Assembly: GCA_902568425.1 (NCBI GenBank)
Contig: CACFQM010000002.1
Span: 1-57,337 of the forward strand
Length of the DNA stretch: 57,337 bases
Origin: an uncultured Pelagibacteraceae bacterium
GTDB taxonomy: Bacteria > Pseudomonadota > Alphaproteobacteria > Pelagibacterales > Pelagibacteraceae
Reading direction: 5' to 3'
In this document: piece after piece, positions 1 through 57,337 of the stretch
Numbering within the stretch: the first letter of the stretch is position 1
How the letters are laid out: every line of letters begins with the position of its first letter
The notes under the pieces: generated by a model
The model's input: the letters and a program-made list of their open reading frames with translations, nothing else
Database searches by the model: none
Told to the model about the DNA's origin: nothing
Made by a program: the position numbers and the translations under genes

Positions 1-1350
1 GCCGCCTAAAACAAAAGCTAATATTAGTGGAGGCATCGGGAACTTATAAAGCCTTAGTCCTGTAGCAACTACTGCAATGCCAATCATTAGGAAAATATCA
101 AAAGTATTAAAAGACATTAAATAAATTCCTGTTACTGAAAAGAATAAAATCATTGGTATTAAAAATGTTCTTGGGACTGCAAGTATTCTAGCTATGTAAG
201 GTATTAATGGTAAGTTAAGTATTAAAAGTACAACCATTCCAATATACATAGACATTATAACTGACCAAAAAATTTCTGGGTTTGTCATATAAAGTCTAGG
301 TCCAGGCTGAATTCCAAAACCTAAAAGGGCACCTAACATAACAGCTGTTGTACCACTTCCTGGAATACCAAGTGTTAATAATGGTACAAATGAACCAGAG
401 CACGCAGCATTGTTAGCAGTTTCAGGTGCAGATAGTCCATGAACACTTCCTTTACCAAATTTTTCTTTTTCTTCTTTATTTACAAAGTTCCGTTCCATTC
501 CGTAAGCCAAAAAGGACGCAATTGTTGAGCCAGCTCCAGGTAAAACACCAACAATAAAACCAATTATTGATGATCTTGGAATGGTTTTTAAAGTTTTTTT
601 TGTTTCTTCTTTATCTAATTTTATTGATCCTAATTCTTTGAGCGATATAGCTTTAGCAGCACTACTTGGGTCAGTACCTTTTAAAATTATTGTTAGTGCC
701 TCACTCATTGCAAAAGTAGCCATTACAACTAATACAAAACTTATTCCGTCAGATAAATTCATATTATTAAAAACAAATCGTGGAATATCAGATAAAGTAT
801 CTTGTCCAACTGTGGCTAACATCAAACCTAATACTGCCATCATCATCGCTTTTAAAAATTGTCCTTTGGCTGAAAAAGCAGAAACTGCCGTTAAACCTAG
901 GACCATTAATGCAAAATAATCTGGTGATCGAAAAGCTAAACTCACTTTTGATAAACTTGGAGCAGCAAATAATAAAAATATTGCAGCGATAGTGCCTCCT
1001 GCAAAAGAACTATAAGCTGCTATTGCAAGAGCCTTACCAGCTTTACCTTGTTGTGCCATTGGATAACCATCAAATGAAGTTGCGACAGTTCCGGGAACAC
1101 CTGGGGCATTAATTAAAATTGATGAAGTAGATCCACCAAAAACAGCTCCATAGTAAACTCCAGCCATTAAAATTAAACCAGTAGCAGGATCAAAACCATA
1201 AGTAATTGGGATCATCAAAGCGATAGCTGTCATTGGACCTAACCCTGGTAACATTCCTATGATTGTCCCAAAAAAACATCCCATCATTACCATTAAAATG
1301 TTTTTTAATGATAACGCAGTATTTAATCCTATTAAAATTCCTTCGATCAT
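1..1350 (-). CDS. tctA: Tripartite tricarboxylate transporter, large permease TctA (C-terminus cut off by window edge)
   Basis: TctA is the large (about 12-helix) inner-membrane permease of TTT transporters, which take up citrate-like or other organic acids with a periplasmic binding protein. Reverse-strand translation from the ATG at 1348-1350 begins MIEGILIGLN and continues for 450 codons to the window edge; the family is about 500 residues, so only the last part is missing. Family-typical stretches are seen: GMLPGLGPMTAIAL near the N-terminus, GGSTSSILINAPGVPGT, and a second GVLPGAGSTIASFL copy reflecting the internal duplication, plus GIPGSGTTAVMLG. The start overlaps the tctB stop (ATGA), so the two are translationally coupled. 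Substrate cannot be read from the sequence. Confidence 0.93.
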   Translation of the reverse strand, partial: MIEGILIGLNTALSLKNILMVMMGCFFGTIIGMLPGLGPMTAIALMIPITYGFDPATGLILMAGVYYGAVFGGSTSSILINAPGVPGTVATSFDGYPMAQQGKAGKALAIAAYSSFAGGTIAAIFLLFAAPSLSKVSLAFRSPDYFALMVLGLTAVSAFSAKGQFLKAMMMAVLGLMLATVGQDTLSDIPRFVFNNMNLSDGISFVLVVMATFAMSEALTIILKGTDPSSAAKAISLKELGSIKLDKEETKKTLKTIPRSSIIGFIVGVLPGAGSTIASFLAYGMERNFVNKEEKEKFGKGSVHGLSAPETANNAACSGSFVPLLTLGIPGSGTTAVMLGALLGFGIQPGPRLYMTNPEIFWSVIMSMYIGMVVLLILNLPLIPYIARILAVPRTFLIPMILFFSVTGIYLMSFNTFDIFLMIGIAVVATGLRLYKFPMPPLILAFVLGG

Positions 1351-1817
1351 CCAATTATTCCTAAGTATTTTAATAAAGGATCTCTAAGATAAATATCTAA
1401 AACCCCATGTAGTAAAAGCATAAATAAAGCCACAAATGGAAATGAAAAAAGCAACATCCATTTCCACCTTCTTTCACCTAGAAAATAATAAGCAAAAAGT
1501 AAAAAAATCGATGTAGATAAAAAGAAGCCAACTCTTAAGATGGTAAAGCCGTAAAAAATCATTGTAACAACCAACAAAATAACTTTTTTATAATCTAAAA
1601 CTTTATGATTAACCTCTTCTACAGTTTTTTCAGGTAAAATCATTCTTAATGCTGAAAGCAACATTCCTGTATAACCAAGATAGATAGGAAATGTTTTTGC
1701 ATTAAATGGAGCGTTTTCATCAAATGAAAACACTTGTATTTGGTAAGCTGTATAAAGATAGAAAGCAGATAAAACAAAGAAGAGCAGCGAGATAATTTTA
1801 ACTGAACTTATCTTCAC
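1347..1817 (-). CDS. tctB: Tripartite tricarboxylate transporter, small permease TctB
   Basis: TctB is the small four-helix membrane subunit that pairs with TctA. This 156-residue protein has an N-terminal helix (about residues 7-27), a second hydrophobic stretch near 46-60 and two more around 78-115 and 118-145, as expected for the family; sequence conservation in TctB is always low, so position between tctC and tctA is the main support. An unusually good ribosome site (AGGAGGAG, about 1820-1828 on the reverse strand) sits just before the ATG. The stop overlaps the tctA start by four bases. Confidence 0.85.
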   Translation of the reverse strand: MKISSVKIISLLFFVLSAFYLYTAYQIQVFSFDENAPFNAKTFPIYLGYTGMLLSALRMILPEKTVEEVNHKVLDYKKVILLVVTMIFYGFTILRVGFFLSTSIFLLFAYYFLGERRWKWMLLFSFPFVALFMLLLHGVLDIYLRDPLLKYLGIIG

Positions 1818-1842
1818 TGCTCCTCCTTTAAATCCTAACGGA

Positions 1843-2820
1843 TTAAATTACTCCAAGTTTTTTCATAAGAGCTGTCATCTCTTTTGTTTGTGTTTGAAGA
1901 AATTTCACAAACTTTTTGTCTGGATTATAAATATTAACCCAAGCATTTCTTTTTCTAACAGCTTCCCATTCAGGAGTTTTTTGAACATCACCTAGCATTT
2001 TAGCGATTTTCTTTTTATCACCGCTGCTCATACCAGGAGGGCCAAAAAATCCTCTCCAGTTTACAAACTGAACGTCGAAACCTTGTTCTTTTAATGTTGG
2101 AACGTCAGGTGCATCACTTACTCTTTTAGGTGCAGTGATACCAATTATTCTAACTTGGTCTCTTGCTCCCATAACTTCTCCCAAACCAGTTGAAAGAATT
2201 TGAGTTTCTCCTGATAACAATCCTGCTAAAGCTTTTCCTCCAGCATCGTAAGGGATATAAACTACTTTATTTGGATCAGCTCCTGCTTCTTGAAATGCAA
2301 GCGCACCAATTAAATGGTCCATGCTTCCTCTTACAGATCCACCAGCCATTTTCACAGATTTTGGATTAGCTTTGTAAGCTGCTACAACATCTTTGAAATT
2401 TTTATATGGTGAGTTCTTTGCTACAGCTATTGCACCGTAATCACCGATAACTCCAGCTATTGGTACAACATCTTTATACGAAAGAACACCGCTACCCTTC
2501 ACATAACCTTTGTGTCTTGTGATAGATCTTAAAACTAATGGTGTTGATTGAACTAATACAGTTCCTTCAGGTTTTGTATTAATTAAAAATGATAGAGCTT
2601 TACCTCCACCACCCCCTGACATGTTTTCAAAAGATGCACTTTTGAGCATACCAGATTTTGTTAATGCTTCACCTGTCCCTCTAGCAGTTCCATCCCAACC
2701 ACCGCCAGCTCCACCACCGATTATGAAGTGAAGTTTATCAATTGCAAATGATTGTGTTGAAAAAGATAAGAAAAGAACAGACGCAAATAATAAACTTTTA
2801 AGTTTTCTTATATTTATCAT
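1843..2820 (-). CDS. tctC: Tripartite tricarboxylate transporter substrate-binding protein TctC
   Basis: Periplasmic binding protein (Bug/TctC family, about 325 residues here, the family norm) that delivers an organic acid to TctAB. A cleavable signal peptide is visible (residues 1-26, ending STQSFA). The ligand-loop motif follows as IIGGGAGGGWDGTARG, and the second domain shows GGSVRGSMDHLIG and the YIPYDAGGKALAGLLSGE segment typical of TctC proteins. A GGGGGA ribosome site precedes the ATG. It is the first gene of the tctCBA set; the 56-bp gap after the PrpD-like gene contains a plausible promoter (2848-2876), so tctCBA may be expressed both with the upstream metabolic genes and by itself. 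Confidence 0.93.
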   Translation of the reverse strand: MINIRKLKSLLFASVLFLSFSTQSFAIDKLHFIIGGGAGGGWDGTARGTGEALTKSGMLKSASFENMSGGGGGKALSFLINTKPEGTVLVQSTPLVLRSITRHKGYVKGSGVLSYKDVVPIAGVIGDYGAIAVAKNSPYKNFKDVVAAYKANPKSVKMAGGSVRGSMDHLIGALAFQEAGADPNKVVYIPYDAGGKALAGLLSGETQILSTGLGEVMGARDQVRIIGITAPKRVSDAPDVPTLKEQGFDVQFVNWRGFFGPPGMSSGDKKKIAKMLGDVQKTPEWEAVRKRNAWVNIYNPDKKFVKFLQTQTKEMTALMKKLGVI

Positions 2821-2847
2821 TTTTTCCCCCTTTTTATTTAATACCTT

Positions 2848-2876
2848 ATTAAATTTTGAATTAATTAAAGAGTCAA
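2848..2876 (-). promoter_or_regulatory. Candidate sigma70 promoter for tctCBA
   Basis: On the reverse strand TTGACT (2871-2876) is followed after 17 bases by TTTAAT (2848-2853), about 30 bases before the tctC start codon. The -35 element abuts the stop codon of the PrpD-like gene. The -10 match is imperfect and AT-rich sequence produces such matches by chance, so this is tentative. Confidence 0.4.
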
Positions 2877-4379
2877 TTAGAAAATTACTTTATTGGTTCT
2901 AGTTCTCAACGATTTTGCCCTTACTTCAACATTAAGTTTATGAAGTTCGCCTGATTTGAGTTTTCTAAGATTTTGAACAACCTTAATAAATCTATTTGAC
3001 TCTTTTGGTGAAATAATTCCATTTGTAAGTGTCTGAAACTTTTCGATGTAATTTTCTCTCTCAAAAGGCCTGTTACCCGCGGGATGCGCATCTGCTACTG
3101 ATATTTCATCCTCTATCTTTGAGCCATCTTTCATTTTAATTACAACTCTACCCCCGAAACATTTTTTATTAGGGTCGGGATCGTGGTATTTTTTTGTCCA
3201 TTTTTTATCTTCAAAAGTTTTTACTTTTCTCCATAATTGAACTGTGCTTTTTTTATTGGCTCTTTTAGGTGTATAAGAATTCACGTGGTGCCACTTACCA
3301 TCTTCTAACGCTACAGCAAAAATATACATAATAGAGTGATCCAAAGTTTCTCTACTCGCATTTGGGTCCATTTTTTGTGGATCCTTTGCTCCAGTTCCAA
3401 TCACATAGTGAGTATGATGACTTGTATGAATTTCTACAGATTTAATTTTTGAAAAGTTATCTATACTTTCGTTCATTCTTCTTGCTAAATCGATAAGTGC
3501 TTGTGATTGATATTCTGCTGAGTGTTCTTTTGTATAAGTTTCTAAAATAGCTTTTTTTTCTTCATTTATATTTGGAAGTGGCACTGTATATCTAGCCTTA
3601 GGTCCTGAAAGTACATAGGCAATTACACTATCTTCTCCCTCATAAATTGGACTAGGCGCTCCCTCTCCTCTCATACATCTGTCGACTGCTTCAATTGCTA
3701 ATTTTCCAGCATGTGCCGGAGCAAATGCTTTCCAACTCGAAATTTCTCCTTTTCTTGATTGTCTTGTAGAAACCGTTGTGTGAAGCGCTTGTTGCACTGA
3801 TTGATAAATTTTATCTGTATTTAATTTTAATAAAGAGCCTAGACCTGCAGCTACACTTGGACCTAAATGTGCGATGTGATCTATTTTATGTTCATGTAAA
3901 CATATTCCTTTAACAAGATTAACTTGAACTTCGTAGCCTGTTAAAATTCCTCTAATCAGATCTCTGCCTGATAATTTTTTTTGTTGAGCAACTGCTAGAA
4001 TTGGTGGGATATTATCCCCTGGATGACTATAATCGGCTGCTAAGAAAGTATCGTGAAAATCTAATTCTCTAACCGCGGTTCCATTTGCCCAGGCTGCCCA
4101 TTCACAATCGAATTTTTTCTTTGGACTTAAACCAAATAATGTCGCTCCATTTTTTCTTGGATGAGCTAAAGCCATTTCTCTTGCGGATATAACTGGTTTT
4201 CTATTGAAGGAGGCAATAGCAACTGATGCGTTATCAATTATTCTATTGATGACCATATCGATAGCATACTCATTTAATTTTGCTTTATCTGATGCTATTT
4301 CAGCAATCTTCCAGGCTAATTGGTCTTTTTTTTTAAGTTTTGATGCTGAAGGATATACTTTTACTTTTATATTTCTCAT
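2877..4379 (-). CDS. MmgE/PrpD family protein (2-methylcitrate dehydratase-like)
   Basis: The MmgE/PrpD family includes 2-methylcitrate dehydratase, cis-aconitate decarboxylase and immunomodulatory relatives, all acting on tricarboxylates or similar acids. The 500-residue length and order of motifs fit: [31 protein letters not shown], then [14 protein letters not shown], then a [12 protein letters not shown] helix, a [18 protein letters not shown] segment and a C-terminal [12 protein letters not shown] stretch. It lies between a dehalogenase gene (start overlaps that gene's stop, ATGA) and tctC, downstream of aconitase. That context supports a tricarboxylate substrate, but no prpB or prpC is present, so a full methylcitrate cycle is not shown here. 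Confidence 0.88.
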
Positions 4380-5038
4380 TTTAAATTTAATAATTCTCTT
4401 AAGTTTTTTACCTCATTTTTTGGTTTGTAATCAAGTTTGTCGAATACATTATTTGTTCGATTAACCCAAATAGCATTATAACCATAATTTCCACCACCAG
4501 AAACATCCCAAGTATTTGCGCTTAAAAAAGTAATTTCCTCTTTTTTTATCTTGTATTTATTAATTGGGATATCGTAAACTTTTGGATCAGGCTTGTATAT
4601 CTTTACTTCTTCGATTGAGAAAACATCATCAAATAAATTTTCTAAGTTACTATTTTTAACTAAATTGCTTAAAAGGCTTGGTGTTCCATTCGATAAAATA
4701 GCAAGTTTTATCGATTTTTTTTTTAATTCCTCAAGAACACTTTTTACTTCTGGAAAAGTAGAGAGTTCTTTATAAAGATTTAATAACTCATTCCTCATTG
4801 ATTTATCTATTTTAAAAGTGAGCATGGACTTATCTAAAGAGTCTTCTGTAATCTGCCAGAAATCTTTATGTTTTTTCATCAAACTTCTTAGCCAAGTATA
4901 CTCAAGTTGGGTAGTTCTCCAATAATTGGCAAAGGTTTCCCATTTGTCTCCAATTTTATCTTTACACTTTTCAGCTGCTGAGTTCACATCAAATAATGTG
5001 CCGTAAGCATCAAAAACAATAGCCTTTGTATTATTCAT
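4376..5038 (-). CDS. Haloacid dehalogenase type II (L-2-haloacid dehalogenase-like HAD hydrolase)
   Basis: This 220-residue HAD-superfamily protein carries essentially the full L-2-haloacid dehalogenase active site: nucleophile Asp10 in FDAYGTLFD, the substrate-carboxylate arginine within [13 protein letters not shown], the LSNGTP Ser/Asn motif, the lysine of [11 protein letters not shown], and the [16 protein letters not shown] motif with its Ser, Asn and Asp. Known relatives hydrolyse short 2-halo acids such as chloroacetate to 2-hydroxy acids with inversion; other subfamily members act on non-halogenated substrates, so the physiological reaction is uncertain. It starts two bases after the stop of aconitase and its own stop overlaps the next gene, making it a middle gene of the operon. 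Confidence 0.88.
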
Positions 5039-5040
5039 TT

Positions 5041-7719
5041 TTAATTAAGCATATTTCTTAAAACGTATTGGAGAATTCCACCGTTTTTATAATACTCAAT
5101 TTCATTTTCTGTATCTATTCTTGATAGGAGTTTAATAGTTTTGCTTGAACCATCTGCATATTTAATTTCACAATTTACTTCTGCTCCAGGATTTATTCCT
5201 TTTTCAATATCAATAATAGTAAATAACTCAGTGCCTTTTATGTTGAGTTTTTTTCTATCGAAACCTTCTTTAAATTGAAGTGGTAAAATTCCCATTCCTA
5301 CTAGATTTGATCTATGTATCCTCTCAAAACTCTCAGCGATTACAGCTTTTATTCCTAATAATTTTGTTCCTTTAGCAGCCCAATCTCTTGAAGAGCCTGT
5401 TCCATATTCTTTACCAGCTACTACAACTAAACTTGTCCCTCTTTTTTTATATTCCATTGCAGCTTCATATACGCTCATTTGTTTTCCATCTGGTTGTAAT
5501 ATTGTAAAACCGCCTTCTGTCCCTGAAGCCATTTCGTTTCTAATCCTAATATTTCCAAATGTTCCTCTCAACATAACTTCATGATTGCCTCTTCTAGCCC
5601 CGTAAGAATTAAAATCTTTTTGCTGAACCTGATGTTTCATAAAGTAATCGCCAGTTGGGCTATCTTTTTTAATAGATCCAGCTGGGGAAATATGATCGGT
5701 TGTTACGGTATCACCCAATATTAAAAGTGGTCTTGCATCATTAATTTTCTTAAATCCTTCTGGCTTGTCAGGTAAATTATCAAAAAAAGGTGGTTTTTTT
5801 ACGTAAGTAGAACTTTCCTCCCAATTATAAATGCTGCTTTGGTCTGTTTTAATAGAACTCCATTCTTTTGGTCCTTCAGAAACATTCGAGTATCTCTTAA
5901 CAAACATATCGGCATTAATAGATTTTAACATTAAATCTTCGATCTCTTTGTTTGAAGGCCAAATATCTTTTAAGAACACATCTTTTCCATTTTTATCTTT
6001 ACCTAATGAATTTTTGTAAAGATCATGATGCATATTTCCTGCTAGAGCATATGCAACTACCAAAGGTGGTGATGCTAAATAATTTGCTTTTACATCTGGA
6101 TTTATTCTTCCTTCAAAGTTTCTATTTCCAGATAATACTGAGACTGCATAAAGATTTTCTTTATGTATTGCCTCAGAAATTTCTTTATCTAAAGGCCCAG
6201 AGTTGCCTATACAAGTTGTGCAACCATAACCAACTAGATTAAAACCTAATTGATCTAAATACTTATTTAACCCAGCTTTTTCTAAATAATCTGTTACGAC
6301 TTGAGACCCTGGTGCTAATGATGTTTTTACCCAAGGTTTTACCTTTAAACCTTTTTCAACAGCTTTTTTTGCTACTAGTCCTGCACCAATCATAACACTG
6401 GGGTTTGATGTATTTGTACAAGAAGTAATCGCACCAATAACAATATCACCATCTTTAATTTTAAATTCTTTGTTATTAACCTTGGCTTCTAAAGGAACCT
6501 TTCTTTTTGTATTTTCCTTAAATGCTCTGTCGAAATCTTTTGCAGCATTTGTTAATAAAACTTTATCTTGCGGTCTCTTTGGTCCCGAAATACTTGGAAC
6601 AACAGAATTTAAATCTAATGATATTGTATCAGTAAATTCTATTTGGTCATTTTGGTTTGACCATAATCCCTGTTCTTTAGAATATTTCTCAACAAGAGCA
6701 GTTGTGTTTTCATCTCTTCCAGAAAATTTTAAATACTTTATTGTTTCATCATCTATAGGAAAAAAACCACAAGTAGCTCCATACTCAGGGGCCATATTAG
6801 CAATTGTTGCTCTATCAGCTAATGATAAGTTTTTTAACCCATCACCAAAAAATTCTACAAATTTTCCAACAACACCTTTTTTCCTTAACATTTGTACAAT
6901 TGTTAAAACTAAATCACTTGCTGTTGTTCCCTCAGTAAGTTTTCCATTAATTTCAAAACCAATTACCTCAGGTATTAACATTGAAATTGGTTGACCTAAC
7001 ATAGCTGCTTCTGCTTCAATACCCCCAACTCCCCAACCAAGAACTGATAAACCATTTACCATCGTAGTATGACTGTCTGTCCCAACTAAAGTATCAGGAT
7101 AAGCAAATAACTGACCGTTAACCTCTGAAGACCAAACAACTTTAGATAAATATTCCAAATTAACTTGATGGCAAATACCTGTTCCAGGTGGCACAACTCT
7201 AAAATTATTAAACGCACTTTGCCCCCATTTTAAGAAAGAGTATCTTTCACCATTTCTATCAAATTCTCTTTTTACATTTTTTGAGAAAGAATCTTTTTTT
7301 GCATAATTATCAACCATCACTGAATGATCAATAACTAGGTCTACAGTTGATAGAGGGTTTATTTTATTTGGATCTTTGTTTTTTGATTTTACAGCATCTC
7401 TCATTGCAGCTAAGTCTGCAACAGCTGGTATTCCTGTGTAATCTTGTAATAAAATTCTCGCTGGTCTGTAGGCTATTTCTTGTTTTGAACTTTTTGTATT
7501 CAACCAATCTGCGATAGCTTTGATTTGTTTTTTATTTACAGTTAAATCGTCCTCAAATCTTAATAAATTTTCAAGAAGAACTTTAATTGATTTTGGAAGT
7601 TTTTTTATATTTTTCAAACCATTCTTTTCAGCTTTCATAAGATTGAAAAAACTATACTTCTTGCCCGAAACTGTCAGTGTATCTAACGATTGAAATGAAT
7701 TTTTACTTTTAAATTCCAT
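5041..7719 (-). CDS. acnA: Aconitate hydratase A
   Basis: Interconverts citrate and isocitrate through cis-aconitate in the TCA cycle, using a [4Fe-4S] cluster. The 892-residue length matches AcnA/IRP-type aconitases. Cluster ligands are visible as Cys434 (TSCTNTSNP) and Cys500/Cys503 (GCTTCIGNSGP). Other family motifs: DLVIDHSVMVD near 127-137, VGTDSHTTMVNGLSVLGWGVGGIEAEA at 212-238, and the C-terminal swivel domain with GDTVTTDHISPAG and KEYGTGSSRDWAAKG. It is the AcnA class rather than AcnB (different domain order) and there is no prpF nearby to suggest AcnD. Adjacent genes are co-directional within 2-4 bases. Confidence 0.97.
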   Translation of the reverse strand: MEFKSKNSFQSLDTLTVSGKKYSFFNLMKAEKNGLKNIKKLPKSIKVLLENLLRFEDDLTVNKKQIKAIADWLNTKSSKQEIAYRPARILLQDYTGIPAVADLAAMRDAVKSKNKDPNKINPLSTVDLVIDHSVMVDNYAKKDSFSKNVKREFDRNGERYSFLKWGQSAFNNFRVVPPGTGICHQVNLEYLSKVVWSSEVNGQLFAYPDTLVGTDSHTTMVNGLSVLGWGVGGIEAEAAMLGQPISMLIPEVIGFEINGKLTEGTTASDLVLTIVQMLRKKGVVGKFVEFFGDGLKNLSLADRATIANMAPEYGATCGFFPIDDETIKYLKFSGRDENTTALVEKYSKEQGLWSNQNDQIEFTDTISLDLNSVVPSISGPKRPQDKVLLTNAAKDFDRAFKENTKRKVPLEAKVNNKEFKIKDGDIVIGAITSCTNTSNPSVMIGAGLVAKKAVEKGLKVKPWVKTSLAPGSQVVTDYLEKAGLNKYLDQLGFNLVGYGCTTCIGNSGPLDKEISEAIHKENLYAVSVLSGNRNFEGRINPDVKANYLASPPLVVAYALAGNMHHDLYKNSLGKDKNGKDVFLKDIWPSNKEIEDLMLKSINADMFVKRYSNVSEGPKEWSSIKTDQSSIYNWEESSTYVKKPPFFDNLPDKPEGFKKINDARPLLILGDTVTTDHISPAGSIKKDSPTGDYFMKHQVQQKDFNSYGARRGNHEVMLRGTFGNIRIRNEMASGTEGGFTILQPDGKQMSVYEAAMEYKKRGTSLVVVAGKEYGTGSSRDWAAKGTKLLGIKAVIAESFERIHRSNLVGMGILPLQFKEGFDRKKLNIKGTELFTIIDIEKGINPGAEVNCEIKYADGSSKTIKLLSRIDTENEIEYYKNGGILQYVLRNMLN

Positions 7720-7722
7720 GCT

Positions 7723-8313
7723 CTATACATAGAACAAAATTACGCAAACGATAAGTAAAAAAGACATTGTATAGTTAAAATTCGTTATAAATTTTTTACT
7801 TGTGGCAAATTTTCTCAAATATTTTCCAATTAAACACCATGTAGTAATACTTCCAATTGCCATAAAGAAATAAACAGTAGTAACTATTATCGAGTCTCTT
7901 AAATAATTAAATTGAACATCTACAAACGTTGAGACAGTTATCATGGCTACAACAACACCTTTAGGGTTTATAAATTGAAAAAAAAATGTTTCAAAAAATC
8001 CTATTGGTTGTTTAACTACCGTTTGATTTGTATTGCTTGAAAATGCAATTTTATAGGCAAGATAAACAAGAAAAAAGCTCCCTAAAATTTTTATAATTAA
8101 TTGTAATATCTCGAACTTTTGAAAGATAACTATTAAACCAGCCTCCATACAAATTAACATGGTCGTCCATCCAAAAATAACGCCTAACATTAAAGGTGCA
8201 GTTTTTTTAAAGCCAAAATTAAAACCAGAGTGGGAAGCCATTATATTATTTGGCCCTGGTGTGAATGATGTTGCTATCCCAAATAAAATTAGAGTTAAAA
8301 ACTGAGGATACAT
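7723..8313 (-). CDS. LysE/RhtB family amino-acid exporter
   Basis: A 196-residue, six-helix inner-membrane protein of the LysE translocator family, which exports amino acids or related metabolites. The family hallmark near the N-terminus, FTPGPNNIMASHSG, is present at residues 17-31, followed by GVIFGWTTMLICMEAGL and a FINPKGVVVAMITVSTF segment after the hydrophilic loop. It overlaps the end of the upstream tRNA-binding protein gene by one base and ends four bases before acnA, so it is probably co-transcribed with both. The exported substrate cannot be predicted. Confidence 0.88.
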   Translation of the reverse strand: MYPQFLTLILFGIATSFTPGPNNIMASHSGFNFGFKKTAPLMLGVIFGWTTMLICMEAGLIVIFQKFEILQLIIKILGSFFLVYLAYKIAFSSNTNQTVVKQPIGFFETFFFQFINPKGVVVAMITVSTFVDVQFNYLRDSIIVTTVYFFMAIGSITTWCLIGKYLRKFATSKKFITNFNYTMSFLLIVCVILFYV

Positions 8314-8654
8314 TAAGCTATATCTAAACCATTCTCAGTTTTTTGTGAGGGATGGACTAAAACTACTTTGCCATCCTTTTCTATGGCTCCTAAAATTAAA
8401 ACCTCAGATACAACACCTGCAATATTTTTTTTAGGAAAGTTGCAGACACCAATTACTTGTTTTCCAACCAAATTTTCAGAATTATAGTAGTGTGTTATTT
8501 GTGCTGAAGATTTTTTTATTCCAATTTTCGAACCAAAATCAACTTCTAAAACTAACGAAGGTTTTCTTGCTTTAATATTTTTTGATACTTTTAATACAGT
8601 TCCAACTGAAATTTGAACTTTTTGGTAATCTTCAAATGTAATTTCATTCTTCAT
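8313..8654 (-). CDS. csaA: tRNA-binding domain protein, CsaA-like
   Basis: A stand-alone OB-fold tRNA-binding domain of 113 residues, the size of CsaA. The fold-specific stretches are seen: VQISVGTVLKVSKN, PSLVLEVDFGSKIGIKKSSAQI and the KQVIGVCNFPKKNIAGVVSEVLILGA strand pair, which corresponds to the conserved core also found at the C-terminus of methionyl-tRNA synthetase. Bacillus CsaA has been described as a chaperone-like export factor, but for most homologues function is unproven. It is the first gene of the minus-strand chain; the divergent gene at 8788 shares the 133-bp upstream region. Confidence 0.85.
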   Translation of the reverse strand: MKNEITFEDYQKVQISVGTVLKVSKNIKARKPSLVLEVDFGSKIGIKKSSAQITHYYNSENLVGKQVIGVCNFPKKNIAGVVSEVLILGAIEKDGKVVLVHPSQKTENGLDIA

Positions 8655-8787
8655 AATTTTTATTTTATCTATATATAATGAGGTATCACCTTAATCTACA
8701 AGGTAAATAAATGAAATTTTGGCATTGAAAAGTCTGTTTTAAAAGTAAATACTATTCAAAATTAATAATACTAATAAGAGGGGAAAT

Positions 8788-9969
8788 ATGAAAAAAGTAT
8801 TTATTGCTGCAATTATGTATTTGTCAGTCTTGACTACAAACACTTTTGCAGAAGTTAAAATGGGTATAATTTTAGGATTCACTGGTCCAATTGAATCTTT
8901 AACACCAGCTATGGCGGCTTCAGCAGAATTGGCTTTTAAAGAAGCTTCTGACTCAGGTTCGTTACTTGGTGGAGAAAAAATTAAACCAATAAGAGCAGAC
9001 TCAACTTGTGTTGACTCAGCTGCAGCTACAACAGCTGCTGAAGGATTAGTTTCACAAGGTGTTGCTGCGATTATGGGAGCGGACTGCTCTGGTGTTACTG
9101 GAGCTATAGCAAGTAATGTGGCAGTTTCTAATGGTATAGTAATGATATCACCATCAGCAACCTCGCCTGGATTAACAACTTTAGATGATAAAGGTTTGTT
9201 TTTCCGAACAGCTCCATCTGATGCACGTGGTGGACAGATATTAGCTGACATTACAAAAGATAGAAAAATTAAAAGCGTTGCAATTACTTATACAAATAAT
9301 GATTACGGTAAAGGACTTGCTGATGTTTACTCAGCAGCCGTTAAAGCTCATGGTATTAAAGTAACAACGGTTAACGCTCACGAAGACGGAAAAGCTGACT
9401 ACAGTTCTGAGGTATCAACATTAGCTTCTGCTGGTGGAGATGCTGTTGCTGTAATTGGTTATCTTGACCAAGGTGGTAAGGGAATAATCCAAGGATCGCT
9501 TGATTCTGGTGCCTTTGATACATTTATTTTATCAGACGGTATGATTGGTGACTCGCTTACAGATACTTTTGGTAAAAGTTTAAATAAATCTTTTGGTTCT
9601 CTACCTGGTTCTATGGGTAAAGGAGCAGGAGTATTTAAAAATGTTGCAAGTGCAGCTGGAATTGATTCATCTGGTCCGTATACAGGAGAGTCTTATGATG
9701 CTGCAGCTTTAATTGTGCTTGCGATGCAAGCTGGAGGTTCAGCTGATCGTGGTTCAATAGCTAAAAACGTAATGTCTGTTGCGAACGCACCAGGTACTAA
9801 GATTTACCCTGGAGAGCTAAAAAAAGGTTTAGATCTTTTAGCTAAAGGTAAATCAATTGATTACGAAGGAGCAACTGCTGTCAAATTTACAGATGTCGGA
9901 GAACACGTTGGTAACTTCATTGAAAAAGAAGTTAAAGGCGGTAAATTTAAAAATAAAAAACAAAGATAA
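8788..9969 (+). CDS. ABC transporter substrate-binding protein, branched-chain amino acid type (LivK-like)
   Basis: Periplasmic ligand-binding protein of the type I (Leu/Ile/Val-binding) family, 393 residues. A signal peptide ends at NTFA (residue 21), followed by the mature start EVKMGIILGFTGPI. Two Rossmann-like lobes are visible, with VSQGVAAIMGADCSG and VMISPSATSPGL in the first lobe and KSVAITYTNNDYGKGLAD opening the second. The ribosome site AGAGGGG at 8777-8783 fixes the start. It faces the permease and ATPase genes at 10015-13895, which lack a binding protein of their own, so it is the likely partner despite the opposite strand. A strong terminator follows. Ligand is unknown. Confidence 0.9.
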   Translation: MKKVFIAAIMYLSVLTTNTFAEVKMGIILGFTGPIESLTPAMAASAELAFKEASDSGSLLGGEKIKPIRADSTCVDSAAATTAAEGLVSQGVAAIMGADCSGVTGAIASNVAVSNGIVMISPSATSPGLTTLDDKGLFFRTAPSDARGGQILADITKDRKIKSVAITYTNNDYGKGLADVYSAAVKAHGIKVTTVNAHEDGKADYSSEVSTLASAGGDAVAVIGYLDQGGKGIIQGSLDSGAFDTFILSDGMIGDSLTDTFGKSLNKSFGSLPGSMGKGAGVFKNVASAAGIDSSGPYTGESYDAAALIVLAMQAGGSADRGSIAKNVMSVANAPGTKIYPGELKKGLDLLAKGKSIDYEGATAVKFTDVGEHVGNFIEKEVKGGKFKNKKQR

Positions 9970-9982
9970 AAATTAATTTTAG

Positions 9983-10016
9983 AGCCTCAGCGGTTTAACT
10001 GCTGAGGCTTTTTTTT
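9983..10016. terminator. Intrinsic terminator shared by convergent genes
   Basis: A perfect 9-bp stem AGCCTCAGC (9983-9991) / GCTGAGGCT (10001-10009) closes a 9-base loop and runs into eight T on the plus strand. It ends transcription of the binding-protein gene. The T-run overlaps the stop codon of the converging livM gene (10015-10017); on the reverse strand the hairpin is followed by a weaker TCTAAAATTAATTTTT tract, so it may work in both directions. Confidence 0.92.
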
Positions 10017-11385
10017 ATACTCTATTTATTTTTTCCGGTAAAATACCTTTTGGTCTATACCTCATTATTAATAATAATCCGACACCCATCATTAAAAATC
10101 TAAAGTATGGAATGCTATCTATAAGATGAACTTTTAAAGCATTTGTTTCTTCTAACCCACTTGTAAAAAAATTAATTAAAAATAAAGCAATTGGAGCTGC
10201 TTCAATCCATAAAAACCAGACAGCAAAACCTCCTAAAATTGCTCCAAAATTATTTCCACTTCCACCAACAATTACCATTACCCAAATTAAAAATGTATAT
10301 CTCATAGGTCTATAACTGCCTGGAGTAAATAATCCATCATAGGTTACCATCATTGCTCCTGCTATTCCTACAATTGCAGATCCAAGAACAAAAATTAAAA
10401 GGTGTTGTTTAACAACATTCTTTCCCATAGCGTTTGCTGCTTCTTCATTATCACGAATTGCTCTCATCATTCTTCCCCATGGAGAATAAAGAGCTTTTTG
10501 AGTTACAATTAAAAGTAAAATTACTACAGTTGTAAAAAGTCCCGCAAAACATAATTTTACAAAAACAGTTGAGGATTCTATAACTAATTGTTTTAAAGCT
10601 TGCTGTCTTTCTAAATTGTCTGAAATTAAGTTTAAACTTCCTTGATGAAATTTCTGAACTAAATTAATAAACCATTCTTTACCTTGCAAATCTATTTCAT
10701 ACGGTACTGGTCTTTTTAAACCAATTACATTTTTTACTCCGCGTGATAACCAATCCTCATGTTTAATTACTGCTATTACAATTTCAGAAATTAGTAGTGT
10801 TGCTATCGCTAAATAATCTGCTCTTAGTCCTAATGCAATTTTTCCAATTACGTATGCTAGACCTCCCGCAAAAAATGCTCCAACTATCCATGAAAATAGT
10901 ATAGGCAAACCCATACCACCCAAAAAGCCTGTTGTTGCCGGATTAATTGCCTCGATTGACTCTATAGCTGGCGCAGATATTAACCTTAATAAGATTAGTC
11001 CAGCTATTATTACTGCTGCAATAATATAATTCCTGTTTTTTGATTTATTAAATTTTTGTAATACCAAACGAATAATAAGAATCATTGAAAAGATTATGAA
11101 TGCACAAAGTAACATATCTAAACCTCCAGCTTTCCATGCATCTTCAACAGGTGGAGCAGAAACTAAAACTGCCGCCAAACCTCCAAGAGCTGTGTATCCC
11201 ATTATTCCGAAATTTATTAATCCAGCGTATCCCCATTGAATATTAGCCCCTATTGTCATAACTGCAGAGATTAAACATAAGCATAAGATTGATAATGCCA
11301 TGCTCCATGACTGAAGAAAGCCAACAAGAATTATTAAACCTAACATAATTGAGTATGCAGCGATTACATCTAAATTATTTCTCAT
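10015..11385 (-). CDS. livM: Branched-chain amino acid-type ABC transporter permease (LivM)
   Basis: Second membrane subunit of a Liv-type importer. At 456 residues it is longer than the usual 300-430. Family landmarks are the early NIQWGYAGLINFGIMGYTALGG segment, the GLRADYLAIATLLISEIVIAV helix, the cytoplasmic coupling loop SPWGRMMRAIRDNEEAANAMGKN, and FLIWVMVIVGGSGNNFGAILGG near the end. Extra length comes from a region around residues 110-150 and a hydrophilic insert near 215-275. It overlaps livH by four bases (ATGA) and belongs to the livG-livF-livH-livM chain. It is the last gene before the shared terminator. Confidence 0.92.
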   Translation of the reverse strand: MRNNLDVIAAYSIMLGLIILVGFLQSWSMALSILCLCLISAVMTIGANIQWGYAGLINFGIMGYTALGGLAAVLVSAPPVEDAWKAGGLDMLLCAFIIFSMILIIRLVLQKFNKSKNRNYIIAAVIIAGLILLRLISAPAIESIEAINPATTGFLGGMGLPILFSWIVGAFFAGGLAYVIGKIALGLRADYLAIATLLISEIVIAVIKHEDWLSRGVKNVIGLKRPVPYEIDLQGKEWFINLVQKFHQGSLNLISDNLERQQALKQLVIESSTVFVKLCFAGLFTTVVILLLIVTQKALYSPWGRMMRAIRDNEEAANAMGKNVVKQHLLIFVLGSAIVGIAGAMMVTYDGLFTPGSYRPMRYTFLIWVMVIVGGSGNNFGAILGGFAVWFLWIEAAPIALFLINFFTSGLEETNALKVHLIDSIPYFRFLMMGVGLLLIMRYRPKGILPEKINRV

Positions 11386-12392
11386 AAAACTTTCCCTTTA
11401 AAAATACCTGAAGGTCTAAATAATAAAACTACAACCAAAATTGAAAAAGAGACTGCGAATTTATAGTCTGTAGATAATAATTGTAAAAGACCGTCAGGCT
11501 CTAAACTCTCTGGTAAGAGATAAACAAAAAACTTCTTATATGCATAAGTTAAAAGTATTTCTGAAAATGCAATAACGTAACCACCTAAGAATGCTCCAAA
11601 TGGATTGCCTATGCCCCCAACGATAGCAGCAGCAAATATTGGAAGCATATTATTAAAATAAGTAAATGGCTTAAAACTTTTATCTAATCCATACAAAGCT
11701 CCACCAACTGTTGCTAAAATTGCTGCGATCACCCAGGTAGTCATGACAACTTTTTTAGGATCTATTCCTGATAAGAGAGCTAAATCTTCATTGTCTGAAT
11801 AAGCTCTCATACTCTTTCCTGTTTTTGTTTTATTCAAAAACCAAAATAATATTGAAACAACAATAATTGTTACAAATAAAGTGATGACTTGTGTTGATTT
11901 TATAGCAAGTCCTTCATTTAAACCTGTCATTTCTTTAAACTCATTTGCTCTTATAATAAATTTTTCTCCATCAAAAAATCTTCTATCAAAAGGTCCAATA
12001 ATAATTCTTACTATAGCTTGGGTAACAAACATGGTTCCAATGCTTACCATTGCTAACATTACAGGTGGGCTCTTTTTAGTTCTATAATAACTAAAAACTA
12101 ATTTATCTTTCAAAAGTACATAAAAAATGGTTACTATTATGCCAAAAGGTATGGCTATTAATGCGGTTGGAAGAAAACCTAAATTTATTCCTAAAGACTG
12201 AAAATACCATGTAAATAAAATTGTAAACATTGTACCGAAAGACATAAGATCTCCGGCAGTAAAGTAAGCAAATCTTAAAATTCCATAAATTAATGAGACA
12301 AAAATAGCACCAAGTGCTAATTGTGAACCATAAGATAATGCGGGTACAAATAAATAATTTAAAAGTAAAATTATTGCATTTAAAAAATCCAT
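11382..12392 (-). CDS. livH: Branched-chain amino acid-type ABC transporter permease (LivH)
   Basis: First membrane subunit of the Liv-type importer, 336 residues with about eight helices. The N-terminal SLIYGILRFAYFTAGDLMSFG matches the LivH pattern, and the coupling loop reads TKTGKSMRAYSDNEDLALLSGID, followed by ILATVGGALYGLD and the AAIVGGIGNPFGAFLGGYVIAFSE segment. It lies one base after livF and its stop overlaps the livM start. The LivH/LivM pair with two ATPases forms a heterodimeric importer that needs a periplasmic binding protein, most likely the one encoded at 8788. Confidence 0.92.
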   Translation of the reverse strand: MDFLNAIILLLNYLFVPALSYGSQLALGAIFVSLIYGILRFAYFTAGDLMSFGTMFTILFTWYFQSLGINLGFLPTALIAIPFGIIVTIFYVLLKDKLVFSYYRTKKSPPVMLAMVSIGTMFVTQAIVRIIIGPFDRRFFDGEKFIIRANEFKEMTGLNEGLAIKSTQVITLFVTIIVVSILFWFLNKTKTGKSMRAYSDNEDLALLSGIDPKKVVMTTWVIAAILATVGGALYGLDKSFKPFTYFNNMLPIFAAAIVGGIGNPFGAFLGGYVIAFSEILLTYAYKKFFVYLLPESLEPDGLLQLLSTDYKFAVSFSILVVVLLFRPSGIFKGKVL

Positions 12393-12393
12393 T

Positions 12394-13101
12394 TTAAGCT
12401 CCTAAGAAAGAGCTTCTCACTCTTTGGTCGTTTAATAATTCTTTGCCAGTTCCTGAATATTTATTCTCTCCAGTAACTAAAACGTAACCTCTATCTGAAA
12501 TACTCAAAGCCTGTTTTGCATTCTGCTCGACCATTAATATTGCAACATTTGTCTTTTTTACTTTTATAATATGGTCAAACAATTCATCCATAACTATAGG
12601 CGATACGCCTGCTGTTGGTTCGTCTAACATTAAAACGGATGGCTTAATCATTAAAGCTCTACCAAGAGCAACCTGTTGTCTTTGTCCTCCAGATAATTCG
12701 CCAACCAGCTGAGATTTTTTTTCTTTTAAAATTGGAAAAAGATCATAAATTCTACCTAAGATTTCTTTTATATTTTCATCTCTTAAAAAAGCTCCCATCT
12801 CCAAATTTTCTCTAACAGTTAATCCTGCAAATACATTTCGATTTTGAGGAACAAATGCTATTCCAAGTTTAACTCTGTCTTGGGGATTTAAATTTGAAAT
12901 ATCCTTACCATCTATAACTACTTTTCCTGACTTAAGTTTTAATAGCCCCAACAGTGCTTTCATAGCAGTGGATTTTCCTGCACCGTTTGGACCTAAAATT
13001 GAAACTATCTCCCCTTTGTTTACATTTACAGTGCAAGATGAAATTATATCTGGACCAGATCCATACCCTCCTGTCATTTTTATTCCCTCAAAAAATGCCA
13101 T
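12394..13101 (-). CDS. livF: Branched-chain amino acid-type ABC transporter ATPase (LivF)
   Basis: Cytoplasmic ATP-hydrolysing subunit of the importer, 235 residues. Walker A GPNGAGKST is at residues 37-45, signature LSGGQ at 137-141 and Walker B LMLDEP at 158-163, then the switch region LMVEQNAKQALSISDRGYVL typical of LivF rather than LivG. It overlaps livG by one base (its start codon reuses the final A of the livG TAA). The short C-terminus ending SSFLGA is the usual LivF ending (SYLGG/A). Confidence 0.94.
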   Translation of the reverse strand: MAFFEGIKMTGGYGSGPDIISSCTVNVNKGEIVSILGPNGAGKSTAMKALLGLLKLKSGKVVIDGKDISNLNPQDRVKLGIAFVPQNRNVFAGLTVRENLEMGAFLRDENIKEILGRIYDLFPILKEKKSQLVGELSGGQRQQVALGRALMIKPSVLMLDEPTAGVSPIVMDELFDHIIKVKKTNVAILMVEQNAKQALSISDRGYVLVTGENKYSGTGKELLNDQRVRSSFLGA

Positions 13102-13895
13102 TAATTATTATCCTTTGGTTTTGACCCTCTTCCTAAATAACTATCTATAACTTTTTCATTTTTTTTAACCTGATCTGGAGTTCCTTCAAACAATACAGAG
13201 CCTTCTGATAAAACAATAACAGGATTACAAAGACGGCTTATAAATTCCATATCATGTTCGATCATACAAAATGTATATCCCTGTTCCTTGTTTAATCGTA
13301 ATATTGCACTGCCTATATCTTTTAAAAGAGTTCTATTTACTCCCGCACCCACCTCATCTAATAAGACTAATTTGGCATCAACCATCATGGTTCTGCCAAG
13401 CTCTAATAGTTTTTTTTGTCCTCCAGATAAATTTCCAGCTAGCTCGCTTGAAAGATGTTTTAAATTTAAAAAATCAATAACTTTAAGTGCTTTTTCTTTT
13501 ACATTTTTTTCTTCTTTTTTAACTAAACTTGGTTTAAATAATGCATTTACTAATTTCTCTCCAGATTGACCGCCTGGAACCATCATTAAGTTTTCTAAAA
13601 CTGTGAGATTAGTAAACTCATGAGCAATTTGAAAAGTTCTTAAAACTCCTTTTGAAAATAATTCATAAGAAGGAATGTTTGTAATGTCCTCATTATTAAA
13701 TAAAACTTTACCTTGAGATGATTTGAGATTACCTGATATTAAATTAAATAATGTAGTTTTTCCAGATCCGTTTGGTCCAATAATTCCAGTGATAGAACCT
13801 TTTTTTATTTTTAAAGAGCAATCTGATATTGCCTTTAATCCGCCAAACGATTTAGAAAGGTTTTTGACCTGAAGAATATTAGAATCTGACTGCAT
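13101..13895 (-). CDS. livG: Branched-chain amino acid-type ABC transporter ATPase (LivG)
   Basis: Second ATPase of the importer, 264 residues. It has GPNGSGKTT at 40-48, LSGGQ at 156-160, a Walker B reading LVLLDEVGAGVN (Val in place of the usual Pro after DE), and a LivG-type ending CMIEHDMEFISRLCNPVIVLSEGSVLFEGTP. The FQIAHEFTNLTVLENLM Q-loop region also fits LivG. It is the second gene of the chain, six bases after the ProC-like gene, and is followed without gap by livF. Confidence 0.94.
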   Translation of the reverse strand: MQSDSNILQVKNLSKSFGGLKAISDCSLKIKKGSITGIIGPNGSGKTTLFNLISGNLKSSQGKVLFNNEDITNIPSYELFSKGVLRTFQIAHEFTNLTVLENLMMVPGGQSGEKLVNALFKPSLVKKEEKNVKEKALKVIDFLNLKHLSSELAGNLSGGQKKLLELGRTMMVDAKLVLLDEVGAGVNRTLLKDIGSAILRLNKEQGYTFCMIEHDMEFISRLCNPVIVLSEGSVLFEGTPDQVKKNEKVIDSYLGRGSKPKDNN

Positions 13896-13901
13896 AGAAA
13901 A

Positions 13902-14672
13902 TTATACATTGTTTAATCTTTTAAGGATACTGTTCAAAGATTTTGAGAAATGTCTATAAAATCCTGCCTTTTTTAAATATTTTAATGCGTGTTCATTTAA
14001 TCCTTTTGGTGTCTGAGAAGATTTCACTAAATATTTCAAATCTTTTTTCGAATTAAGAGATGAATCAACTGATAATGCTATGAATAAGGATGTAATATAT
14101 TTTTGTGCCTCATTTCTTTTAACACCTCGTTTGACTAACCAATCAGATAATACTTTTAATAATTCGTAAAAAGGAGCCATCATTGAAGACGAAACCCAGA
14201 AACTTTTTGATAGCTTTTCGTTTCTAATTTCTATGACTGTGCCCAATTTGCTAAAAAAATCTTTTACTTTTTTATCAGGGGGGCAAATTGGTATTGGTCC
14301 TAGCTTATTAGATATTGGAGGGAGAGGTATTGCTCTTATTATTTTATTTTTTTTACCAATATATTTTTTAAGTTGCGCAAGATTTATAGTAGAAATAAAA
14401 CTTATAATTTTTTGATTTTGTTTAAAATTAAGTTTACTTAAGATTTTTTTTCCAACCTGAGGGGTAATTGCTAAAAAAACCCAACCAGATTTATTTATTA
14501 ATTGTTGATTATCTTTTGCTATAGTTACTTTTTTAAATCTTTTACTAAGTTTTTTTGCTATAGTTATATTACGAGGAGATATATAAATTTTTTTGATTTT
14601 TAAATTAGATTTAAAAATACCTAATATTATCGAATATGTAATATGTCCTGTTCCTAAAAAACCTATATTCAT
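13902..14672 (-). CDS. Pyrroline-5-carboxylate reductase-like NAD(P)-dependent oxidoreductase
   Basis: The N-terminus IGFLGTGHITYSII is a GxGxxxxxI dinucleotide-binding motif as in ProC, followed by KIYISPRNITIAKKLSKRF, and the fold continues with VFLAITPQVGKKIL and a C-terminal helical half with SSQTPKGLNEHAL replacing the usual VTSPGGTT motif. At 256 residues it is near ProC size (about 270). The divergence in the C-terminal substrate motif means it could be a reductase for a related cyclic imine or a non-proline substrate. It heads the livGFHM chain, suggesting it acts on the imported compound. Its start codon lies only five bases from that of the divergent gene at 14678. Confidence 0.7.
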   Translation of the reverse strand: MNIGFLGTGHITYSIILGIFKSNLKIKKIYISPRNITIAKKLSKRFKKVTIAKDNQQLINKSGWVFLAITPQVGKKILSKLNFKQNQKIISFISTINLAQLKKYIGKKNKIIRAIPLPPISNKLGPIPICPPDKKVKDFFSKLGTVIEIRNEKLSKSFWVSSSMMAPFYELLKVLSDWLVKRGVKRNEAQKYITSLFIALSVDSSLNSKKDLKYLVKSSQTPKGLNEHALKYLKKAGFYRHFSKSLNSILKRLNNV

Positions 14673-14677
14673 TAATT

Positions 14678-15763
14678 ATGCAGAATAACCAAGCAATCCC
14701 ATTTAATAAAGAAAATTTTAAACAGATCTTATCTAAAGAATTTGCTTGGGTAATTGTGGTATCTATTCCAGCTGCTTTATTGGCGGATTATCTCAATGTT
14801 CCTTTAGCTTGGTTTTTAGGTCCAATGATAATTACGTCAATCGTAACCCTTGGTGGAATAAGAACAAAAATGCCAAGGCTTGTTTTAAGTACAGTTTTAG
14901 TTTTTTTGGGTCTTTATATTGGTAATTATATTGATCAGGATTTATTTGCACAAATGCATAAGTGGGTTTGGACTTCTTTGATTATGTTGGCCTATATAAT
15001 AATAAGTGTGTTACTTGTTTCAAAGTATCTTCAAAAATTTTCAGGTTATGGAAAAAAGACTTCTGTTTTTTCAGCTGCACCAGGTGCGCTTGGTCCTTTA
15101 CTAATTTTAGCAGAAGATGAAAAATCTGATTTAAGTCAGGTTGCCACTTCTCATTTAATAAGATTGATTATAATAATAACAATATTTCCTTTTATAGTTA
15201 ATAGTTTCTACGAAACAGAAAATATTGAAACCATTGAAAAAGTAATTATCAATCAAAATTTATTTCATTTGATAATATTGGTTAGCTTGTCAATTGTTTT
15301 GATAATTGTTTTCGATAAATTGAAAGTTCCTGCTGCATTACTCGCGGGTACTTTAGTGGCAAGTGGTTTTTTACAAATTACAGATACAGCCTCTTACCAA
15401 TTACCTCCTAACATAATTGATTATTGTTTATTAATATTAGGATCCTCGGTGGGCTGTAGATTTGCTGATAAAACTTTTAAAGAAATAGCTAAAAATTCTG
15501 CACATAGTTTTGTGGCCACATTTTTATTAGTCATATTAGGAATTGTTGCAGCTTTTGCAGCTGGACAAGTTATAGATAAAAATTTTTTTACGCTTTTGCT
15601 ATCTTATTGCCCTGGAGGAATTTATGAGGTTGCTGTAATCGCTATTTTTTTTGATTTAGATCCTGAGTTTGTTTCTTTTCATCATATAATAAGATTATTA
15701 ATGATACTTTTCGTGGTCCCTATTTTACTAAAGTTAATTTATAAAAATAAAAAACCCGTATAA
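14678..15763 (+). CDS. AbrB family transporter-like membrane protein (PF05145)
   Basis: A 361-residue inner-membrane protein with about ten helices. It resembles the AbrB/ putative ammonia monooxygenase family, which is built from two repeats; here the repeat starts are seen at VPLAWFLGPMIITSI and VPAALLAGTLVASGFLQ, each followed by a GLYIGNYI or GSSVGCRF helix, and the paired SAAPGALGPLLILAEDE and YCPGGIYEVAVIAIFFDLDPEFVSFHH segments. E. coli AbrB is named for a regulatory phenotype; transport role in the family is inferred. The stop codon is embedded in the following terminator hairpin. Confidence 0.82.
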   Translation: MQNNQAIPFNKENFKQILSKEFAWVIVVSIPAALLADYLNVPLAWFLGPMIITSIVTLGGIRTKMPRLVLSTVLVFLGLYIGNYIDQDLFAQMHKWVWTSLIMLAYIIISVLLVSKYLQKFSGYGKKTSVFSAAPGALGPLLILAEDEKSDLSQVATSHLIRLIIIITIFPFIVNSFYETENIETIEKVIINQNLFHLIILVSLSIVLIIVFDKLKVPAALLAGTLVASGFLQITDTASYQLPPNIIDYCLLILGSSVGCRFADKTFKEIAKNSAHSFVATFLLVILGIVAAFAAGQVIDKNFFTLLLSYCPGGIYEVAVIAIFFDLDPEFVSFHHIIRLLMILFVVPILLKLIYKNKKPV

Positions 15764-15780
15764 TATAATTATACGGGTTT
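15752..15780. terminator. Bidirectional intrinsic terminator overlapping a stop codon
   Basis: A perfect 13-bp stem with a 3-base loop, left arm 15752-15764 and right arm 15768-15780 (AAACCCGTATAAT / ATTATACGGGTTT). T-rich sequence follows on both strands, so it can end transcription from the AbrB-like gene (plus) and from the outer-membrane protein gene (minus). The TAA stop at 15761-15763 lies inside the left arm. Confidence 0.88.
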
Positions 15781-15804
15781 AATAAACTCTTTTTTAATAT
15801 TTAA

Positions 15805-16443
15805 TTAATTTCCTAATACGTAAGAAACTTTAAACATTAAATTATCAGCGTCTGCTGTAATTTTGTCTCCGTTACTTCCAGTTAAAGATATATCGTCAAA
15901 ATCAGAGTAACTTACTTCGTATCTCAAGTTTCCTGAATTTTTACCGACTGCATATTGAATTCCTTCTATGCTTGCGTCTCCGTATGATGAATTGTGTAGT
16001 TTTTCATCAGTTGACACGTCAGTCATGTGGTATCCCAATCCAGCGTAATAATCTCCAACAGGATAATGAACGTAAATCGTTTTTAGGAAGTCAAGAGTCG
16101 CTTCAGCAGAAACAGTTGCATCTTCTTGAGTGAACTCGTTACTGTCAGATGTTGTGTCTGTTCTTTTTCCTTCACCTAACGAAATCTTGAAAGGCACAAC
16201 GTCTAGGCCTACTTTAAGAGGTCCTACATCACCTTCTATAAAGATAGATCCGCCGTAATACATTTCAGATTTTGAAGCGCTATTTTTTTCTGATGTTACA
16301 CCTGAAACAGTTCTTTCTGTTTCTGTACCATCAGTCTCTACTTGACCAAGCATTAAACTAACACCCATTCCTGAATAAGCTGAGCTTATTGAAAATGCCG
16401 TTATAGCTAATGAACCTAATAAAGTTTTTATATATTTATTCAT
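15805..16443 (-). CDS. Small outer-membrane beta-barrel-like protein, function unknown
   Basis: A 212-residue exported protein with a signal peptide (residues 1-24, ending SSAYS). The mature part is rich in Gly, Ser, Thr, Asp and Tyr with alternating polar/apolar stretches such as MYYGGSIFIEGDVGPLKVGLDVVP and DYYAGLGYHMTDVS, and it ends in VSYVLGN, consistent with a small porin-like or OmpA/OmpW-sized beta barrel. No specific family is recognised. A good ribosome site (GGGAG) precedes the ATG. Base composition is richer in G+C than in neighbouring genes, which often marks highly expressed genes in this type of genome. A palindrome at 16561-16580 lies upstream. Confidence 0.7.
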   Translation of the reverse strand: MNKYIKTLLGSLAITAFSISSAYSGMGVSLMLGQVETDGTETERTVSGVTSEKNSASKSEMYYGGSIFIEGDVGPLKVGLDVVPFKISLGEGKRTDTTSDSNEFTQEDATVSAEATLDFLKTIYVHYPVGDYYAGLGYHMTDVSTDEKLHNSSYGDASIEGIQYAVGKNSGNLRYEVSYSDFDDISLTGSNGDKITADADNLMFKVSYVLGN

Positions 16444-16560
16444 AAATTCTCCCGGGTCTTAAATTTGTTGAAACCTAGCATATTTTGCAGGTTAGAACAC
16501 TTTAAAATAGCTAACATTGAAAATAGAAGTTTGCAAAAATGTCTAAAAATAGGGACTTTT

Positions 16561-16580
16561 ATGTTGTAAATTTACAACAT
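16561..16580. promoter_or_regulatory. Perfect 20-bp palindrome, candidate operator
   Basis: ATGTTGTAAATTTACAACAT reads identically on both strands. It lies in the 189-bp gap between glaH and the outer-membrane protein gene, about 118 bases upstream of the latter's start. No T-run follows on either strand, so it is a poor terminator and a better fit to a dimeric regulator site. A related shorter palindrome occurs at 56241-56258. Confidence 0.5.
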
Positions 16581-16632
16581 TGGTGAGTTTTTTGGGCTAT
16601 AAGATTACTGGGTAAAATTTCTAGTTTTTTGG

Positions 16633-17529
16633 TTAACTGCCGAAAACACCCCTGATTCTGAGTAATTCTCTACTTAAATTCAAGTCTTGTTTAAAAGCAG
16701 TTCTTCCGTGTAACCAAAAATAATTATTAGAAAATATTGCAGATCCTACCTTTAATGGAAAAACTAATTTATTTTTACTTTGTTCTAAAGCATCTGATAA
16801 TTTTTGTAAAAATAAGCCTTGTTTCATATTTTTGGGTTCAGGAAATTGGTCGATATATGAAATTGTTGTTTTGCCATTTTTATCTTTAGAGAAAACTGGA
16901 TGTTCAACTTTATATTCAATATTTTTACTTTTTGGTGATCCCCAGGTAAAATTTTCTTTTCCAACTGGATCACTGCTCAACTCTTCACAATGTTCCCAGT
17001 CGTCTAAGTGCAGCAAAGTACTTTCACCACCTTTTACATTAATTTCCTCCATTTTTGTCATTAATAACCAATCTGTTTTTTCTTTTACAAATGTTCCATC
17101 CGTATGAAGATCTAAATTTCTGTAAGCTTTTCTTAAATATGAGTCGCTTGAATCTGAATGTTTAACGTGAAAACGCGCATAATATTTCCCTGTCATAGAA
17201 TCAAAATTGGGAAGTCCTACCAGATATACTAGTGCTGTCGAAAGTTTAACTAAAAAATCTTTATCAAATTTTGAATTTTTAATATCAGGTTCAACTATAG
17301 CTGTACCAGTATTTCTATCTTTAAGTGTTTTATTTAAAACTTTGCTTAATTCACCTGAAAAAACATCATCGACACTTTTGGCTAAGGAAAATCTAGAGAA
17401 AGGTTTGTATTCTAAAGACTGAATACTGTGTTTATTAAACGGGAATATTAGTTTATCTAATTCAGTTTCTTGAATTTGAACAACTTTAATTCTGTTGGAT
17501 ATTGAATGGTCTTTGATCTCTAAACTCAT
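16633..17529 (-). CDS. glaH: Glutarate 2-hydroxylase, GlaH/CsiD family Fe(II)/2-oxoglutarate dioxygenase
   Basis: CsiD/GlaH converts glutarate to L-2-hydroxyglutarate with 2-oxoglutarate and O2. The 298-residue protein aligns along its length with my recollection of E. coli CsiD: SLEYKPFSRFSLAK, the NFDSMTGKYYARFHVKHSDSSDSYLR block, iron ligands His142 and Asp144 in LHTDGT, LLHLDDWEH, YIDQF, third iron ligand His274 in NNYFWLHGR, and the 2-oxoglutarate-binding arginine near 287 (SRELLR). The usual partner lhgO is not adjacent. Instead it ends an operon with a Liv-type importer and AzlCD, four bases after azlD, which hints that the importer carries glutarate or a precursor such as lysine. Confidence 0.88.
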   Translation of the reverse strand: MSLEIKDHSISNRIKVVQIQETELDKLIFPFNKHSIQSLEYKPFSRFSLAKSVDDVFSGELSKVLNKTLKDRNTGTAIVEPDIKNSKFDKDFLVKLSTALVYLVGLPNFDSMTGKYYARFHVKHSDSSDSYLRKAYRNLDLHTDGTFVKEKTDWLLMTKMEEINVKGGESTLLHLDDWEHCEELSSDPVGKENFTWGSPKSKNIEYKVEHPVFSKDKNGKTTISYIDQFPEPKNMKQGLFLQKLSDALEQSKNKLVFPLKVGSAIFSNNYFWLHGRTAFKQDLNLSRELLRIRGVFGS

Positions 17530-17533
17530 TTTT

Positions 17534-17866
17534 TTATATATATTTAATTAAAACTGTTAAAAGTATAGCAGATAATACCGTGGGGTAGACAAGGTTTCTT
17601 TTTGCTATAAAAAACACTACTACACAAACAAAAACTACTATCAATCTTGTTAAATTACTTATTTCTCCTAAGTCCCCTGCTGGAAAAACTACCACTTTAG
17701 AAATTAAAGCTGCTAATGTTGAGTACGCAATACAATCAAATAGTCTAAATATTTTAGAATTTTCATTAATTTTTTCTGAAAATAATACTCCTAACATTCT
17801 AGATAAATAAGTAGCGATGGAAGTAACCGCTATAACTAAAACAATATTTGAAGAAAAATCAGTCAT
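17534..17866 (-). CDS. azlD: AzlD-like branched-chain amino acid export subunit
   Basis: AzlD proteins are about 100-residue membrane proteins that work with AzlC. This 110-residue product has four hydrophobic segments and the family signature VTSIATYLSRMLGVLF near the N-terminus, then a CIAYSTLAALISKVVVFPAG segment. Its start overlaps the end of azlC by eight bases, the classic azlCD arrangement. It sits between azlC and glaH in the minus-strand operon. Confidence 0.82.
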   Translation of the reverse strand: MTDFSSNIVLVIAVTSIATYLSRMLGVLFSEKINENSKIFRLFDCIAYSTLAALISKVVVFPAGDLGEISNLTRLIVVFVCVVVFFIAKRNLVYPTVLSAILLTVLIKYI

Positions 17867-18560
17867 TAAACTCTCCTGAAAAAAACGCGATAATACCTGC
17901 GGTTACTCCCCCATATAGAATACACCATTCGGGTGAGATCAAATAAAAAACTGGACCAAGAATTGTTCCTAAAATCACAGAAGTTCCGATAGCTATATTT
18001 TTCATGGATCCTAATAACATACAAAAAAAGTAAATGGGATTAACGATAGCTAAACCTATCATCATGTCTTTGCTTAAATAATCGGAAACTAAGTAACCTA
18101 AAATTGTAGAGAAAATTGCTATGGACCAAGTAGCTGTTCCAATACCCATCCAAAAGTCTATTCTATAATTCTCATTAATAGTTCTATAATCTTTTTTCAT
18201 TATCAACCATGAAGAAACTGCAAGAAAATGACATGATATATAATATTTCCATTTAGGTTGTTTTTTACTTTTTAATAACGGAAACATAGAAACTGCCATT
18301 GGAAATAAACGGGCATTTACTAACCAAACTGCAATAAAAATATTTACTAAAGAGGCGCCGACCAAAAAAGATTCGGCCATTACTAATTGACCAGGTAAAG
18401 CATAAGTGAAAAATGTAGAAGAAACGCTTTGCTGAAAATTAAAACCAATATTTTTTAATAGAGCCCCAATGGCTAAAAAACTACAACCAAGAGCAATTGC
18501 GGGACTGTCAACTGATCGAACTGATAATAAGCCTTTTAAATAAAATCCAGATCTTATCAT
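17859..18560 (-). CDS. azlC: AzlC family amino acid permease/exporter subunit
   Basis: A 233-residue, roughly seven-helix membrane protein of the AzlC family (E. coli YgaZ exports L-valine together with YgaH). Recognisable features are the N-terminal IALGCSFLAIGALLKNIGFNFQQSVSSTFFTYALPGQLVMAES and LVNARLFPMAVSMFPLLK segments. The gene overlaps livF by one base and azlD by eight. An exporter encoded within an importer operon is unusual and may relieve build-up of the imported compound or export a by-product. Confidence 0.83.
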   Translation of the reverse strand: MIRSGFYLKGLLSVRSVDSPAIALGCSFLAIGALLKNIGFNFQQSVSSTFFTYALPGQLVMAESFLVGASLVNIFIAVWLVNARLFPMAVSMFPLLKSKKQPKWKYYISCHFLAVSSWLIMKKDYRTINENYRIDFWMGIGTATWSIAIFSTILGYLVSDYLSKDMMIGLAIVNPIYFFCMLLGSMKNIAIGTSVILGTILGPVFYLISPEWCILYGGVTAGIIAFFSGEFND

Positions 18561-19345
18561 TAACCGCCAAGAAATAATCTCCCAACGTCAGGATTTTTAA
18601 GTAAATCATTTCCTTTACCAACTATTGCAGTTTGTCCGGAAACTAAAACGTAACCAATATCTGCAAATTCTAGTCCTTTTTTCGCATTCTGCTCGACCAT
18701 TATGATAGTTTTCTTTTCATTTTTTTGTAGATCTTCTAAAATTTCAAAAACCATTTCGATATATCTTGGTTCTAATCCAATTGACGGTTCGTCTACTAAA
18801 AGTATTGATGGGCGCATTACTAAAGCCCTTGAAATTTCAAGAAGCCTTCTTTCTCCACCCGATAATACTTTTGCAGGCTGGTTTCTTCTTTTGTTTAATC
18901 TTTCATATTTTTCCAAAACTCTTTGGGCCTCTGCGTAAGACTCCTCGGTTTTATCTTTAATGTAGCCACCCATTAATAAATTTTCTTCGACGGTCATATC
19001 TGGAAATACAGAATTGTCTTGAAGAATATAGGCTATCCCGCAACTTTTTAATTTTTGAGCTGGTGTTAGTGTAGTAATCTCGTTTCCATCGATTTCAATT
19101 TTTCCTGAGAAGATATTTGTAAAACCATAAATAGAATGAAGTATCGTAGATTTTCCTGCACCATTCGGTCCTATTAGACATAATGATTGAGCTTTATCTA
19201 CCAATAAATCAAAGTTATGAAGTATTTCCATTTTACCATAACCAGCGTTTAAATTTTTAATTTGTAAATGTAAGTTAGATCCAGAAAGTTTTTGTAAATC
19301 TTTTATATCTGGTGCTTTTCCTAATACTTCATATTGATTTGCCAT
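18560..19345 (-). CDS. livF: Second Liv-type ABC transporter ATPase (LivF)
   Basis: ATPase of the second importer, 261 residues. Walker A GPNGAGKST occupies residues 59-67, the signature is LSGGE, Walker B is ILLVDEPSIGLEP, and the ending IIMVEQNAKKGLEFADIGYVLVSGQ followed by GRLFLGG is LivF-like. It has about 25 extra residues at the N-terminus compared with the LivF at 12394; no better internal start with a ribosome site is obvious. It overlaps livG and azlC by single bases. Confidence 0.93.
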   Translation of the reverse strand: MANQYEVLGKAPDIKDLQKLSGSNLHLQIKNLNAGYGKMEILHNFDLLVDKAQSLCLIGPNGAGKSTILHSIYGFTNIFSGKIEIDGNEITTLTPAQKLKSCGIAYILQDNSVFPDMTVEENLLMGGYIKDKTEESYAEAQRVLEKYERLNKRRNQPAKVLSGGERRLLEISRALVMRPSILLVDEPSIGLEPRYIEMVFEILEDLQKNEKKTIIMVEQNAKKGLEFADIGYVLVSGQTAIVGKGNDLLKNPDVGRLFLGG

Positions 19346-20079
19346 TATTGTGCTCCTAAATAAGCATCTACAACTCGCTTATCATTTTTAATTTGATCTG
19401 GTGAGCCTTCAGCTAAAAGTTTGCCATGAGCTAAACAAAAAATACTTTGAGCTAAACTCATTATAACTTTCATATTATGCTCTATTACTAATAGAGTAAT
19501 TCCATAATCTTTATTAACCTTTATAAGTCTATCTATAATTCCATTTATTAAGGTTGGGTTAATACCTGCTGTAGGTTCATCTAATAATAGCATTTTAGGC
19601 TCATTCATTAATGCCATTGCTAATTCTAAAAGTTTTTGCTGACCAAATGATAAATCTCCTCCTCTTAAATTTCTTTTTTGATAAAGTCCTACAAAGTTTA
19701 AAAGGTTTTCTGCTTTTTCGGTAAGCTCAGAAGGTATTTTTGCAAATATAAAGCCTGAGTCACTAGCCTTATGGCTAATTAACATATTTTCTACGCAATT
19801 AAGTTTAGAATAAATTCTTGTTTGCTGAAATGTTCTTAATAATCCCAGTTTAGCTACTGCAGGTACAGGCATTTCTGAAACCTCGGTATTATTAAAAACG
19901 ATAGAACCTTGGTCAATTGGATGAGTTCCAACAATTGAATTAAATAACGTTGTTTTGCCAGAACCGTTTGGTCCAATTAAACCAACTATTGATCCTTGCT
20001 CCACAGAAACAGAAATATCTACATTGGCTTTCACTCCTCCAAAAGATTTACTAACATTTTTTACTTCTAAAAGACTCAT
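19345..20079 (-). CDS. livG: Second Liv-type ABC transporter ATPase (LivG)
   Basis: 244-residue ATPase of the second importer. GPNGSGKTT is at residues 36-44, the signature is LSFGQQ rather than LSGGQ (a variant often seen in LivG), and Walker B reads MLLLDEPTAGINP, followed by LLVIEHNMKVIMSLAQSIFCLAHGKLLAEG. It ends SYLGAQ-like (DAYLGAQ). The start overlaps the livM stop by four bases. Confidence 0.94.
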   Translation of the reverse strand: MSLLEVKNVSKSFGGVKANVDISVSVEQGSIVGLIGPNGSGKTTLFNSIVGTHPIDQGSIVFNNTEVSEMPVPAVAKLGLLRTFQQTRIYSKLNCVENMLISHKASDSGFIFAKIPSELTEKAENLLNFVGLYQKRNLRGGDLSFGQQKLLELAMALMNEPKMLLLDEPTAGINPTLINGIIDRLIKVNKDYGITLLVIEHNMKVIMSLAQSIFCLAHGKLLAEGSPDQIKNDKRVVDAYLGAQ

Positions 20080-21140
20080 TTTAGTTCCACCTGTGATTTA
20101 CGGTCTTTTTCATCTATAACTTCTCCAAATCTTTCAGGGTATTTTTCTCTTAACCAACCCATTAATCCTTCCGGGAAATAGATTACAATTACAACAATCA
20201 AAACTCCTAAGGCAACATATTGCCAACCTAATATAAAAGTCCAAAGACCTTCTTTGAAGAAATGGAATAAAGTTGCACCAATAATTGGTCCCCACAAAGT
20301 TCCTTTTCCACCAAGTATTGCCATTAAAACCATAAACACTCCCATCTCTCTTCCATCAAATGCAACATCCGTTGAATCTATATATCCGATTAATCCACCC
20401 ATGATTCCACCAGCTAGACCACAGAAAAATGCAGATACCATCCAACCAACAATTTTATATTTCATTGTTTGAATACCCATTGCTTCTGCTTTATCTTCGT
20501 TATCTCTTATCGCATTTAAAATTAATCTAAATCTAGAACCGTAAATATATTTTACAAAAATAAATGCTAAAACTAATACAATAAAACTTGTAAAGTAGAA
20601 AAATTTCCCTCTTGCTTCAGGATCAACTATTTCTGCAGGAAAAGGTGGTGTGGTGAAACCTTGACCAGCTCCAATAATTTCTATCCCTCCAGCAATTTCA
20701 CCTGCTGCAATCCCTAAACCTAAAGTACAAATAGCAAAGTAATGACCTCTTAAACCTAAAATAGCATAACCTATGGCGCCAGCGACTAATGCTGGAATAA
20801 TAGCTGCAACTAATAAACCAACACCTATTCCTTGAAAATATTGTGCTGTCGTATGGACGAATGTTTTTTCTCCACCGCTCTCTGTCCATTCTGCTAATGG
20901 AAAAAACATACCCACTTGAACTGATGCAGTTAAGTACATTCCAAGACCATAGAAAAGGATATTTCCAAAACTATTGTAGCCCATTTCTCCACCTTGTAAA
21001 TTCCAAGTCATCGCCAGTACAATCAAGACACAAAGATATGTAAGCTGAACTTTAAAAGCAGAGAATAAATACGGCGCAGCTAAGCCTAAGATAATCAGGC
21101 CAGAATATAAAATTAAATCTTTTTGTTTTACTTTTTCCAT
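20076..21140 (-). CDS. livM: Second Liv-type ABC transporter permease (LivM)
   Basis: 354-residue membrane subunit with about eight helices. LivM landmarks: MTWNLQGGEMGYNSFGNILFYGLGMYLTA, the GLRGHYFAICTLGLGIAAGEI segment, the coupling loop SRFRLILNAIRDNEDKAEAMGIQ, and MVLMAILGGKGTLWGPIIGATLF near the end. It follows livH without spacing and overlaps livG by four bases. The C-terminal tail is charged (RFGEVIDEKDRKSQ) and cytoplasmic. Confidence 0.93.
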   Translation of the reverse strand: MEKVKQKDLILYSGLIILGLAAPYLFSAFKVQLTYLCVLIVLAMTWNLQGGEMGYNSFGNILFYGLGMYLTASVQVGMFFPLAEWTESGGEKTFVHTTAQYFQGIGVGLLVAAIIPALVAGAIGYAILGLRGHYFAICTLGLGIAAGEIAGGIEIIGAGQGFTTPPFPAEIVDPEARGKFFYFTSFIVLVLAFIFVKYIYGSRFRLILNAIRDNEDKAEAMGIQTMKYKIVGWMVSAFFCGLAGGIMGGLIGYIDSTDVAFDGREMGVFMVLMAILGGKGTLWGPIIGATLFHFFKEGLWTFILGWQYVALGVLIVVIVIYFPEGLMGWLREKYPERFGEVIDEKDRKSQVELK

Positions 21141-22034
21141 TTATTTTAAATACTCCCTTTTCTTTGAAAGTTTAAATCTTCTGTACACTAATATAAAGAC
21201 TAGCAGCATAAATACTGCACCAATCCTAAATTCTGTTCCTAAAATATAATCAGCAAACTCTTCAAATAATCCTAATCCCATTCCTGAAACGGCTACGGCA
21301 GGTAAATTTCCCAGACCAGCCACAATAACAATCATGAAAGATCTAACTGTGTAAGGAAGTCCTACGTAAGGATGAAGAGTAAGAGTGATTGAGATTAGAG
21401 CACCTGCAATACCACACAACGCAGCATTAATTCCAAAAGTTGCGGCATAAACTTTTTCGGTATCTACACCAAGAATTTTTGCAGCTCTAGCATTTTGTGC
21501 TGTTGCTCTTATGGCTCGTCCAAGTTTAGATTTTTTCATATAAATAACCAAAGCTACTGCGTATGCTAAGCTTACAAAAGCAGAGAATATTTTTGAATTT
21601 GGTAGGGTAACTGAATTATCAAATAACATTGTTGTTCCATATTCAGACTGCGCCACAACTACGTCTGCACCAAAAATAAAATTCATTAACTGTTGAAATA
21701 CAATTGCGATACCGAAAGTTGCTAAAATTGAAATAAATAAGTCTCGATCCACAACTTTATTAATTACTAATTTATAAAGTGCCCAACCAACAAAATACAT
21801 TATAATTGGAGAAACAATAACTCCCCAAGCTGGATGGATTCCAGCAAGATACATAGTATATGCTATATAACCTCCGAGTATTACTAAATCACCTTGCGCA
21901 ATATTAATAATATTCATTACTCCCCACTGGAGTGCCATTCCGTAGGCAATTAGTGCAAATAAAATTCCTAATAGAATTCCGTCCAATGAAGCTTGGACCA
22001 TTAACATTGGAACTTGAAAAATCAAAAAATCCAT
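21141..22034 (-). CDS. livH: Second Liv-type ABC transporter permease (LivH)
   Basis: 297-residue membrane subunit. LivH landmarks are GILFALIAYGMALQWGVMNIINIAQGDLVILGGYIAY, the coupling loop SKLGRAIRATAQNARAAKILGVD and VRSFMIVIVAGLGNLPAVAVSGMGLGLFEE. It is separated from the upstream binding-protein gene by a terminator-like hairpin, so its expression, and that of everything downstream to glaH, should be lower than that of the binding protein. Confidence 0.93.
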   Translation of the reverse strand: MDFLIFQVPMLMVQASLDGILLGILFALIAYGMALQWGVMNIINIAQGDLVILGGYIAYTMYLAGIHPAWGVIVSPIIMYFVGWALYKLVINKVVDRDLFISILATFGIAIVFQQLMNFIFGADVVVAQSEYGTTMLFDNSVTLPNSKIFSAFVSLAYAVALVIYMKKSKLGRAIRATAQNARAAKILGVDTEKVYAATFGINAALCGIAGALISITLTLHPYVGLPYTVRSFMIVIVAGLGNLPAVAVSGMGLGLFEEFADYILGTEFRIGAVFMLLVFILVYRRFKLSKKREYLK

Positions 22035-22050
22035 AAAACCTTTTAAAAAA

Positions 22051-22077
22051 AATGCCCCCTAAAATTTAGGGGGCATT
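22051..22077 (-). terminator. Intrinsic terminator/attenuator between livK and livH
   Basis: An almost perfectly self-complementary 27-base sequence with GCCCCC and GGGGGC as core arms (22054-22059 and 22069-22074), followed on the reverse strand by eight T. It sits 22 bases after the binding-protein stop and 17 bases before livH. Partial read-through would give the high binding-protein to permease ratio typical of such importers. Confidence 0.9.
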
Positions 22078-22098
22078 TAATAATATACTTAAAGAGTA

Positions 22099-23340
22099 TT
22101 AACCTCTTTCAGACCATTTAGGGATCGGATGAAAGAATTTGTCTGAAGCCCATTTTGTTGGAGCAACAACTTTATTCTCACACGTATCACCTTTACATCT
22201 TACTTGGAACAAAATCATTGGCTTAGCAACGTTTTGACCGCCAGGACCAAATTTAATGTTTCCATAGAAAGTTTGCATGTCTGTAGCTTTTAAAGCATCT
22301 CTAACTTTGTCTCTGTCAAAAGAATTTGCTCTTTCGAACGCATCTTTGAACACTAGTAAAGCGGCAGATGACTCAGCTGATTGGTAAGGCGGAGCATAAC
22401 CAAATTCTTTTTTAAAGTCTTTGTCATACTTCTTACCACCACCAAAGAATTTATCTTTGTAGCTTAAGTTTTTATGCCATTGAGAAGCGCACAATGCATA
22501 TTCTGATTTCTTTCCGTGTTGTTTAGAAAGTTTTGCAGCATCACAGTGTGTCATCGCTAACATTGGAACATCAACTTTCATTTCAGAAATTTGTCTGATT
22601 GCAGTTAATGCACCTTTTGTATGCCCTGATACTACTAGTACATCTGGCTTAGTAGCTTTTACTTTTGCCAATGTAGCAGCCATATCATTTAGCTCTTTTG
22701 GTAATTTGTCATCAATGATGATTTTAGATCCTGTTCTTTTTGCAGCATCTAAGATTCCAAGTCTCACGTCTTGTGAGAAAGCATCTTGTTCAAATGCTTG
22801 TGCGATTTTAACACCTTTTCCACCATTTTTTTCGACTGCAAGATCGATCGCTACTTCAAGGTATTGGTTAGCTGGTGATAACACCGCGAACAAATATTTG
22901 TATCCTTTTGTAAATAAAGATCTTGATGCACCGTTTGCTTCAACCATAGGAATTTTATATTTCTCGGTTACTGGTGCAATGGCTTTCGTTAAACCTGAAC
23001 TGTATGGTCCAAGCATATAATGAACGCCGTCTTGTTTGATTAGTCTTTCAGCTAACTGTGCAGCTCTTTTAGGATTTGATTCATCATCGTAATAGATGAT
23101 CTCAAATTTATAACTTTTTCCTCCAACTTTAACGCCACCCATGCTGTTAATTCTATCAACAGCCATGTTGTAACCGTTTTGAGTATGAACTCCGTTAGAA
23201 GAATATTTTCCTGTAAGAGATATCGCAGAACCTAACACGATCATATCTCCTTCAACTTTTGCAAAAGATGAAGTGATACTTGTTAATGTTAGAGTTAAAG
23301 CTGAAATAAATGTAATAAATAGTTTTGCTATTTTATTCAT
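22099..23340 (-). CDS. livK: ABC transporter substrate-binding protein, branched-chain amino acid type (LivK-like)
   Basis: 413-residue periplasmic binding protein of the second importer. The signal peptide ends near SSFAK (residues 1-28). The mature protein starts VEGDMIVLGSAISLTGKYSSNG, followed by FEIIYYDDESNPKRAAQLAERLI and a ligand-binding region MLGPYSSGLTKAIAPVTEKYKIPMVEANGASRS; these fit the type I family that binds amino acids, amides or small acids. Two cysteines near the C-terminus (VRCKGDTCENK) could form a disulphide. A strong ribosome site (GGGAGG) and a candidate promoter lie upstream. It is the first gene of the operon that ends in glaH. Confidence 0.93.
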   Translation of the reverse strand: MNKIAKLFITFISALTLTLTSITSSFAKVEGDMIVLGSAISLTGKYSSNGVHTQNGYNMAVDRINSMGGVKVGGKSYKFEIIYYDDESNPKRAAQLAERLIKQDGVHYMLGPYSSGLTKAIAPVTEKYKIPMVEANGASRSLFTKGYKYLFAVLSPANQYLEVAIDLAVEKNGGKGVKIAQAFEQDAFSQDVRLGILDAAKRTGSKIIIDDKLPKELNDMAATLAKVKATKPDVLVVSGHTKGALTAIRQISEMKVDVPMLAMTHCDAAKLSKQHGKKSEYALCASQWHKNLSYKDKFFGGGKKYDKDFKKEFGYAPPYQSAESSAALLVFKDAFERANSFDRDKVRDALKATDMQTFYGNIKFGPGGQNVAKPMILFQVRCKGDTCENKVVAPTKWASDKFFHPIPKWSERG

Positions 23341-23376
23341 TTGTTTCCTCCCATTAATTAATTAATTATTTGATTT

Positions 23377-23405
23377 ATTTAAGCAACTTTTGAGTTTTTA
23401 GACAA
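23377..23405 (-). promoter_or_regulatory. Candidate sigma70 promoter for the livK-to-glaH operon
   Basis: On the reverse strand TTGTCT (23400-23405), a 17-base spacer and TTAAAT (23377-23382), about 37 bases before the livK start. Both boxes deviate from consensus; placement in the only gap upstream of the operon is the main support. Confidence 0.35.
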
Positions 23406-23423
23406 CAGGTTAAAATGTAAAAT

Positions 23424-24032
23424 TTAAGTTTTAATTCCAATAATTATCGCGATGATAATTAAGACACACGCTGAGATTGTATTTAAAAGTCTCGGGTTGC
23501 CCTTTAACCAAATTGAAATTTTTCTTGCTGCTAATCCATACATCATGAGACTTAAAAAATCTAAAAATACCCAAGTGAAAGTTAAAATTAAAAATTGAGA
23601 AATAATATTATTTTCAAAATTAATAAATTGTATAAAAACTGTTCCAAAAGTAACTAAAGCTTTTGGACTTAATCCCGCTACTAAAAATCCATCTCTGTAC
23701 ATAGCTAGATTACTTTTTTTAATTTTATTTTTTTTTCCAAGCCCTTTAACTTTTAAAGTAAAAGTTTCATAGGCTAAGTACATAATGTAGGAAATCCCTG
23801 CCCATTTTAAATAAACGAAAATACTTGGATTATCTATAAGTAAAGTGCCTATAACAAATGTTACTAAAGTAGCCTGAACAGCATTAGCAGATACATCTCC
23901 GCAAGCAGTCCAAATAGATTTTTTCAATCCATAATTAATAGTATTTGTAACTATTACGACCCTTGGTGGTCCTGGTGTGATAAAAAGAAACAGTAACAAT
24001 TGAACATAAATAAAGTAGTTTTCAGGAAACAT
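23424..24032 (-). CDS. LysE/RhtB family amino-acid exporter
   Basis: 202-residue six-helix membrane protein. The N-terminal LysE hallmark appears as FITPGPPRVVIVTNT (Pro-Pro in place of the usual Pro-Asn), then KKSIWTACGDVSANAVQATLVTF and, after a basic loop, LSPKALVTFGTVFIQFINF. It is transcribed toward the second Liv operon's upstream region and is divergent from the gene at 24054. Substrate unknown; the altered PGPN motif suggests a different subfamily from the LysE-like gene at 7723. Confidence 0.83.
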   Translation of the reverse strand: MFPENYFIYVQLLLFLFITPGPPRVVIVTNTINYGLKKSIWTACGDVSANAVQATLVTFVIGTLLIDNPSIFVYLKWAGISYIMYLAYETFTLKVKGLGKKNKIKKSNLAMYRDGFLVAGLSPKALVTFGTVFIQFINFENNIISQFLILTFTWVFLDFLSLMMYGLAARKISIWLKGNPRLLNTISACVLIIIAIIIGIKT

Positions 24033-24053
24033 AATTAAACTATATATTTTTTG

Positions 24054-24350
24054 ATGAAAAAAAGAAGTCTTATTCCAGAAACAAGAGTTAAAAATCCAGA
24101 ACCAAAAAAATATAATGAAGATTGGATAATTTGGGCGGGTTGGGCAGACCGTATTACATTTGAAGAAATAGAAAAAAAAACAGGAAAAAATGAATCTCAG
24201 GTTATAAAAATTATGAGAAAAAATCTGAAACCTAGTTCATTTAGGTTGTGGAGGAAAAGAGTTCACAAGACAAGTATAAAACATAGAAAAAAATTTAAAC
24301 TTGAAAGAAAGAAAATGAGAGAAAAAATTAGAATTAGTGATATATATTAG
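24054..24350 (+). CDS. TIGR03643-type conserved hypothetical protein
   Basis: A 98-residue basic protein. The central DRITFEEIEKKTG(x)NESQVIKIMRKNLKPSSFRLWRKRV region matches the small TIGR03643 family seen in many proteobacteria; function is unknown. The segment looks like a short helix-turn-helix-like fold followed by a basic tail, so nucleic-acid binding is possible but unproven. The ATG at 24054 is preferred over the TTG at 24051. It ends two bases before the glutaredoxin gene, implying co-transcription. Confidence 0.75.
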   Translation: MKKRSLIPETRVKNPEPKKYNEDWIIWAGWADRITFEEIEKKTGKNESQVIKIMRKNLKPSSFRLWRKRVHKTSIKHRKKFKLERKKMREKIRISDIY

Positions 24351-24352
24351 TT

Positions 24353-24607
24353 ATGAAAAAAGTTGTTATGTACACTGGTAACCCTTGCCCATATTGCGTT
24401 TATGCAAGAGCACTACTTGACTCAAAAAAAATTCCTTACCAAGAAATAAATGTTTGGGAAGACGAAAGTAAAAGAGCAGAAATGTTAAAAAAAAGTGGAG
24501 GAAGAACCTCTGTACCACAAATTTTCATAGGTGATCATCACGTTGGTGGTAATGCTGAATTACAGGCTGCTAACAAAAGTGGCGAGTTAGATAAATTATT
24601 AGCCTAA
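24353..24607 (+). CDS. grxC: Glutaredoxin 3 family dithiol glutaredoxin
   Basis: Small glutathione-dependent disulphide reductase, 84 residues as expected for GrxC. The active site CPYC is at residues 12-15, the cis-proline motif TSVPQIFIGD follows near 52-61, and GGNAELQAANKSGELDKLL matches the C-terminal glutathione-binding helix. It ends overlapping the convergent ccdA gene by nine bases. Confidence 0.95.
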   Translation: MKKVVMYTGNPCPYCVYARALLDSKKIPYQEINVWEDESKRAEMLKKSGGRTSVPQIFIGDHHVGGNAELQAANKSGELDKLLA

Positions 24608-25312
24608 ATTTCCAAGTATCGGTATAGCTTCCAGTATAAAATAACCTAGCGCTTGCAATTTATTAGTAAGAATTAGTATTCCGGTAATTAATAAAATTAC
24701 TCCTCCAGTAACAGATACGATTTTAATATTTTTTCTAAAATTTTTAGAAAATGCTAAGAATTTGGAAATACCATAACCAGACAAGATAAAAGGTATTGCT
24801 AAACCTAAAGAATAAAAGCTTAATAATAAAATTCCTTTTCCTATACTGCTTTCAACAGCAGCAAGTGTTAGGATTGATCCAAGGACAGGTCCAATACACG
24901 GTGTCCAACCAAAGCCAAAAGCTGCACCCACGAGAACTGGAAAAAATAAGTTATTTGAGTAGTTTTTTGTCTGAAATCTTTTTTCTTGATTTAAAAAATT
25001 AAGGTTTAAAATACCTATTAGTTGAAGAGAAAAAATTATTATTATAATTCCTGCAATTATTCTTAGAGTATTCGAGTTTTCTAGCAATATATTTCCGATT
25101 AAAGATGCCGTAGCACCAAAACTAATAAATACGAGTGAGAAGCCTAAAGAAAATAAAACTGTTTTTAAAATAATTTTTTTTTGTTTTTCGACTATATCCC
25201 CAAGACTTTCTCCAGAAATATATGAAATGTAACCAGGTATTAAAGGCAAAACACATGGAGATAAGAAACTAATAAAGCCTGCACCAAAAGCTAAGAAAGA
25301 TTTAATTAACAT
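24599..25312 (-). CDS. ccdA: CcdA-type cytochrome c biogenesis / thiol-disulphide transport protein
   Basis: A 237-residue six-helix membrane protein that passes reducing power from cytoplasmic thioredoxin to periplasmic partners, needed for cytochrome c maturation. Both redox cysteines are in their expected motifs: FLSPCVLPLIPGYISYISG in helix 1 and FGWTPCIGPVLGSIL in helix 4, the duplicated CcdA/DsbD pattern. It is short (no fused DsbD domains). The gene converges on grxC and lies near msrB, giving a small redox neighbourhood. Confidence 0.93.
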   Translation of the reverse strand: MLIKSFLAFGAGFISFLSPCVLPLIPGYISYISGESLGDIVEKQKKIILKTVLFSLGFSLVFISFGATASLIGNILLENSNTLRIIAGIIIIIFSLQLIGILNLNFLNQEKRFQTKNYSNNLFFPVLVGAAFGFGWTPCIGPVLGSILTLAAVESSIGKGILLLSFYSLGLAIPFILSGYGISKFLAFSKNFRKNIKIVSVTGGVILLITGILILTNKLQALGYFILEAIPILGNLG

Positions 25313-25332
25313 AATATAATGATACTATTAAT

Positions 25333-25677
25333 ATGATGATTATAAAATATTTAAGCTTTCTGCTAGGTCTTATTTGGTCCTACTCTTTCATTAGGACGCA
25401 GTCTATTTTCAGTAAAAAAACAGCAATTTTATTTAAAGTCTTTATTTCTAAAGTTTCTTGGATAACATTCATTTTAGCTTGCTATTTTGGATACAAAAAT
25501 TTTAGTTTTAAGGCAACTTTAATAGGAATTGGTATATCTATTATTATAGTTCATTTAATGTTTTATTTTTCAAAAAAGTTTTTAGAAAACAGGTTTGGTG
25601 CAGATAAATTAGAAAAATCAAAAACTGTTTTGGAGTATTCTCTTATTTTTTTTATTGTTTATTTTATTATTTTTTAG
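25333..25677 (+). CDS. Hypothetical small membrane protein
   Basis: A 114-residue protein with about four hydrophobic segments (near 5-17, 34-52, 60-79 and 100-114) and a short polar loop FLENRFGADKLEKSKT. I do not recognise a family. It starts 20 bases from the divergent ccdA start and its last 11 bases overlap the convergent msrB gene, which is unremarkable for this compact genome. The open frame is clean and has typical AT-rich codon use, so it is probably real. Confidence 0.55.
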   Translation: MMIIKYLSFLLGLIWSYSFIRTQSIFSKKTAILFKVFISKVSWITFILACYFGYKNFSFKATLIGIGISIIIVHLMFYFSKKFLENRFGADKLEKSKTVLEYSLIFFIVYFIIF

Positions 25678-26041
25678 GCTTAAATATTAAGCAAAGACCG
25701 TTGTTACAGAACCTTTTTCCTGTGGGTTTGGGCCCATCATCAAATAAATGCCCGTGATGACCACCACATTTTTTACAGTGATATTCTGTTCTTTCGTAAC
25801 CAATGTGGGTATCTGTTTTGGTTTCAAAAACATCCGGCAGAGAAGAAAAAAAAGATGGCCAACCAGAGCCACTTTCGTACTTCATTGTTGAACTAAAAAG
25901 TTTTACTCCACACCCAGCACAATGATAATCGCCTTCCCTTTTTTCCTGATTTAAGTGGCTAGATCCAGGGGCTTCTGTACCTTCTTCTTTTAAAATATAA
26001 TTTTGCTCAGGAGTTAAATCACTGTTCCATTTATTGCTCAT
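25667..26041 (-). CDS. msrB: Peptide-methionine (R)-S-oxide reductase
   Basis: Repairs methionine-R-sulfoxide in proteins. The 124-residue protein has the four zinc cysteines Cys41/Cys44 (CAGC) and Cys89/Cys92 (CKKC), the GSGWPSFF substrate-pocket motif, the THIGYERTEYHC segment, GGHHGHLFDDGP, and the catalytic Cys112 in KRFCNNG. The usual RYCINSAALRF ending is altered to RFCNNGLCLIF, which adds a Cys117 five residues later; whether it acts as a resolving cysteine is unknown. It is divergent from the metY leader. Confidence 0.93.
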   Translation of the reverse strand: MSNKWNSDLTPEQNYILKEEGTEAPGSSHLNQEKREGDYHCAGCGVKLFSSTMKYESGSGWPSFFSSLPDVFETKTDTHIGYERTEYHCKKCGGHHGHLFDDGPKPTGKRFCNNGLCLIFKPKK

Positions 26042-26091
26042 TACAACACATTATATCATTTTTACTGTGTTAAAAATGGAGCAAATTGTTA

Positions 26092-26121
26092 TTGACTTTG
26101 TCATGTTAAATCTAATATAAT
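26092..26121 (+). promoter_or_regulatory. Sigma70 promoter for the metY riboswitch transcript
   Basis: TTGACT (26092-26097), an 18-base spacer and a perfect TATAAT (26116-26121). Transcription would begin near 26128, just before the SAM-II aptamer, which is exactly where it is needed. This is the best promoter match in the window. Confidence 0.8.
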
Positions 26122-26130
26122 TTTAGAATT

Positions 26131-26182
26131 AGCGCTGATTTAAGACAAATTGCGAGCGCTTTAAAAATCCGCTAAAGCGTTA
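26131..26182 (+). ncRNA. SAM-II riboswitch aptamer
   Basis: P1 is formed by AGCGCT at 26131-26136 and 26155-26160. The loop starts with GATTTAA and ends in TTGCG, and the 3' strand CGCTAAAG (26170-26177) can form the pseudoknot with TTGCG, the SAM-II layout. Binding of S-adenosylmethionine stabilises the pseudoknot. CTAAAGCG (26172-26179) is also fully complementary to CGCTTTAG (26199-26206), which lies across the arm and loop of the next terminator, so pseudoknot formation should free the terminator to form. Confidence 0.9.
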
Positions 26183-26192
26183 AATCTTTCGA

Positions 26193-26222
26193 GACCACCG
26201 CTTTAGTCGGTGGTTTTTTTTT
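26193..26222 (+). terminator. SAM-II-controlled intrinsic terminator
   Basis: Stem ACCACCG (26194-26200) / CGGTGGT (26208-26214) with loop CTTTAGT, followed by a run of nine T. It lies between the SAM-II and SAM-V aptamers and is the likely transcriptional output of SAM-II. Confidence 0.92.
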
Positions 26223-26242
26223 GAGATAGTCTCAAATTAAAA

Positions 26243-26300
26243 CTGGGCATTTGAACTGTATTGTACGCCTGACATTTCGTCGAAGTACTAAAAAAGGAGA
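26243..26300 (+). ncRNA. SAM-V riboswitch overlapping the metY ribosome site
   Basis: Contains GGGCATTTGAAC, TTGTACGCC, a small GAC/GTC hairpin (26271-26281) and AAGTACTAA. GGC (26246-26248) pairs with GCC (26267-26269) and GTAC (26263-26266) with GTAC (26285-26288), giving a pseudoknot like SAM-II in core. Its 3' end runs into the ribosome site GGAG (26296-26299), seven bases before the ATG, so SAM binding should block translation. This class is known upstream of metY in SAR11. Confidence 0.9.
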
Positions 26301-26306
26301 AAAAAA

Positions 26307-27602
26307 ATGGGAAATAAAATAAAAAATCCAGAAACTATTGGTTTGCATGGAGGAGAATATAGAAGTGATCCTGCTACTACATCAGTAGCTGTTCCAATAT
26401 ATCAAACAACTTCATATCAATTTAAGGATACAAAAACGGCAGCAAACTTGTTTGGATTGAAAGAGTTTGGAAATATTTATACGAGAATAAATAATCCAAC
26501 TTGCGATATTCTAGAAAAAAGAGTTGCAGCACTTGAAGGTGGATTAGCTGCAGTAGCGGTTGGTTCAGGCCAAGCTGCCTCTGCATTCTGCGTTCAAAAT
26601 GTCTGTCAGGCAGGAGATAATATTGTCTCTTCAACTGACTTATATGGTGGAACAGTAAACCTTTTTAAAAATACTTTGCGTATGCAAGGTATTGAAGTTA
26701 GATTTGCTGACCCTAAAGATCCTAAAAATTTCGAAAAACTAACAGATGAGAAAACAAGAGCTTACTACGGTGAGTCTTGTCCAAATCCTTCTCTTAGAAT
26801 TTTTCCAATTAAGGAAGTTGCAGATATTGGGAGAAAGCACGGTGTACCATTAATTATTGATAATACCGCAGCTCCAGTTATTTGCAGACCATTAGAACAT
26901 GGCGCAGCAATTGTGATGCACTCTTTAACAAAATATATTGGAGGTCATGGAACAACAATTGGTGGAATTATTGTTGATGGAGGAAACTTTGATTGGGCAG
27001 CGAATCCTAAGAGACAACCTTTGTTTAATGAACCAGACCCAAGTTATAATGGAGCAATTTGGGGAAGAGATGTTCCAAAAATGACAGGAGCAAATGTTGC
27101 GTTTGCAATTAGAGCTCGTGTTGTTTTACTTAGAGATCTTGGAGCACCTTTATCACCTTTCAACGCTTTCCAAATAATCCAAGGATTAGAAACTGTAGCT
27201 ATAAGAATGAAGCAACACTGTGCTAACGCAGAAAAAGTTGTTAAATTTTTAGAGACACAAAAGAAAGTTAAGAATGTTATCTATCCTACAAATCACCAAG
27301 GTGAAATAAGAGACAGAGCAAAAAGATATATGAAGGGTGGTTATGGTTCTTTAGTTGGAATGGACTTAGGTAGTTTAGAGGCTGGGTCAAAATTTATAGA
27401 CAACCTTAAGCTTCTATATCACGTTGCTAACATTGGAGATGCGAGAAGTTTAGCAATACATCCTGCATCTACTACTCACGGTCAGCTAAACGAAAAACAA
27501 TTAACTGAAGCTGGGGTTACACCTGGATATGTAAGACTTTCTATCGGTATTGAACATCCTGATGATATTATTGCCGATATCGAACAAGCATTAGCAGCAT
27601 AA
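26307..27602 (+). CDS. metY: O-acetylhomoserine sulfhydrylase (PLP-dependent)
   Basis: Makes homocysteine from an activated homoserine and sulfide, the entry of sulfur into methionine. The 431-residue length and N-terminal motif ETIGLHGGEYRSDPATTSVAVPIYQTTSYQF are typical of MetY. The cofactor lysine is in MHSLTKYIGGHGTTIGG, with the preceding IIDNTAAPVICRP stretch. The C-terminal SIGIEHPDDIIADIEQAL ends as in Cys/Met-metabolism PLP enzymes. Expression is under two stacked SAM riboswitches, one transcriptional and one translational. A terminator follows. Confidence 0.96.
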   Translation: MGNKIKNPETIGLHGGEYRSDPATTSVAVPIYQTTSYQFKDTKTAANLFGLKEFGNIYTRINNPTCDILEKRVAALEGGLAAVAVGSGQAASAFCVQNVCQAGDNIVSSTDLYGGTVNLFKNTLRMQGIEVRFADPKDPKNFEKLTDEKTRAYYGESCPNPSLRIFPIKEVADIGRKHGVPLIIDNTAAPVICRPLEHGAAIVMHSLTKYIGGHGTTIGGIIVDGGNFDWAANPKRQPLFNEPDPSYNGAIWGRDVPKMTGANVAFAIRARVVLLRDLGAPLSPFNAFQIIQGLETVAIRMKQHCANAEKVVKFLETQKKVKNVIYPTNHQGEIRDRAKRYMKGGYGSLVGMDLGSLEAGSKFIDNLKLLYHVANIGDARSLAIHPASTTHGQLNEKQLTEAGVTPGYVRLSIGIEHPDDIIADIEQALAA

Positions 27603-27614
27603 AAAAATTCTTTT

Positions 27615-27650
27615 TAGTACGTCAAGTAGCACACTTGACGTACTAATTCT
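27615..27650 (+). terminator. Intrinsic terminator after metY
   Basis: A 14-bp perfect stem (27615-27628 with 27634-27647; core AGTACGTCAAGT) around a five-base AGCAC loop, followed by TTCTTTAAT. The T-tract is weak but the stem is long, and the position 12 bases after the metY stop supports the call. Confidence 0.82.
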
Positions 27651-27668
27651 TTAATCTACAAACATATT

Positions 27669-28133
27669 ATGCTCAAAGTTCTAAAACTGTTTGTAATTAT
27701 TTTTTTTATTAATCAAGGCTCAGCAAAAGCAGATTTTGTTAAACCAAATAGCGACATCAAGCCTGATGAAGTAATAAAAATTCAACTAAAAAGTTTAATG
27801 AAAAATGATGTCCCTTCAAAAGATAATGGGATTAAACAAACGTGGGAGTTTGCTCACCCAAGTAATCAACGATTTACTGGTCCATTGGATAATTTTACAA
27901 AAATGATAAAGGGTGACTCTTATAAAATGTTAATTGGTCATATTGGCCATGAAATTTCTGAAATAGATAATGACAACAAAAGAGCCTTGTATGAGGTAAT
28001 TATCTTGGGACCAGAAAAAAAATACTTCAAATTTAGATGGCAGGTTGAAAAGTTTTTAGAAGATGGTCCATTGAAAAATTGTTGGCTAACTACGGTGGTT
28101 TCTCAGCCAATTCCAATGGGATCTTCAACCTAA
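27669..28133 (+). CDS. DUF4864-like exported protein
   Basis: A 154-residue protein with a signal peptide (residues 1-21, ending GSAKA). The mature region, including IKIQLKSLMKND, a WEFAHPSNQRFTGPLDNFTKMI block and ending in a WLTTVVSQP strand, fits the DUF4864 family, a small cystatin/NTF2-like fold of unknown role in alphaproteobacteria. It lies between the metY terminator and soxB and could be co-transcribed with sox genes (41-bp gap, no terminator seen). Confidence 0.68.
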   Translation: MLKVLKLFVIIFFINQGSAKADFVKPNSDIKPDEVIKIQLKSLMKNDVPSKDNGIKQTWEFAHPSNQRFTGPLDNFTKMIKGDSYKMLIGHIGHEISEIDNDNKRALYEVIILGPEKKYFKFRWQVEKFLEDGPLKNCWLTTVVSQPIPMGSST

Positions 28134-28174
28134 ATTTACTAGATGAAATCAATATTTTTTGGTAATTTTAAATT

Positions 28175-29425
28175 GTGAAAAAGAAATACTCCATATACAG
28201 TTTAGTAAAAAATTCTCTCTCAGATAATCAAAATTGGAAAAAGATGTGGCGTAATCCAGAGCCTAGAAAATTCTATGATGTAATTATTGTTGGTGGTGGA
28301 GGACATGGTCTTGGTACAGCTTATTATCTTGCAAAAGAACATGGTCTTAAAAATATTGCAGTTATTGAGAAAGGCTGGTTGGGTGGAGGTAATACAGGTC
28401 GTAACACAACAATTATAAGATCAAATTATCTTTGGGATGAAAGTGCACATTTATATGAGCATTCATTAAAACTTTGGGAAAATTTATCTTCAGAATTAAA
28501 TTACAACATTATGTTTAGCCAAAGAGGTGTTTTAAATCTTGCTCACAATGAGCATGATGTTAAGGAAATTAGAAGAAGAGTAAGTGCAAATAAATTAAAT
28601 GGTATCGACTCTGAATGGGTTGACCCTCATCAAATAAAAAAATTAGTTCCGATTATGAATACTGAAAATTGTAGATACCCTGTCTTAGGGGCTTCTTATC
28701 AACCACGAGCTGGTGTTGCACGTCACGATGCAGTTGCTTGGGGCTATGCGATGAGAGCGGATGAATTAGGAGTAGATATAATACAAAATTGTGAAGTTAA
28801 AAAAATAAGAACAGCTAAAGGAAAAGTACAGGGTGTTGAAACATCTAAAGGTTTTATTAGATCAAACAGAGTTGGTGTGGTTGCTTCTGGTCACACAAGT
28901 GTTTTAGCAGCAAGTGCCGGAATTAAATTACCACTTCAAAGTAAAGCTCTGCAAGCATTAGTGTCTGAACCAATTAAACCTGTGATCAATACAGTTGTTA
29001 TGTCGAACGCTGTTCACGCTTATGTAAGTCAATCTGATAAAGGTGAACTTGTTATTGGTGCAGGAACTGATGGATATAATTCTTATACACAAAGAGGTGG
29101 GTATAATATTATTGAAGATACGATCAGAGCAATAGTTGAGCTCTATCCGATCTTTGGAAAAATGAAAATGCTCAGACAATGGGGTGGCATTGTAGATATA
29201 ACTCCAGATGCAAGTCCAATACTTAGTAAATGTGAAGTAGAAGGATTGTATTTTAATTGTGGGTGGGGCACAGGCGGTTTTAAAGCAACACCAGGAAGTG
29301 CAAATGTTTTTGCACATACAATAGCAAAAAATAAAGCTCATAAGATTAATGCGCCATTTAGTGTAGATCGATTTGTAAGTGGTCGATTAGTTGATGAGCA
29401 CGGAGCTGCAGCTGTAGCACATTAA
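28175..29425 (+). CDS. soxB: Sarcosine oxidase beta subunit
   Basis: Catalytic flavin subunit of heterotetrameric sarcosine oxidase, which converts sarcosine to glycine with methylene-tetrahydrofolate. The 416-residue protein begins with a hydrophilic leader [23 protein letters not shown] and then the dinucleotide motif [33 protein letters not shown] (typical of the beta subunit) and a C-terminal [15 protein letters not shown] and [15 protein letters not shown] region. The start codon is GTG. The soxB-D-A-G order is the standard one, here interrupted by one small gene. Confidence 0.95.
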
Positions 29426-29779
29426 ATGTTTACTATAAGATGTCCTTATTGCGGAGAAAGAGATCAATCTGAATTCTCTAATGGTGGTGAAGCTCACGTA
29501 GCAAGACCCAAAGACCCTGAACAAATAAGTGATAGAGAGTGGTCTGAATATGTTTTCATTCGCGCAAATCCAAAAGGAATTTATTACGAACGTTGGGTTC
29601 ATACTCATGGATGTAAAAAATGGTTTAATGCAGTAAGAAACACTTCAACGGATGAAATATTAAAAGTTTATAAAATGGGAGAGGCCCCTCCTCCATTAAA
29701 AGAATTTAAAAATACAATAAAAACACCATCTGGAGAACCAGATGTTGGTTCAGGTAATTTTTCGGTGAAAAAACCATGA
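29426..29779 (+). CDS. soxD: Sarcosine oxidase delta subunit
   Basis: Small zinc-containing subunit of the tetrameric enzyme, 117 residues. The N-terminal RCPYCGERDQSEF supplies two zinc cysteines and the later HTHGCKKWFNAVRNT supplies the histidine/cysteine pair. The central REWSEYVFIRANPKGIYYERWVH is the family core. It follows soxB immediately and its stop overlaps the next small gene by four bases. Confidence 0.94.
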   Translation: MFTIRCPYCGERDQSEFSNGGEAHVARPKDPEQISDREWSEYVFIRANPKGIYYERWVHTHGCKKWFNAVRNTSTDEILKVYKMGEAPPPLKEFKNTIKTPSGEPDVGSGNFSVKKP

Positions 29780-29985
29780 AAAAAATTATAACTCTTTTTT
29801 TAATCACATTTTTTTTCTCTTTATTCACTGGAAATACAAACGCAGAAAAATCTAATAAAGTAGAGACTATTAAAGTCACGAGCGATGAAGTTTCTGATCA
29901 ATTAGAAAAGCTTTTGGAGCTTTATAAAGATGGCGTAATTTCTGGATATGAATATGAAAGGGAAAAAAAGAAATTACTAAAGTAG
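29776..29985 (+). CDS. Small exported SHOCT-domain-like protein inside the sox operon
   Basis: A 69-residue protein with an N-terminal signal or anchor sequence (residues 1-23, ending NTNA) and a C-terminal QLEKLLELYKDGVISGYEYE..KKKLL segment that fits the SHOCT pattern (short helical domain, often at protein C-termini, thought to mediate oligomerisation). It overlaps soxD by four bases and ends five bases before soxA, so it is translated with the sarcosine oxidase genes. No role in the enzyme is known. Confidence 0.68.
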   Translation: MKKIITLFLITFFFSLFTGNTNAEKSNKVETIKVTSDEVSDQLEKLLELYKDGVISGYEYEREKKKLLK

Positions 29986-29990
29986 AAAAT

Positions 29991-32945
29991 ATGACTGAAA
30001 GTAAAATATATTTTAAATTTGATGGAAAAAAATATGCTGGTAATCAGGGAGATACTATTGCCGCTGCTTTATTAAGAAATAACGTAAGATTAATTGGGCG
30101 AAGTTTTAAATATCATAGACCAAGAGGTATTTATACATGTGGAATTGAAGAGCCTAATGCATTAGTTCAAATTATAAATGAACATAATGAACCTAACGTT
30201 AGAGCAACTGTAAAAAAAATCTACGAGGGAATGATTGTTAAAAGCCAAAACCGTTGGCCTTCATTAAAAACAGATTTAGGCTCAATAAATAATATTTTAT
30301 CACCAATATTTTCTGCAGGTTTTTATTACAAAACTTTTATGGGACCTAAAGGATTTTGGAAAAATGTATATGAGCCTTTAATTAGAAGAACAGCTGGATT
30401 AGGAAAGCCTCCGAAAGAGTTTAAATCAAAAAGTATACATCAACATCATAACGTCGACGTCATTATCGTTGGTGGAGGTTTAAGTGGTCTTCTGGCAGCC
30501 AGAAAATTTGCAGGTACAAATTATGATGTTTTATTGGTTGAAAGAGAAGATGCTTTTGGCGGTGTTTTAAAAAATGCTAATAAAATAAAATCTATCAACG
30601 ACCAACCAGCAGATGAATGGTTAGAAAAAACTGAAAGATTAATTAGGAATTCAAATAATATTAAGATATTAAAAAATACTTTGGTCACCACATATAATTT
30701 CAGTGATCATCTCATTGCACTAGAGGATAAAAATGTTGGAAAGCCTCAAGATAACGAAAAACCAGAGTTAGTTTTACATAAAATTAGAACTAAACATACG
30801 ATTTTAGCTAACGGACATATTGAAAGATTTATTACATTTAGAAATAACGATTTACCTGGGGTGATGCTTGCAGCATCTTTTGAAAAATATTTAAATAGAT
30901 ACGGTTTTGTTCCTGATGAAAGCCCTGTTATTTTTACAAATAATTCATCAACCTATAGTCTGTTAAAGTCTCTTACAGATCTAGGTCACAAGCCAAAAGC
31001 TTATGTAGATATAAGAGACCAAAAAAATATTGAAAAACAAACTTTAGAACTTCTAGAAAAATTTAATATCCCTTTCTATCCAAAATCTGAGGTTGAAGGT
31101 TGCGAAGGACAAAAAGAAGTTAAAAAAGTTTCTATAAGAACTAAGAAAAACCAAATTACTAAAATCAAAACATCCATGCTCTGTGTATCAGGTGGATTTA
31201 ATCCAGATATTCATTTATTTACTCAATCTAAAGGTCTTTTAAAATGGGACAAAGACCATTTAACTTTTAAACCAGATAGAATTTTCCAAAAAACAATTAC
31301 TCTTGGATCTGTAAGCGGTAACTTTAGCTACGAAAAACTTTTAGTCGAAGTTGAAAAAAAATTAAGTGAATTTCAAGGTCTAAATGAACTCGAAGTAAAG
31401 TTTGAAATTAACGGGCCTGAAAAATTTCAAATTAAAGAGCTTTGGGAAACTAAACACGAAAAAAAATCACTATGGTCTAAATCATTTATCGATCTTCAAA
31501 ATGATGTAACTACAAAAGACTTAAGACAAGCAGTTAATGAAGGCTTTAATAGAATTGAACATTTAAAAAGATTTACAACAAATAGTATGGGAACTGACCA
31601 GGGAAAAATAAGTAGTATTAATGCGCTTGGAATTGTTTCAAAGATTTTAAAGAAAGATATCTCTGAAGTTGGAACAACAACCTATAGACCTCCTTACAGT
31701 CCTGTTAATTTTTCTGCCATTGCTGGAAGAAGTACATACGAATTTTATGATCCAGTGAGAAAAACACCATTGCATTCTTGGCATATAAATCAAAACGCTG
31801 TTTTTGAAAATGTTGGGCAGTGGAAAAGACCTTGGTACTTCAAAAAATCTGAAGATGAAACTATGCTTCAGGCTGTTCAGAGAGAAGCTGAACAAGTTAG
31901 AAAGACGGCTGGGATTTTAGATGGATCTACACTTGGTAAAATTGAAATCAAAGGCAAGGATGCTCTGACTTTTGTAAATTTAATGTACACAAATAGTTTT
32001 ACAAAAATGAAACCTAAGACAGGAAGATATGCTCTTATGTTAGGAGAAGATGGAATGATTAAAGATGATGGAATTGTTTGTAAAATAAATGATCAACATT
32101 TTATAGTCACAACAACAACTGGTAATGCTGCGAGTGTTTTAGCTCACATGGAAGAATACGCACAAACCGAGTGGCCAAATTTAAATCTGTATATAAATTC
32201 AATTACAGAACAATTTGCTACGTTTAATCTTAGCGGACCAAAATCAAGGGTAATAATGAGCAGAGTTTTTAATGATATCGATTTTTCAAATGACCAGTTT
32301 CCATTTATGAGCTTTGATAATTTTAAATATTTAGATACAGAAATTAGAATTTTGCGAGCAAGTTTTACAGGAGAATTAGGATATGAAATCTACGTTCCAC
32401 CAAGTCATGCTTTAAAACTTTGGCAGAAATTTTTTATATCTAGCAGAGATTTTGATTTAGTCCCTTACGGAACAGAAACTATGCATCTTTTAAGAGCCGA
32501 AAAAGGATACATCATCGTTGGTCAGGATACAGATGGAACTGTAACTCCACTTGATCTGAATTTAAACTGGATGATTGGTAAAAAGAAAAAGGACTTTATT
32601 GGTAAAAGATCATTGACCAGAACTGATATTGTAAGAGAAACTAGAAAACAACTCGTTGGACTTGTTCCTGTTGATAAAACTTTAGGAATTGAAGAAGGTC
32701 AGCATGTTATCGAACAAAAAGATTTATCCTTACCAATTAAAAACCCTGTAGATATGCTTGGCCATGTAACATCGAGTTATTTTAGTCCTAATTTAAATCA
32801 TTCAGTAGCTATGGCTCTCATAAGAGGTGGTAAAAGAAAAATTGGTAGCCGTCTTTTTGTTTCAACAGAGAATTTAAATACCATAGCTGTTGAAGTAGTC
32901 GAACCTAATTTTATTGATCCTAAAAACGAAAGGATGATGTTATGA
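29991..32945 (+). CDS. soxA: Sarcosine oxidase alpha subunit
   Basis: Large subunit, 984 residues, the family size. Domain order: an N-terminal ferredoxin-like domain (residues about 1-90, with FKYHRPRGIYTCGIEEPNALV), an NAD/FAD-type domain beginning [19 protein letters not shown] near 155, then from about 590 a GcvT-like folate domain (GKIEIKGKDALTFVNLMYTNSF, ASFTGELGYEIYVP, TMHLLRAEKGYIIVGQDTDGTVTP) that captures the methyl carbon. It overlaps soxG by four bases (ATGA). Confidence 0.95.
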   Translation: MTESKIYFKFDGKKYAGNQGDTIAAALLRNNVRLIGRSFKYHRPRGIYTCGIEEPNALVQIINEHNEPNVRATVKKIYEGMIVKSQNRWPSLKTDLGSINNILSPIFSAGFYYKTFMGPKGFWKNVYEPLIRRTAGLGKPPKEFKSKSIHQHHNVDVIIVGGGLSGLLAARKFAGTNYDVLLVEREDAFGGVLKNANKIKSINDQPADEWLEKTERLIRNSNNIKILKNTLVTTYNFSDHLIALEDKNVGKPQDNEKPELVLHKIRTKHTILANGHIERFITFRNNDLPGVMLAASFEKYLNRYGFVPDESPVIFTNNSSTYSLLKSLTDLGHKPKAYVDIRDQKNIEKQTLELLEKFNIPFYPKSEVEGCEGQKEVKKVSIRTKKNQITKIKTSMLCVSGGFNPDIHLFTQSKGLLKWDKDHLTFKPDRIFQKTITLGSVSGNFSYEKLLVEVEKKLSEFQGLNELEVKFEINGPEKFQIKELWETKHEKKSLWSKSFIDLQNDVTTKDLRQAVNEGFNRIEHLKRFTTNSMGTDQGKISSINALGIVSKILKKDISEVGTTTYRPPYSPVNFSAIAGRSTYEFYDPVRKTPLHSWHINQNAVFENVGQWKRPWYFKKSEDETMLQAVQREAEQVRKTAGILDGSTLGKIEIKGKDALTFVNLMYTNSFTKMKPKTGRYALMLGEDGMIKDDGIVCKINDQHFIVTTTTGNAASVLAHMEEYAQTEWPNLNLYINSITEQFATFNLSGPKSRVIMSRVFNDIDFSNDQFPFMSFDNFKYLDTEIRILRASFTGELGYEIYVPPSHALKLWQKFFISSRDFDLVPYGTETMHLLRAEKGYIIVGQDTDGTVTPLDLNLNWMIGKKKKDFIGKRSLTRTDIVRETRKQLVGLVPVDKTLGIEEGQHVIEQKDLSLPIKNPVDMLGHVTSSYFSPNLNHSVAMALIRGGKRKIGSRLFVSTENLNTIAVEVVEPNFIDPKNERMML

Positions 32946-33463
32946 CAACATTAACATACAAAGATGGTATTGAAATAAACCAAGTTACACGTCAGCAAAT
33001 TACTTTAAGGGGTAAAGGCGATGGAGCTTTTGCATTTGCTGTTAATAAAGAAGTCTCACTTCTTCCACCTTCGGATAACTTAAGAATGGTTGATAATGAT
33101 CGTTTTATTTTTGCTAAACAATCTTTTGACCAATGGGTATTGATTGCAAAGAATAAAGAGGAAGATCAAGAAGTATTAAGAATGGTTTCTGAAATAAATA
33201 AAAATGGTGAAATGCTTGCTTCTAATTTCTCGGAAGGTCAGTCTTATTTTGAAATTAGTGGTGAAGATAAAGACCACTATTTAAATAAATTAACCCACTT
33301 TGATTTTAGAGATAAAAAGTTTCCAGCGTCAACAATGGTGCAAACTTTAGTAGCTAGAATTGATTGCTGTATATATAAACTTGAAGAAAAATATTTAATA
33401 ACTTGTGGTAAATCATTTGAAGATTATCTTAAGAATCGTCTAATAGATGCTTTAGAATTATAG
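32942..33463 (+). CDS. soxG: Sarcosine oxidase gamma subunit
   Basis: The 173-residue smallest folate-domain-like subunit of the tetramer. It contains the family core VSLLPPSDNLRMVDNDRFIFAKQSFDQWVLIA and a C-terminal ALEL ending after a VARIDCCIYKLEEKYLITCGKSFEDYL segment. Gamma subunits diverge widely, so its position directly after soxA with overlapping start/stop is important support. No terminator is visible after it. Confidence 0.88.
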   Translation: MTTLTYKDGIEINQVTRQQITLRGKGDGAFAFAVNKEVSLLPPSDNLRMVDNDRFIFAKQSFDQWVLIAKNKEEDQEVLRMVSEINKNGEMLASNFSEGQSYFEISGEDKDHYLNKLTHFDFRDKKFPASTMVQTLVARIDCCIYKLEEKYLITCGKSFEDYLKNRLIDALEL

Positions 33464-33484
33464 AAATTTATGATTTAATTAAAA

Positions 33485-33946
33485 ATGCCCAAAATTAGAA
33501 AACCAGCATCAATTGAAAAAGGTTTAGAGGAAGTTATCCAAATTCTTAGCGAAGATGAAATTGTGAATGCTATAGGAAAAAGTTCATCATATTTGAGAAA
33601 ATGTAGTGACCCAGAACAAAATTATTGGATTAATCATGATGAATTTTTTAAACTTGATCAAGCATGTATAATGAAAAATAAAGCACCTCCACTTCTAGAC
33701 GTTTACGAGTATATGATATCAAAAGAAATGGATTTAATTGATTTTGGTAAAATAGAGTCTTTAGATGAGGTCTTAGTAAGATTTAACATATTACATGGAA
33801 AATTAATTGAAAAAATAAAAGAAGCTCAAGATCCAAAAAGTGATAAAGGACAAGAAATTTCTGACCTAGAAAAAAAAGATATACTTAAAGCTGTTAGAGA
33901 TTTAGAAAATAAAATTCTAAAAGTAAAAACAATAATAGATAAATAA
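33485..33946 (+). CDS. Hypothetical protein with possible helix-turn-helix, coiled-coil C-terminus
   Basis: 153 residues, no firm family. The first half (IQILSEDEIVNAIGKSSSYLRKCSDP, then HDEFFKLDQACIMKNKAPPLLDVYEYM) is reminiscent of phage CII-like or other small DNA-binding folds, where a helix-turn-helix is followed by a helical dimerisation part. The second half (about 95-150) is charged and helical, likely a coiled coil. It lies 21 bases after soxG on the same strand, at the border with the accessory region. The functional guess is weak. Confidence 0.5.
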   Translation: MPKIRKPASIEKGLEEVIQILSEDEIVNAIGKSSSYLRKCSDPEQNYWINHDEFFKLDQACIMKNKAPPLLDVYEYMISKEMDLIDFGKIESLDEVLVRFNILHGKLIEKIKEAQDPKSDKGQEISDLEKKDILKAVRDLENKILKVKTIIDK

Positions 33947-33948
33947 TT

Positions 33949-34734
33949 TTAAGATAAGAAGCCTATAAAGTAATTAAATAAAATTAAAATACTTAATATC
34001 AATATAGATATTTTTGATACATCCAAAGTGTCAATAATATAATGTTTTTTATGAGTTTTTTTAGTTATTTGTGCTTTTTTTAATTCTTTAAAAACGAAGT
34101 AAGTTCTAATAATTAAAATTAGTAAAACGATATCTGCAAAATAAGAACTTAAAATATTTGAAGATAAACTATAATTGTAAAGTCCGTGAAACATTACTGG
34201 TACGAAAAGAGCTAAAAAAATATTTAAGAAATTGTGTTTTTTTTCAAAAATTGAAAGTGTTATTAGAAAGCCCATCAGAATTCCACATAACGTATGCATT
34301 GGAACAGCTGAAAAGGCTCTAACAATTGCCATCGTAAATGAAGGTTCTTTGTAATATTTTAATACATAATCAATATTTTCAATTGCTGCGAAACCTAGTG
34401 AGGCTGCTACTCCATAAATTATAGCATCCATTGGTTCATCAAATTCATCGTGCCTAGCACAATAAAAAACTAATACTAGAAATTTAAAAAATTCTTCTAG
34501 AAAAGCAGCTCTTATAAAAGAGTCATAAAAAAAATAGGTTTCACCCCTAAAATTTTTTTGACCAAAATTATCTAAAACTGGAATTATATAATCAATTGCT
34601 AAAACAGTAGAACAGCCTAAAATGAAAGTTAAAAAAACTACACCTTTTGGCTCAGGAAATTTATCTTTTTTGTAAATATATATTAAAATTAAAATTACTG
34701 GTAGTAGAGCTGAACATATGTAAAGAAAATACAT
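33949..34734 (-). CDS. PrsW family glutamic-type intramembrane protease-like protein
   Basis: 261-residue protein with seven or eight hydrophobic segments. The PrsW signature is recognisable: FLEEFFKFLVLVFYC with the paired glutamates, then DEPMDAIIYGVAASLGFAAIENI with the second Glu/Asn, and AVPMHTLCGILMGF with a conserved histidine, then FHGLYNYSL. Bacillus PrsW cleaves an anti-sigma factor; here the target is unknown. It is preceded on the same strand by the DUF2167-like gene (15-base gap) and the pair may act together at the membrane. Confidence 0.83.
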   Translation of the reverse strand: MYFLYICSALLPVILILIYIYKKDKFPEPKGVVFLTFILGCSTVLAIDYIIPVLDNFGQKNFRGETYFFYDSFIRAAFLEEFFKFLVLVFYCARHDEFDEPMDAIIYGVAASLGFAAIENIDYVLKYYKEPSFTMAIVRAFSAVPMHTLCGILMGFLITLSIFEKKHNFLNIFLALFVPVMFHGLYNYSLSSNILSSYFADIVLLILIIRTYFVFKELKKAQITKKTHKKHYIIDTLDVSKISILILSILILFNYFIGFLS

Positions 34735-34749
34735 ATTTTATATAATAAT

Positions 34750-35664
34750 TTATTTTCTTCTTTTTGGTTTGGATTTATTTTTTTTTCCAACAAATGAAAA
34801 TAGTAGAAGAAAAGGAGCTAAAAGAATCCACCAGAATTTAGCTAGTAAAGGTAGAAACTTTGCGAATGCTCCTGCTTTGGCTAAAGCCTTAACTCCAAGA
34901 CTTCCAGCAACCAAACCGCCAAGACCAACTGCGGCTATCCTATCTCCTGATTTATAATCTGAATGCTTACTTCCATCACCAAATAAAACACTTTCCCCAA
35001 ATTCTTTTGAAAACTTAGCGGTATCTAATAAGTTAGTATCTTTATTTATATTTACTACATAAGAATTATCAATATGACCTCTTCTACCAAGAGCTATACT
35101 TCTATTTTCCATTGTTTTTCCTCCATCACTCCAAGAAACCTCATAAGAATAAAAAACAAGTTTACTTTTTTCATCAAAAGTAGGTTTATAAATCCATTTG
35201 ATGTCCGTTGTATAAGATAATCCTTGTGATTTTAAATACTCTTCATTTAATTTTGCAATTTTTTTCATCTCATCCATTAAATCTTGACTTTTAACTTTTT
35301 TCCAATCATCAATTTTTACGTAACCATTATCGGCATATTCAACAAAAATATTATATCCATCACCTTTAATATATAACACTGTGTTTTCGTCTGCTGGTAT
35401 ACCCCAAGCCCAGTAACTAAATTGATTGATGTCATTAAAATTATTAAGAAAAATCTCATTAGCTATAATATGTATTTCGGCATTTGCCTTTTTAATTTTA
35501 TAAAAAAATTCTTTTGGCTCACTTAAATTTTGCCAATTTAATGTTTCTATCTGTGATCTAAATTTTTCTATATCTTCGATTTTTTTCTTGTCTAAAGATA
35601 ATAAGTTAGTATTGAAAAAAAATAAAAATATAATAACTAAGTAATAGTTTATTTTTATTTTCAC
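34750..35664 (-). CDS. DUF2167-like exported membrane-anchored protein
   Basis: 304 residues with an N-terminal signal or anchor (about 9-22). The soluble part carries WAWGIPADENTVLYIKGDGYNIFVEYADNGYVKIDDW and a strand-rich SYEVSWSDGGKTMENRSIALGRRG region. The C-terminal SGDRIAAVGLGGLVAGSLGVKALAKAGAFAKFLPLLAKFW followed by a hydrophobic helix and a lysine-rich tail matches the DUF2167 family, which is of unknown function. It overlaps the upstream 85-residue gene by four bases. Confidence 0.75.
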   Translation of the reverse strand: MKIKINYYLVIIFLFFFNTNLLSLDKKKIEDIEKFRSQIETLNWQNLSEPKEFFYKIKKANAEIHIIANEIFLNNFNDINQFSYWAWGIPADENTVLYIKGDGYNIFVEYADNGYVKIDDWKKVKSQDLMDEMKKIAKLNEEYLKSQGLSYTTDIKWIYKPTFDEKSKLVFYSYEVSWSDGGKTMENRSIALGRRGHIDNSYVVNINKDTNLLDTAKFSKEFGESVLFGDGSKHSDYKSGDRIAAVGLGGLVAGSLGVKALAKAGAFAKFLPLLAKFWWILLAPFLLLFSFVGKKNKSKPKRRK

Positions 35665-35918
35665 TTACTCTTTTTTGTTTTTTTTCTTGATTTTGTTCGA
35701 TACTGTTCTGGCAATGTATCATCCTCGGATTGTCTTAAACCTGCACCACCTGACTCACCTAATTTTTGAATAACAAAACCTATACCACCTAAAATAATCG
35801 GAGAAAAACGAGAAGCTTCTCCTAAAAAGTAAGTCAAATTATAACCTAACCAGGACGAAACAAAATCTATAATTGCTGCAGCATAAAATATTAAAGCAAT
35901 AAATTCCATTATATTCAA
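35661..35918 (-). CDS. Hypothetical small membrane protein upstream of the DUF2167-like gene
   Basis: 85 residues with a hydrophobic segment at about 5-28 and a second near 40-52, then a polar, basic C-terminal tail (RTKSRKKTKKSK). No family recognised. Its stop overlaps the start of the DUF2167-like gene (four-base overlap), so the two are coupled. It is the first gene of a three-gene minus-strand set ending in the PrsW-like gene and is divergent from the DNA methyltransferase at 36002. Confidence 0.55.
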   Translation of the reverse strand: MNIMEFIALIFYAAAIIDFVSSWLGYNLTYFLGEASRFSPIILGGIGFVIQKLGESGGAGLRQSEDDTLPEQYRTKSRKKTKKSK

Positions 35919-36001
35919 TTAAAATTGATTTTTAATTGTTTGTCTACAACAAATAAAAGCTGTGAATGTTGTGAAATTATACAACTAATTTAAGAAATTA
36001 C

Positions 36002-37012
36002 ATGGTATCATATAAAATGGTACAAAATAAATTTAATATTTCATTTATTACAAAAAAATTCAAAAAATCAAATAACTACAATGCATCTGCTGATTTAATG
36101 ATGTTAGAGGGTGATACGCTGAAAGTAATTAAAAAAATTCCAAATAAAAAAGTTAAATTAATAATCACCTCTCCACCATATAATTTAGAAAAGGAGTATG
36201 AAAAAAAACAATCTCTTGAAGATTATCTAAATAAAATGTCTCCATATATTAAAGAGTTTTATAGAGTTTTAAAAAACGATGGTTCAATATGCTGGCAAGT
36301 TGGTAGTTATGTAAATAAATCAGAAGTATTTCCCCTAGATATATTTTATTATAAAATGTTTAAAGCGTCAGGTTTTAAATTAAGAAATAGAATTATTTGG
36401 CATTTTAACCACGGGCTTCACTCTAGCAAAAGATTATCTGGCAGATATGAAACTTTGTTATGGTTTACAAAATCAGATAATTATACTTTTAATTTGGATA
36501 AAATTAGAGTTCCTTCAAAATATCCTGGAAAAAGAAAGAAAAATTATATTGCAAAAAATAAAAAAGTTTCTGGGAAACCTTCGGGGAACCCTCTTGGAAA
36601 AAATCCATCCGATTATTGGGAAATCATGACAAATGAATGGGAATTAGGTTTTTGGGACATACCCAATGTTAAAGCTCATCATCCTGAGAAAACATTACAT
36701 CCTTGTCAATTTCCAATAGAATTAGTTGAAAGATGTATTTTTGGTTTTACAAACGAAAAAGATTTGGTTTTAGATCCTTATTCGGGCACTGGCTCAGCAA
36801 TATTAGCTGCACTTAAAAATAATAGAAGATCTATTGGCTGCGAAATAAAAAAAAAATATATAAAGATTGCATTAGACAGAGTTAAAAAGTTAGAGGAAGG
36901 TAAACTGCCTTATAGGAAATTTGGCAAACCCATTCATATTCCATCAGGTAAAGAAAAGGTTGCTCAAATACCAAGGGAATGGGTGAAAAAAAATTATAAT
37001 TTCAATTTTTAA
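36002..37012 (+). CDS. Site-specific DNA methyltransferase, beta-class, SPPY motif (N4-cytosine or N6-adenine)
   Basis: 336-residue DNA methylase of the N6_N4_Mtase family. Catalytic motif IV is SPPYNL at 57-62, and the SAM-binding motif I, DPYSGTGSAILAA, comes later at 258-270, the beta-class order. Between them are RIIWHFNHGLH, SGRYETLLWFTKSD (motif VII-VIII region), a lysine-rich probable recognition region around 165-210, and motif X as HPEKTLHPCQFPIELVERCI. SPPY is most frequent in N4-cytosine enzymes but not exclusive. No ribosome site favours the ATG at 36002 over the one at 36017. It faces a nuclease operon and may be its protective or marking partner. Confidence 0.88.
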   Translation: MVSYKMVQNKFNISFITKKFKKSNNYNASADLMMLEGDTLKVIKKIPNKKVKLIITSPPYNLEKEYEKKQSLEDYLNKMSPYIKEFYRVLKNDGSICWQVGSYVNKSEVFPLDIFYYKMFKASGFKLRNRIIWHFNHGLHSSKRLSGRYETLLWFTKSDNYTFNLDKIRVPSKYPGKRKKNYIAKNKKVSGKPSGNPLGKNPSDYWEIMTNEWELGFWDIPNVKAHHPEKTLHPCQFPIELVERCIFGFTNEKDLVLDPYSGTGSAILAALKNNRRSIGCEIKKKYIKIALDRVKKLEEGKLPYRKFGKPIHIPSGKEKVAQIPREWVKKNYNFNF

Positions 37013-37023
37013 TTCACCTTGTT

Positions 37024-37539
37024 TTACCACGTATCATTTGATTTATTCAAATCACTTCTTGATAATAATCGATTTTTAGAAATTTTTTCTCGATTATTTT
37101 CTCTATATTTTTTTTGCATTGCTTTAACTTTTTCTGGATTATTTTCTATCCATTTTTTGTAAGAAGCTTTAATTTTTTCTTTATTATTTTCTCTCCATTT
37201 TTTTTCCATTTCTTTAACTTTTTCTTTATTATTTTCTCTCCATTTTTTTTCCATTGCTTTAACTTTTTCTGGATTATTTTCTCTATATTTTTTTTGAGAT
37301 ATTTTCGTTTTTTCTGGGTTATTTTCTCTATATCTTTTGTACATTGCTTTAACTTTTTCTGGATTATTTTCTCTCCATTTTTTGTTAGAAGCTTTTATTT
37401 TTTCTTTATTATTTTCTCTCCATTTTTTTTGCATTGCTTTAACTTTTTCTGGATTATTTTCTCTATATTTTTTTTGATAAGCTTTAATTTTTTCTCTTTG
37501 TTGTGTTTTTTTTTGCTTTAAAATTGTATTTTCAATCAT
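37024..37539 (-). CDS. Fifteen-residue-repeat, highly charged helical protein
   Basis: 171 residues, of which 20-154 are nine tandem 15-residue units of the type KKWRENNPEKVKAMQ (variations: Pro/Lys after Asn-Asn, Trp/Tyr in the third position). Charge is very high and the sequence is predicted helical by eye. Similar NNPEK-type repeats occur in phage, giant-virus and HNH-endonuclease-associated proteins, where function is unclear; nucleic-acid contact is a guess. The start overlaps the stop of the DUF3883-like nuclease gene (ATGA), making it the last gene of the operon. The short C-terminal tail is non-repetitive. Confidence 0.7.
   Translation of the reverse strand: MIENTILKQKKTQQREKIKAYQKKYRENNPEKVKAMQKKWRENNKEKIKASNKKWRENNPEKVKAMYKRYRENNPEKTKISQKKYRENNPEKVKAMEKKWRENNKEKVKEMEKKWRENNKEKIKASYKKWIENNPEKVKAMQKKYRENNREKISKNRLLSRSDLNKSNDTW
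37078..37482 (-). repeat. Nine-unit 45-bp tandem repeat inside a gene
   Basis: 405 bp made of nine 45-bp units with few mismatches, encoding the 15-residue repeats of the protein at 37024-37539. Unit length is a multiple of three, so unit gain or loss keeps the frame. On the plus strand each unit reads as T-rich sequence with a TTATTTTCTCT core. Confidence 0.92.
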
Positions 37540-38345
37540 GGTCTTACTTTAATATTTGTCCATTCGGCATTATCTGAGTCTTTAATGCTAAATCTTTTGC
37601 TAATTAAATATTCATAATTTAAAATTTTTGGTTCCTTTTTATCTTGTATCCAAACATGTATAAAATAACTGGTTTTTTTTTCTAACAAAGTATTCCACTC
37701 GTTCCTAGATAAATAAAAAAGACCGTCCTCTTTTCCAGAAGCCTTGGCTTCAATAAAAATTATGTTCATTTTTTCATCATATGACTTGATATCATAACCT
37801 AATAAATTGTTATCAAGACTAACCCAAATAGGTTTTTTGTTTGATTTAAATTTCATTAATTTTTTTAACTCATATTCAAAACTCTTTTTTTCACCATCTC
37901 TTCCTTGATAAAGTTTTGCATCATTATTTCTCTTTCTAACAAATTGTGTTAGTTCATCCCACCACTCCATAATTAATTGTGACTCTTGACTGTCATCTAT
38001 AACTTTGAAAAGTTCAGCTTCATTAAAAAGTTGAATGATATTATCATTGATGTAGTCTTTAAAAATATCCCTACCCTTTGTAATATGAAAAATATAACCA
38101 GGTGTATTTTTAATAAAAAAACTTTTAAGGATTTTCCTCAATGTATTTTTTCTGTTATCCTCTAAACGTGAAAACTCTTGTATTAATTCTTCACCTAAAG
38201 TATTAATTATTTTTTGTCCTTCAGTGTAATCTAAATTTGCATTTACACTTTCTAAAAAAGTCTTATTCTTATAGTTAAGAATATTTTTATTCTTTACAAT
38301 TTCGCAAGCAGCCTCGATAGCACTTTTACTTAAATGAATTATCAT
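37536..38345 (-). CDS. DUF3883-like protein with PD-(D/E)XK nuclease motif
   Basis: 269 residues. The C-terminal part (about 145-245) has the restriction-endonuclease-like pattern: FEYELKKLMKF with Glu157, then GYDIKSYD with Asp185 and IIFIEAKASG with Glu199 and Lys201, followed by FYLSRNEWNTLLEKKTSYFIHVW. That block closely fits the DUF3883 family, which is common in restriction and defence islands. The N-terminal 140 residues are helical and unrecognised. It starts directly after the SNF2 gene stop and overlaps the repeat-protein gene, so it is part of the six-gene operon. Confidence 0.78.
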   Translation of the reverse strand: MIIHLSKSAIEAACEIVKNKNILNYKNKTFLESVNANLDYTEGQKIINTLGEELIQEFSRLEDNRKNTLRKILKSFFIKNTPGYIFHITKGRDIFKDYINDNIIQLFNEAELFKVIDDSQESQLIMEWWDELTQFVRKRNNDAKLYQGRDGEKKSFEYELKKLMKFKSNKKPIWVSLDNNLLGYDIKSYDEKMNIIFIEAKASGKEDGLFYLSRNEWNTLLEKKTSYFIHVWIQDKKEPKILNYEYLISKRFSIKDSDNAEWTNIKVRP

Positions 38346-40205
38346 TTATTTTACAAAATAATTTACTATTTCTTCTAAGTCCTTTTGAGAAATGTTATTA
38401 TCAATAGGTGCCTCGCCTCTTGACTCATCAATTGACATTTGAGTTAAATCTGGATCATTTAAAAATCTTCCCATAGTATCAATTTTTGATTGCAAAGCAT
38501 TTGCTACTAAAATATCTATATTTTTTCCTACCGAAGCGGGTGTTTTACATTGAAGAATATAAATATTTTTTTGATCATTATTACCTAATCTGCAAATCCT
38601 ATCAATTGACTGTAAATACTGATCCGCCTGAAAACTTCTATCGATGTAGATTGCATTGTGACAAGCGTGATGTAAACTTATACCCTCAGCACACGAAGCG
38701 TAATTTGCAACTAAAGTCATACAGTCAGATTTAACATCTTTAAATTTTTTAATTTTATTTTTTCTAGTATTGAATTCGCTATCATCATCTCCCATATCAA
38801 CTCCTCCATGAATAAACTCAGCATTTAAATCTCTCAACAAATAGTGACCGATAAATTCTATGTTGTGTTTAAAATAACTCCATATGATTGTTTTTTTTCC
38901 TTCTTTGGCTAATTTTCGAGCAATTCTACAAGCCTCACGAATTTTAGCACTACCACCAGAGTTCTCTTCTTCGACAAGTGCTTGGTGAATACTGCTATCA
39001 ATATTATCTCCAAAAATTATGTTTCCCTCTTCCTCTTGTTTTCTAGTTACTAGTACAGGGTTACTGGATAGTTGAATTAACCGAATTATAGATCTTCGTA
39101 TTTCTTTAAATTTTTTATGGACGTTTATATTAGATTTTAAACTTGCAATAAATGGGTTTAAAACCCTTGTATAAAGATCTAACTGAGGTCTGGTCATATC
39201 GACATTGATAGGTTTTACAACTGTTTTTGGTAAATCAAGTTCTCTTTTAGTTGTTCTTACCCAAAACCTTCCTCCATCATAGTCGGGCCCTGGATATAAA
39301 AATTGATACTGCGTATTTATATCACCCAAATTATTTGGCGCCGGCGTACCAGTAAGTATATCCTTTCTCACAAAATTTAAACTATGTGATAAATTTAAAA
39401 CATTCTGTGATCTTTGTGCACCTTCACTCTTAATTTTATGACTTTCATCCAATACAAAGTGAACTTTATTAGCATATACAAAATTTGCTATTAGATATCC
39501 CATTGTTTCCAACTTTTCGTAATTTATAATAAAATTTTTTTTTCCAGATTGAATTTTCTTTTTAATTAACTCGTGACTACCAGTGAGCTCCACTAAACCT
39601 TCTTTTCGTAGTTCAGAATTCTCATCTAAACATTCTTCAAATCCATCTTCCCAACCAAGAAAAGCATTTTTAGGCGCTACAACAATCAAACTATTAATTG
39701 GATTATTCTTTAAATTTTTTAAAATTAGATGGGTAGCCAATGTTACAGCAGTTTTCCCAGAGCCTTGAACTGAAAAATTAGCACCATTCGAAAATTTAAG
39801 TAATGTTTTTAAATCTCTTACTTGATATTTGTTTAGTTTGATTTTATTGAAACCATATTCTTTTAATTTAGCTATATCATCAACTGTTATTTTGATTTTA
39901 TAGTCATCTGAATTAATTAGGTTTGAATTCTTTATTGTCTCTTCAATTTTTTGAAAAGCTTCTTTGCTATATGTTATTGAAAATTTTTTATGATCCCTTA
40001 AACGTTTAAGTTCAACTAGAATACTTAAAAGAGATATCCATTCAACTGTTATGCTATTATTAGTTTCGTCTTTTAATGCATTATTTTGATAATTAATTAA
40101 ATATCTTTTTAAATCACCCCAAACCTCATGTTTGAAATCTTCTGATTTAGAAATTTTAACAAAAAATTGACCATCGTTAAAAATCTGTTCAATGTGAATC
40201 TTCAT
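38346..40205 (-). CDS. SNF2/DEAD-type superfamily 2 ATPase
   Basis: 619-residue DNA translocase or helicase. Motif I is QGSGKTA near 147-153, motif Ia IVVAPKNAFLGW, motif II DESH at 253-256, motif III LTGTPAPNN at 284-292, and the second RecA lobe has IIWSYFKHNIEFI, FIHGG, a EGISLHHACHNAIYIDRSF motif V and QYLQSIDRICRLGN motif VI, as in SNF2 and RapA-like proteins. About 120 N-terminal residues precede the ATPase and may bind partners. It is located between ParB-like and nuclease genes, as DNA-scanning motors are in several restriction systems. Confidence 0.88.
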   Translation of the reverse strand: MKIHIEQIFNDGQFFVKISKSEDFKHEVWGDLKRYLINYQNNALKDETNNSITVEWISLLSILVELKRLRDHKKFSITYSKEAFQKIEETIKNSNLINSDDYKIKITVDDIAKLKEYGFNKIKLNKYQVRDLKTLLKFSNGANFSVQGSGKTAVTLATHLILKNLKNNPINSLIVVAPKNAFLGWEDGFEECLDENSELRKEGLVELTGSHELIKKKIQSGKKNFIINYEKLETMGYLIANFVYANKVHFVLDESHKIKSEGAQRSQNVLNLSHSLNFVRKDILTGTPAPNNLGDINTQYQFLYPGPDYDGGRFWVRTTKRELDLPKTVVKPINVDMTRPQLDLYTRVLNPFIASLKSNINVHKKFKEIRRSIIRLIQLSSNPVLVTRKQEEEGNIIFGDNIDSSIHQALVEEENSGGSAKIREACRIARKLAKEGKKTIIWSYFKHNIEFIGHYLLRDLNAEFIHGGVDMGDDDSEFNTRKNKIKKFKDVKSDCMTLVANYASCAEGISLHHACHNAIYIDRSFQADQYLQSIDRICRLGNNDQKNIYILQCKTPASVGKNIDILVANALQSKIDTMGRFLNDPDLTQMSIDESRGEAPIDNNISQKDLEEIVNYFVK

Positions 40206-40218
40206 GTATTTTTGAAAA

Positions 40219-41535
40219 TTATTTCAACTTTGAATTTATTATTTTTTCTGACTTAGTTACAATTTTTTCTAAAGTTTTTTTGATTTCTTTTCGATCTTTT
40301 TCCGGGTATTTCATGAAATTCATTGCCTCGATTTTACCCAATGCATCTGAAGCATATTTCTTTGCAGCAGAGAAATCTTTTTTTGTAGCAATATATTCTA
40401 CAGCTTTAGATATAATATCTTCATTCTTTTTTTTAATTGGGATTTGGTCCACTACTGTAATATCAATACCTTTAATACTGTCTTTTAAATCACTTAATGG
40501 ATCTTTTAATGAATCTGTCTCTTTTTTTTCTTTATTTTTAATATGATGGTGTTTTTTAAAAAACTCTACTGCATCACTTATGGCTGATTTTTTTTGTAAA
40601 GCACTTAGAACAGAATAATCCCTCGTATTAAAATTTCCTGAATTTAAAGCAACCATTCTTCCAGATTTTAGAATCCAATCTTTTTCTGCTGGCTTAACAC
40701 CGGCTTTATTTGCTCTATCAATAGTATCTTTCCAAATTTGTTCCTGATTTTTCACTAAACTATAATTTTTTTCATCTTTAAAATCTTCCTTAAGAGATTT
40801 TTCAACTAAAGTGATTAGCTCATACCAATTTTTAACACTTTGTTCAGGTCTTCCCATGTCTGCTGCTATCTGTTTAAATGGGATTCCAAGCTCTTCTTTT
40901 TCTTTCTTTATTTCTAAAGCAAGCGATATCCAGTCATATTCTTGTTTGAACTCTCTTTTGACTTGAATATTATTTTCAACTTGTTTGATCTGCTGATCAT
41001 TTAAATATTGCTCAACTATTGCGCAAGGAATGTGTTTAAATTTTTCATACTTTTTTGGATTTTCCGTATATATTTCTCTCACAGAGGCTAATCTTCTGTT
41101 TCCATTAATTACTATTCCATTGCTGTCAACTAATAAAGGTGAATCCTCTCTAAATTCTCCTTTTGTTTTAAGCTCATTAAAAATATTTGATTTTGATACT
41201 TTTGCTAAATCAACTAAAAATCTGTGTTGAACATTATGCTGCTTGTTATTTTCCAAACCATCTCTAAACCAATTATCTTTATGATTTTGTTCATTTATAT
41301 AAAAAGACTGTTCTGCTCTAGTTCTTCCATTATTAAGGTGATATATAGGTGCACCGATTGGTAAAAGAACAACTTTGCAATCAACCGTTTTACCTTTTAT
41401 TGGTACTGGATGTTTTCTTAAAACTTTTTTGTTTATATTATCTTTAATTATTCTTCTTCTCTTTTGCTTATCAAATACCTCTACTTTGTAATGATATTTT
41501 TTTGGTTGTTTTAGAACTATTTTGGTTTCACTCAT
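40219..41535 (-). CDS. ParB/Srx-fold protein with helix-turn-helix
   Basis: 438 residues. The ParB-type core is seen as PLLVDSNGIVINGNRRLASVREI at about 133-155 (the NGNRRL box corresponds to the nucleotide-binding GERR-like box of ParB), with an upstream RDGLENNKQHNVQHRFLVDLAK segment, and a KQIAADMGRPEQSVKNWYELI helix-turn-helix at about 221-241. The C-terminal 150 residues are charged and helical. ParB-fold proteins are CTPases or nucleases and occur in chromosome segregation, phages and DNA-modification systems (for example DpdB-type). There is no parA, so partitioning is unlikely. It belongs to the nuclease operon. Confidence 0.8.
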   Translation of the reverse strand: MSETKIVLKQPKKYHYKVEVFDKQKRRRIIKDNINKKVLRKHPVPIKGKTVDCKVVLLPIGAPIYHLNNGRTRAEQSFYINEQNHKDNWFRDGLENNKQHNVQHRFLVDLAKVSKSNIFNELKTKGEFREDSPLLVDSNGIVINGNRRLASVREIYTENPKKYEKFKHIPCAIVEQYLNDQQIKQVENNIQVKREFKQEYDWISLALEIKKEKEELGIPFKQIAADMGRPEQSVKNWYELITLVEKSLKEDFKDEKNYSLVKNQEQIWKDTIDRANKAGVKPAEKDWILKSGRMVALNSGNFNTRDYSVLSALQKKSAISDAVEFFKKHHHIKNKEKKETDSLKDPLSDLKDSIKGIDITVVDQIPIKKKNEDIISKAVEYIATKKDFSAAKKYASDALGKIEAMNFMKYPEKDRKEIKKTLEKIVTKSEKIINSKLK

Positions 41536-41538
41536 AAT

Positions 41539-42402
41539 TTAAATACTAGGTTTATTTACTTTCTTTTTCAATTTTTTTTTATCGTAAAAAAACCTATGCA
41601 TTCCACAATTCTTTGCTCCGCAATCTGATGGTGGTTCCGGAGGATCATTTTTTTCTAACATATCGATATGATCTGTTATCATTTTTAAAAATCTTTGCAT
41701 ATCAATAGGAATTTTGTAAAAACGATATGAAAAAGAGACACCAATTTGATCTCCCCCGTTTGTAAGAGGCGCAGAATATTCGGGATACACAAACACAAGA
41801 CCAAGTAATTTTATATTTTTAATTGTTAAATTTTTTGCTTCAAGTTCTTTTTTATAAACACCCTTATCTATCGTAAAAAGTAAAGGAGTTTTTTTAAATA
41901 TTTTCTTATACCAAATTTTATATTCTTTTCTTAAAAAATCTTTATTAATTTCTAAATTCTCATAAAGCATTGCGTAGGCGTGAAGTTGTGGTGTATATTC
42001 AGTAATCTTTTTATCTAAATCTTTATCTTTAAAAGAATAATCTTTTGTATCATTTTTTTTAAATTTTGAAGTTTTGTAATCTATAATTCCAGATGTCCCA
42101 TCATCAAATTTAATAATACCATCACCTTTACCTCTAATTCTAAATTCCCTTCCCTTAAGATCTAGAAATTTAATTGAAGAAAAAGTTCTAGAGCCTGGAT
42201 CTATTATTTTTCCTTTTGGTATTCCATCTATGGCCTTTGTGCCCTGTTTTATAAAAAATTCTTTTTCTTTGTTATCTAAAGTTTGTGTTACACCTACAGG
42301 TACTCCCCGATTCTCTAAATTATAGTGGTGTTTGAGATATTCACAATGATTGCACTTATACGACAAGGCGCTAGGCGAAATTATGTAAACTTTATTTTTC
42401 AT
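41539..42402 (-). CDS. RecB/Cas4-like PD-(D/E)XK nuclease with four cysteines
   Basis: 287 residues. The nuclease core is GKGDGIIKFDDGTSGIIDYKTSKF with Asp94, Asp108 and Lys110, then the QLHAYAMLYE helix with Gln139 and Tyr143. A SPSALSYKCNHCEYLKHHYN start gives Cys17/Cys20, and DCGAKNCGMHRFF near the end gives Cys261/Cys266. Two N-terminal and two C-terminal cysteines flanking a RecB-type core suggest a [4Fe-4S] cluster as in Cas4 and AddB, though the spacing differs. The gene overlaps the upstream 68-residue gene by 11 bases and lies three bases before the ParB-like gene. No cas1 or cas2 or CRISPR is present. Confidence 0.82.
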   Translation of the reverse strand: MKNKVYIISPSALSYKCNHCEYLKHHYNLENRGVPVGVTQTLDNKEKEFFIKQGTKAIDGIPKGKIIDPGSRTFSSIKFLDLKGREFRIRGKGDGIIKFDDGTSGIIDYKTSKFKKNDTKDYSFKDKDLDKKITEYTPQLHAYAMLYENLEINKDFLRKEYKIWYKKIFKKTPLLFTIDKGVYKKELEAKNLTIKNIKLLGLVFVYPEYSAPLTNGGDQIGVSFSYRFYKIPIDMQRFLKMITDHIDMLEKNDPPEPPSDCGAKNCGMHRFFYDKKKLKKKVNKPSI

Positions 42403-42598
42403 TTTTCTCCATTTTTATAAGTTTTATATTTTTTGAGTTAGCGCTCTCTAAATATGAGACCCTTTCGGACAACATATCGACGATCTTAATAAGTTTGTTT
42501 AACTCTCTTTTTGACGCTAGATAATCTGTAATAAAAAGGTCCCCCTCTGATAAACTCTTTTTTCTGAGTAAATAAAAATCTGTATTTTTTTTCTTCAT
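42392..42598 (-). CDS. Short coiled-coil protein, first gene of the nuclease operon
   Basis: 68 residues, charged; the segment ELNKLIKIVDMLSERVSYLESANSKNIKLI shows heptad-like spacing and probably forms a coiled coil. No family recognised. A ribosome site (AGGGAG) lies seven bases before the ATG and the 3' end overlaps the PD-(D/E)XK nuclease gene by 11 bases, so it is the translated leader gene of the operon. It could be a small regulator or an assembly factor; both are guesses. Confidence 0.6.
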   Translation of the reverse strand: MKKKNTDFYLLRKKSLSEGDLFITDYLASKRELNKLIKIVDMLSERVSYLESANSKNIKLIKMEKNEK

Positions 42599-42625
42599 AT
42601 TTTCTCCCTGTTTCCCTTTCCAAAA

Positions 42626-42655
42626 GGGGCGTTTAAGAAAGGATAAGAACGCCCC
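42626..42655 (-). promoter_or_regulatory. Leader hairpin upstream of the nuclease operon
   Basis: On the reverse strand GGGGCGTT and AACGCCCC form an 8-bp, GC-rich stem around a 14-base loop, ending about 28 bases before the first start codon and followed by TTTTGG. The four T are too few for a confident terminator; it could be a weak attenuator, mRNA-stabilising hairpin or protein site. It stands out in an otherwise very AT-rich gap. Confidence 0.5.
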
Positions 42656-42760
42656 AATTGGCAGGTTATTTGTTAGCTATATTCTCCTTTTTTTTGTTTA
42701 ATATTCATGCTTAATAAATAGTAAATAATTAGAATTAATTCTTGTGAAATGGATTTAAGA

Positions 42761-42822
42761 ATTTTGGACAAATGACAAAAAATCATAGTTTTTTTTGTCC
42801 AAAATTAAGTTAAGTTTTGGAC
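42761..42822. repeat. Three TTTTGGAC-type boxes, two as a perfect 12-bp inverted repeat
   Basis: ATTTTGGACAAA (42761-42772) and its exact reverse complement TTTGTCCAAAAT (42794-42805) are separated by 21 bases; a third half-box TTTTGGAC follows at 42815-42822, ending two bases before the DUF2237 start codon. The set lies in the 226-bp divergent gap (42599-42824) between the nuclease operon and the DUF2237 gene, so it is a candidate operator acting on both. The rest of the gap holds only a 12-bp palindrome (42731-42742) and the leader hairpin. Confidence 0.6.
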
Positions 42823-42824
42823 TT

Positions 42825-43196
42825 ATGGAAAAACAGAAGAATATTTTAGGGGAAGACTTAGAAAGTTGTTCTGCTGACCCTTTAACGGGATGGTTCAGAG
42901 ACGGGTGCTGTAACACTGATAAAAACGATCGAGGACTTCATACTGTTTGTGTTAAGGTAAATGATGAATTTTTAGAGTGGTGTAAGGAAGCGGGTAATGA
43001 TTTAATTACACCTCATCCTGAATTTGGTTTTCCAGGGTTAAAAAATGGAGATAAATGGTGTGTTTGTGCAAGTTGGTATGCAAGAGCGCTTGAAGCAGGA
43101 AAAGGTTGTCCGATTTATTTAAAAGCAACACACGAAAAAACTTTAGATTTAATACCTATAGAAAAGTTAAAAGAATTTGCGGTAGATCTGTCTTAA
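42825..43196 (+). CDS. DUF2237 family protein
   Basis: 123 residues from the ATG at 42825; an upstream TTG frame exists but adds sequence unlike the family. The protein matches DUF2237 along its length: NILGEDLESCSADPLTGWFRDGCCNT, HTVCVKVNDEFLEW, GNDLITPHPEFGFPGLKNGDKWCVCASWY and KATHEKTLDLIPIEKL. The family is widespread, cysteine- and tryptophan-containing and of unknown function. No ribosome site is seen; a TTTTGGAC box occupies that position. Confidence 0.9.
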   Translation: MEKQKNILGEDLESCSADPLTGWFRDGCCNTDKNDRGLHTVCVKVNDEFLEWCKEAGNDLITPHPEFGFPGLKNGDKWCVCASWYARALEAGKGCPIYLKATHEKTLDLIPIEKLKEFAVDLS

Positions 43197-43207
43197 ACAA
43201 AATTTAT

Positions 43208-43939
43208 TTACTTTAATATACGTCTAAACAAAACTAATAAAAAAAGAAAAGATAATAACTGAGATATCATTGAAAATAACAAAAATAATTGTTTTCTTTG
43301 ATTGATATTATAAAGTTCAATATTAATTTTATATAATTGATCTGTTAATTCATTTTCGGTTTTCCCAAAAAATTCTAGTAATTGATTAAAATAGCTTTCA
43401 TTGTATCTTATTAAATATTGAACATAGTTATAATCAACTGGTACGGGTGGATCAGCTACTATTGATTGACTAATAGAATAACTCGCTTTTTCAATATTAA
43501 TAAAGTGATCACAAAAACTTACTTTTTCTATCTTATCATTTTTTTTTATATCTAAGAATTTTTGACATAACAAAGATTTATTTGTCTCGTCGAAAAAAAT
43601 ATCTTGTATAATTATCACGTGTGACATAAGTATTTTTGCATAAAAATGATCTTTTGTACTTTTTAAATCTATTTCAACATTTTGTTCTTGCTGCCTAAGA
43701 TTTAAAGAAGAAAGTACAAAAAGTTGAAATGATGCAGATCTTATAATTTGTCCGATTTTTCTATTATTCGACAAAGCAGAATTCTGATCTTCAAGAATTT
43801 TTGAATTTCTTTCCTGAACTACACGATATTTATCTTCAATTTGAATTACTGCTTGATCTAAGGAAAGAGAGATTAATTGAAAAAATCCAGCACAAATAAT
43901 TATAATTATACCAAAAAATCCTAATTTTTTTCTTCTCAT
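43208..43939 (-). CDS. Hypothetical membrane protein with N- and C-terminal helices
   Basis: 243 residues. A basic start MRRKKLGF leads to a hydrophobic helix (about 9-30), then a helical, largely polar middle region (including RVVQERNSKILEDQNSALSNNRK) and a C-terminal hydrophobic helix (about 217-240). This predicts two membrane anchors with an exported domain of about 190 residues. No family recognised. Its start overlaps the stop of the gene at 43936 by four bases, and the two proteins share layout, so they probably form a pair. Confidence 0.6.
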   Translation of the reverse strand: MRRKKLGFFGIIIIICAGFFQLISLSLDQAVIQIEDKYRVVQERNSKILEDQNSALSNNRKIGQIIRSASFQLFVLSSLNLRQQEQNVEIDLKSTKDHFYAKILMSHVIIIQDIFFDETNKSLLCQKFLDIKKNDKIEKVSFCDHFINIEKASYSISQSIVADPPVPVDYNYVQYLIRYNESYFNQLLEFFGKTENELTDQLYKINIELYNINQRKQLFLLFSMISQLLSFLFLLVLFRRILK

Positions 43940-44763
43940 TTAACTTCCCTTACTTCAAACACCTGAATGATAATAAAAATAATAATTTGTAGCAAAAATG
44001 CGTAAAATATAGTTGTAGTAGAATTTTTGGTTGCTGTTAAAATTTTTTTATTAATTTGTGATATTTCTTCTGATAGTTCTGAATTTTTTTCTGAATATAA
44101 TAAGCCCATTATATTGTTAATCATATAAAGTTTTTTTATTTCCTCCCTGATTCTTTTATTTAATTCACCGTCCTTAGGTCCAAAAAATTTTTGATCTGCT
44201 AAAATATTTTCTTTTATGGGATTATCATAATAACTAGTATCTTTTAAAATGGAGTAGACAAAATCTAAGCTTTCCTTAACTTCTTTATCAAAACTATCTA
44301 GTGAATTTTCATCAATAAAATTTTTCTTTAATAAATTTAATGTTTGTTCATTATTTTCCAAATATTTTTTTGGCTCTATTCCAATTTTTTTAGCGTCATT
44401 AATTGATAATTCAATTGTTAGTGGAAGCCACGATAATTGGTGAAAATTATATCTTGGATTGCTCATATCTATATATTTAACATCAATATTTTGAGCGAGT
44501 AATTGTATAAAGTCGTAATCAGTATTTCTGTTGTCTAAAGACTTTGTGTCTATTAACCATTCTCTAACTATTCTTTGATCATTGTTAAGTTTAACTAAGT
44601 CTGATCTTAATTTAGTTAATTTACTTTCATAAAATATTGAAACAGCTGAGGTTATTATCGCTGCAATTATAAATGAGATTGTGAAATTGGTTAATATGAG
44701 AAATTTTTTTTTATTTTTTTTGCTAACCGATAAAAGATTATTAATAGCAATAAATTTCAACAT
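43936..44763 (-). CDS. Hypothetical membrane protein, partner of the gene at 43208
   Basis: 275 residues with a basic cytoplasmic start, a hydrophobic helix at about 23-46, a polar helical middle part (KLTKLRSDLVKLNNDQRIVREWL and later ELNKRIREEIKKLYMINNIMG) and a C-terminal hydrophobic helix at about 247-268 ending VFEVREVK. It is laid out like the next gene, with which it overlaps by four bases. I do not recognise either. The topology resembles sensor input modules without an output domain, but no signalling domain is present. Confidence 0.6.
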   Translation of the reverse strand: MLKFIAINNLLSVSKKNKKKFLILTNFTISFIIAAIITSAVSIFYESKLTKLRSDLVKLNNDQRIVREWLIDTKSLDNRNTDYDFIQLLAQNIDVKYIDMSNPRYNFHQLSWLPLTIELSINDAKKIGIEPKKYLENNEQTLNLLKKNFIDENSLDSFDKEVKESLDFVYSILKDTSYYDNPIKENILADQKFFGPKDGELNKRIREEIKKLYMINNIMGLLYSEKNSELSEEISQINKKILTATKNSTTTIFYAFLLQIIIFIIIQVFEVREVK

Positions 44764-44840
44764 TAATTACATATTTCCATACTTTTGATTTTGTTCCAAT
44801 TAAAAAATTAAAAGAGCTTTTCTGTAGTTCTATTATGAAA

Positions 44841-46283
44841 CTACATATCGATTATCATTGTATCTTTAGATCCACCACCCTGTGAACTATTCACAATCGT
44901 ACTTCCTTTTTTTAAAGCCACTCTTGTCAATCCACCTGTTGTAACCCAAGTTGATTTTCCACTTAAAACAAATGGTCTTAAATCTAAGTGTCTTGGCTCT
45001 ATACTATTATCGGTAATAGTTGGTGTGGTAGAAAGTATTTCTAAAGGTTGAGCAATATAATTTCTTGGATTTTTTAAAATATTTTTTTTCATTTCTTCCC
45101 TATTCTTCTTAGAAGCGTGTGGCCCAATTAAAATACCATTACCACCAGAACCATTTGTCGGTTTTACAACGAACTTAGAAATATTTTCTATTACATGTTC
45201 TCTGTGAATTTTTTCACTACAAAGTAAAGTTTCAACTTGTTGAATTTTTGGTTGCTCTCCTAAATAATAAACAATCATTTTGTCGACGTAAGAATAAATA
45301 GCTTTGTCATCAGCTATACCTGTGCCTGGAGCATTTAAAATTCCAACGTTACCTTTTCTCCAGGCTTTAAATAGTCCTGGAACTCCAATCAATGAACCTT
45401 TGAAAAAGGCTTTAGGATCTAGAAAAGTATCATCAAGTCTTCTATAGATACAATCAACTTTTAATTTTCCTCTAACTGTTTTCATGTAAACAACATCTTT
45501 CTCAACAAACAAATCTTTGCCCTCAACAAGAGCTATACCCATTTGCTCAGATAAAAATCTATGCTCAAAATATGCAGAGTTTGCTCTTCCTGGAGTTAAA
45601 ACACACATGTGAGGATCTTTTGTTTTTTTTGGAATACATTCGAGCATGCAGTGATAGAGTTTGTTTGGGTATTGATGAATATCTGAAACTTTATATCTAG
45701 TAAATAATTCAGGGAAGACATCTCTCATTACCATTCGGTTCTCTAACATGTAAGAGATCCCTGAGGGGACCCGCAAGTTGTCTTCCAGAACTAAAAAATC
45801 TCCTTTAATATTTCTAATTAAATCAATACCAGAAATATTTGACCAAGCTTTATGTTTTGGAGAAAAACCGTCACACTCTTTTAAATAATAAGGTGATTTA
45901 AAAACTAGCTCTTTGGGTATGACGTTGTCTTTAAATATTTTTTTATCATTATAAACATCATCAATAAAAAGATTTAAAGCTTTTACCCTTTGCAATAAAC
46001 CTTTTGAAACTTTAGACCAATCTCTTTTTGGAATAATTCTCGGAATTATATCAAGTGGCCACTTTTTTTCTTGAGCTTTTTTTCCAGAAGAATAAACACG
46101 AAAATTAATTCCTCTTGCACTTATTGTGCTTGCACAATTTTTTTCAATCTCTTGTAGCTTTTTGCTACCAATTTTTTCAAGAATACTTGAAATTACCTTA
46201 GCTTGCTTCCTAAGCTTATTGTCTTCACCCAAATACTCGTCATAAGTAGTGTCGGAGTCGTATTTATCCCAAAGTGATCCCAT
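44841..46283 (-). CDS. Circularly permuted ATP-grasp family protein (DUF404/DUF407 type)
   Basis: 480 residues from the preferred start MGSLWDKYDSDTTYDEY; the open frame extends 12 codons upstream with no better ribosome site. The family core is seen as DIIPRIIPKRDWSKVSKGLLQRVKALNLFIDDVY, FLVLEDNLRVPSGISYMLENR, VDCIYRRLDDTFLDP, LNAPGTGIADDKAIYSYV, KPTNGSGGNGILIGPHA and the ending SSQGGGSKDTMI. Such proteins are found with alpha-E, transglutaminase and Anbu genes and are thought to catalyse an ATP-dependent ligation of peptides. Here it is divergent from the Anbu-like gene; alpha-E and transglutaminase genes are not adjacent. Confidence 0.9.
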   Translation of the reverse strand: MGSLWDKYDSDTTYDEYLGEDNKLRKQAKVISSILEKIGSKKLQEIEKNCASTISARGINFRVYSSGKKAQEKKWPLDIIPRIIPKRDWSKVSKGLLQRVKALNLFIDDVYNDKKIFKDNVIPKELVFKSPYYLKECDGFSPKHKAWSNISGIDLIRNIKGDFLVLEDNLRVPSGISYMLENRMVMRDVFPELFTRYKVSDIHQYPNKLYHCMLECIPKKTKDPHMCVLTPGRANSAYFEHRFLSEQMGIALVEGKDLFVEKDVVYMKTVRGKLKVDCIYRRLDDTFLDPKAFFKGSLIGVPGLFKAWRKGNVGILNAPGTGIADDKAIYSYVDKMIVYYLGEQPKIQQVETLLCSEKIHREHVIENISKFVVKPTNGSGGNGILIGPHASKKNREEMKKNILKNPRNYIAQPLEILSTTPTITDNSIEPRHLDLRPFVLSGKSTWVTTGGLTRVALKKGSTIVNSSQGGGSKDTMIIDM

Positions 46284-46395
46284 AAACATTCTTTCATTGT
46301 TAACAATTATGCAAAACAAGCAATTGCATTAATTAGATAGCTGGCATGCTATTATTAATTTGTATATTTATAATTTTTTAATTAAGTATTCGTAC

Positions 46396-47118
46396 ATGAC
46401 ATATTGTATCGGAATCAAGACAAAAGAGGGTTTAGTTTTTGCATCAGACTCAAGAACAAATGCTGGAATGGATAACGTTAATATCTATTCAAAGATGTTT
46501 ACACACGATGTTGGTGATAGAACAATAGTTATAGTTACTTCAGGAAACTTAGGTACATCGCAGGCTGTGTATAAATCTATAGAGAAAGATTTAAAAAGTA
46601 AGTCTGGAACGAATCTTAACACCTGTAAAGATTTTGAACAGATCGCAAGCTATTTAGGTAAATTAAACATAAAACATTCATCACCTGACGGTGTCAATAC
46701 GGACATACTTACTCTTGGAGCAACGTTCATTGTAGGAGGTCAAATTAAAGGTCAACCGCAAGAAATCTATTTAGTTTATCCGCAGGGAAATTTCATTAGA
46801 CCAGCAGATAGTAAACCTTATTTAGTAATTGGCGAGGTCAAGTATGGAAAACCTATTCTGGATAGAGTTATTACGCCAAGTGTAAAAATTGGCGACGCTG
46901 CAAGATGCGCTTTAATTTCAATGGACTCAACTTTGAAAAGTGATTTAACCGTGGGACCTCCGATTGACTTTGCTATTTACAAAAAAGATACAAATAAGAT
47001 TGCATCTTTAAAATGTTTAAATACTTCTGATGAAGACTATTTCAAAGTCTGTAACCAATGGTCGGATAAAGTTGTGAAACTATTCGATACATTCCCAAGA
47101 TTTGATTGGGAAATATAA
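46396..47118 (+). CDS. Anbu-type proteasome-like protease (HslV homologue)
   Basis: 240 residues starting MTYCIG; the longer frame from 46360 is rejected because the family begins at MTYC so that Thr1 is exposed as the nucleophile after removal of Met. KEGLVFASDSRTNAGMDNV contains the catalytic Asp region, SKMFT the Lys region, and IVTSGNLGTSQAV the glycine-rich loop. The Anbu peptidase (ancestral beta-subunit) forms rings related to HslV and the proteasome; natural substrates are unknown. It is paired head-to-head with the ATP-grasp gene, a conserved association. Confidence 0.88.
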   Translation: MTYCIGIKTKEGLVFASDSRTNAGMDNVNIYSKMFTHDVGDRTIVIVTSGNLGTSQAVYKSIEKDLKSKSGTNLNTCKDFEQIASYLGKLNIKHSSPDGVNTDILTLGATFIVGGQIKGQPQEIYLVYPQGNFIRPADSKPYLVIGEVKYGKPILDRVITPSVKIGDAARCALISMDSTLKSDLTVGPPIDFAIYKKDTNKIASLKCLNTSDEDYFKVCNQWSDKVVKLFDTFPRFDWEI

Positions 47119-47144
47119 ATAATTAAGTTTTACAGATTTATTTT

Positions 47145-47804
47145 ATGAAAACTGCAATAATATTTGGTTCCTCAGGTTTAATTGGAAATGAATTATTTAA
47201 AACCATACTTTTAGGAAATACCTACAGTAAAATTAAGATTTTTGTAAGGACAATACCTGAAGTTGATAATCCTAAAGTAGAAATTATTAAAACCGATTTT
47301 AGAAATTTAGAAAAATATAGAGATAAAATTAGTGGTGACGATTGTTATTTTTGCATCGGCACTACAAAAAAAGATACACCCGATAAAAGTGAATATACAA
47401 GAATCGAGTATGATATTCCCGTGCGTGTAGCTACAATAGCAAAAGAAAATTCTGTAAATTCTTTTTTCTACGTTTCCTCTATTGGTGCAAACTCAAAGGC
47501 ATCTAGCAATTATTTAAAAAATAAAGGACTGGTTGAAGAAAAAATAAAAAATCTAAATTTTAATAAGCTTGCTATTATTAGACCCTCTTTGTTAGTTGGA
47601 AATAGAAAATCATTTAGATTAGGAGAGGTCATTTTTACACCTGTCATGAATACTCTTACACTATTTGCTTTTGGGAGTTTGAAAAAATATAAACCAATAA
47701 AAATTGAAAATGTTGTTAAGGCAATGTTGTATATATCTACAAGTACTTCAAATAAAATAGTTTATGAGTCAAACGAGCTCGAGACTTTAGCTAAATCAAA
47801 TTAG
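47145..47804 (+). CDS. NAD(P)-binding epimerase-like protein (HTATIP2/YwnB type)
   Basis: 219-residue atypical short-chain dehydrogenase. The Rossmann motif is FGSSGLIGNELF at residues 7-18, followed by IKIFVRT, a DCYFCIGTTKKDT strand-turn (the CxGTT segment is typical of this subgroup), and FFYVSSIGANSKASSNYLKNKGLVEE with a SYxxxK-like active-site spacing (SNYLKNK). IRPSLLVGNR follows. Substrate unknown. It is 26 bases after the Anbu-like gene on the same strand and ends overlapping the convergent EamA gene. Confidence 0.8.
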   Translation: MKTAIIFGSSGLIGNELFKTILLGNTYSKIKIFVRTIPEVDNPKVEIIKTDFRNLEKYRDKISGDDCYFCIGTTKKDTPDKSEYTRIEYDIPVRVATIAKENSVNSFFYVSSIGANSKASSNYLKNKGLVEEKIKNLNFNKLAIIRPSLLVGNRKSFRLGEVIFTPVMNTLTLFAFGSLKKYKPIKIENVVKAMLYISTSTSNKIVYESNELETLAKSN

Positions 47805-48694
47805 TATCTAAAAACATACCGCCTAGTGTTAAAACCGTAAAAGATAATTGCCAAAGTAATTATAACTCCTCCAATAATTGTATTATTACTTGGAACCTCG
47901 TTAATTCCTAATAAAGGAAGCCAAACCCAAAAAATTCCTCCTAAAATTTCTGTAAGGGATAACAAAGTTAAGTCTGCAGCTGGTAAATATTTTGATTTTG
48001 CTGAATATAAAATAAGTGCTGAACAAACTATAAATCCATGGAGTGAAGAAAGTGAAGTATTTTTTAAAGACATCAAAACATTACTGTCATTATAAAGTAT
48101 AACTAATAAAGAAATAATCGCTGCAAAAATTCCTGCTATAGATACAGTTGTAAGTTTAGGAGTATTCTTTTTCCATCTAAGAGTAACTGTGAATACTGCA
48201 AAACCTAAAGAAGATACTAAACCATTAACGAGACCAAAGAGTGTTCCGGCTTGGATACTATCAAAACACATAAATATTATTCCAGCAGCAGCAATTATTA
48301 TGGCTATAAAAGTTGTTTTGGATATTTTTTCATTTAAAAAAATATAAGCTATAATTGCTGCTAAAAAAGGTAACGCGCCTAACATTAAAAGTGTGACTGC
48401 TGCTGAAGTTGAAGTAAGTGAAAGAATAAAAGTTAAATTTGCAATACCAAGACTTATTCCCCCAATTATTCCTGAAAGACCAATTTTATTATAATTATTT
48501 GTAAACTTACTGCCTTCAGTTAAAAATAAATAAAGATTTAAGATTATAAAAATTGCTGTTCCTCTTATTAAAGAATACTGCCATGGAACAAGTTCGGCAT
48601 TATCCATATTTCTTACTACTAATGGACCAAAAGACCAGATTAACCCAGCTAACAAAACAAAAAACATAGCTGAGCTAATTTTGTTTTTTGACAT
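47801..48694 (-). CDS. EamA/DMT family transporter
   Basis: 297 residues, ten hydrophobic helices arranged as two EamA repeats: FVLLAGLIWSFGPLVVRNMD begins the first and TLFGLVNGLVSSLGFAVFTVTLRW the second, each with the AALLALEP-like helix (here TLLMLGALPFLAAIIAYIFLNEKIS and LTLLSLTEILGGIFWVWL). The start at 48694 is preferred over an in-frame upstream ATG, because it gives the normal N-terminus and a one-base overlap with the ETF-QO stop. Substrate unknown; members export amino acids or other metabolites. Confidence 0.88.
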   Translation of the reverse strand: MSKNKISSAMFFVLLAGLIWSFGPLVVRNMDNAELVPWQYSLIRGTAIFIILNLYLFLTEGSKFTNNYNKIGLSGIIGGISLGIANLTFILSLTSTSAAVTLLMLGALPFLAAIIAYIFLNEKISKTTFIAIIIAAAGIIFMCFDSIQAGTLFGLVNGLVSSLGFAVFTVTLRWKKNTPKLTTVSIAGIFAAIISLLVILYNDSNVLMSLKNTSLSSLHGFIVCSALILYSAKSKYLPAADLTLLSLTEILGGIFWVWLPLLGINEVPSNNTIIGGVIITLAIIFYGFNTRRYVFRY

Positions 48695-50301
48695 TACATA
48701 TTGCCGTATTTTGGACCGCCACCACCTTCTGGTGCTACCCAATTAATATTCTGAGAAGGTTCTTTGATATCGCAAGTTTTGCAATGGATACAATTTTGTG
48801 AATTAATTACAAATTCATTTTTTTGTATCTCATAAACTCCAACGGGACAGTATCTTTGGGCAGGTTCATCATATTCTTTTAAAGTATATTGTATGGGCAA
48901 ATATTTATTTTTTAATTGAAGATGTACCGGTTGGTTTTCAGTGTGATTTGTACCTGTTAAATAAACCGAGCTTGTTTTATCAAAAGTAAGTTTGCCGTCA
49001 GGTTTTGGGTATTCAATCTTAGGCATTTTACTTGCAGGCTTTAAAGCTTCGTGGTCTGCATGCTTGTGCTTCAGTGTAAAAGGTAACTTTCCTCTGAATA
49101 AAATTTGGTCAATTCCTGTAAAGATAATTCCAAGTAACAATCCCCAACTAAAACTTGGTTTAACGTTTCTTGCTGCATGAAGTTCTTTATAAACCCAACT
49201 TTTTTTAAATAATTCTTCGTATAGAGATAACTTTCTTTTTCTTTTAATATGCTCAACAATAGTTTCTGCTGCAATCATTCCGCTTTTCATTGCTGTGTGC
49301 GTTCCTTTTATCTTCGGCATATTTAAAGTTCCTGCATCACAACCAACTAATAATGCTCCAGGCATATACATTTTTGGTAAACTTTGAAGACCGCCCTCAA
49401 TTAAAGCTCTGGCGCCAAAAGAAATTCTTTTTCCTCCTTCAAACATTTTTCTTATAGCTTTATGTGTTTTAAATCTTTGAAACTCATCAAATGGAGATAA
49501 GTGTGGGTTTTGATAATCAAGTCCAATAACATAACCAAGATAAATTTGTTTATTCTCAGCATGATAAATAAAACTTCCACCATATGTTTTGCTATCTAGA
49601 GGCCAGCCTGCAGTATGCATTACTAATCCTTCTTGATGTTGTTCATCACTCACTTCCCAAATTTCTTTTAGTCCAATACCGTATTGCTGTGGATTTTTTC
49701 CTTCATCTAAATTAAATTTTTTAATTAATTGTTTACCTAAATGTCCTCTGCATCCTTCTGAAAAAACTGTAACTTTTGCATGAAGCTCCATTCCTTCTTG
49801 GTATCCATCTTTTTTATTTCCTTCTTTATCTAATCCCATATCCAAAGTTGCTACTCCTTTTACAGAACCATCTTCATTAAAAAGAACTTCGCTCGCAGGA
49901 AATCCTGGAAAGATTTCAACACCTAGCTTCTCAGCTTTTTCCGCTAGCCAACGGCAAAGATTAGCAAGACTGACTATGTAATTGTTATGATTTTTTTGTA
50001 CGGCAGGTAAAAGCCAAGTAGGCCAACTTAGAGATGATTTTTTTCCTAAAAATAAAAATTTTTCTTTTGTAACTTTAGTTTTAACAGGGGCTCCCTCTTC
50101 TTTCCAGTTTGGTAATAATTCGTCTAAAGCTCTAGTTTCTAAAACATTTCCACTTAATATATGGGCACCAACCTCTGCACCTTTTTCTAAGATACAGATA
50201 TTTAGTTTTGGTTCTAGTTGCTTTAGTTTAATTGCAGTAGATAATCCTGATGGACCAGCACCAACTATTACTACATCGTATTGCATTGTCTCTCTAGACA
50301 T
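48694..50301 (-). CDS. Electron transfer flavoprotein-ubiquinone oxidoreductase
   Basis: Passes electrons from reduced ETF to ubiquinone at the inner membrane. From MSRETMQYDV the protein is 535 residues, near the family size. VVIVGAGPSGLSTAIKLKQL is the FAD motif, EKGAEVGAHILSGNVLE follows, and the C-terminus carries the [4Fe-4S] motif CPVGVYEI, then NSQNCIHCKTCDIKEPSQNINWVAPEGGGGP, a near-invariant family ending. A longer frame to 50418 and an ATG at 50331 exist, but would overlap the divergent gene at 50330. No ribosome site discriminates. The EamA gene follows with a one-base overlap. Confidence 0.95.
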   Translation of the reverse strand: MSRETMQYDVVIVGAGPSGLSTAIKLKQLEPKLNICILEKGAEVGAHILSGNVLETRALDELLPNWKEEGAPVKTKVTKEKFLFLGKKSSLSWPTWLLPAVQKNHNNYIVSLANLCRWLAEKAEKLGVEIFPGFPASEVLFNEDGSVKGVATLDMGLDKEGNKKDGYQEGMELHAKVTVFSEGCRGHLGKQLIKKFNLDEGKNPQQYGIGLKEIWEVSDEQHQEGLVMHTAGWPLDSKTYGGSFIYHAENKQIYLGYVIGLDYQNPHLSPFDEFQRFKTHKAIRKMFEGGKRISFGARALIEGGLQSLPKMYMPGALLVGCDAGTLNMPKIKGTHTAMKSGMIAAETIVEHIKRKRKLSLYEELFKKSWVYKELHAARNVKPSFSWGLLLGIIFTGIDQILFRGKLPFTLKHKHADHEALKPASKMPKIEYPKPDGKLTFDKTSSVYLTGTNHTENQPVHLQLKNKYLPIQYTLKEYDEPAQRYCPVGVYEIQKNEFVINSQNCIHCKTCDIKEPSQNINWVAPEGGGGPKYGNM

Positions 50302-50329
50302 TGCTGGGACTATATCATAGAATTTTTCC

Positions 50330-50755
50330 ATGAAAAGAATTGCATTAGGCATAATTGTTGCAGTGCTATTTACAGCTAATGCAGAAGTTTTTGGCGAAGT
50401 CACAAATGGTTCGCTCACAACTACTTGGAGTTATGACAGAACTTATGAAATGATTACTATACGTGCTTATAATAGCCATCCTTCGAAATCATTGAAGGTT
50501 ACTAAAATTAAAATATGGAATAATGCTTGCAGCAATATATCCACATCATCTGCAGGTGACAGAACTTATGCAATCAATCAAATAGTTAGACCATTATCAG
50601 ATAGAAAAATAACAGTTAATGCTTATTTACCAAGAAGTAAAGGTGGTATCCATTGTTCATTAATTGATCATGATATGATTGAACCAAAAAAGTCGAAGCC
50701 AGTACCAAAAAAAAGTGGTTCTCAAAAACTTCTAGATAAAATTATAGGAAACTAA
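50330..50755 (+). CDS. Exported hypothetical protein
   Basis: 141 residues with a signal peptide (residues 1-22 or so, ending ANAEVFGE). The mature region TNGSLTTTWSYDRTYEMITIRAYNSHPSKSLKVTKIKIWNNACSN is strand-rich, and two cysteines (near 65 and 104) may form a disulphide. The C-terminal tail is proline- and lysine-rich (EPKKSKPVPKKS). No family recognised. It is divergent from ETF-QO with at most 28 bases between starts, and 11 bases ahead of the next gene. Confidence 0.6.
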   Translation: MKRIALGIIVAVLFTANAEVFGEVTNGSLTTTWSYDRTYEMITIRAYNSHPSKSLKVTKIKIWNNACSNISTSSAGDRTYAINQIVRPLSDRKITVNAYLPRSKGGIHCSLIDHDMIEPKKSKPVPKKSGSQKLLDKIIGN

Positions 50756-50766
50756 TAAGGTTAATT

Positions 50767-51105
50767 ATGGAAAAATTATTAAAAGAATATTGGGAAGGCA
50801 ATATACCTCTCGTAAAAAGTTATTGGATTGGCTGTATACTTGTTCCAATAGTATTAACTATTCCAATGTGGCCGGCGTATAGTGGAAGTGTTTCGGATGG
50901 CTACGCAACATTTGTTATAGTTTGGTTTTTTGCAATGCTTGCAGCTAATGTTTTTTTACTTATAGGTGGTTTTAAAAGTGCGCAAAAATATGTTGCGATG
51001 AAAAGAAAGAAAAAACAGAGTGCGGGTTGGGGAATAGCGGCTCAAGTTTTAATAGTTTTAGGAGCGCTAAATGTGATCAAAGAAGTTCTTACTTTATTTA
51101 CTTAA
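50767..51105 (+). CDS. Hypothetical small inner-membrane protein
   Basis: 112 residues with three hydrophobic helices (about 23-38, 47-69 and 86-108) separated by a WPAYSGSVSDGYAT loop and a strongly basic loop MKRKKKQ. Preceded by a weak ribosome site (AAGG). No family recognised. It ends exactly where the convergent etfA gene ends (51105/51106), leaving no room for a terminator between them. Confidence 0.55.
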   Translation: MEKLLKEYWEGNIPLVKSYWIGCILVPIVLTIPMWPAYSGSVSDGYATFVIVWFFAMLAANVFLLIGGFKSAQKYVAMKRKKKQSAGWGIAAQVLIVLGALNVIKEVLTLFT

Positions 51106-52059
51106 TTATTTTTGGATAGTGTTGAGTTTATTTAACTCAGATAAAAATTCTGGAAGAGCTTTAAATAAATCTGCTTCTAAACCATAATCTGCAATACTAA
51201 ATATCGGTGCCTCCCCATCTTTATTGATTGCGACAATTATTTTACTCTCTTTCATGCCGGCTAAATGCTGAATGGCACCTGAAATACCAACTGCAATATA
51301 TAGATCAGGAACAACTACTTTTCCTGTTTGTCCTACTTGATGATCGTTACTTATATAACCTGCATCAACAGCTGCTCGTGATGCACCTACTGCTGCATTT
51401 AATTTATCAGCAATATCATTTATTAATTTAAAGTTCTCTCCACTTTCTAGTCCTCTTCCACCAGATACTACTATTCTTGCAGTTCCAAGTTCAGGTCTTT
51501 CTGATTTTGTTTCTTCTCTTTTTATAAATTTAGAAAAGTTAGGAATATCGGCTGCATCTACTTTATCAATTTGTGCAGAACCTCCTGTTTTAGGTGCGGG
51601 TTCAAATGATGTTGGTCTAATTGTTACACATCTTTTTTTGTCGTTACTTTTTACAGTCGCAAATGCATTCCCTGCATAAATTGGTCTTACAAATGTATCT
51701 GGTGATTTTACTTTTATAACATCACTTACTTGAGAAGTGTCTAATGCAGCAGCAACCCTTGGCATAAAGTTTTTTCCAAAAGTATTTGCTGATGCAACGA
51801 TATGATCATATTTTTCAGAATGTTTTGTTACAAGTGGAGCTAAATTTTCTGGTAAATAATTTTGATAATTAGGAGAATCGCAGTGTAAAACTTTTTTAAC
51901 TAGAGGAACTGCTGCAGCTTCTTTAGCTACACTTTCTGATCCACTACCCGCTACTAAAACATGTACCTCTGAATCAATTTTAGATGCTGCAGTTATTGCA
52001 TTTAAAGTAAATGGTTTAAGATTTTTATTATTGTGTTCTGCTATTAATAGTACTGACAT
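51106..52059 (-). CDS. etfA: Electron transfer flavoprotein alpha subunit
   Basis: 317 residues, the family size. The N-terminal [26 protein letters not shown] is the alpha-subunit domain I; the FAD-binding C-terminal domain shows VVSGGRGLESGENFKLINDIADKLNAAVGASRAAVDAGYI and VVVPDLYIAVGISGAIQHLAGM, then IFSIADYGLEADLFKALPEF. ETF collects electrons from flavoprotein dehydrogenases, here most directly the adjacent dimethylglycine-dehydrogenase-like protein, and passes them to ETF-QO. Overlaps etfB by one base. Confidence 0.97.
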   Translation of the reverse strand: MSVLLIAEHNNKNLKPFTLNAITAASKIDSEVHVLVAGSGSESVAKEAAAVPLVKKVLHCDSPNYQNYLPENLAPLVTKHSEKYDHIVASANTFGKNFMPRVAAALDTSQVSDVIKVKSPDTFVRPIYAGNAFATVKSNDKKRCVTIRPTSFEPAPKTGGSAQIDKVDAADIPNFSKFIKREETKSERPELGTARIVVSGGRGLESGENFKLINDIADKLNAAVGASRAAVDAGYISNDHQVGQTGKVVVPDLYIAVGISGAIQHLAGMKESKIIVAINKDGEAPIFSIADYGLEADLFKALPEFLSELNKLNTIQK

Positions 52060-52808
52060 TAAATTACCTTAGCCTCATTTTTAAGTTTACTTACTAATTC
52101 TGCTACATTTGCAACTTTAATTCCTGCTTTTCTTTTTGGTGGTTCTTCTACTTTTAATTGCTGAACTCTATTTGTAATGTCTACGCCTAAATCTTTTGCA
52201 ATCATTTGATCAATTGGTTTCTTTTTCGCTTTCATTATATTTGGTAACGATGCATAACGTGGTTCGTTTAATCTGAGGTCACAAGTTACAACAGCGGGTA
52301 AATTAACTTCAACTGTTTCTAAACCTTCGTCTATTTCTCTGACTATTTCCATGCTTTTATCTTTCAAAGTTACTTTTGATGAAAAAGTTGCTTGAGGCCA
52401 ATTCAACATCGCTGCAAGCATTTGTCCTGTTTGGTTGCAATCGTCGTCTATTGCTTGCTTGCCTAAGAAAACCATATCTGGTTTTTCTTTCTCAACTACT
52501 TTTTTTAAAATTTTGGCAATACCTAGTGGTTCAATATAAGTATCTGACTTAACATGAATTCCTCTATCAGCTCCAACCGCTAAAGCTTTTCTAACAGTTT
52601 CTTGTGCTTTGTCGTCACCAATTGTCACTGCAACAATTTCTTTTACTTTTCCAGACTCTTTTAATTTAACAGACTCCTCTGTTGCATTATCATCTGGAGG
52701 ATTAGTTGACATCTTAACGTTGTCTGTATGAACTCCAGAGCCATCCTCTTTGACTCTTATCTGAACATTGTAATCAATAACTCTTTTAACAGCGACTAAT
52801 ATTTTCAT
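52059..52808 (-). CDS. etfB: Electron transfer flavoprotein beta subunit
   Basis: 249 residues, standard size. The start [20 protein letters not shown] is typical, with [28 protein letters not shown] and [32 protein letters not shown] (AMP-binding region), and [22 protein letters not shown] with the recognition-loop region. It is encoded between the dehydrogenase and etfA with single-base overlaps on both sides, which implies strict co-expression. Confidence 0.97.
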
Positions 52809-55240
52809 TATGCTCTTAGTAATTTATTTTCGGAGTCGTAGGGTGAGTCTTCAATAATTGAAACTTCATGCATTTTACCTAATATATCTATTTTAAGTTT
52901 TTGTCCAACTTTTGCATATTCAGGTTTAACCATTCCAAGAGCAATAGATTTTTTCAATCTAAAACCGTAATCTCCTCCGGTCGCTCTTCCAATCACAGAT
53001 CCATTTTCGTAAATAGGATTGTTTCCAAGCACATCTGCGTCTGAAACTCCGTGAATTTCCATGGTTACTAATTTATTTGAAAAACCTTTTGCTCTCCATT
53101 GATCCAGTGCCGCACGTCCAATAAAATCTCCTTTATTAGGATGAATAAATCTATCTAAACCTGACTCGTAAGGTGCGTATTCGATAGAAAGTTCTGTGCC
53201 AACCAACTTGTAAGATTTTTCAACTCTTAAACTATTCATTGCTCTGATACCGTATGGTTTAAGATTAAATTCTTTTCCAGCTTCCATAAGTTTATCAAAT
53301 ATATGATTTTGGTATTCAATTGGATGATGTAACTCCCAACCTAGCTCGCCAACGAAATTTACTCTCATCGCATTACAAGGTGCTAGGCCAATATTAATAT
53401 TTTGTGCACTAAGCCATTTAAATTTTTCATTTGAAAAATCTGTTTTAGATACTTTTTGCATAAGTTGTCTTGCTTTAGGACCTGATACAACAAGTACTCC
53501 CATACTATTAGTTAGATTTTCGTACTGTACTGTTCCATCTTTTGGCATCCATTTATGAATCCAATCATGATCTAATCTTTGGTAAGCACCAGCTGAAACT
53601 AAATAAAAACTATCTTCGGCTTCTCTCATTATTGTAAATTCAGAATGTACTCCACCTTTTGTATTAAGTGCGTGACATAAATTAATTCTACCAATTTTTT
53701 TAGGAAGTTTATTTGCAACAAGTTTATCTAAAAATTCTTCAGCTCCTGGTCCTTTTATTCTGCACTTACCAAATGCAGACATGTCTAATAGTCCTACATT
53801 TTCTTTTACGTTCTTGCATTCTTTCTCGACACTTTTAAACCAATTTGATCTTCTAAATGACCAATCATCCTCTTGTTTTTCTCCATCAGTTGCAAAAAAA
53901 TTTGGTCTTTCCCAACCAAACTTCTGTCCAAAAACTGCACCAAGTTTTTTCATTCGATCATAGCAAGGCGCTTGTCTCAATGGTCTTCCAGCTTCACGTT
54001 CTTCGTCTGGATAATGAACTGTAAATACATTTGCATAAGCCTCTTCATTTTTTTCCATTAAATAAGATTTTGTGACGTATGATCCAAATCTTCTTGGATC
54101 TACACCAAGCATATCTATTGTTGGTTCCCCATCTATAATCCATTCTGCTAATTGCCAGCCAGCACCTCCTGCTGCAGTAATTCCAAAACTATGTCCATCA
54201 TTAATCCAAAAATTTTTTAATCCCCAAGCTGGTCCTACCAATGGACTTCCATCGGGTGTGTAACAAATAGCTCCGTTATAAACTTTTTTAACCCCAACCT
54301 CACCAAAAGCAGGTACTCTTTTAATAGCTCCCTCAATGTGTGGTGCTAGTCTATCTAAATCCTCTTGAAATAATTCGTATTCGCTATCTTTTGACGGACC
54401 ATCCACATAACAACAAGGTGCACCTTTTTCATAAGGTCCTAAGATAAATCCGCCAGCTTCCTCTCTCATGTACCAAGAGTTATCACTATCTCTTAATACC
54501 CCCATCTCTGGTTTCTTTTCCTTTTGTCTTTTTTGAACTTCTGGATGTGGTTCTGTAACAATATATTGATGTTCAACAGGTATTGCTGGAATTTCAATTC
54601 CTACCATCTCGCCAGTTTGTCTTGCAAAATTTCCACTACAAGAAACAACATGTTCACATGAGATAGATCCTTTGTCTGTCTCAACAGTCCAACCATCTTT
54701 TGTTTGTTTAATGCCAACAACGGTTGTGTTTCTATAAATTTCTGCGCCGTGATTTCTTGCACCTGTCGCTAACGCTTGAGTAAGATCTGCGGGTTGAATG
54801 TACCCGTCTTCTGGATGTTGAATTGCTCCCTCAAGTCCCTCTATATTACATAGAGGCCAAATTTCTTTTACTTGTTCTGGCTTTAAAAATTTAACTTTTA
54901 CTCCAATTGTTTTTGCAACCCCTGCGTACTGATGGTATTCATCCATTCGATCTTTTGTTTGTGCTAAACGAATATTTGAAACAACACTGAAACCTACTTT
55001 TTTACCAGTTTCTTTTTCTAACGATTTGTAAAGTTGAACAGCATATCGGTGAAGTTGTCCCACAGAATAACTCATGTTAAAAAGAGGAAGCAAACCTGCT
55101 GCGTGCCAAGTGGAACCTGAAGTAAGTTCTTTTCTCTCAACTAAAACAACATCAGACCAACCTTTTTTGGCTAAATGATAGAGTGTGCTTACACCTACTG
55201 CGCCACCTCCAACAACTACAACTTTGGCTCTGGATTTCAT
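52808..55240 (-). CDS. Dimethylglycine dehydrogenase-like FAD/folate oxidoreductase
   Basis: 810 residues with the DMGDH/sarcosine dehydrogenase domain order: N-terminal FAD-binding oxidoreductase ([21 protein letters not shown]), probable covalent-FAD histidine His46 in [12 protein letters not shown], then FAO_M and GcvT-like folate domains ([75 protein letters not shown]). Such enzymes oxidatively demethylate dimethylglycine or sarcosine, give methylene-tetrahydrofolate and reduce ETF. Location directly before etfB and etfA supports ETF as acceptor. The precise substrate (dimethylglycine or sarcosine) is not decided by sequence alone; soxBDAG nearby covers sarcosine. Confidence 0.9.
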
Positions 55241-55288
55241 TAGTTGAGAATATGATATGTTGATATAGATTTAAATGATTAAAATTGG

Positions 55289-55711
55289 CTATTTTTCCTT
55301 AGGCCAATAAGAATAACGAGGTTTGCTTGCTGGAAATGCATCTTTCACTTTAACGTTTTTGATATCTTTTAAATGTAAAACCCATCGTGTTTTTGCTTCC
55401 ACACCTTTGGATTGTAGATTATTTTTTTGGTCAATAATATTGGTCCTGACCAAATTTGATTTATCTTCAATAAAAGTTTCTATTGAATCAATTTTTTTTA
55501 CAATTTTTTGTTTTTTACTTTGAATAAAGTGCTCAACTGGGAACTTGCCTGTTTTATGTTTTACACCATAACTTAACCCAGTAGTTGCTGCAGAATATGC
55601 TAGATTTCCTTGAGATGCACTAGCTGCAGGCCCAATCATAGGAGCTAAAGATGCTTGATAACATCCTGATAATAAAAATAATAGGGATAGAATCCCTGCA
55701 AAAAATTTCAT
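55289..55711 (-). CDS. Putative lipoprotein, paralogue of the protein at 55810
   Basis: 140 residues from the ATG at 55711, giving the lipoprotein signal MKFFAGILSLLFLLSGC with a lipobox ending LSGC; an in-frame upstream ATG adds five residues. The N-terminal mature part SLAPMIGPAASASQGNLAYSAATTGLSYGVKHKTGKFPVEHF is shared with the next lipoprotein. The C-terminal half is charged (KKQKIVKKIDSIETFIEDKSN) and probably helical. No function known. The shared region suggests a duplicated gene. Confidence 0.65.
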   Translation of the reverse strand: MKFFAGILSLLFLLSGCYQASLAPMIGPAASASQGNLAYSAATTGLSYGVKHKTGKFPVEHFIQSKKQKIVKKIDSIETFIEDKSNLVRTNIIDQKNNLQSKGVEAKTRWVLHLKDIKNVKVKDAFPASKPRYSYWPKEK

Positions 55712-55809
55712 TAGTGTCATTAACACAATGTTTTAATTTTAAAAGAAAATTATGAGTGATATTTCGTTACAGGATATTTCTTGAATAAAAAAGTAAACTT
55801 AAAGTTGTG

Positions 55810-56184
55810 TTAATCTTTTTTTTGTTTTCCAAAAAGCTGCTTGTGGTTTTTTTCTATTCTTGCTTGAAGATTTAGTCCCAAAAGTTGTTTTCTAGTTTTT
55901 TCTATCCTTTTATTTATCATAGAACAAAATTCAGGTTTCTTAATGCATGGATTGATTTTAGATTTTGTACTGTCTAATGTTTTTATTTGTTTTTCACTTA
56001 AAACGTGTTCAAAAGGAGTTTTCCCAGTTTTTTTCTTAACTATGTGATTAATTGTTGTTGATGTTGCTGTTTCAGTTAGTTTACCAGATGCGACACCTGT
56101 TGCAGGACCAACCATAGTTAATGAGTTGGTATAACAACCGGTTAAGAAAATCCCAAAAAATAGCAGTCCTAAAATTTTTTTCAT
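55810..56184 (-). CDS. Putative lipoprotein, paralogue of the protein at 55289
   Basis: 124 residues. Lipobox FLTGC gives a lipidated cysteine at about residue 17. SLTMVGPATGVASGKLTETATSTTINHIVKKKTGKTPFEHVLS aligns with the neighbouring lipoprotein (GPA, ASG/ASQG, KxKTGKxPxEH). The C-terminal part has two cysteines (CIKKPEFC) and a lysine-rich end. No family recognised. A palindrome at 56241-56258 lies about 57 bases before the start codon. Confidence 0.65.
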   Translation of the reverse strand: MKKILGLLFFGIFLTGCYTNSLTMVGPATGVASGKLTETATSTTINHIVKKKTGKTPFEHVLSEKQIKTLDSTKSKINPCIKKPEFCSMINKRIEKTRKQLLGLNLQARIEKNHKQLFGKQKKD

Positions 56185-56240
56185 TCCTTATCTCCAATAA
56201 CGAATCAATCACAAAACTGTGGATAAATATATAGAATTTT

Positions 56241-56258
56241 AAGTTGTAAATACAACTT
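56241..56258. promoter_or_regulatory. 18-bp palindrome upstream of the lipoprotein gene
   Basis: AAGTTGTAAATACAACTT, perfectly symmetrical about AA/AT centre with arms AAGTTGTA and TACAACTT. It sits in the 84-bp gap between the hydroxyacid dehydrogenase and the lipoprotein gene. It resembles the 16561-16580 palindrome (both GTTGT and ACAAC half-sites) but the spacing is two bases shorter. Confidence 0.45.
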
Positions 56259-56268
56259 ATAGTTTAGG

Positions 56269-57219
56269 CTAATTTACTAATCTTTTTGGTTTTCCTTCAA
56301 TGCAAGAATTTAAGTTTTCGATCATTTGGTCGAAGAAAATAGAATAATTTTCTTCTGTAACATAACCAAGATGAGGAGTTAATAATGCGTTAGGTAAAAA
56401 TCTTAATTTGTGATCCTGAGGTAAAGGTTCTTTATCATAAACATCGAGGCCTGCCCCAGCGATAACATCATCCTCTAATGCTTGTATTAAATCTTTTTCA
56501 TTTATTATTGGTCCTCTTGATGTGTTAATTAAGAAACAAGTCTTCTTCATCATTTTTAATTCATTTTCAGTAATTAAATTTTTATATCTTTCGCCTAATA
56601 CAACATGGAGAGATATAATATCTGATTGTCTAAATAATTCTTCTTTACTCATGGGTAATACTCCAAGTTTGTCAGCTTCAGATAAATTTAAATTTTCACT
56701 CCATGCAACCACTTGCATCCCGAATGCTTTTCCAATTCTTGCTACTTGAGAACCAATTTTCCCAAGACCAATTATTCCTAAAATTTTACCTTTTAATTCA
56801 AATCCAATAGTCGTTTGCCAATACCCTTGAAACATATTATCAATTTCTTGCTTCATATTTCTTACTAAACCAAGAATTAAAGCCCAGGTAATTTCAGCAG
56901 TTGGATTAGAGTTTATCTCAGTTCCACAAACAATGATTTTTTTACTTTTTGTATACTCTAAATCAATTGACTTGTTTCTCATGCCACTAGTTAAGATATA
57001 TTTTAAGTTTTTAAGTCCCTCTAAAAGAGATTTGGTTAAAGTAGTTCTTTCCCTCATTATAAATAAGGCATCGAACTTCTCTAAAGCTAAAATAGCTTCG
57101 GCTTCACTTTGAAAAGGTTCGTTAAAAATTACAAATTCAAATTTATCTTTGTGTTTGTCTGTATCAATAAATTCCTCAAAAATATTTTGGTAGTCGTCCA
57201 AAACTGCAATTTTTATCAT
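56269..57219 (-). CDS. D-isomer-specific 2-hydroxyacid dehydrogenase family protein
   Basis: 316 residues, the family size. NAD-binding motif GKILGIIGLGKIGSQVARIGKAFGMQVVAW (GxGxxG) occupies the middle, and the three catalytic residues are in their expected motifs: Arg in INTSRGPIINEKDL, Glu in DVYDKEPLP, His in LTPHLGYVTEE. The N-terminal lid MIKIAVLDDYQNIF begins in the subgroup with an aspartate-tyrosine. Family members reduce 2-keto acids or oxidise D-2-hydroxy acids; substrate unknown. It lies directly downstream of, and abuts, the DadA-like gene. Confidence 0.9.
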   Translation of the reverse strand: MIKIAVLDDYQNIFEEFIDTDKHKDKFEFVIFNEPFQSEAEAILALEKFDALFIMRERTTLTKSLLEGLKNLKYILTSGMRNKSIDLEYTKSKKIIVCGTEINSNPTAEITWALILGLVRNMKQEIDNMFQGYWQTTIGFELKGKILGIIGLGKIGSQVARIGKAFGMQVVAWSENLNLSEADKLGVLPMSKEELFRQSDIISLHVVLGERYKNLITENELKMMKKTCFLINTSRGPIINEKDLIQALEDDVIAGAGLDVYDKEPLPQDHKLRFLPNALLTPHLGYVTEENYSIFFDQMIENLNSCIEGKPKRLVN

Positions 57220-57336
57220 TTAATTAAATCTCGATGAGCTATAGGGTGATAAATCTAAATTTGTTTTTTCATTTGCTAAAATACCAGAGACAACCTTGCC
57301 AGTTATAGCGCCTAAGGTCCAGCCTAAATGTTGGTG
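57220..57336 (-). CDS. C-terminal fragment of a DadA-like FAD-dependent amino acid oxidoreductase
   Basis: Only the last 38 residues lie in the window. Translating the reverse strand gives HQHLGWTLGAITGKVVSGILANE and the ending LDLSPYSSSRFN, which matches the C-terminal FAD-binding helix of D-amino acid dehydrogenase (DadA) and related oxidases. The stop codon at 57220-57222 directly abuts the ATG of the hydroxyacid dehydrogenase. The rest is beyond the right edge. Confidence 0.72.
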   Translation of the reverse strand, partial: HQHLGWTLGAITGKVVSGILANEKTNLDLSPYSSSRFN

Positions 57337-57337
57337 A

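Follow-up and report, generated by a model that had tools for sequence, protein, structure and literature searches.

A probable tandem of SAM-II-like and SAM-V riboswitches upstream of metY in a SAR11 genome, with a predicted antiterminator joining the first aptamer to the intervening terminator

Organisation of the metY leader

The window (the whole 57,337 nt stretch of DNA analysed) comes from a fragmentary genome of the Pelagibacteraceae (SAR11), which comprises 756,496 bases in 53 contigs and is listed as 66% complete. Between 26092 and 26306, 5' of metY, the order is promoter, SAM-II-like aptamer, intrinsic terminator, SAM-V aptamer, and each element that an earlier note had placed within these 215 bases was found where it had been described:

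26092..26121, forward: sigma-70-type promoter, TTGACT-N18-TATAAT, matching the consensus at 11 of 12 positions
26131..26160, forward: SAM-II-like P1 stem AGCGCT/AGCGCT with the enclosed L1 (GATTTAAGACAAATTGCG), from sub-threshold SAM-II matches
26169..26179, forward: 5' strand of the predicted antiterminator, CCGCTAAAGCG, with an exact 8 bp core and, in the predicted nascent fold, 11 pairs and one bulge
26171..26180, forward: SAM-II P2 3' strand, GCTAAAGCGT, which would pair with L1 in the bound state
26194..26222, forward: intrinsic terminator, ACCACCG-CTTTAGT-CGGTGGT plus a U-tract (26214-26222), the stem being invariant in 12 aligned relatives
26199..26210, forward: 3' strand of the predicted antiterminator, CGCTTTAG-(T)-CGG, overlapping the terminator loop and both stem arms
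26220..26236, forward: small hairpin TTTGAGA-TAG-TCTCAAA between terminator and SAM-V, from the sequence and its predicted fold
26236..26302, forward: SAM-V riboswitch aptamer (Rfam RF01826, 72.6 bits, E 5.3e-10)
26294..26299, forward: Shine-Dalgarno sequence AAGGAG in the SAM-V 3' end, shortly 5' of the ATG at 26307
26307..27602, forward: metY, encoding an O-acetylhomoserine sulfhydrylase of 431 aa (TIGR01326, 564 bits against a cut-off of 495)

The TIGR01326 score rules out the possibility that metY has been misnamed. Divergent from it lies msrB (25667-26041, reverse strand), encoding a peptide-methionine (R)-S-oxide reductase (TIGR00357), whilst a hairpin directly 3' of the metY stop codon (TTAGTACGTCAAG-TAGCACA-CTTGACGTACTAA, 27610-27650) is likely to be a 3' terminator. 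The promoter recurs in leaders of the same genus, with variable flanks. The hairpin at 26220-26236 is possibly a spacer; relatives have partly paired variants of it, some with GAGA/TCTC replaced by GAAA/TTTC, and in others it is disrupted. A phage search at the locus returned short protein-coding matches in metY only, and sub-threshold Rfam matches to GibS, freshwater-2, sroD and others were judged to be chance or T-tract matches.

The earlier note had proposed covariance-model searches for both aptamers. For SAM-V, the RF01826 match is well above the gathering score of 41 bits, which excludes the absence of this element and bears out the proposal; the Shine-Dalgarno sequence of a methionine-cycle gene lies at its 3' end, as in the published structure, where it falls within SAM-V P2a (PMC6061858). 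Binding of SAM by this aptamer is predicted from the sequence. For SAM-II the searches remained below the gathering scores (24.5 against 44 bits for RF01726 and 21.7 against 36 for RF00521), and an RF00521 profile search of the source genome gave no match; the SAM-II elements of SAR11 relatives also fall short of the Rfam cut-off. Nevertheless, the SAM-contacting bases are present and P2b covaries. In bhmT SAM-II, SAM is contacted by U10, U11, A20, U21, U22, U46, A47 and A49 (PMC11508383). All eight are identical in the window when it is aligned with the bhmT leader L189, T26139, T26140, A26149, T26150 and T26151 being those in P1/L1 by transfer of the bhmT numbering. L189 belongs to genome G011, which we take to be Ca. 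P. ubique HTCC1062, and reproduces the published numbering of the bhmT RNA, including U82-U90.

The 6 bp P1 stem and L1 are invariant in 12 aligned relatives. P2a is formed by the P2 3' strand with 26150-26154, and P2b by A26145 and C26146 with T26180 and G26179. Amongst 125 sequences, the P2b combinations were TC/GA (72), AC/GT (20), TT/GA (17), GC/GC (4), GC/GT (4) and TT/AA (2), with AC/GA, in five, the sole frequent mismatch; P2a varies among G-C, G-U, U-A and A-U, with 24 non-pairing G/A cases. Hence a P1 stem is combined with a P2 pseudoknot that is supported by covariation, as in SAM-II. Because all eight contact bases are present and P2b covaries in relatives, we accept the element as SAM-II-like, the suffix being retained because the Rfam score lies under the cut-off; that it binds SAM would follow from these sequence features. 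A competing off-aptamer hairpin within SAM-II (CGCTTTA 26157-26163 with TAAAGCG 26173-26179, -5.1 kcal/mol) was rejected, as relatives do not retain it (CGCTTAA, CGCTATA).

Pairing of the SAM-II-like strand with the terminator

The terminator consists of arms A26194-G26200 and C26208-T26214, a CTTTAGT loop and nine T residues from 26214; two overlapping terminator-like sites were found here, against 0.3 expected in shuffled sequences. The P2 segment CTAAAGCG (26172-26179) and the segment CGCTTTAG (26199-26206) are exact reverse complements, forming an 8 bp core. In the predicted fold, CCG 26169-26171 extends this helix by pairing with C26208-G26210 around a bulged U26207, such that both terminator arms lose bases. 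As the helix also takes C26208-G26210 from the 3' arm, the antiterminator would be a direct competitor of the terminator. The pairing claimed by the earlier note is therefore exact, with comparative and energetic support, but was drawn too small, comprising 11 pairs that include the start of the 3' arm; the predicted alternative helix (26169-26179 with 26199-26210) overlaps both P2 and the two arms of the terminator. In minimum-energy folds of the growing RNA, which ignore pseudoknots, kinetics and SAM, the probability of this helix is 0.98-0.99 from 26206 to 26211; at 26214 the two states have probabilities of 0.62 and 0.38, and at 26223 that of the terminator is 0.92. Such values, if the model holds, are what a kinetic switch would show.

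Across 125 distinct leaders of relatives, a mean of 7.64 of the 8 core pairs is preserved, against 7.15 ± 0.04 with shuffled partners (none of 2000 being as good), and shifted registers keep only 1.95-3.88; for the 41 distinct strand-loop combinations the corresponding values are 7.41 and 6.81 ± 0.10 (none of 5000). Two main classes, in which GCTAAAGCG faces CGCTTTAG and GCTAAATAG faces CTATTT, differ by the substitution of GCG/CGC for TAG/CTA on both strands. The helix formed in the predicted nascent fold of all 125 leaders, with a mean of -14.1 kcal/mol, and giving leaders of the GCG class the partners of the NAG class, and vice versa, would weaken it from -14 to -7.6 kcal/mol, a cost of around 6 kcal/mol.

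Since neither strand varies among metY leaders from the genus of the window, the evidence for covariation comes from bhmT leaders. On a tree of bhmT coding sequences, A at position y of P2 and T at position y' of the loop change together in five of six independent comparisons, the reverse never being seen (p 0.0625); y' has a partner within the stem of the terminator as well, which may account for part of its covariation. Leader classes are scattered over this tree, which may reflect leaders moving as cassettes and makes the number of independent co-changes uncertain. One bhmT subgroup (CTAAANAG/CTCTTTAG) retains a mismatch. The pattern of 'exactly one mismatch' has a standard deviation of 0.53, compared with 1.12 for shuffled partners, and is treated as a lead only, since 88 of the mismatches sit at a single position and the figure is inflated by shared ancestry.

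In a pattern scan, 18 of 397 Pelagibacteraceae genomes, the window's included, had SAM-II with SAM-V after it; 17 of these tandems have the window type of terminator, and the eighteenth belongs to the compact type treated further on. Of the 169 genomes of sister genus g6, 161 were matched by a covariance model covering SAM-II and the terminator together (131 matches scoring at least 84 bits); in genus g3 (Pelagibacter) its matches were strong in about 27 of the 250 genomes, mostly before bhmT. A scan for BhmT gave 80 named loci, 70 with the terminator type. The same tandem stands before an open reading frame starting MIKQTPVGSLPR in leaders L051 and L074; this N-terminal sequence looks like that of a MetE-type methionine synthase, not like that of MetY. 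The bhmT leader L108 (genome G026) has a SAM-II-like element with neither terminator nor SAM-V. In the bhmT leaders L189, L194, L215 and L223, the SAM-V Shine-Dalgarno sequence (AAGGAGAAAAG) precedes a complementary CTTTT(T)TCTCC and, later, a second ribosome site 5' of bhmT; an extra anti-Shine-Dalgarno hairpin or a short open reading frame may add control there.

Two independent designs agree with a pairing between P2 strand and terminator. The single SAM-II upstream of metX in genus g6 (L249-L256) has a terminator, GCCCAG-TTTAG-CTGGGC, with a stem unrelated to that in the window; its loop contains UUUAGC, the complement of GCUAAA in the P2 strand. In other Alphaproteobacteria, 61 SAM-II leaders with a terminator were compared, and in 45 of them the P2 strand shares a complementary run of at least six bases with the 5' arm or loop (mean run in all 61 leaders 6.08, against 4.55 ± 0.12 when shuffled). 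There it is the distal P2b (GGUCGG), and not the CUAAA core, that pairs with the 5' arm, and neither TTTAG nor TTAGC occurs in any of 54 alphaproteobacterial SAM-II terminators found in 84 leaders. The use of the P2 strand as an antiterminator hence looks like a general principle of SAM-II, with SAR11 in a shifted register.

Most of the metY leaders examined in genus g3 (L001-L030 and L190-L247) are without a terminator. Around 25 bases 5' of SAM-V they have a compact element resembling SAM-II, GCC-GATTTGATCCTATTGCG-GGC...GCTAAAAAGGA; leader L221, presumably that of HTCC1062 metY, belongs to this type. A TCGG lies exactly six bases 5' of the SAM-V core in all 74 distinct compact leaders, as opposed to 4.8 with shuffled linkers, and is complementary to CCGA, from which the P1 strand of SAM-II and the first bases of the core are formed. 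In this type, too, P2b covaries (TCC/GGA, ACC/GGT, TCT/AGA), and none of the compact elements scanned reached the Rfam SAM-II cut-off. In Pelagibacter metY the aptamer pair may have been rebuilt without a terminator, with the UCGG by SAM-V pairing with the CCGA of SAM-II such that one aptamer gates the other. No description of the compact element was found in the literature outside the original 2009 report.

Proposed mechanism and competing explanations

The order of SAM-II-like element, intrinsic terminator and SAM-V at the ribosome site is that of a tandem with two mechanisms (PMC9481103), and we consider it probable that the leader is an OFF-switch on metY in which the SAM-II strand doubles as an antiterminator against the terminator. 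When SAM is scarce, the SAM-II 3' strand CCGCUAAAGCG would be captured by the terminator loop and the ends of its arms (CGCUUUAG-U-CGG) once these are transcribed; this would exclude the terminator, allowing RNA polymerase to continue, and the empty SAM-V would leave the Shine-Dalgarno sequence exposed. SAM bound to SAM-II would instead lock the 3' strand in the pseudoknot, so that the terminator could fold and transcription end, and in transcripts that escape, SAM on SAM-V would bury the Shine-Dalgarno sequence as a second repression. Whilst the elements, their pairing and its conservation are shown by the analysis, we infer that both aptamers bind SAM, that termination depends on it and that translation is controlled. 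The division of labour given in the earlier note, with SAM-II acting by termination and SAM-V by translation, is likely to be right. Its two thresholds of repression on metY are plausible, and the published affinities disagree on their order: 1.2 µM for bhmT SAM-II, 15 µM for metY SAM-V and 120 µM for bhmT SAM-V in one study (PMC5069961), and 4.4 and 0.5 µM by calorimetry on the two SAM-V in another (PMC6061858).

An unlikely reading is that SAM-II is a relic or masked, SAM-V alone regulating metY and the terminator being constitutive or inactive. The SAM-II scores under the Rfam cut-offs would suit it, as would the behaviour of the full-length bhmT tandem RNA, the SAM-II half of which does not respond to SAM, for a cause its authors do not understand (PMC11508383). 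However, a relic would be expected to decay, and the contact bases, P2b, terminator and antiterminator have been kept across genera and two genes. Masking, moreover, would be expected of an RNA that contains an antiterminator and is fully folded: in the predicted fold of the published bhmT RNA the antiterminator has 12 pairs, one bulge and a probability of 0.997, with the terminator near zero. Masking by the antiterminator would thus explain the unresponsiveness, and fits it. The strongest reported SAM-dependent changes in the linker of that RNA start at C68 (PMC11508383), the position at which the terminator loop begins in the shared numbering. An antisense oligonucleotide on U83-U90 and downstream restored the SAM-II response (PMC11508383); as masking leaves this rescue unexplained, something further must act in the bhmT RNA.

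It is very unlikely that the complementarity is a by-product, the whole terminator hairpin being conserved and the conserved CUAAA core matching its loop by chance. The invariance of both strands in the metY leaders of the window's genus would allow this, yet P2 and loop variants covary in bhmT leaders, leaders lacking the top pair of the terminator (CGCTTTAGATAGG, CGCTTTAGAAGG) still have the loop complement, and the unrelated metX terminator shows the same relation. Still more remote is a pseudoknot of loop and P2 strand alongside the terminator stem, stabilising the terminator rather than excluding it. The 8 bp core and the 5' arm have just two bases in common (26199-26200), so a 5 bp lower stem could coexist with it; against this, an H-type fold would have to cross an 8 bp helix with at most three bases (26207-26209), a geometry that is probably unfavourable, and the extended helix also occupies C26208-G26210. 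The antiterminator is the preferred reading: what the earlier note described is genuine, with more support for its mechanism than the sequence alone could give.

Relation to known SAM-II and SAM-V systems

SAR11 bacteria rank with the most abundant marine cells, and their use of sulphur is steered largely by riboswitches. The tandem type has been known since 2009, Poiata et al. (2009) reportedly having described a SAM-II/SAM-V tandem at bhmT of Pelagibacter ubique, and the metY tandem is a further case of it. A terminator always lies between the two aptamers in published tandems, of which 120 examples were known at first and 149 later (PMC9481103). The earlier note gave the tandem as known for SAR11 metY, but the literature outside the 2009 original assigns it to bhmT, with metY of Ca. 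P. ubique having SAM-V only (PMC5069961, PMC9481103).

How the SAM-II half communicates with the terminator is a matter on which we found no account outside the 2009 original, and work on the bhmT tandem, the original again aside, does not name an antiterminator (PMC9481103, PMC5069961, PMC11508383). Two published studies report an unresponsive SAM-II half and give no reason; the mechanisms of SAM-II have been described as not established by experiment (PMC2258182), and for the metA terminator of S. meliloti no antiterminator driven by SAM-II could be predicted (PMC9373788). The present analysis contributes an antiterminator defined base by base, with comparative support across 125 leaders. 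The pairing predicts mutations that should wake the SAM-II domain, making the puzzle directly testable.

The published bhmT tandem (PMC9481103, PMC5069961, PMC11508383) resembles that in the window in the order of SAM-II, terminator, SAM-V and gene, in the nine-U tract and in the SAM-contacting bases; the P2 strand GCUAAAGCG and loop CGCUUUAG are identical between leader L189 and the window. They differ in the gene controlled, metY here and bhmT in Ca. P. ubique, and in the SAM-V Shine-Dalgarno sequence being just 5' of the start codon in the window, whereas the bhmT start lies further downstream. The crystallised metY SAM-V (PMC6061858) shares with the window the SAM-V core, the gene and the position of the Shine-Dalgarno sequence in its 3' part. 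The Pelagibacter metY leader (L221) has the compact element in place of the terminator-linked SAM-II of the window, which suggests that the crystallised leader has a second, SAM-II-like element in front, outside the construct. Other alphaproteobacterial SAM-II with terminators (RF00521; Corbino et al. 2005, PMC1273637) likewise have a pseudoknot aptamer a few bases 3' of the promoter and a P2 3' strand complementary to the terminator; however, in these the distal P2b faces the 5' arm, whereas in the window it is the SAM-contacting CUAAA core, with three further bases, that pairs mainly with the loop.
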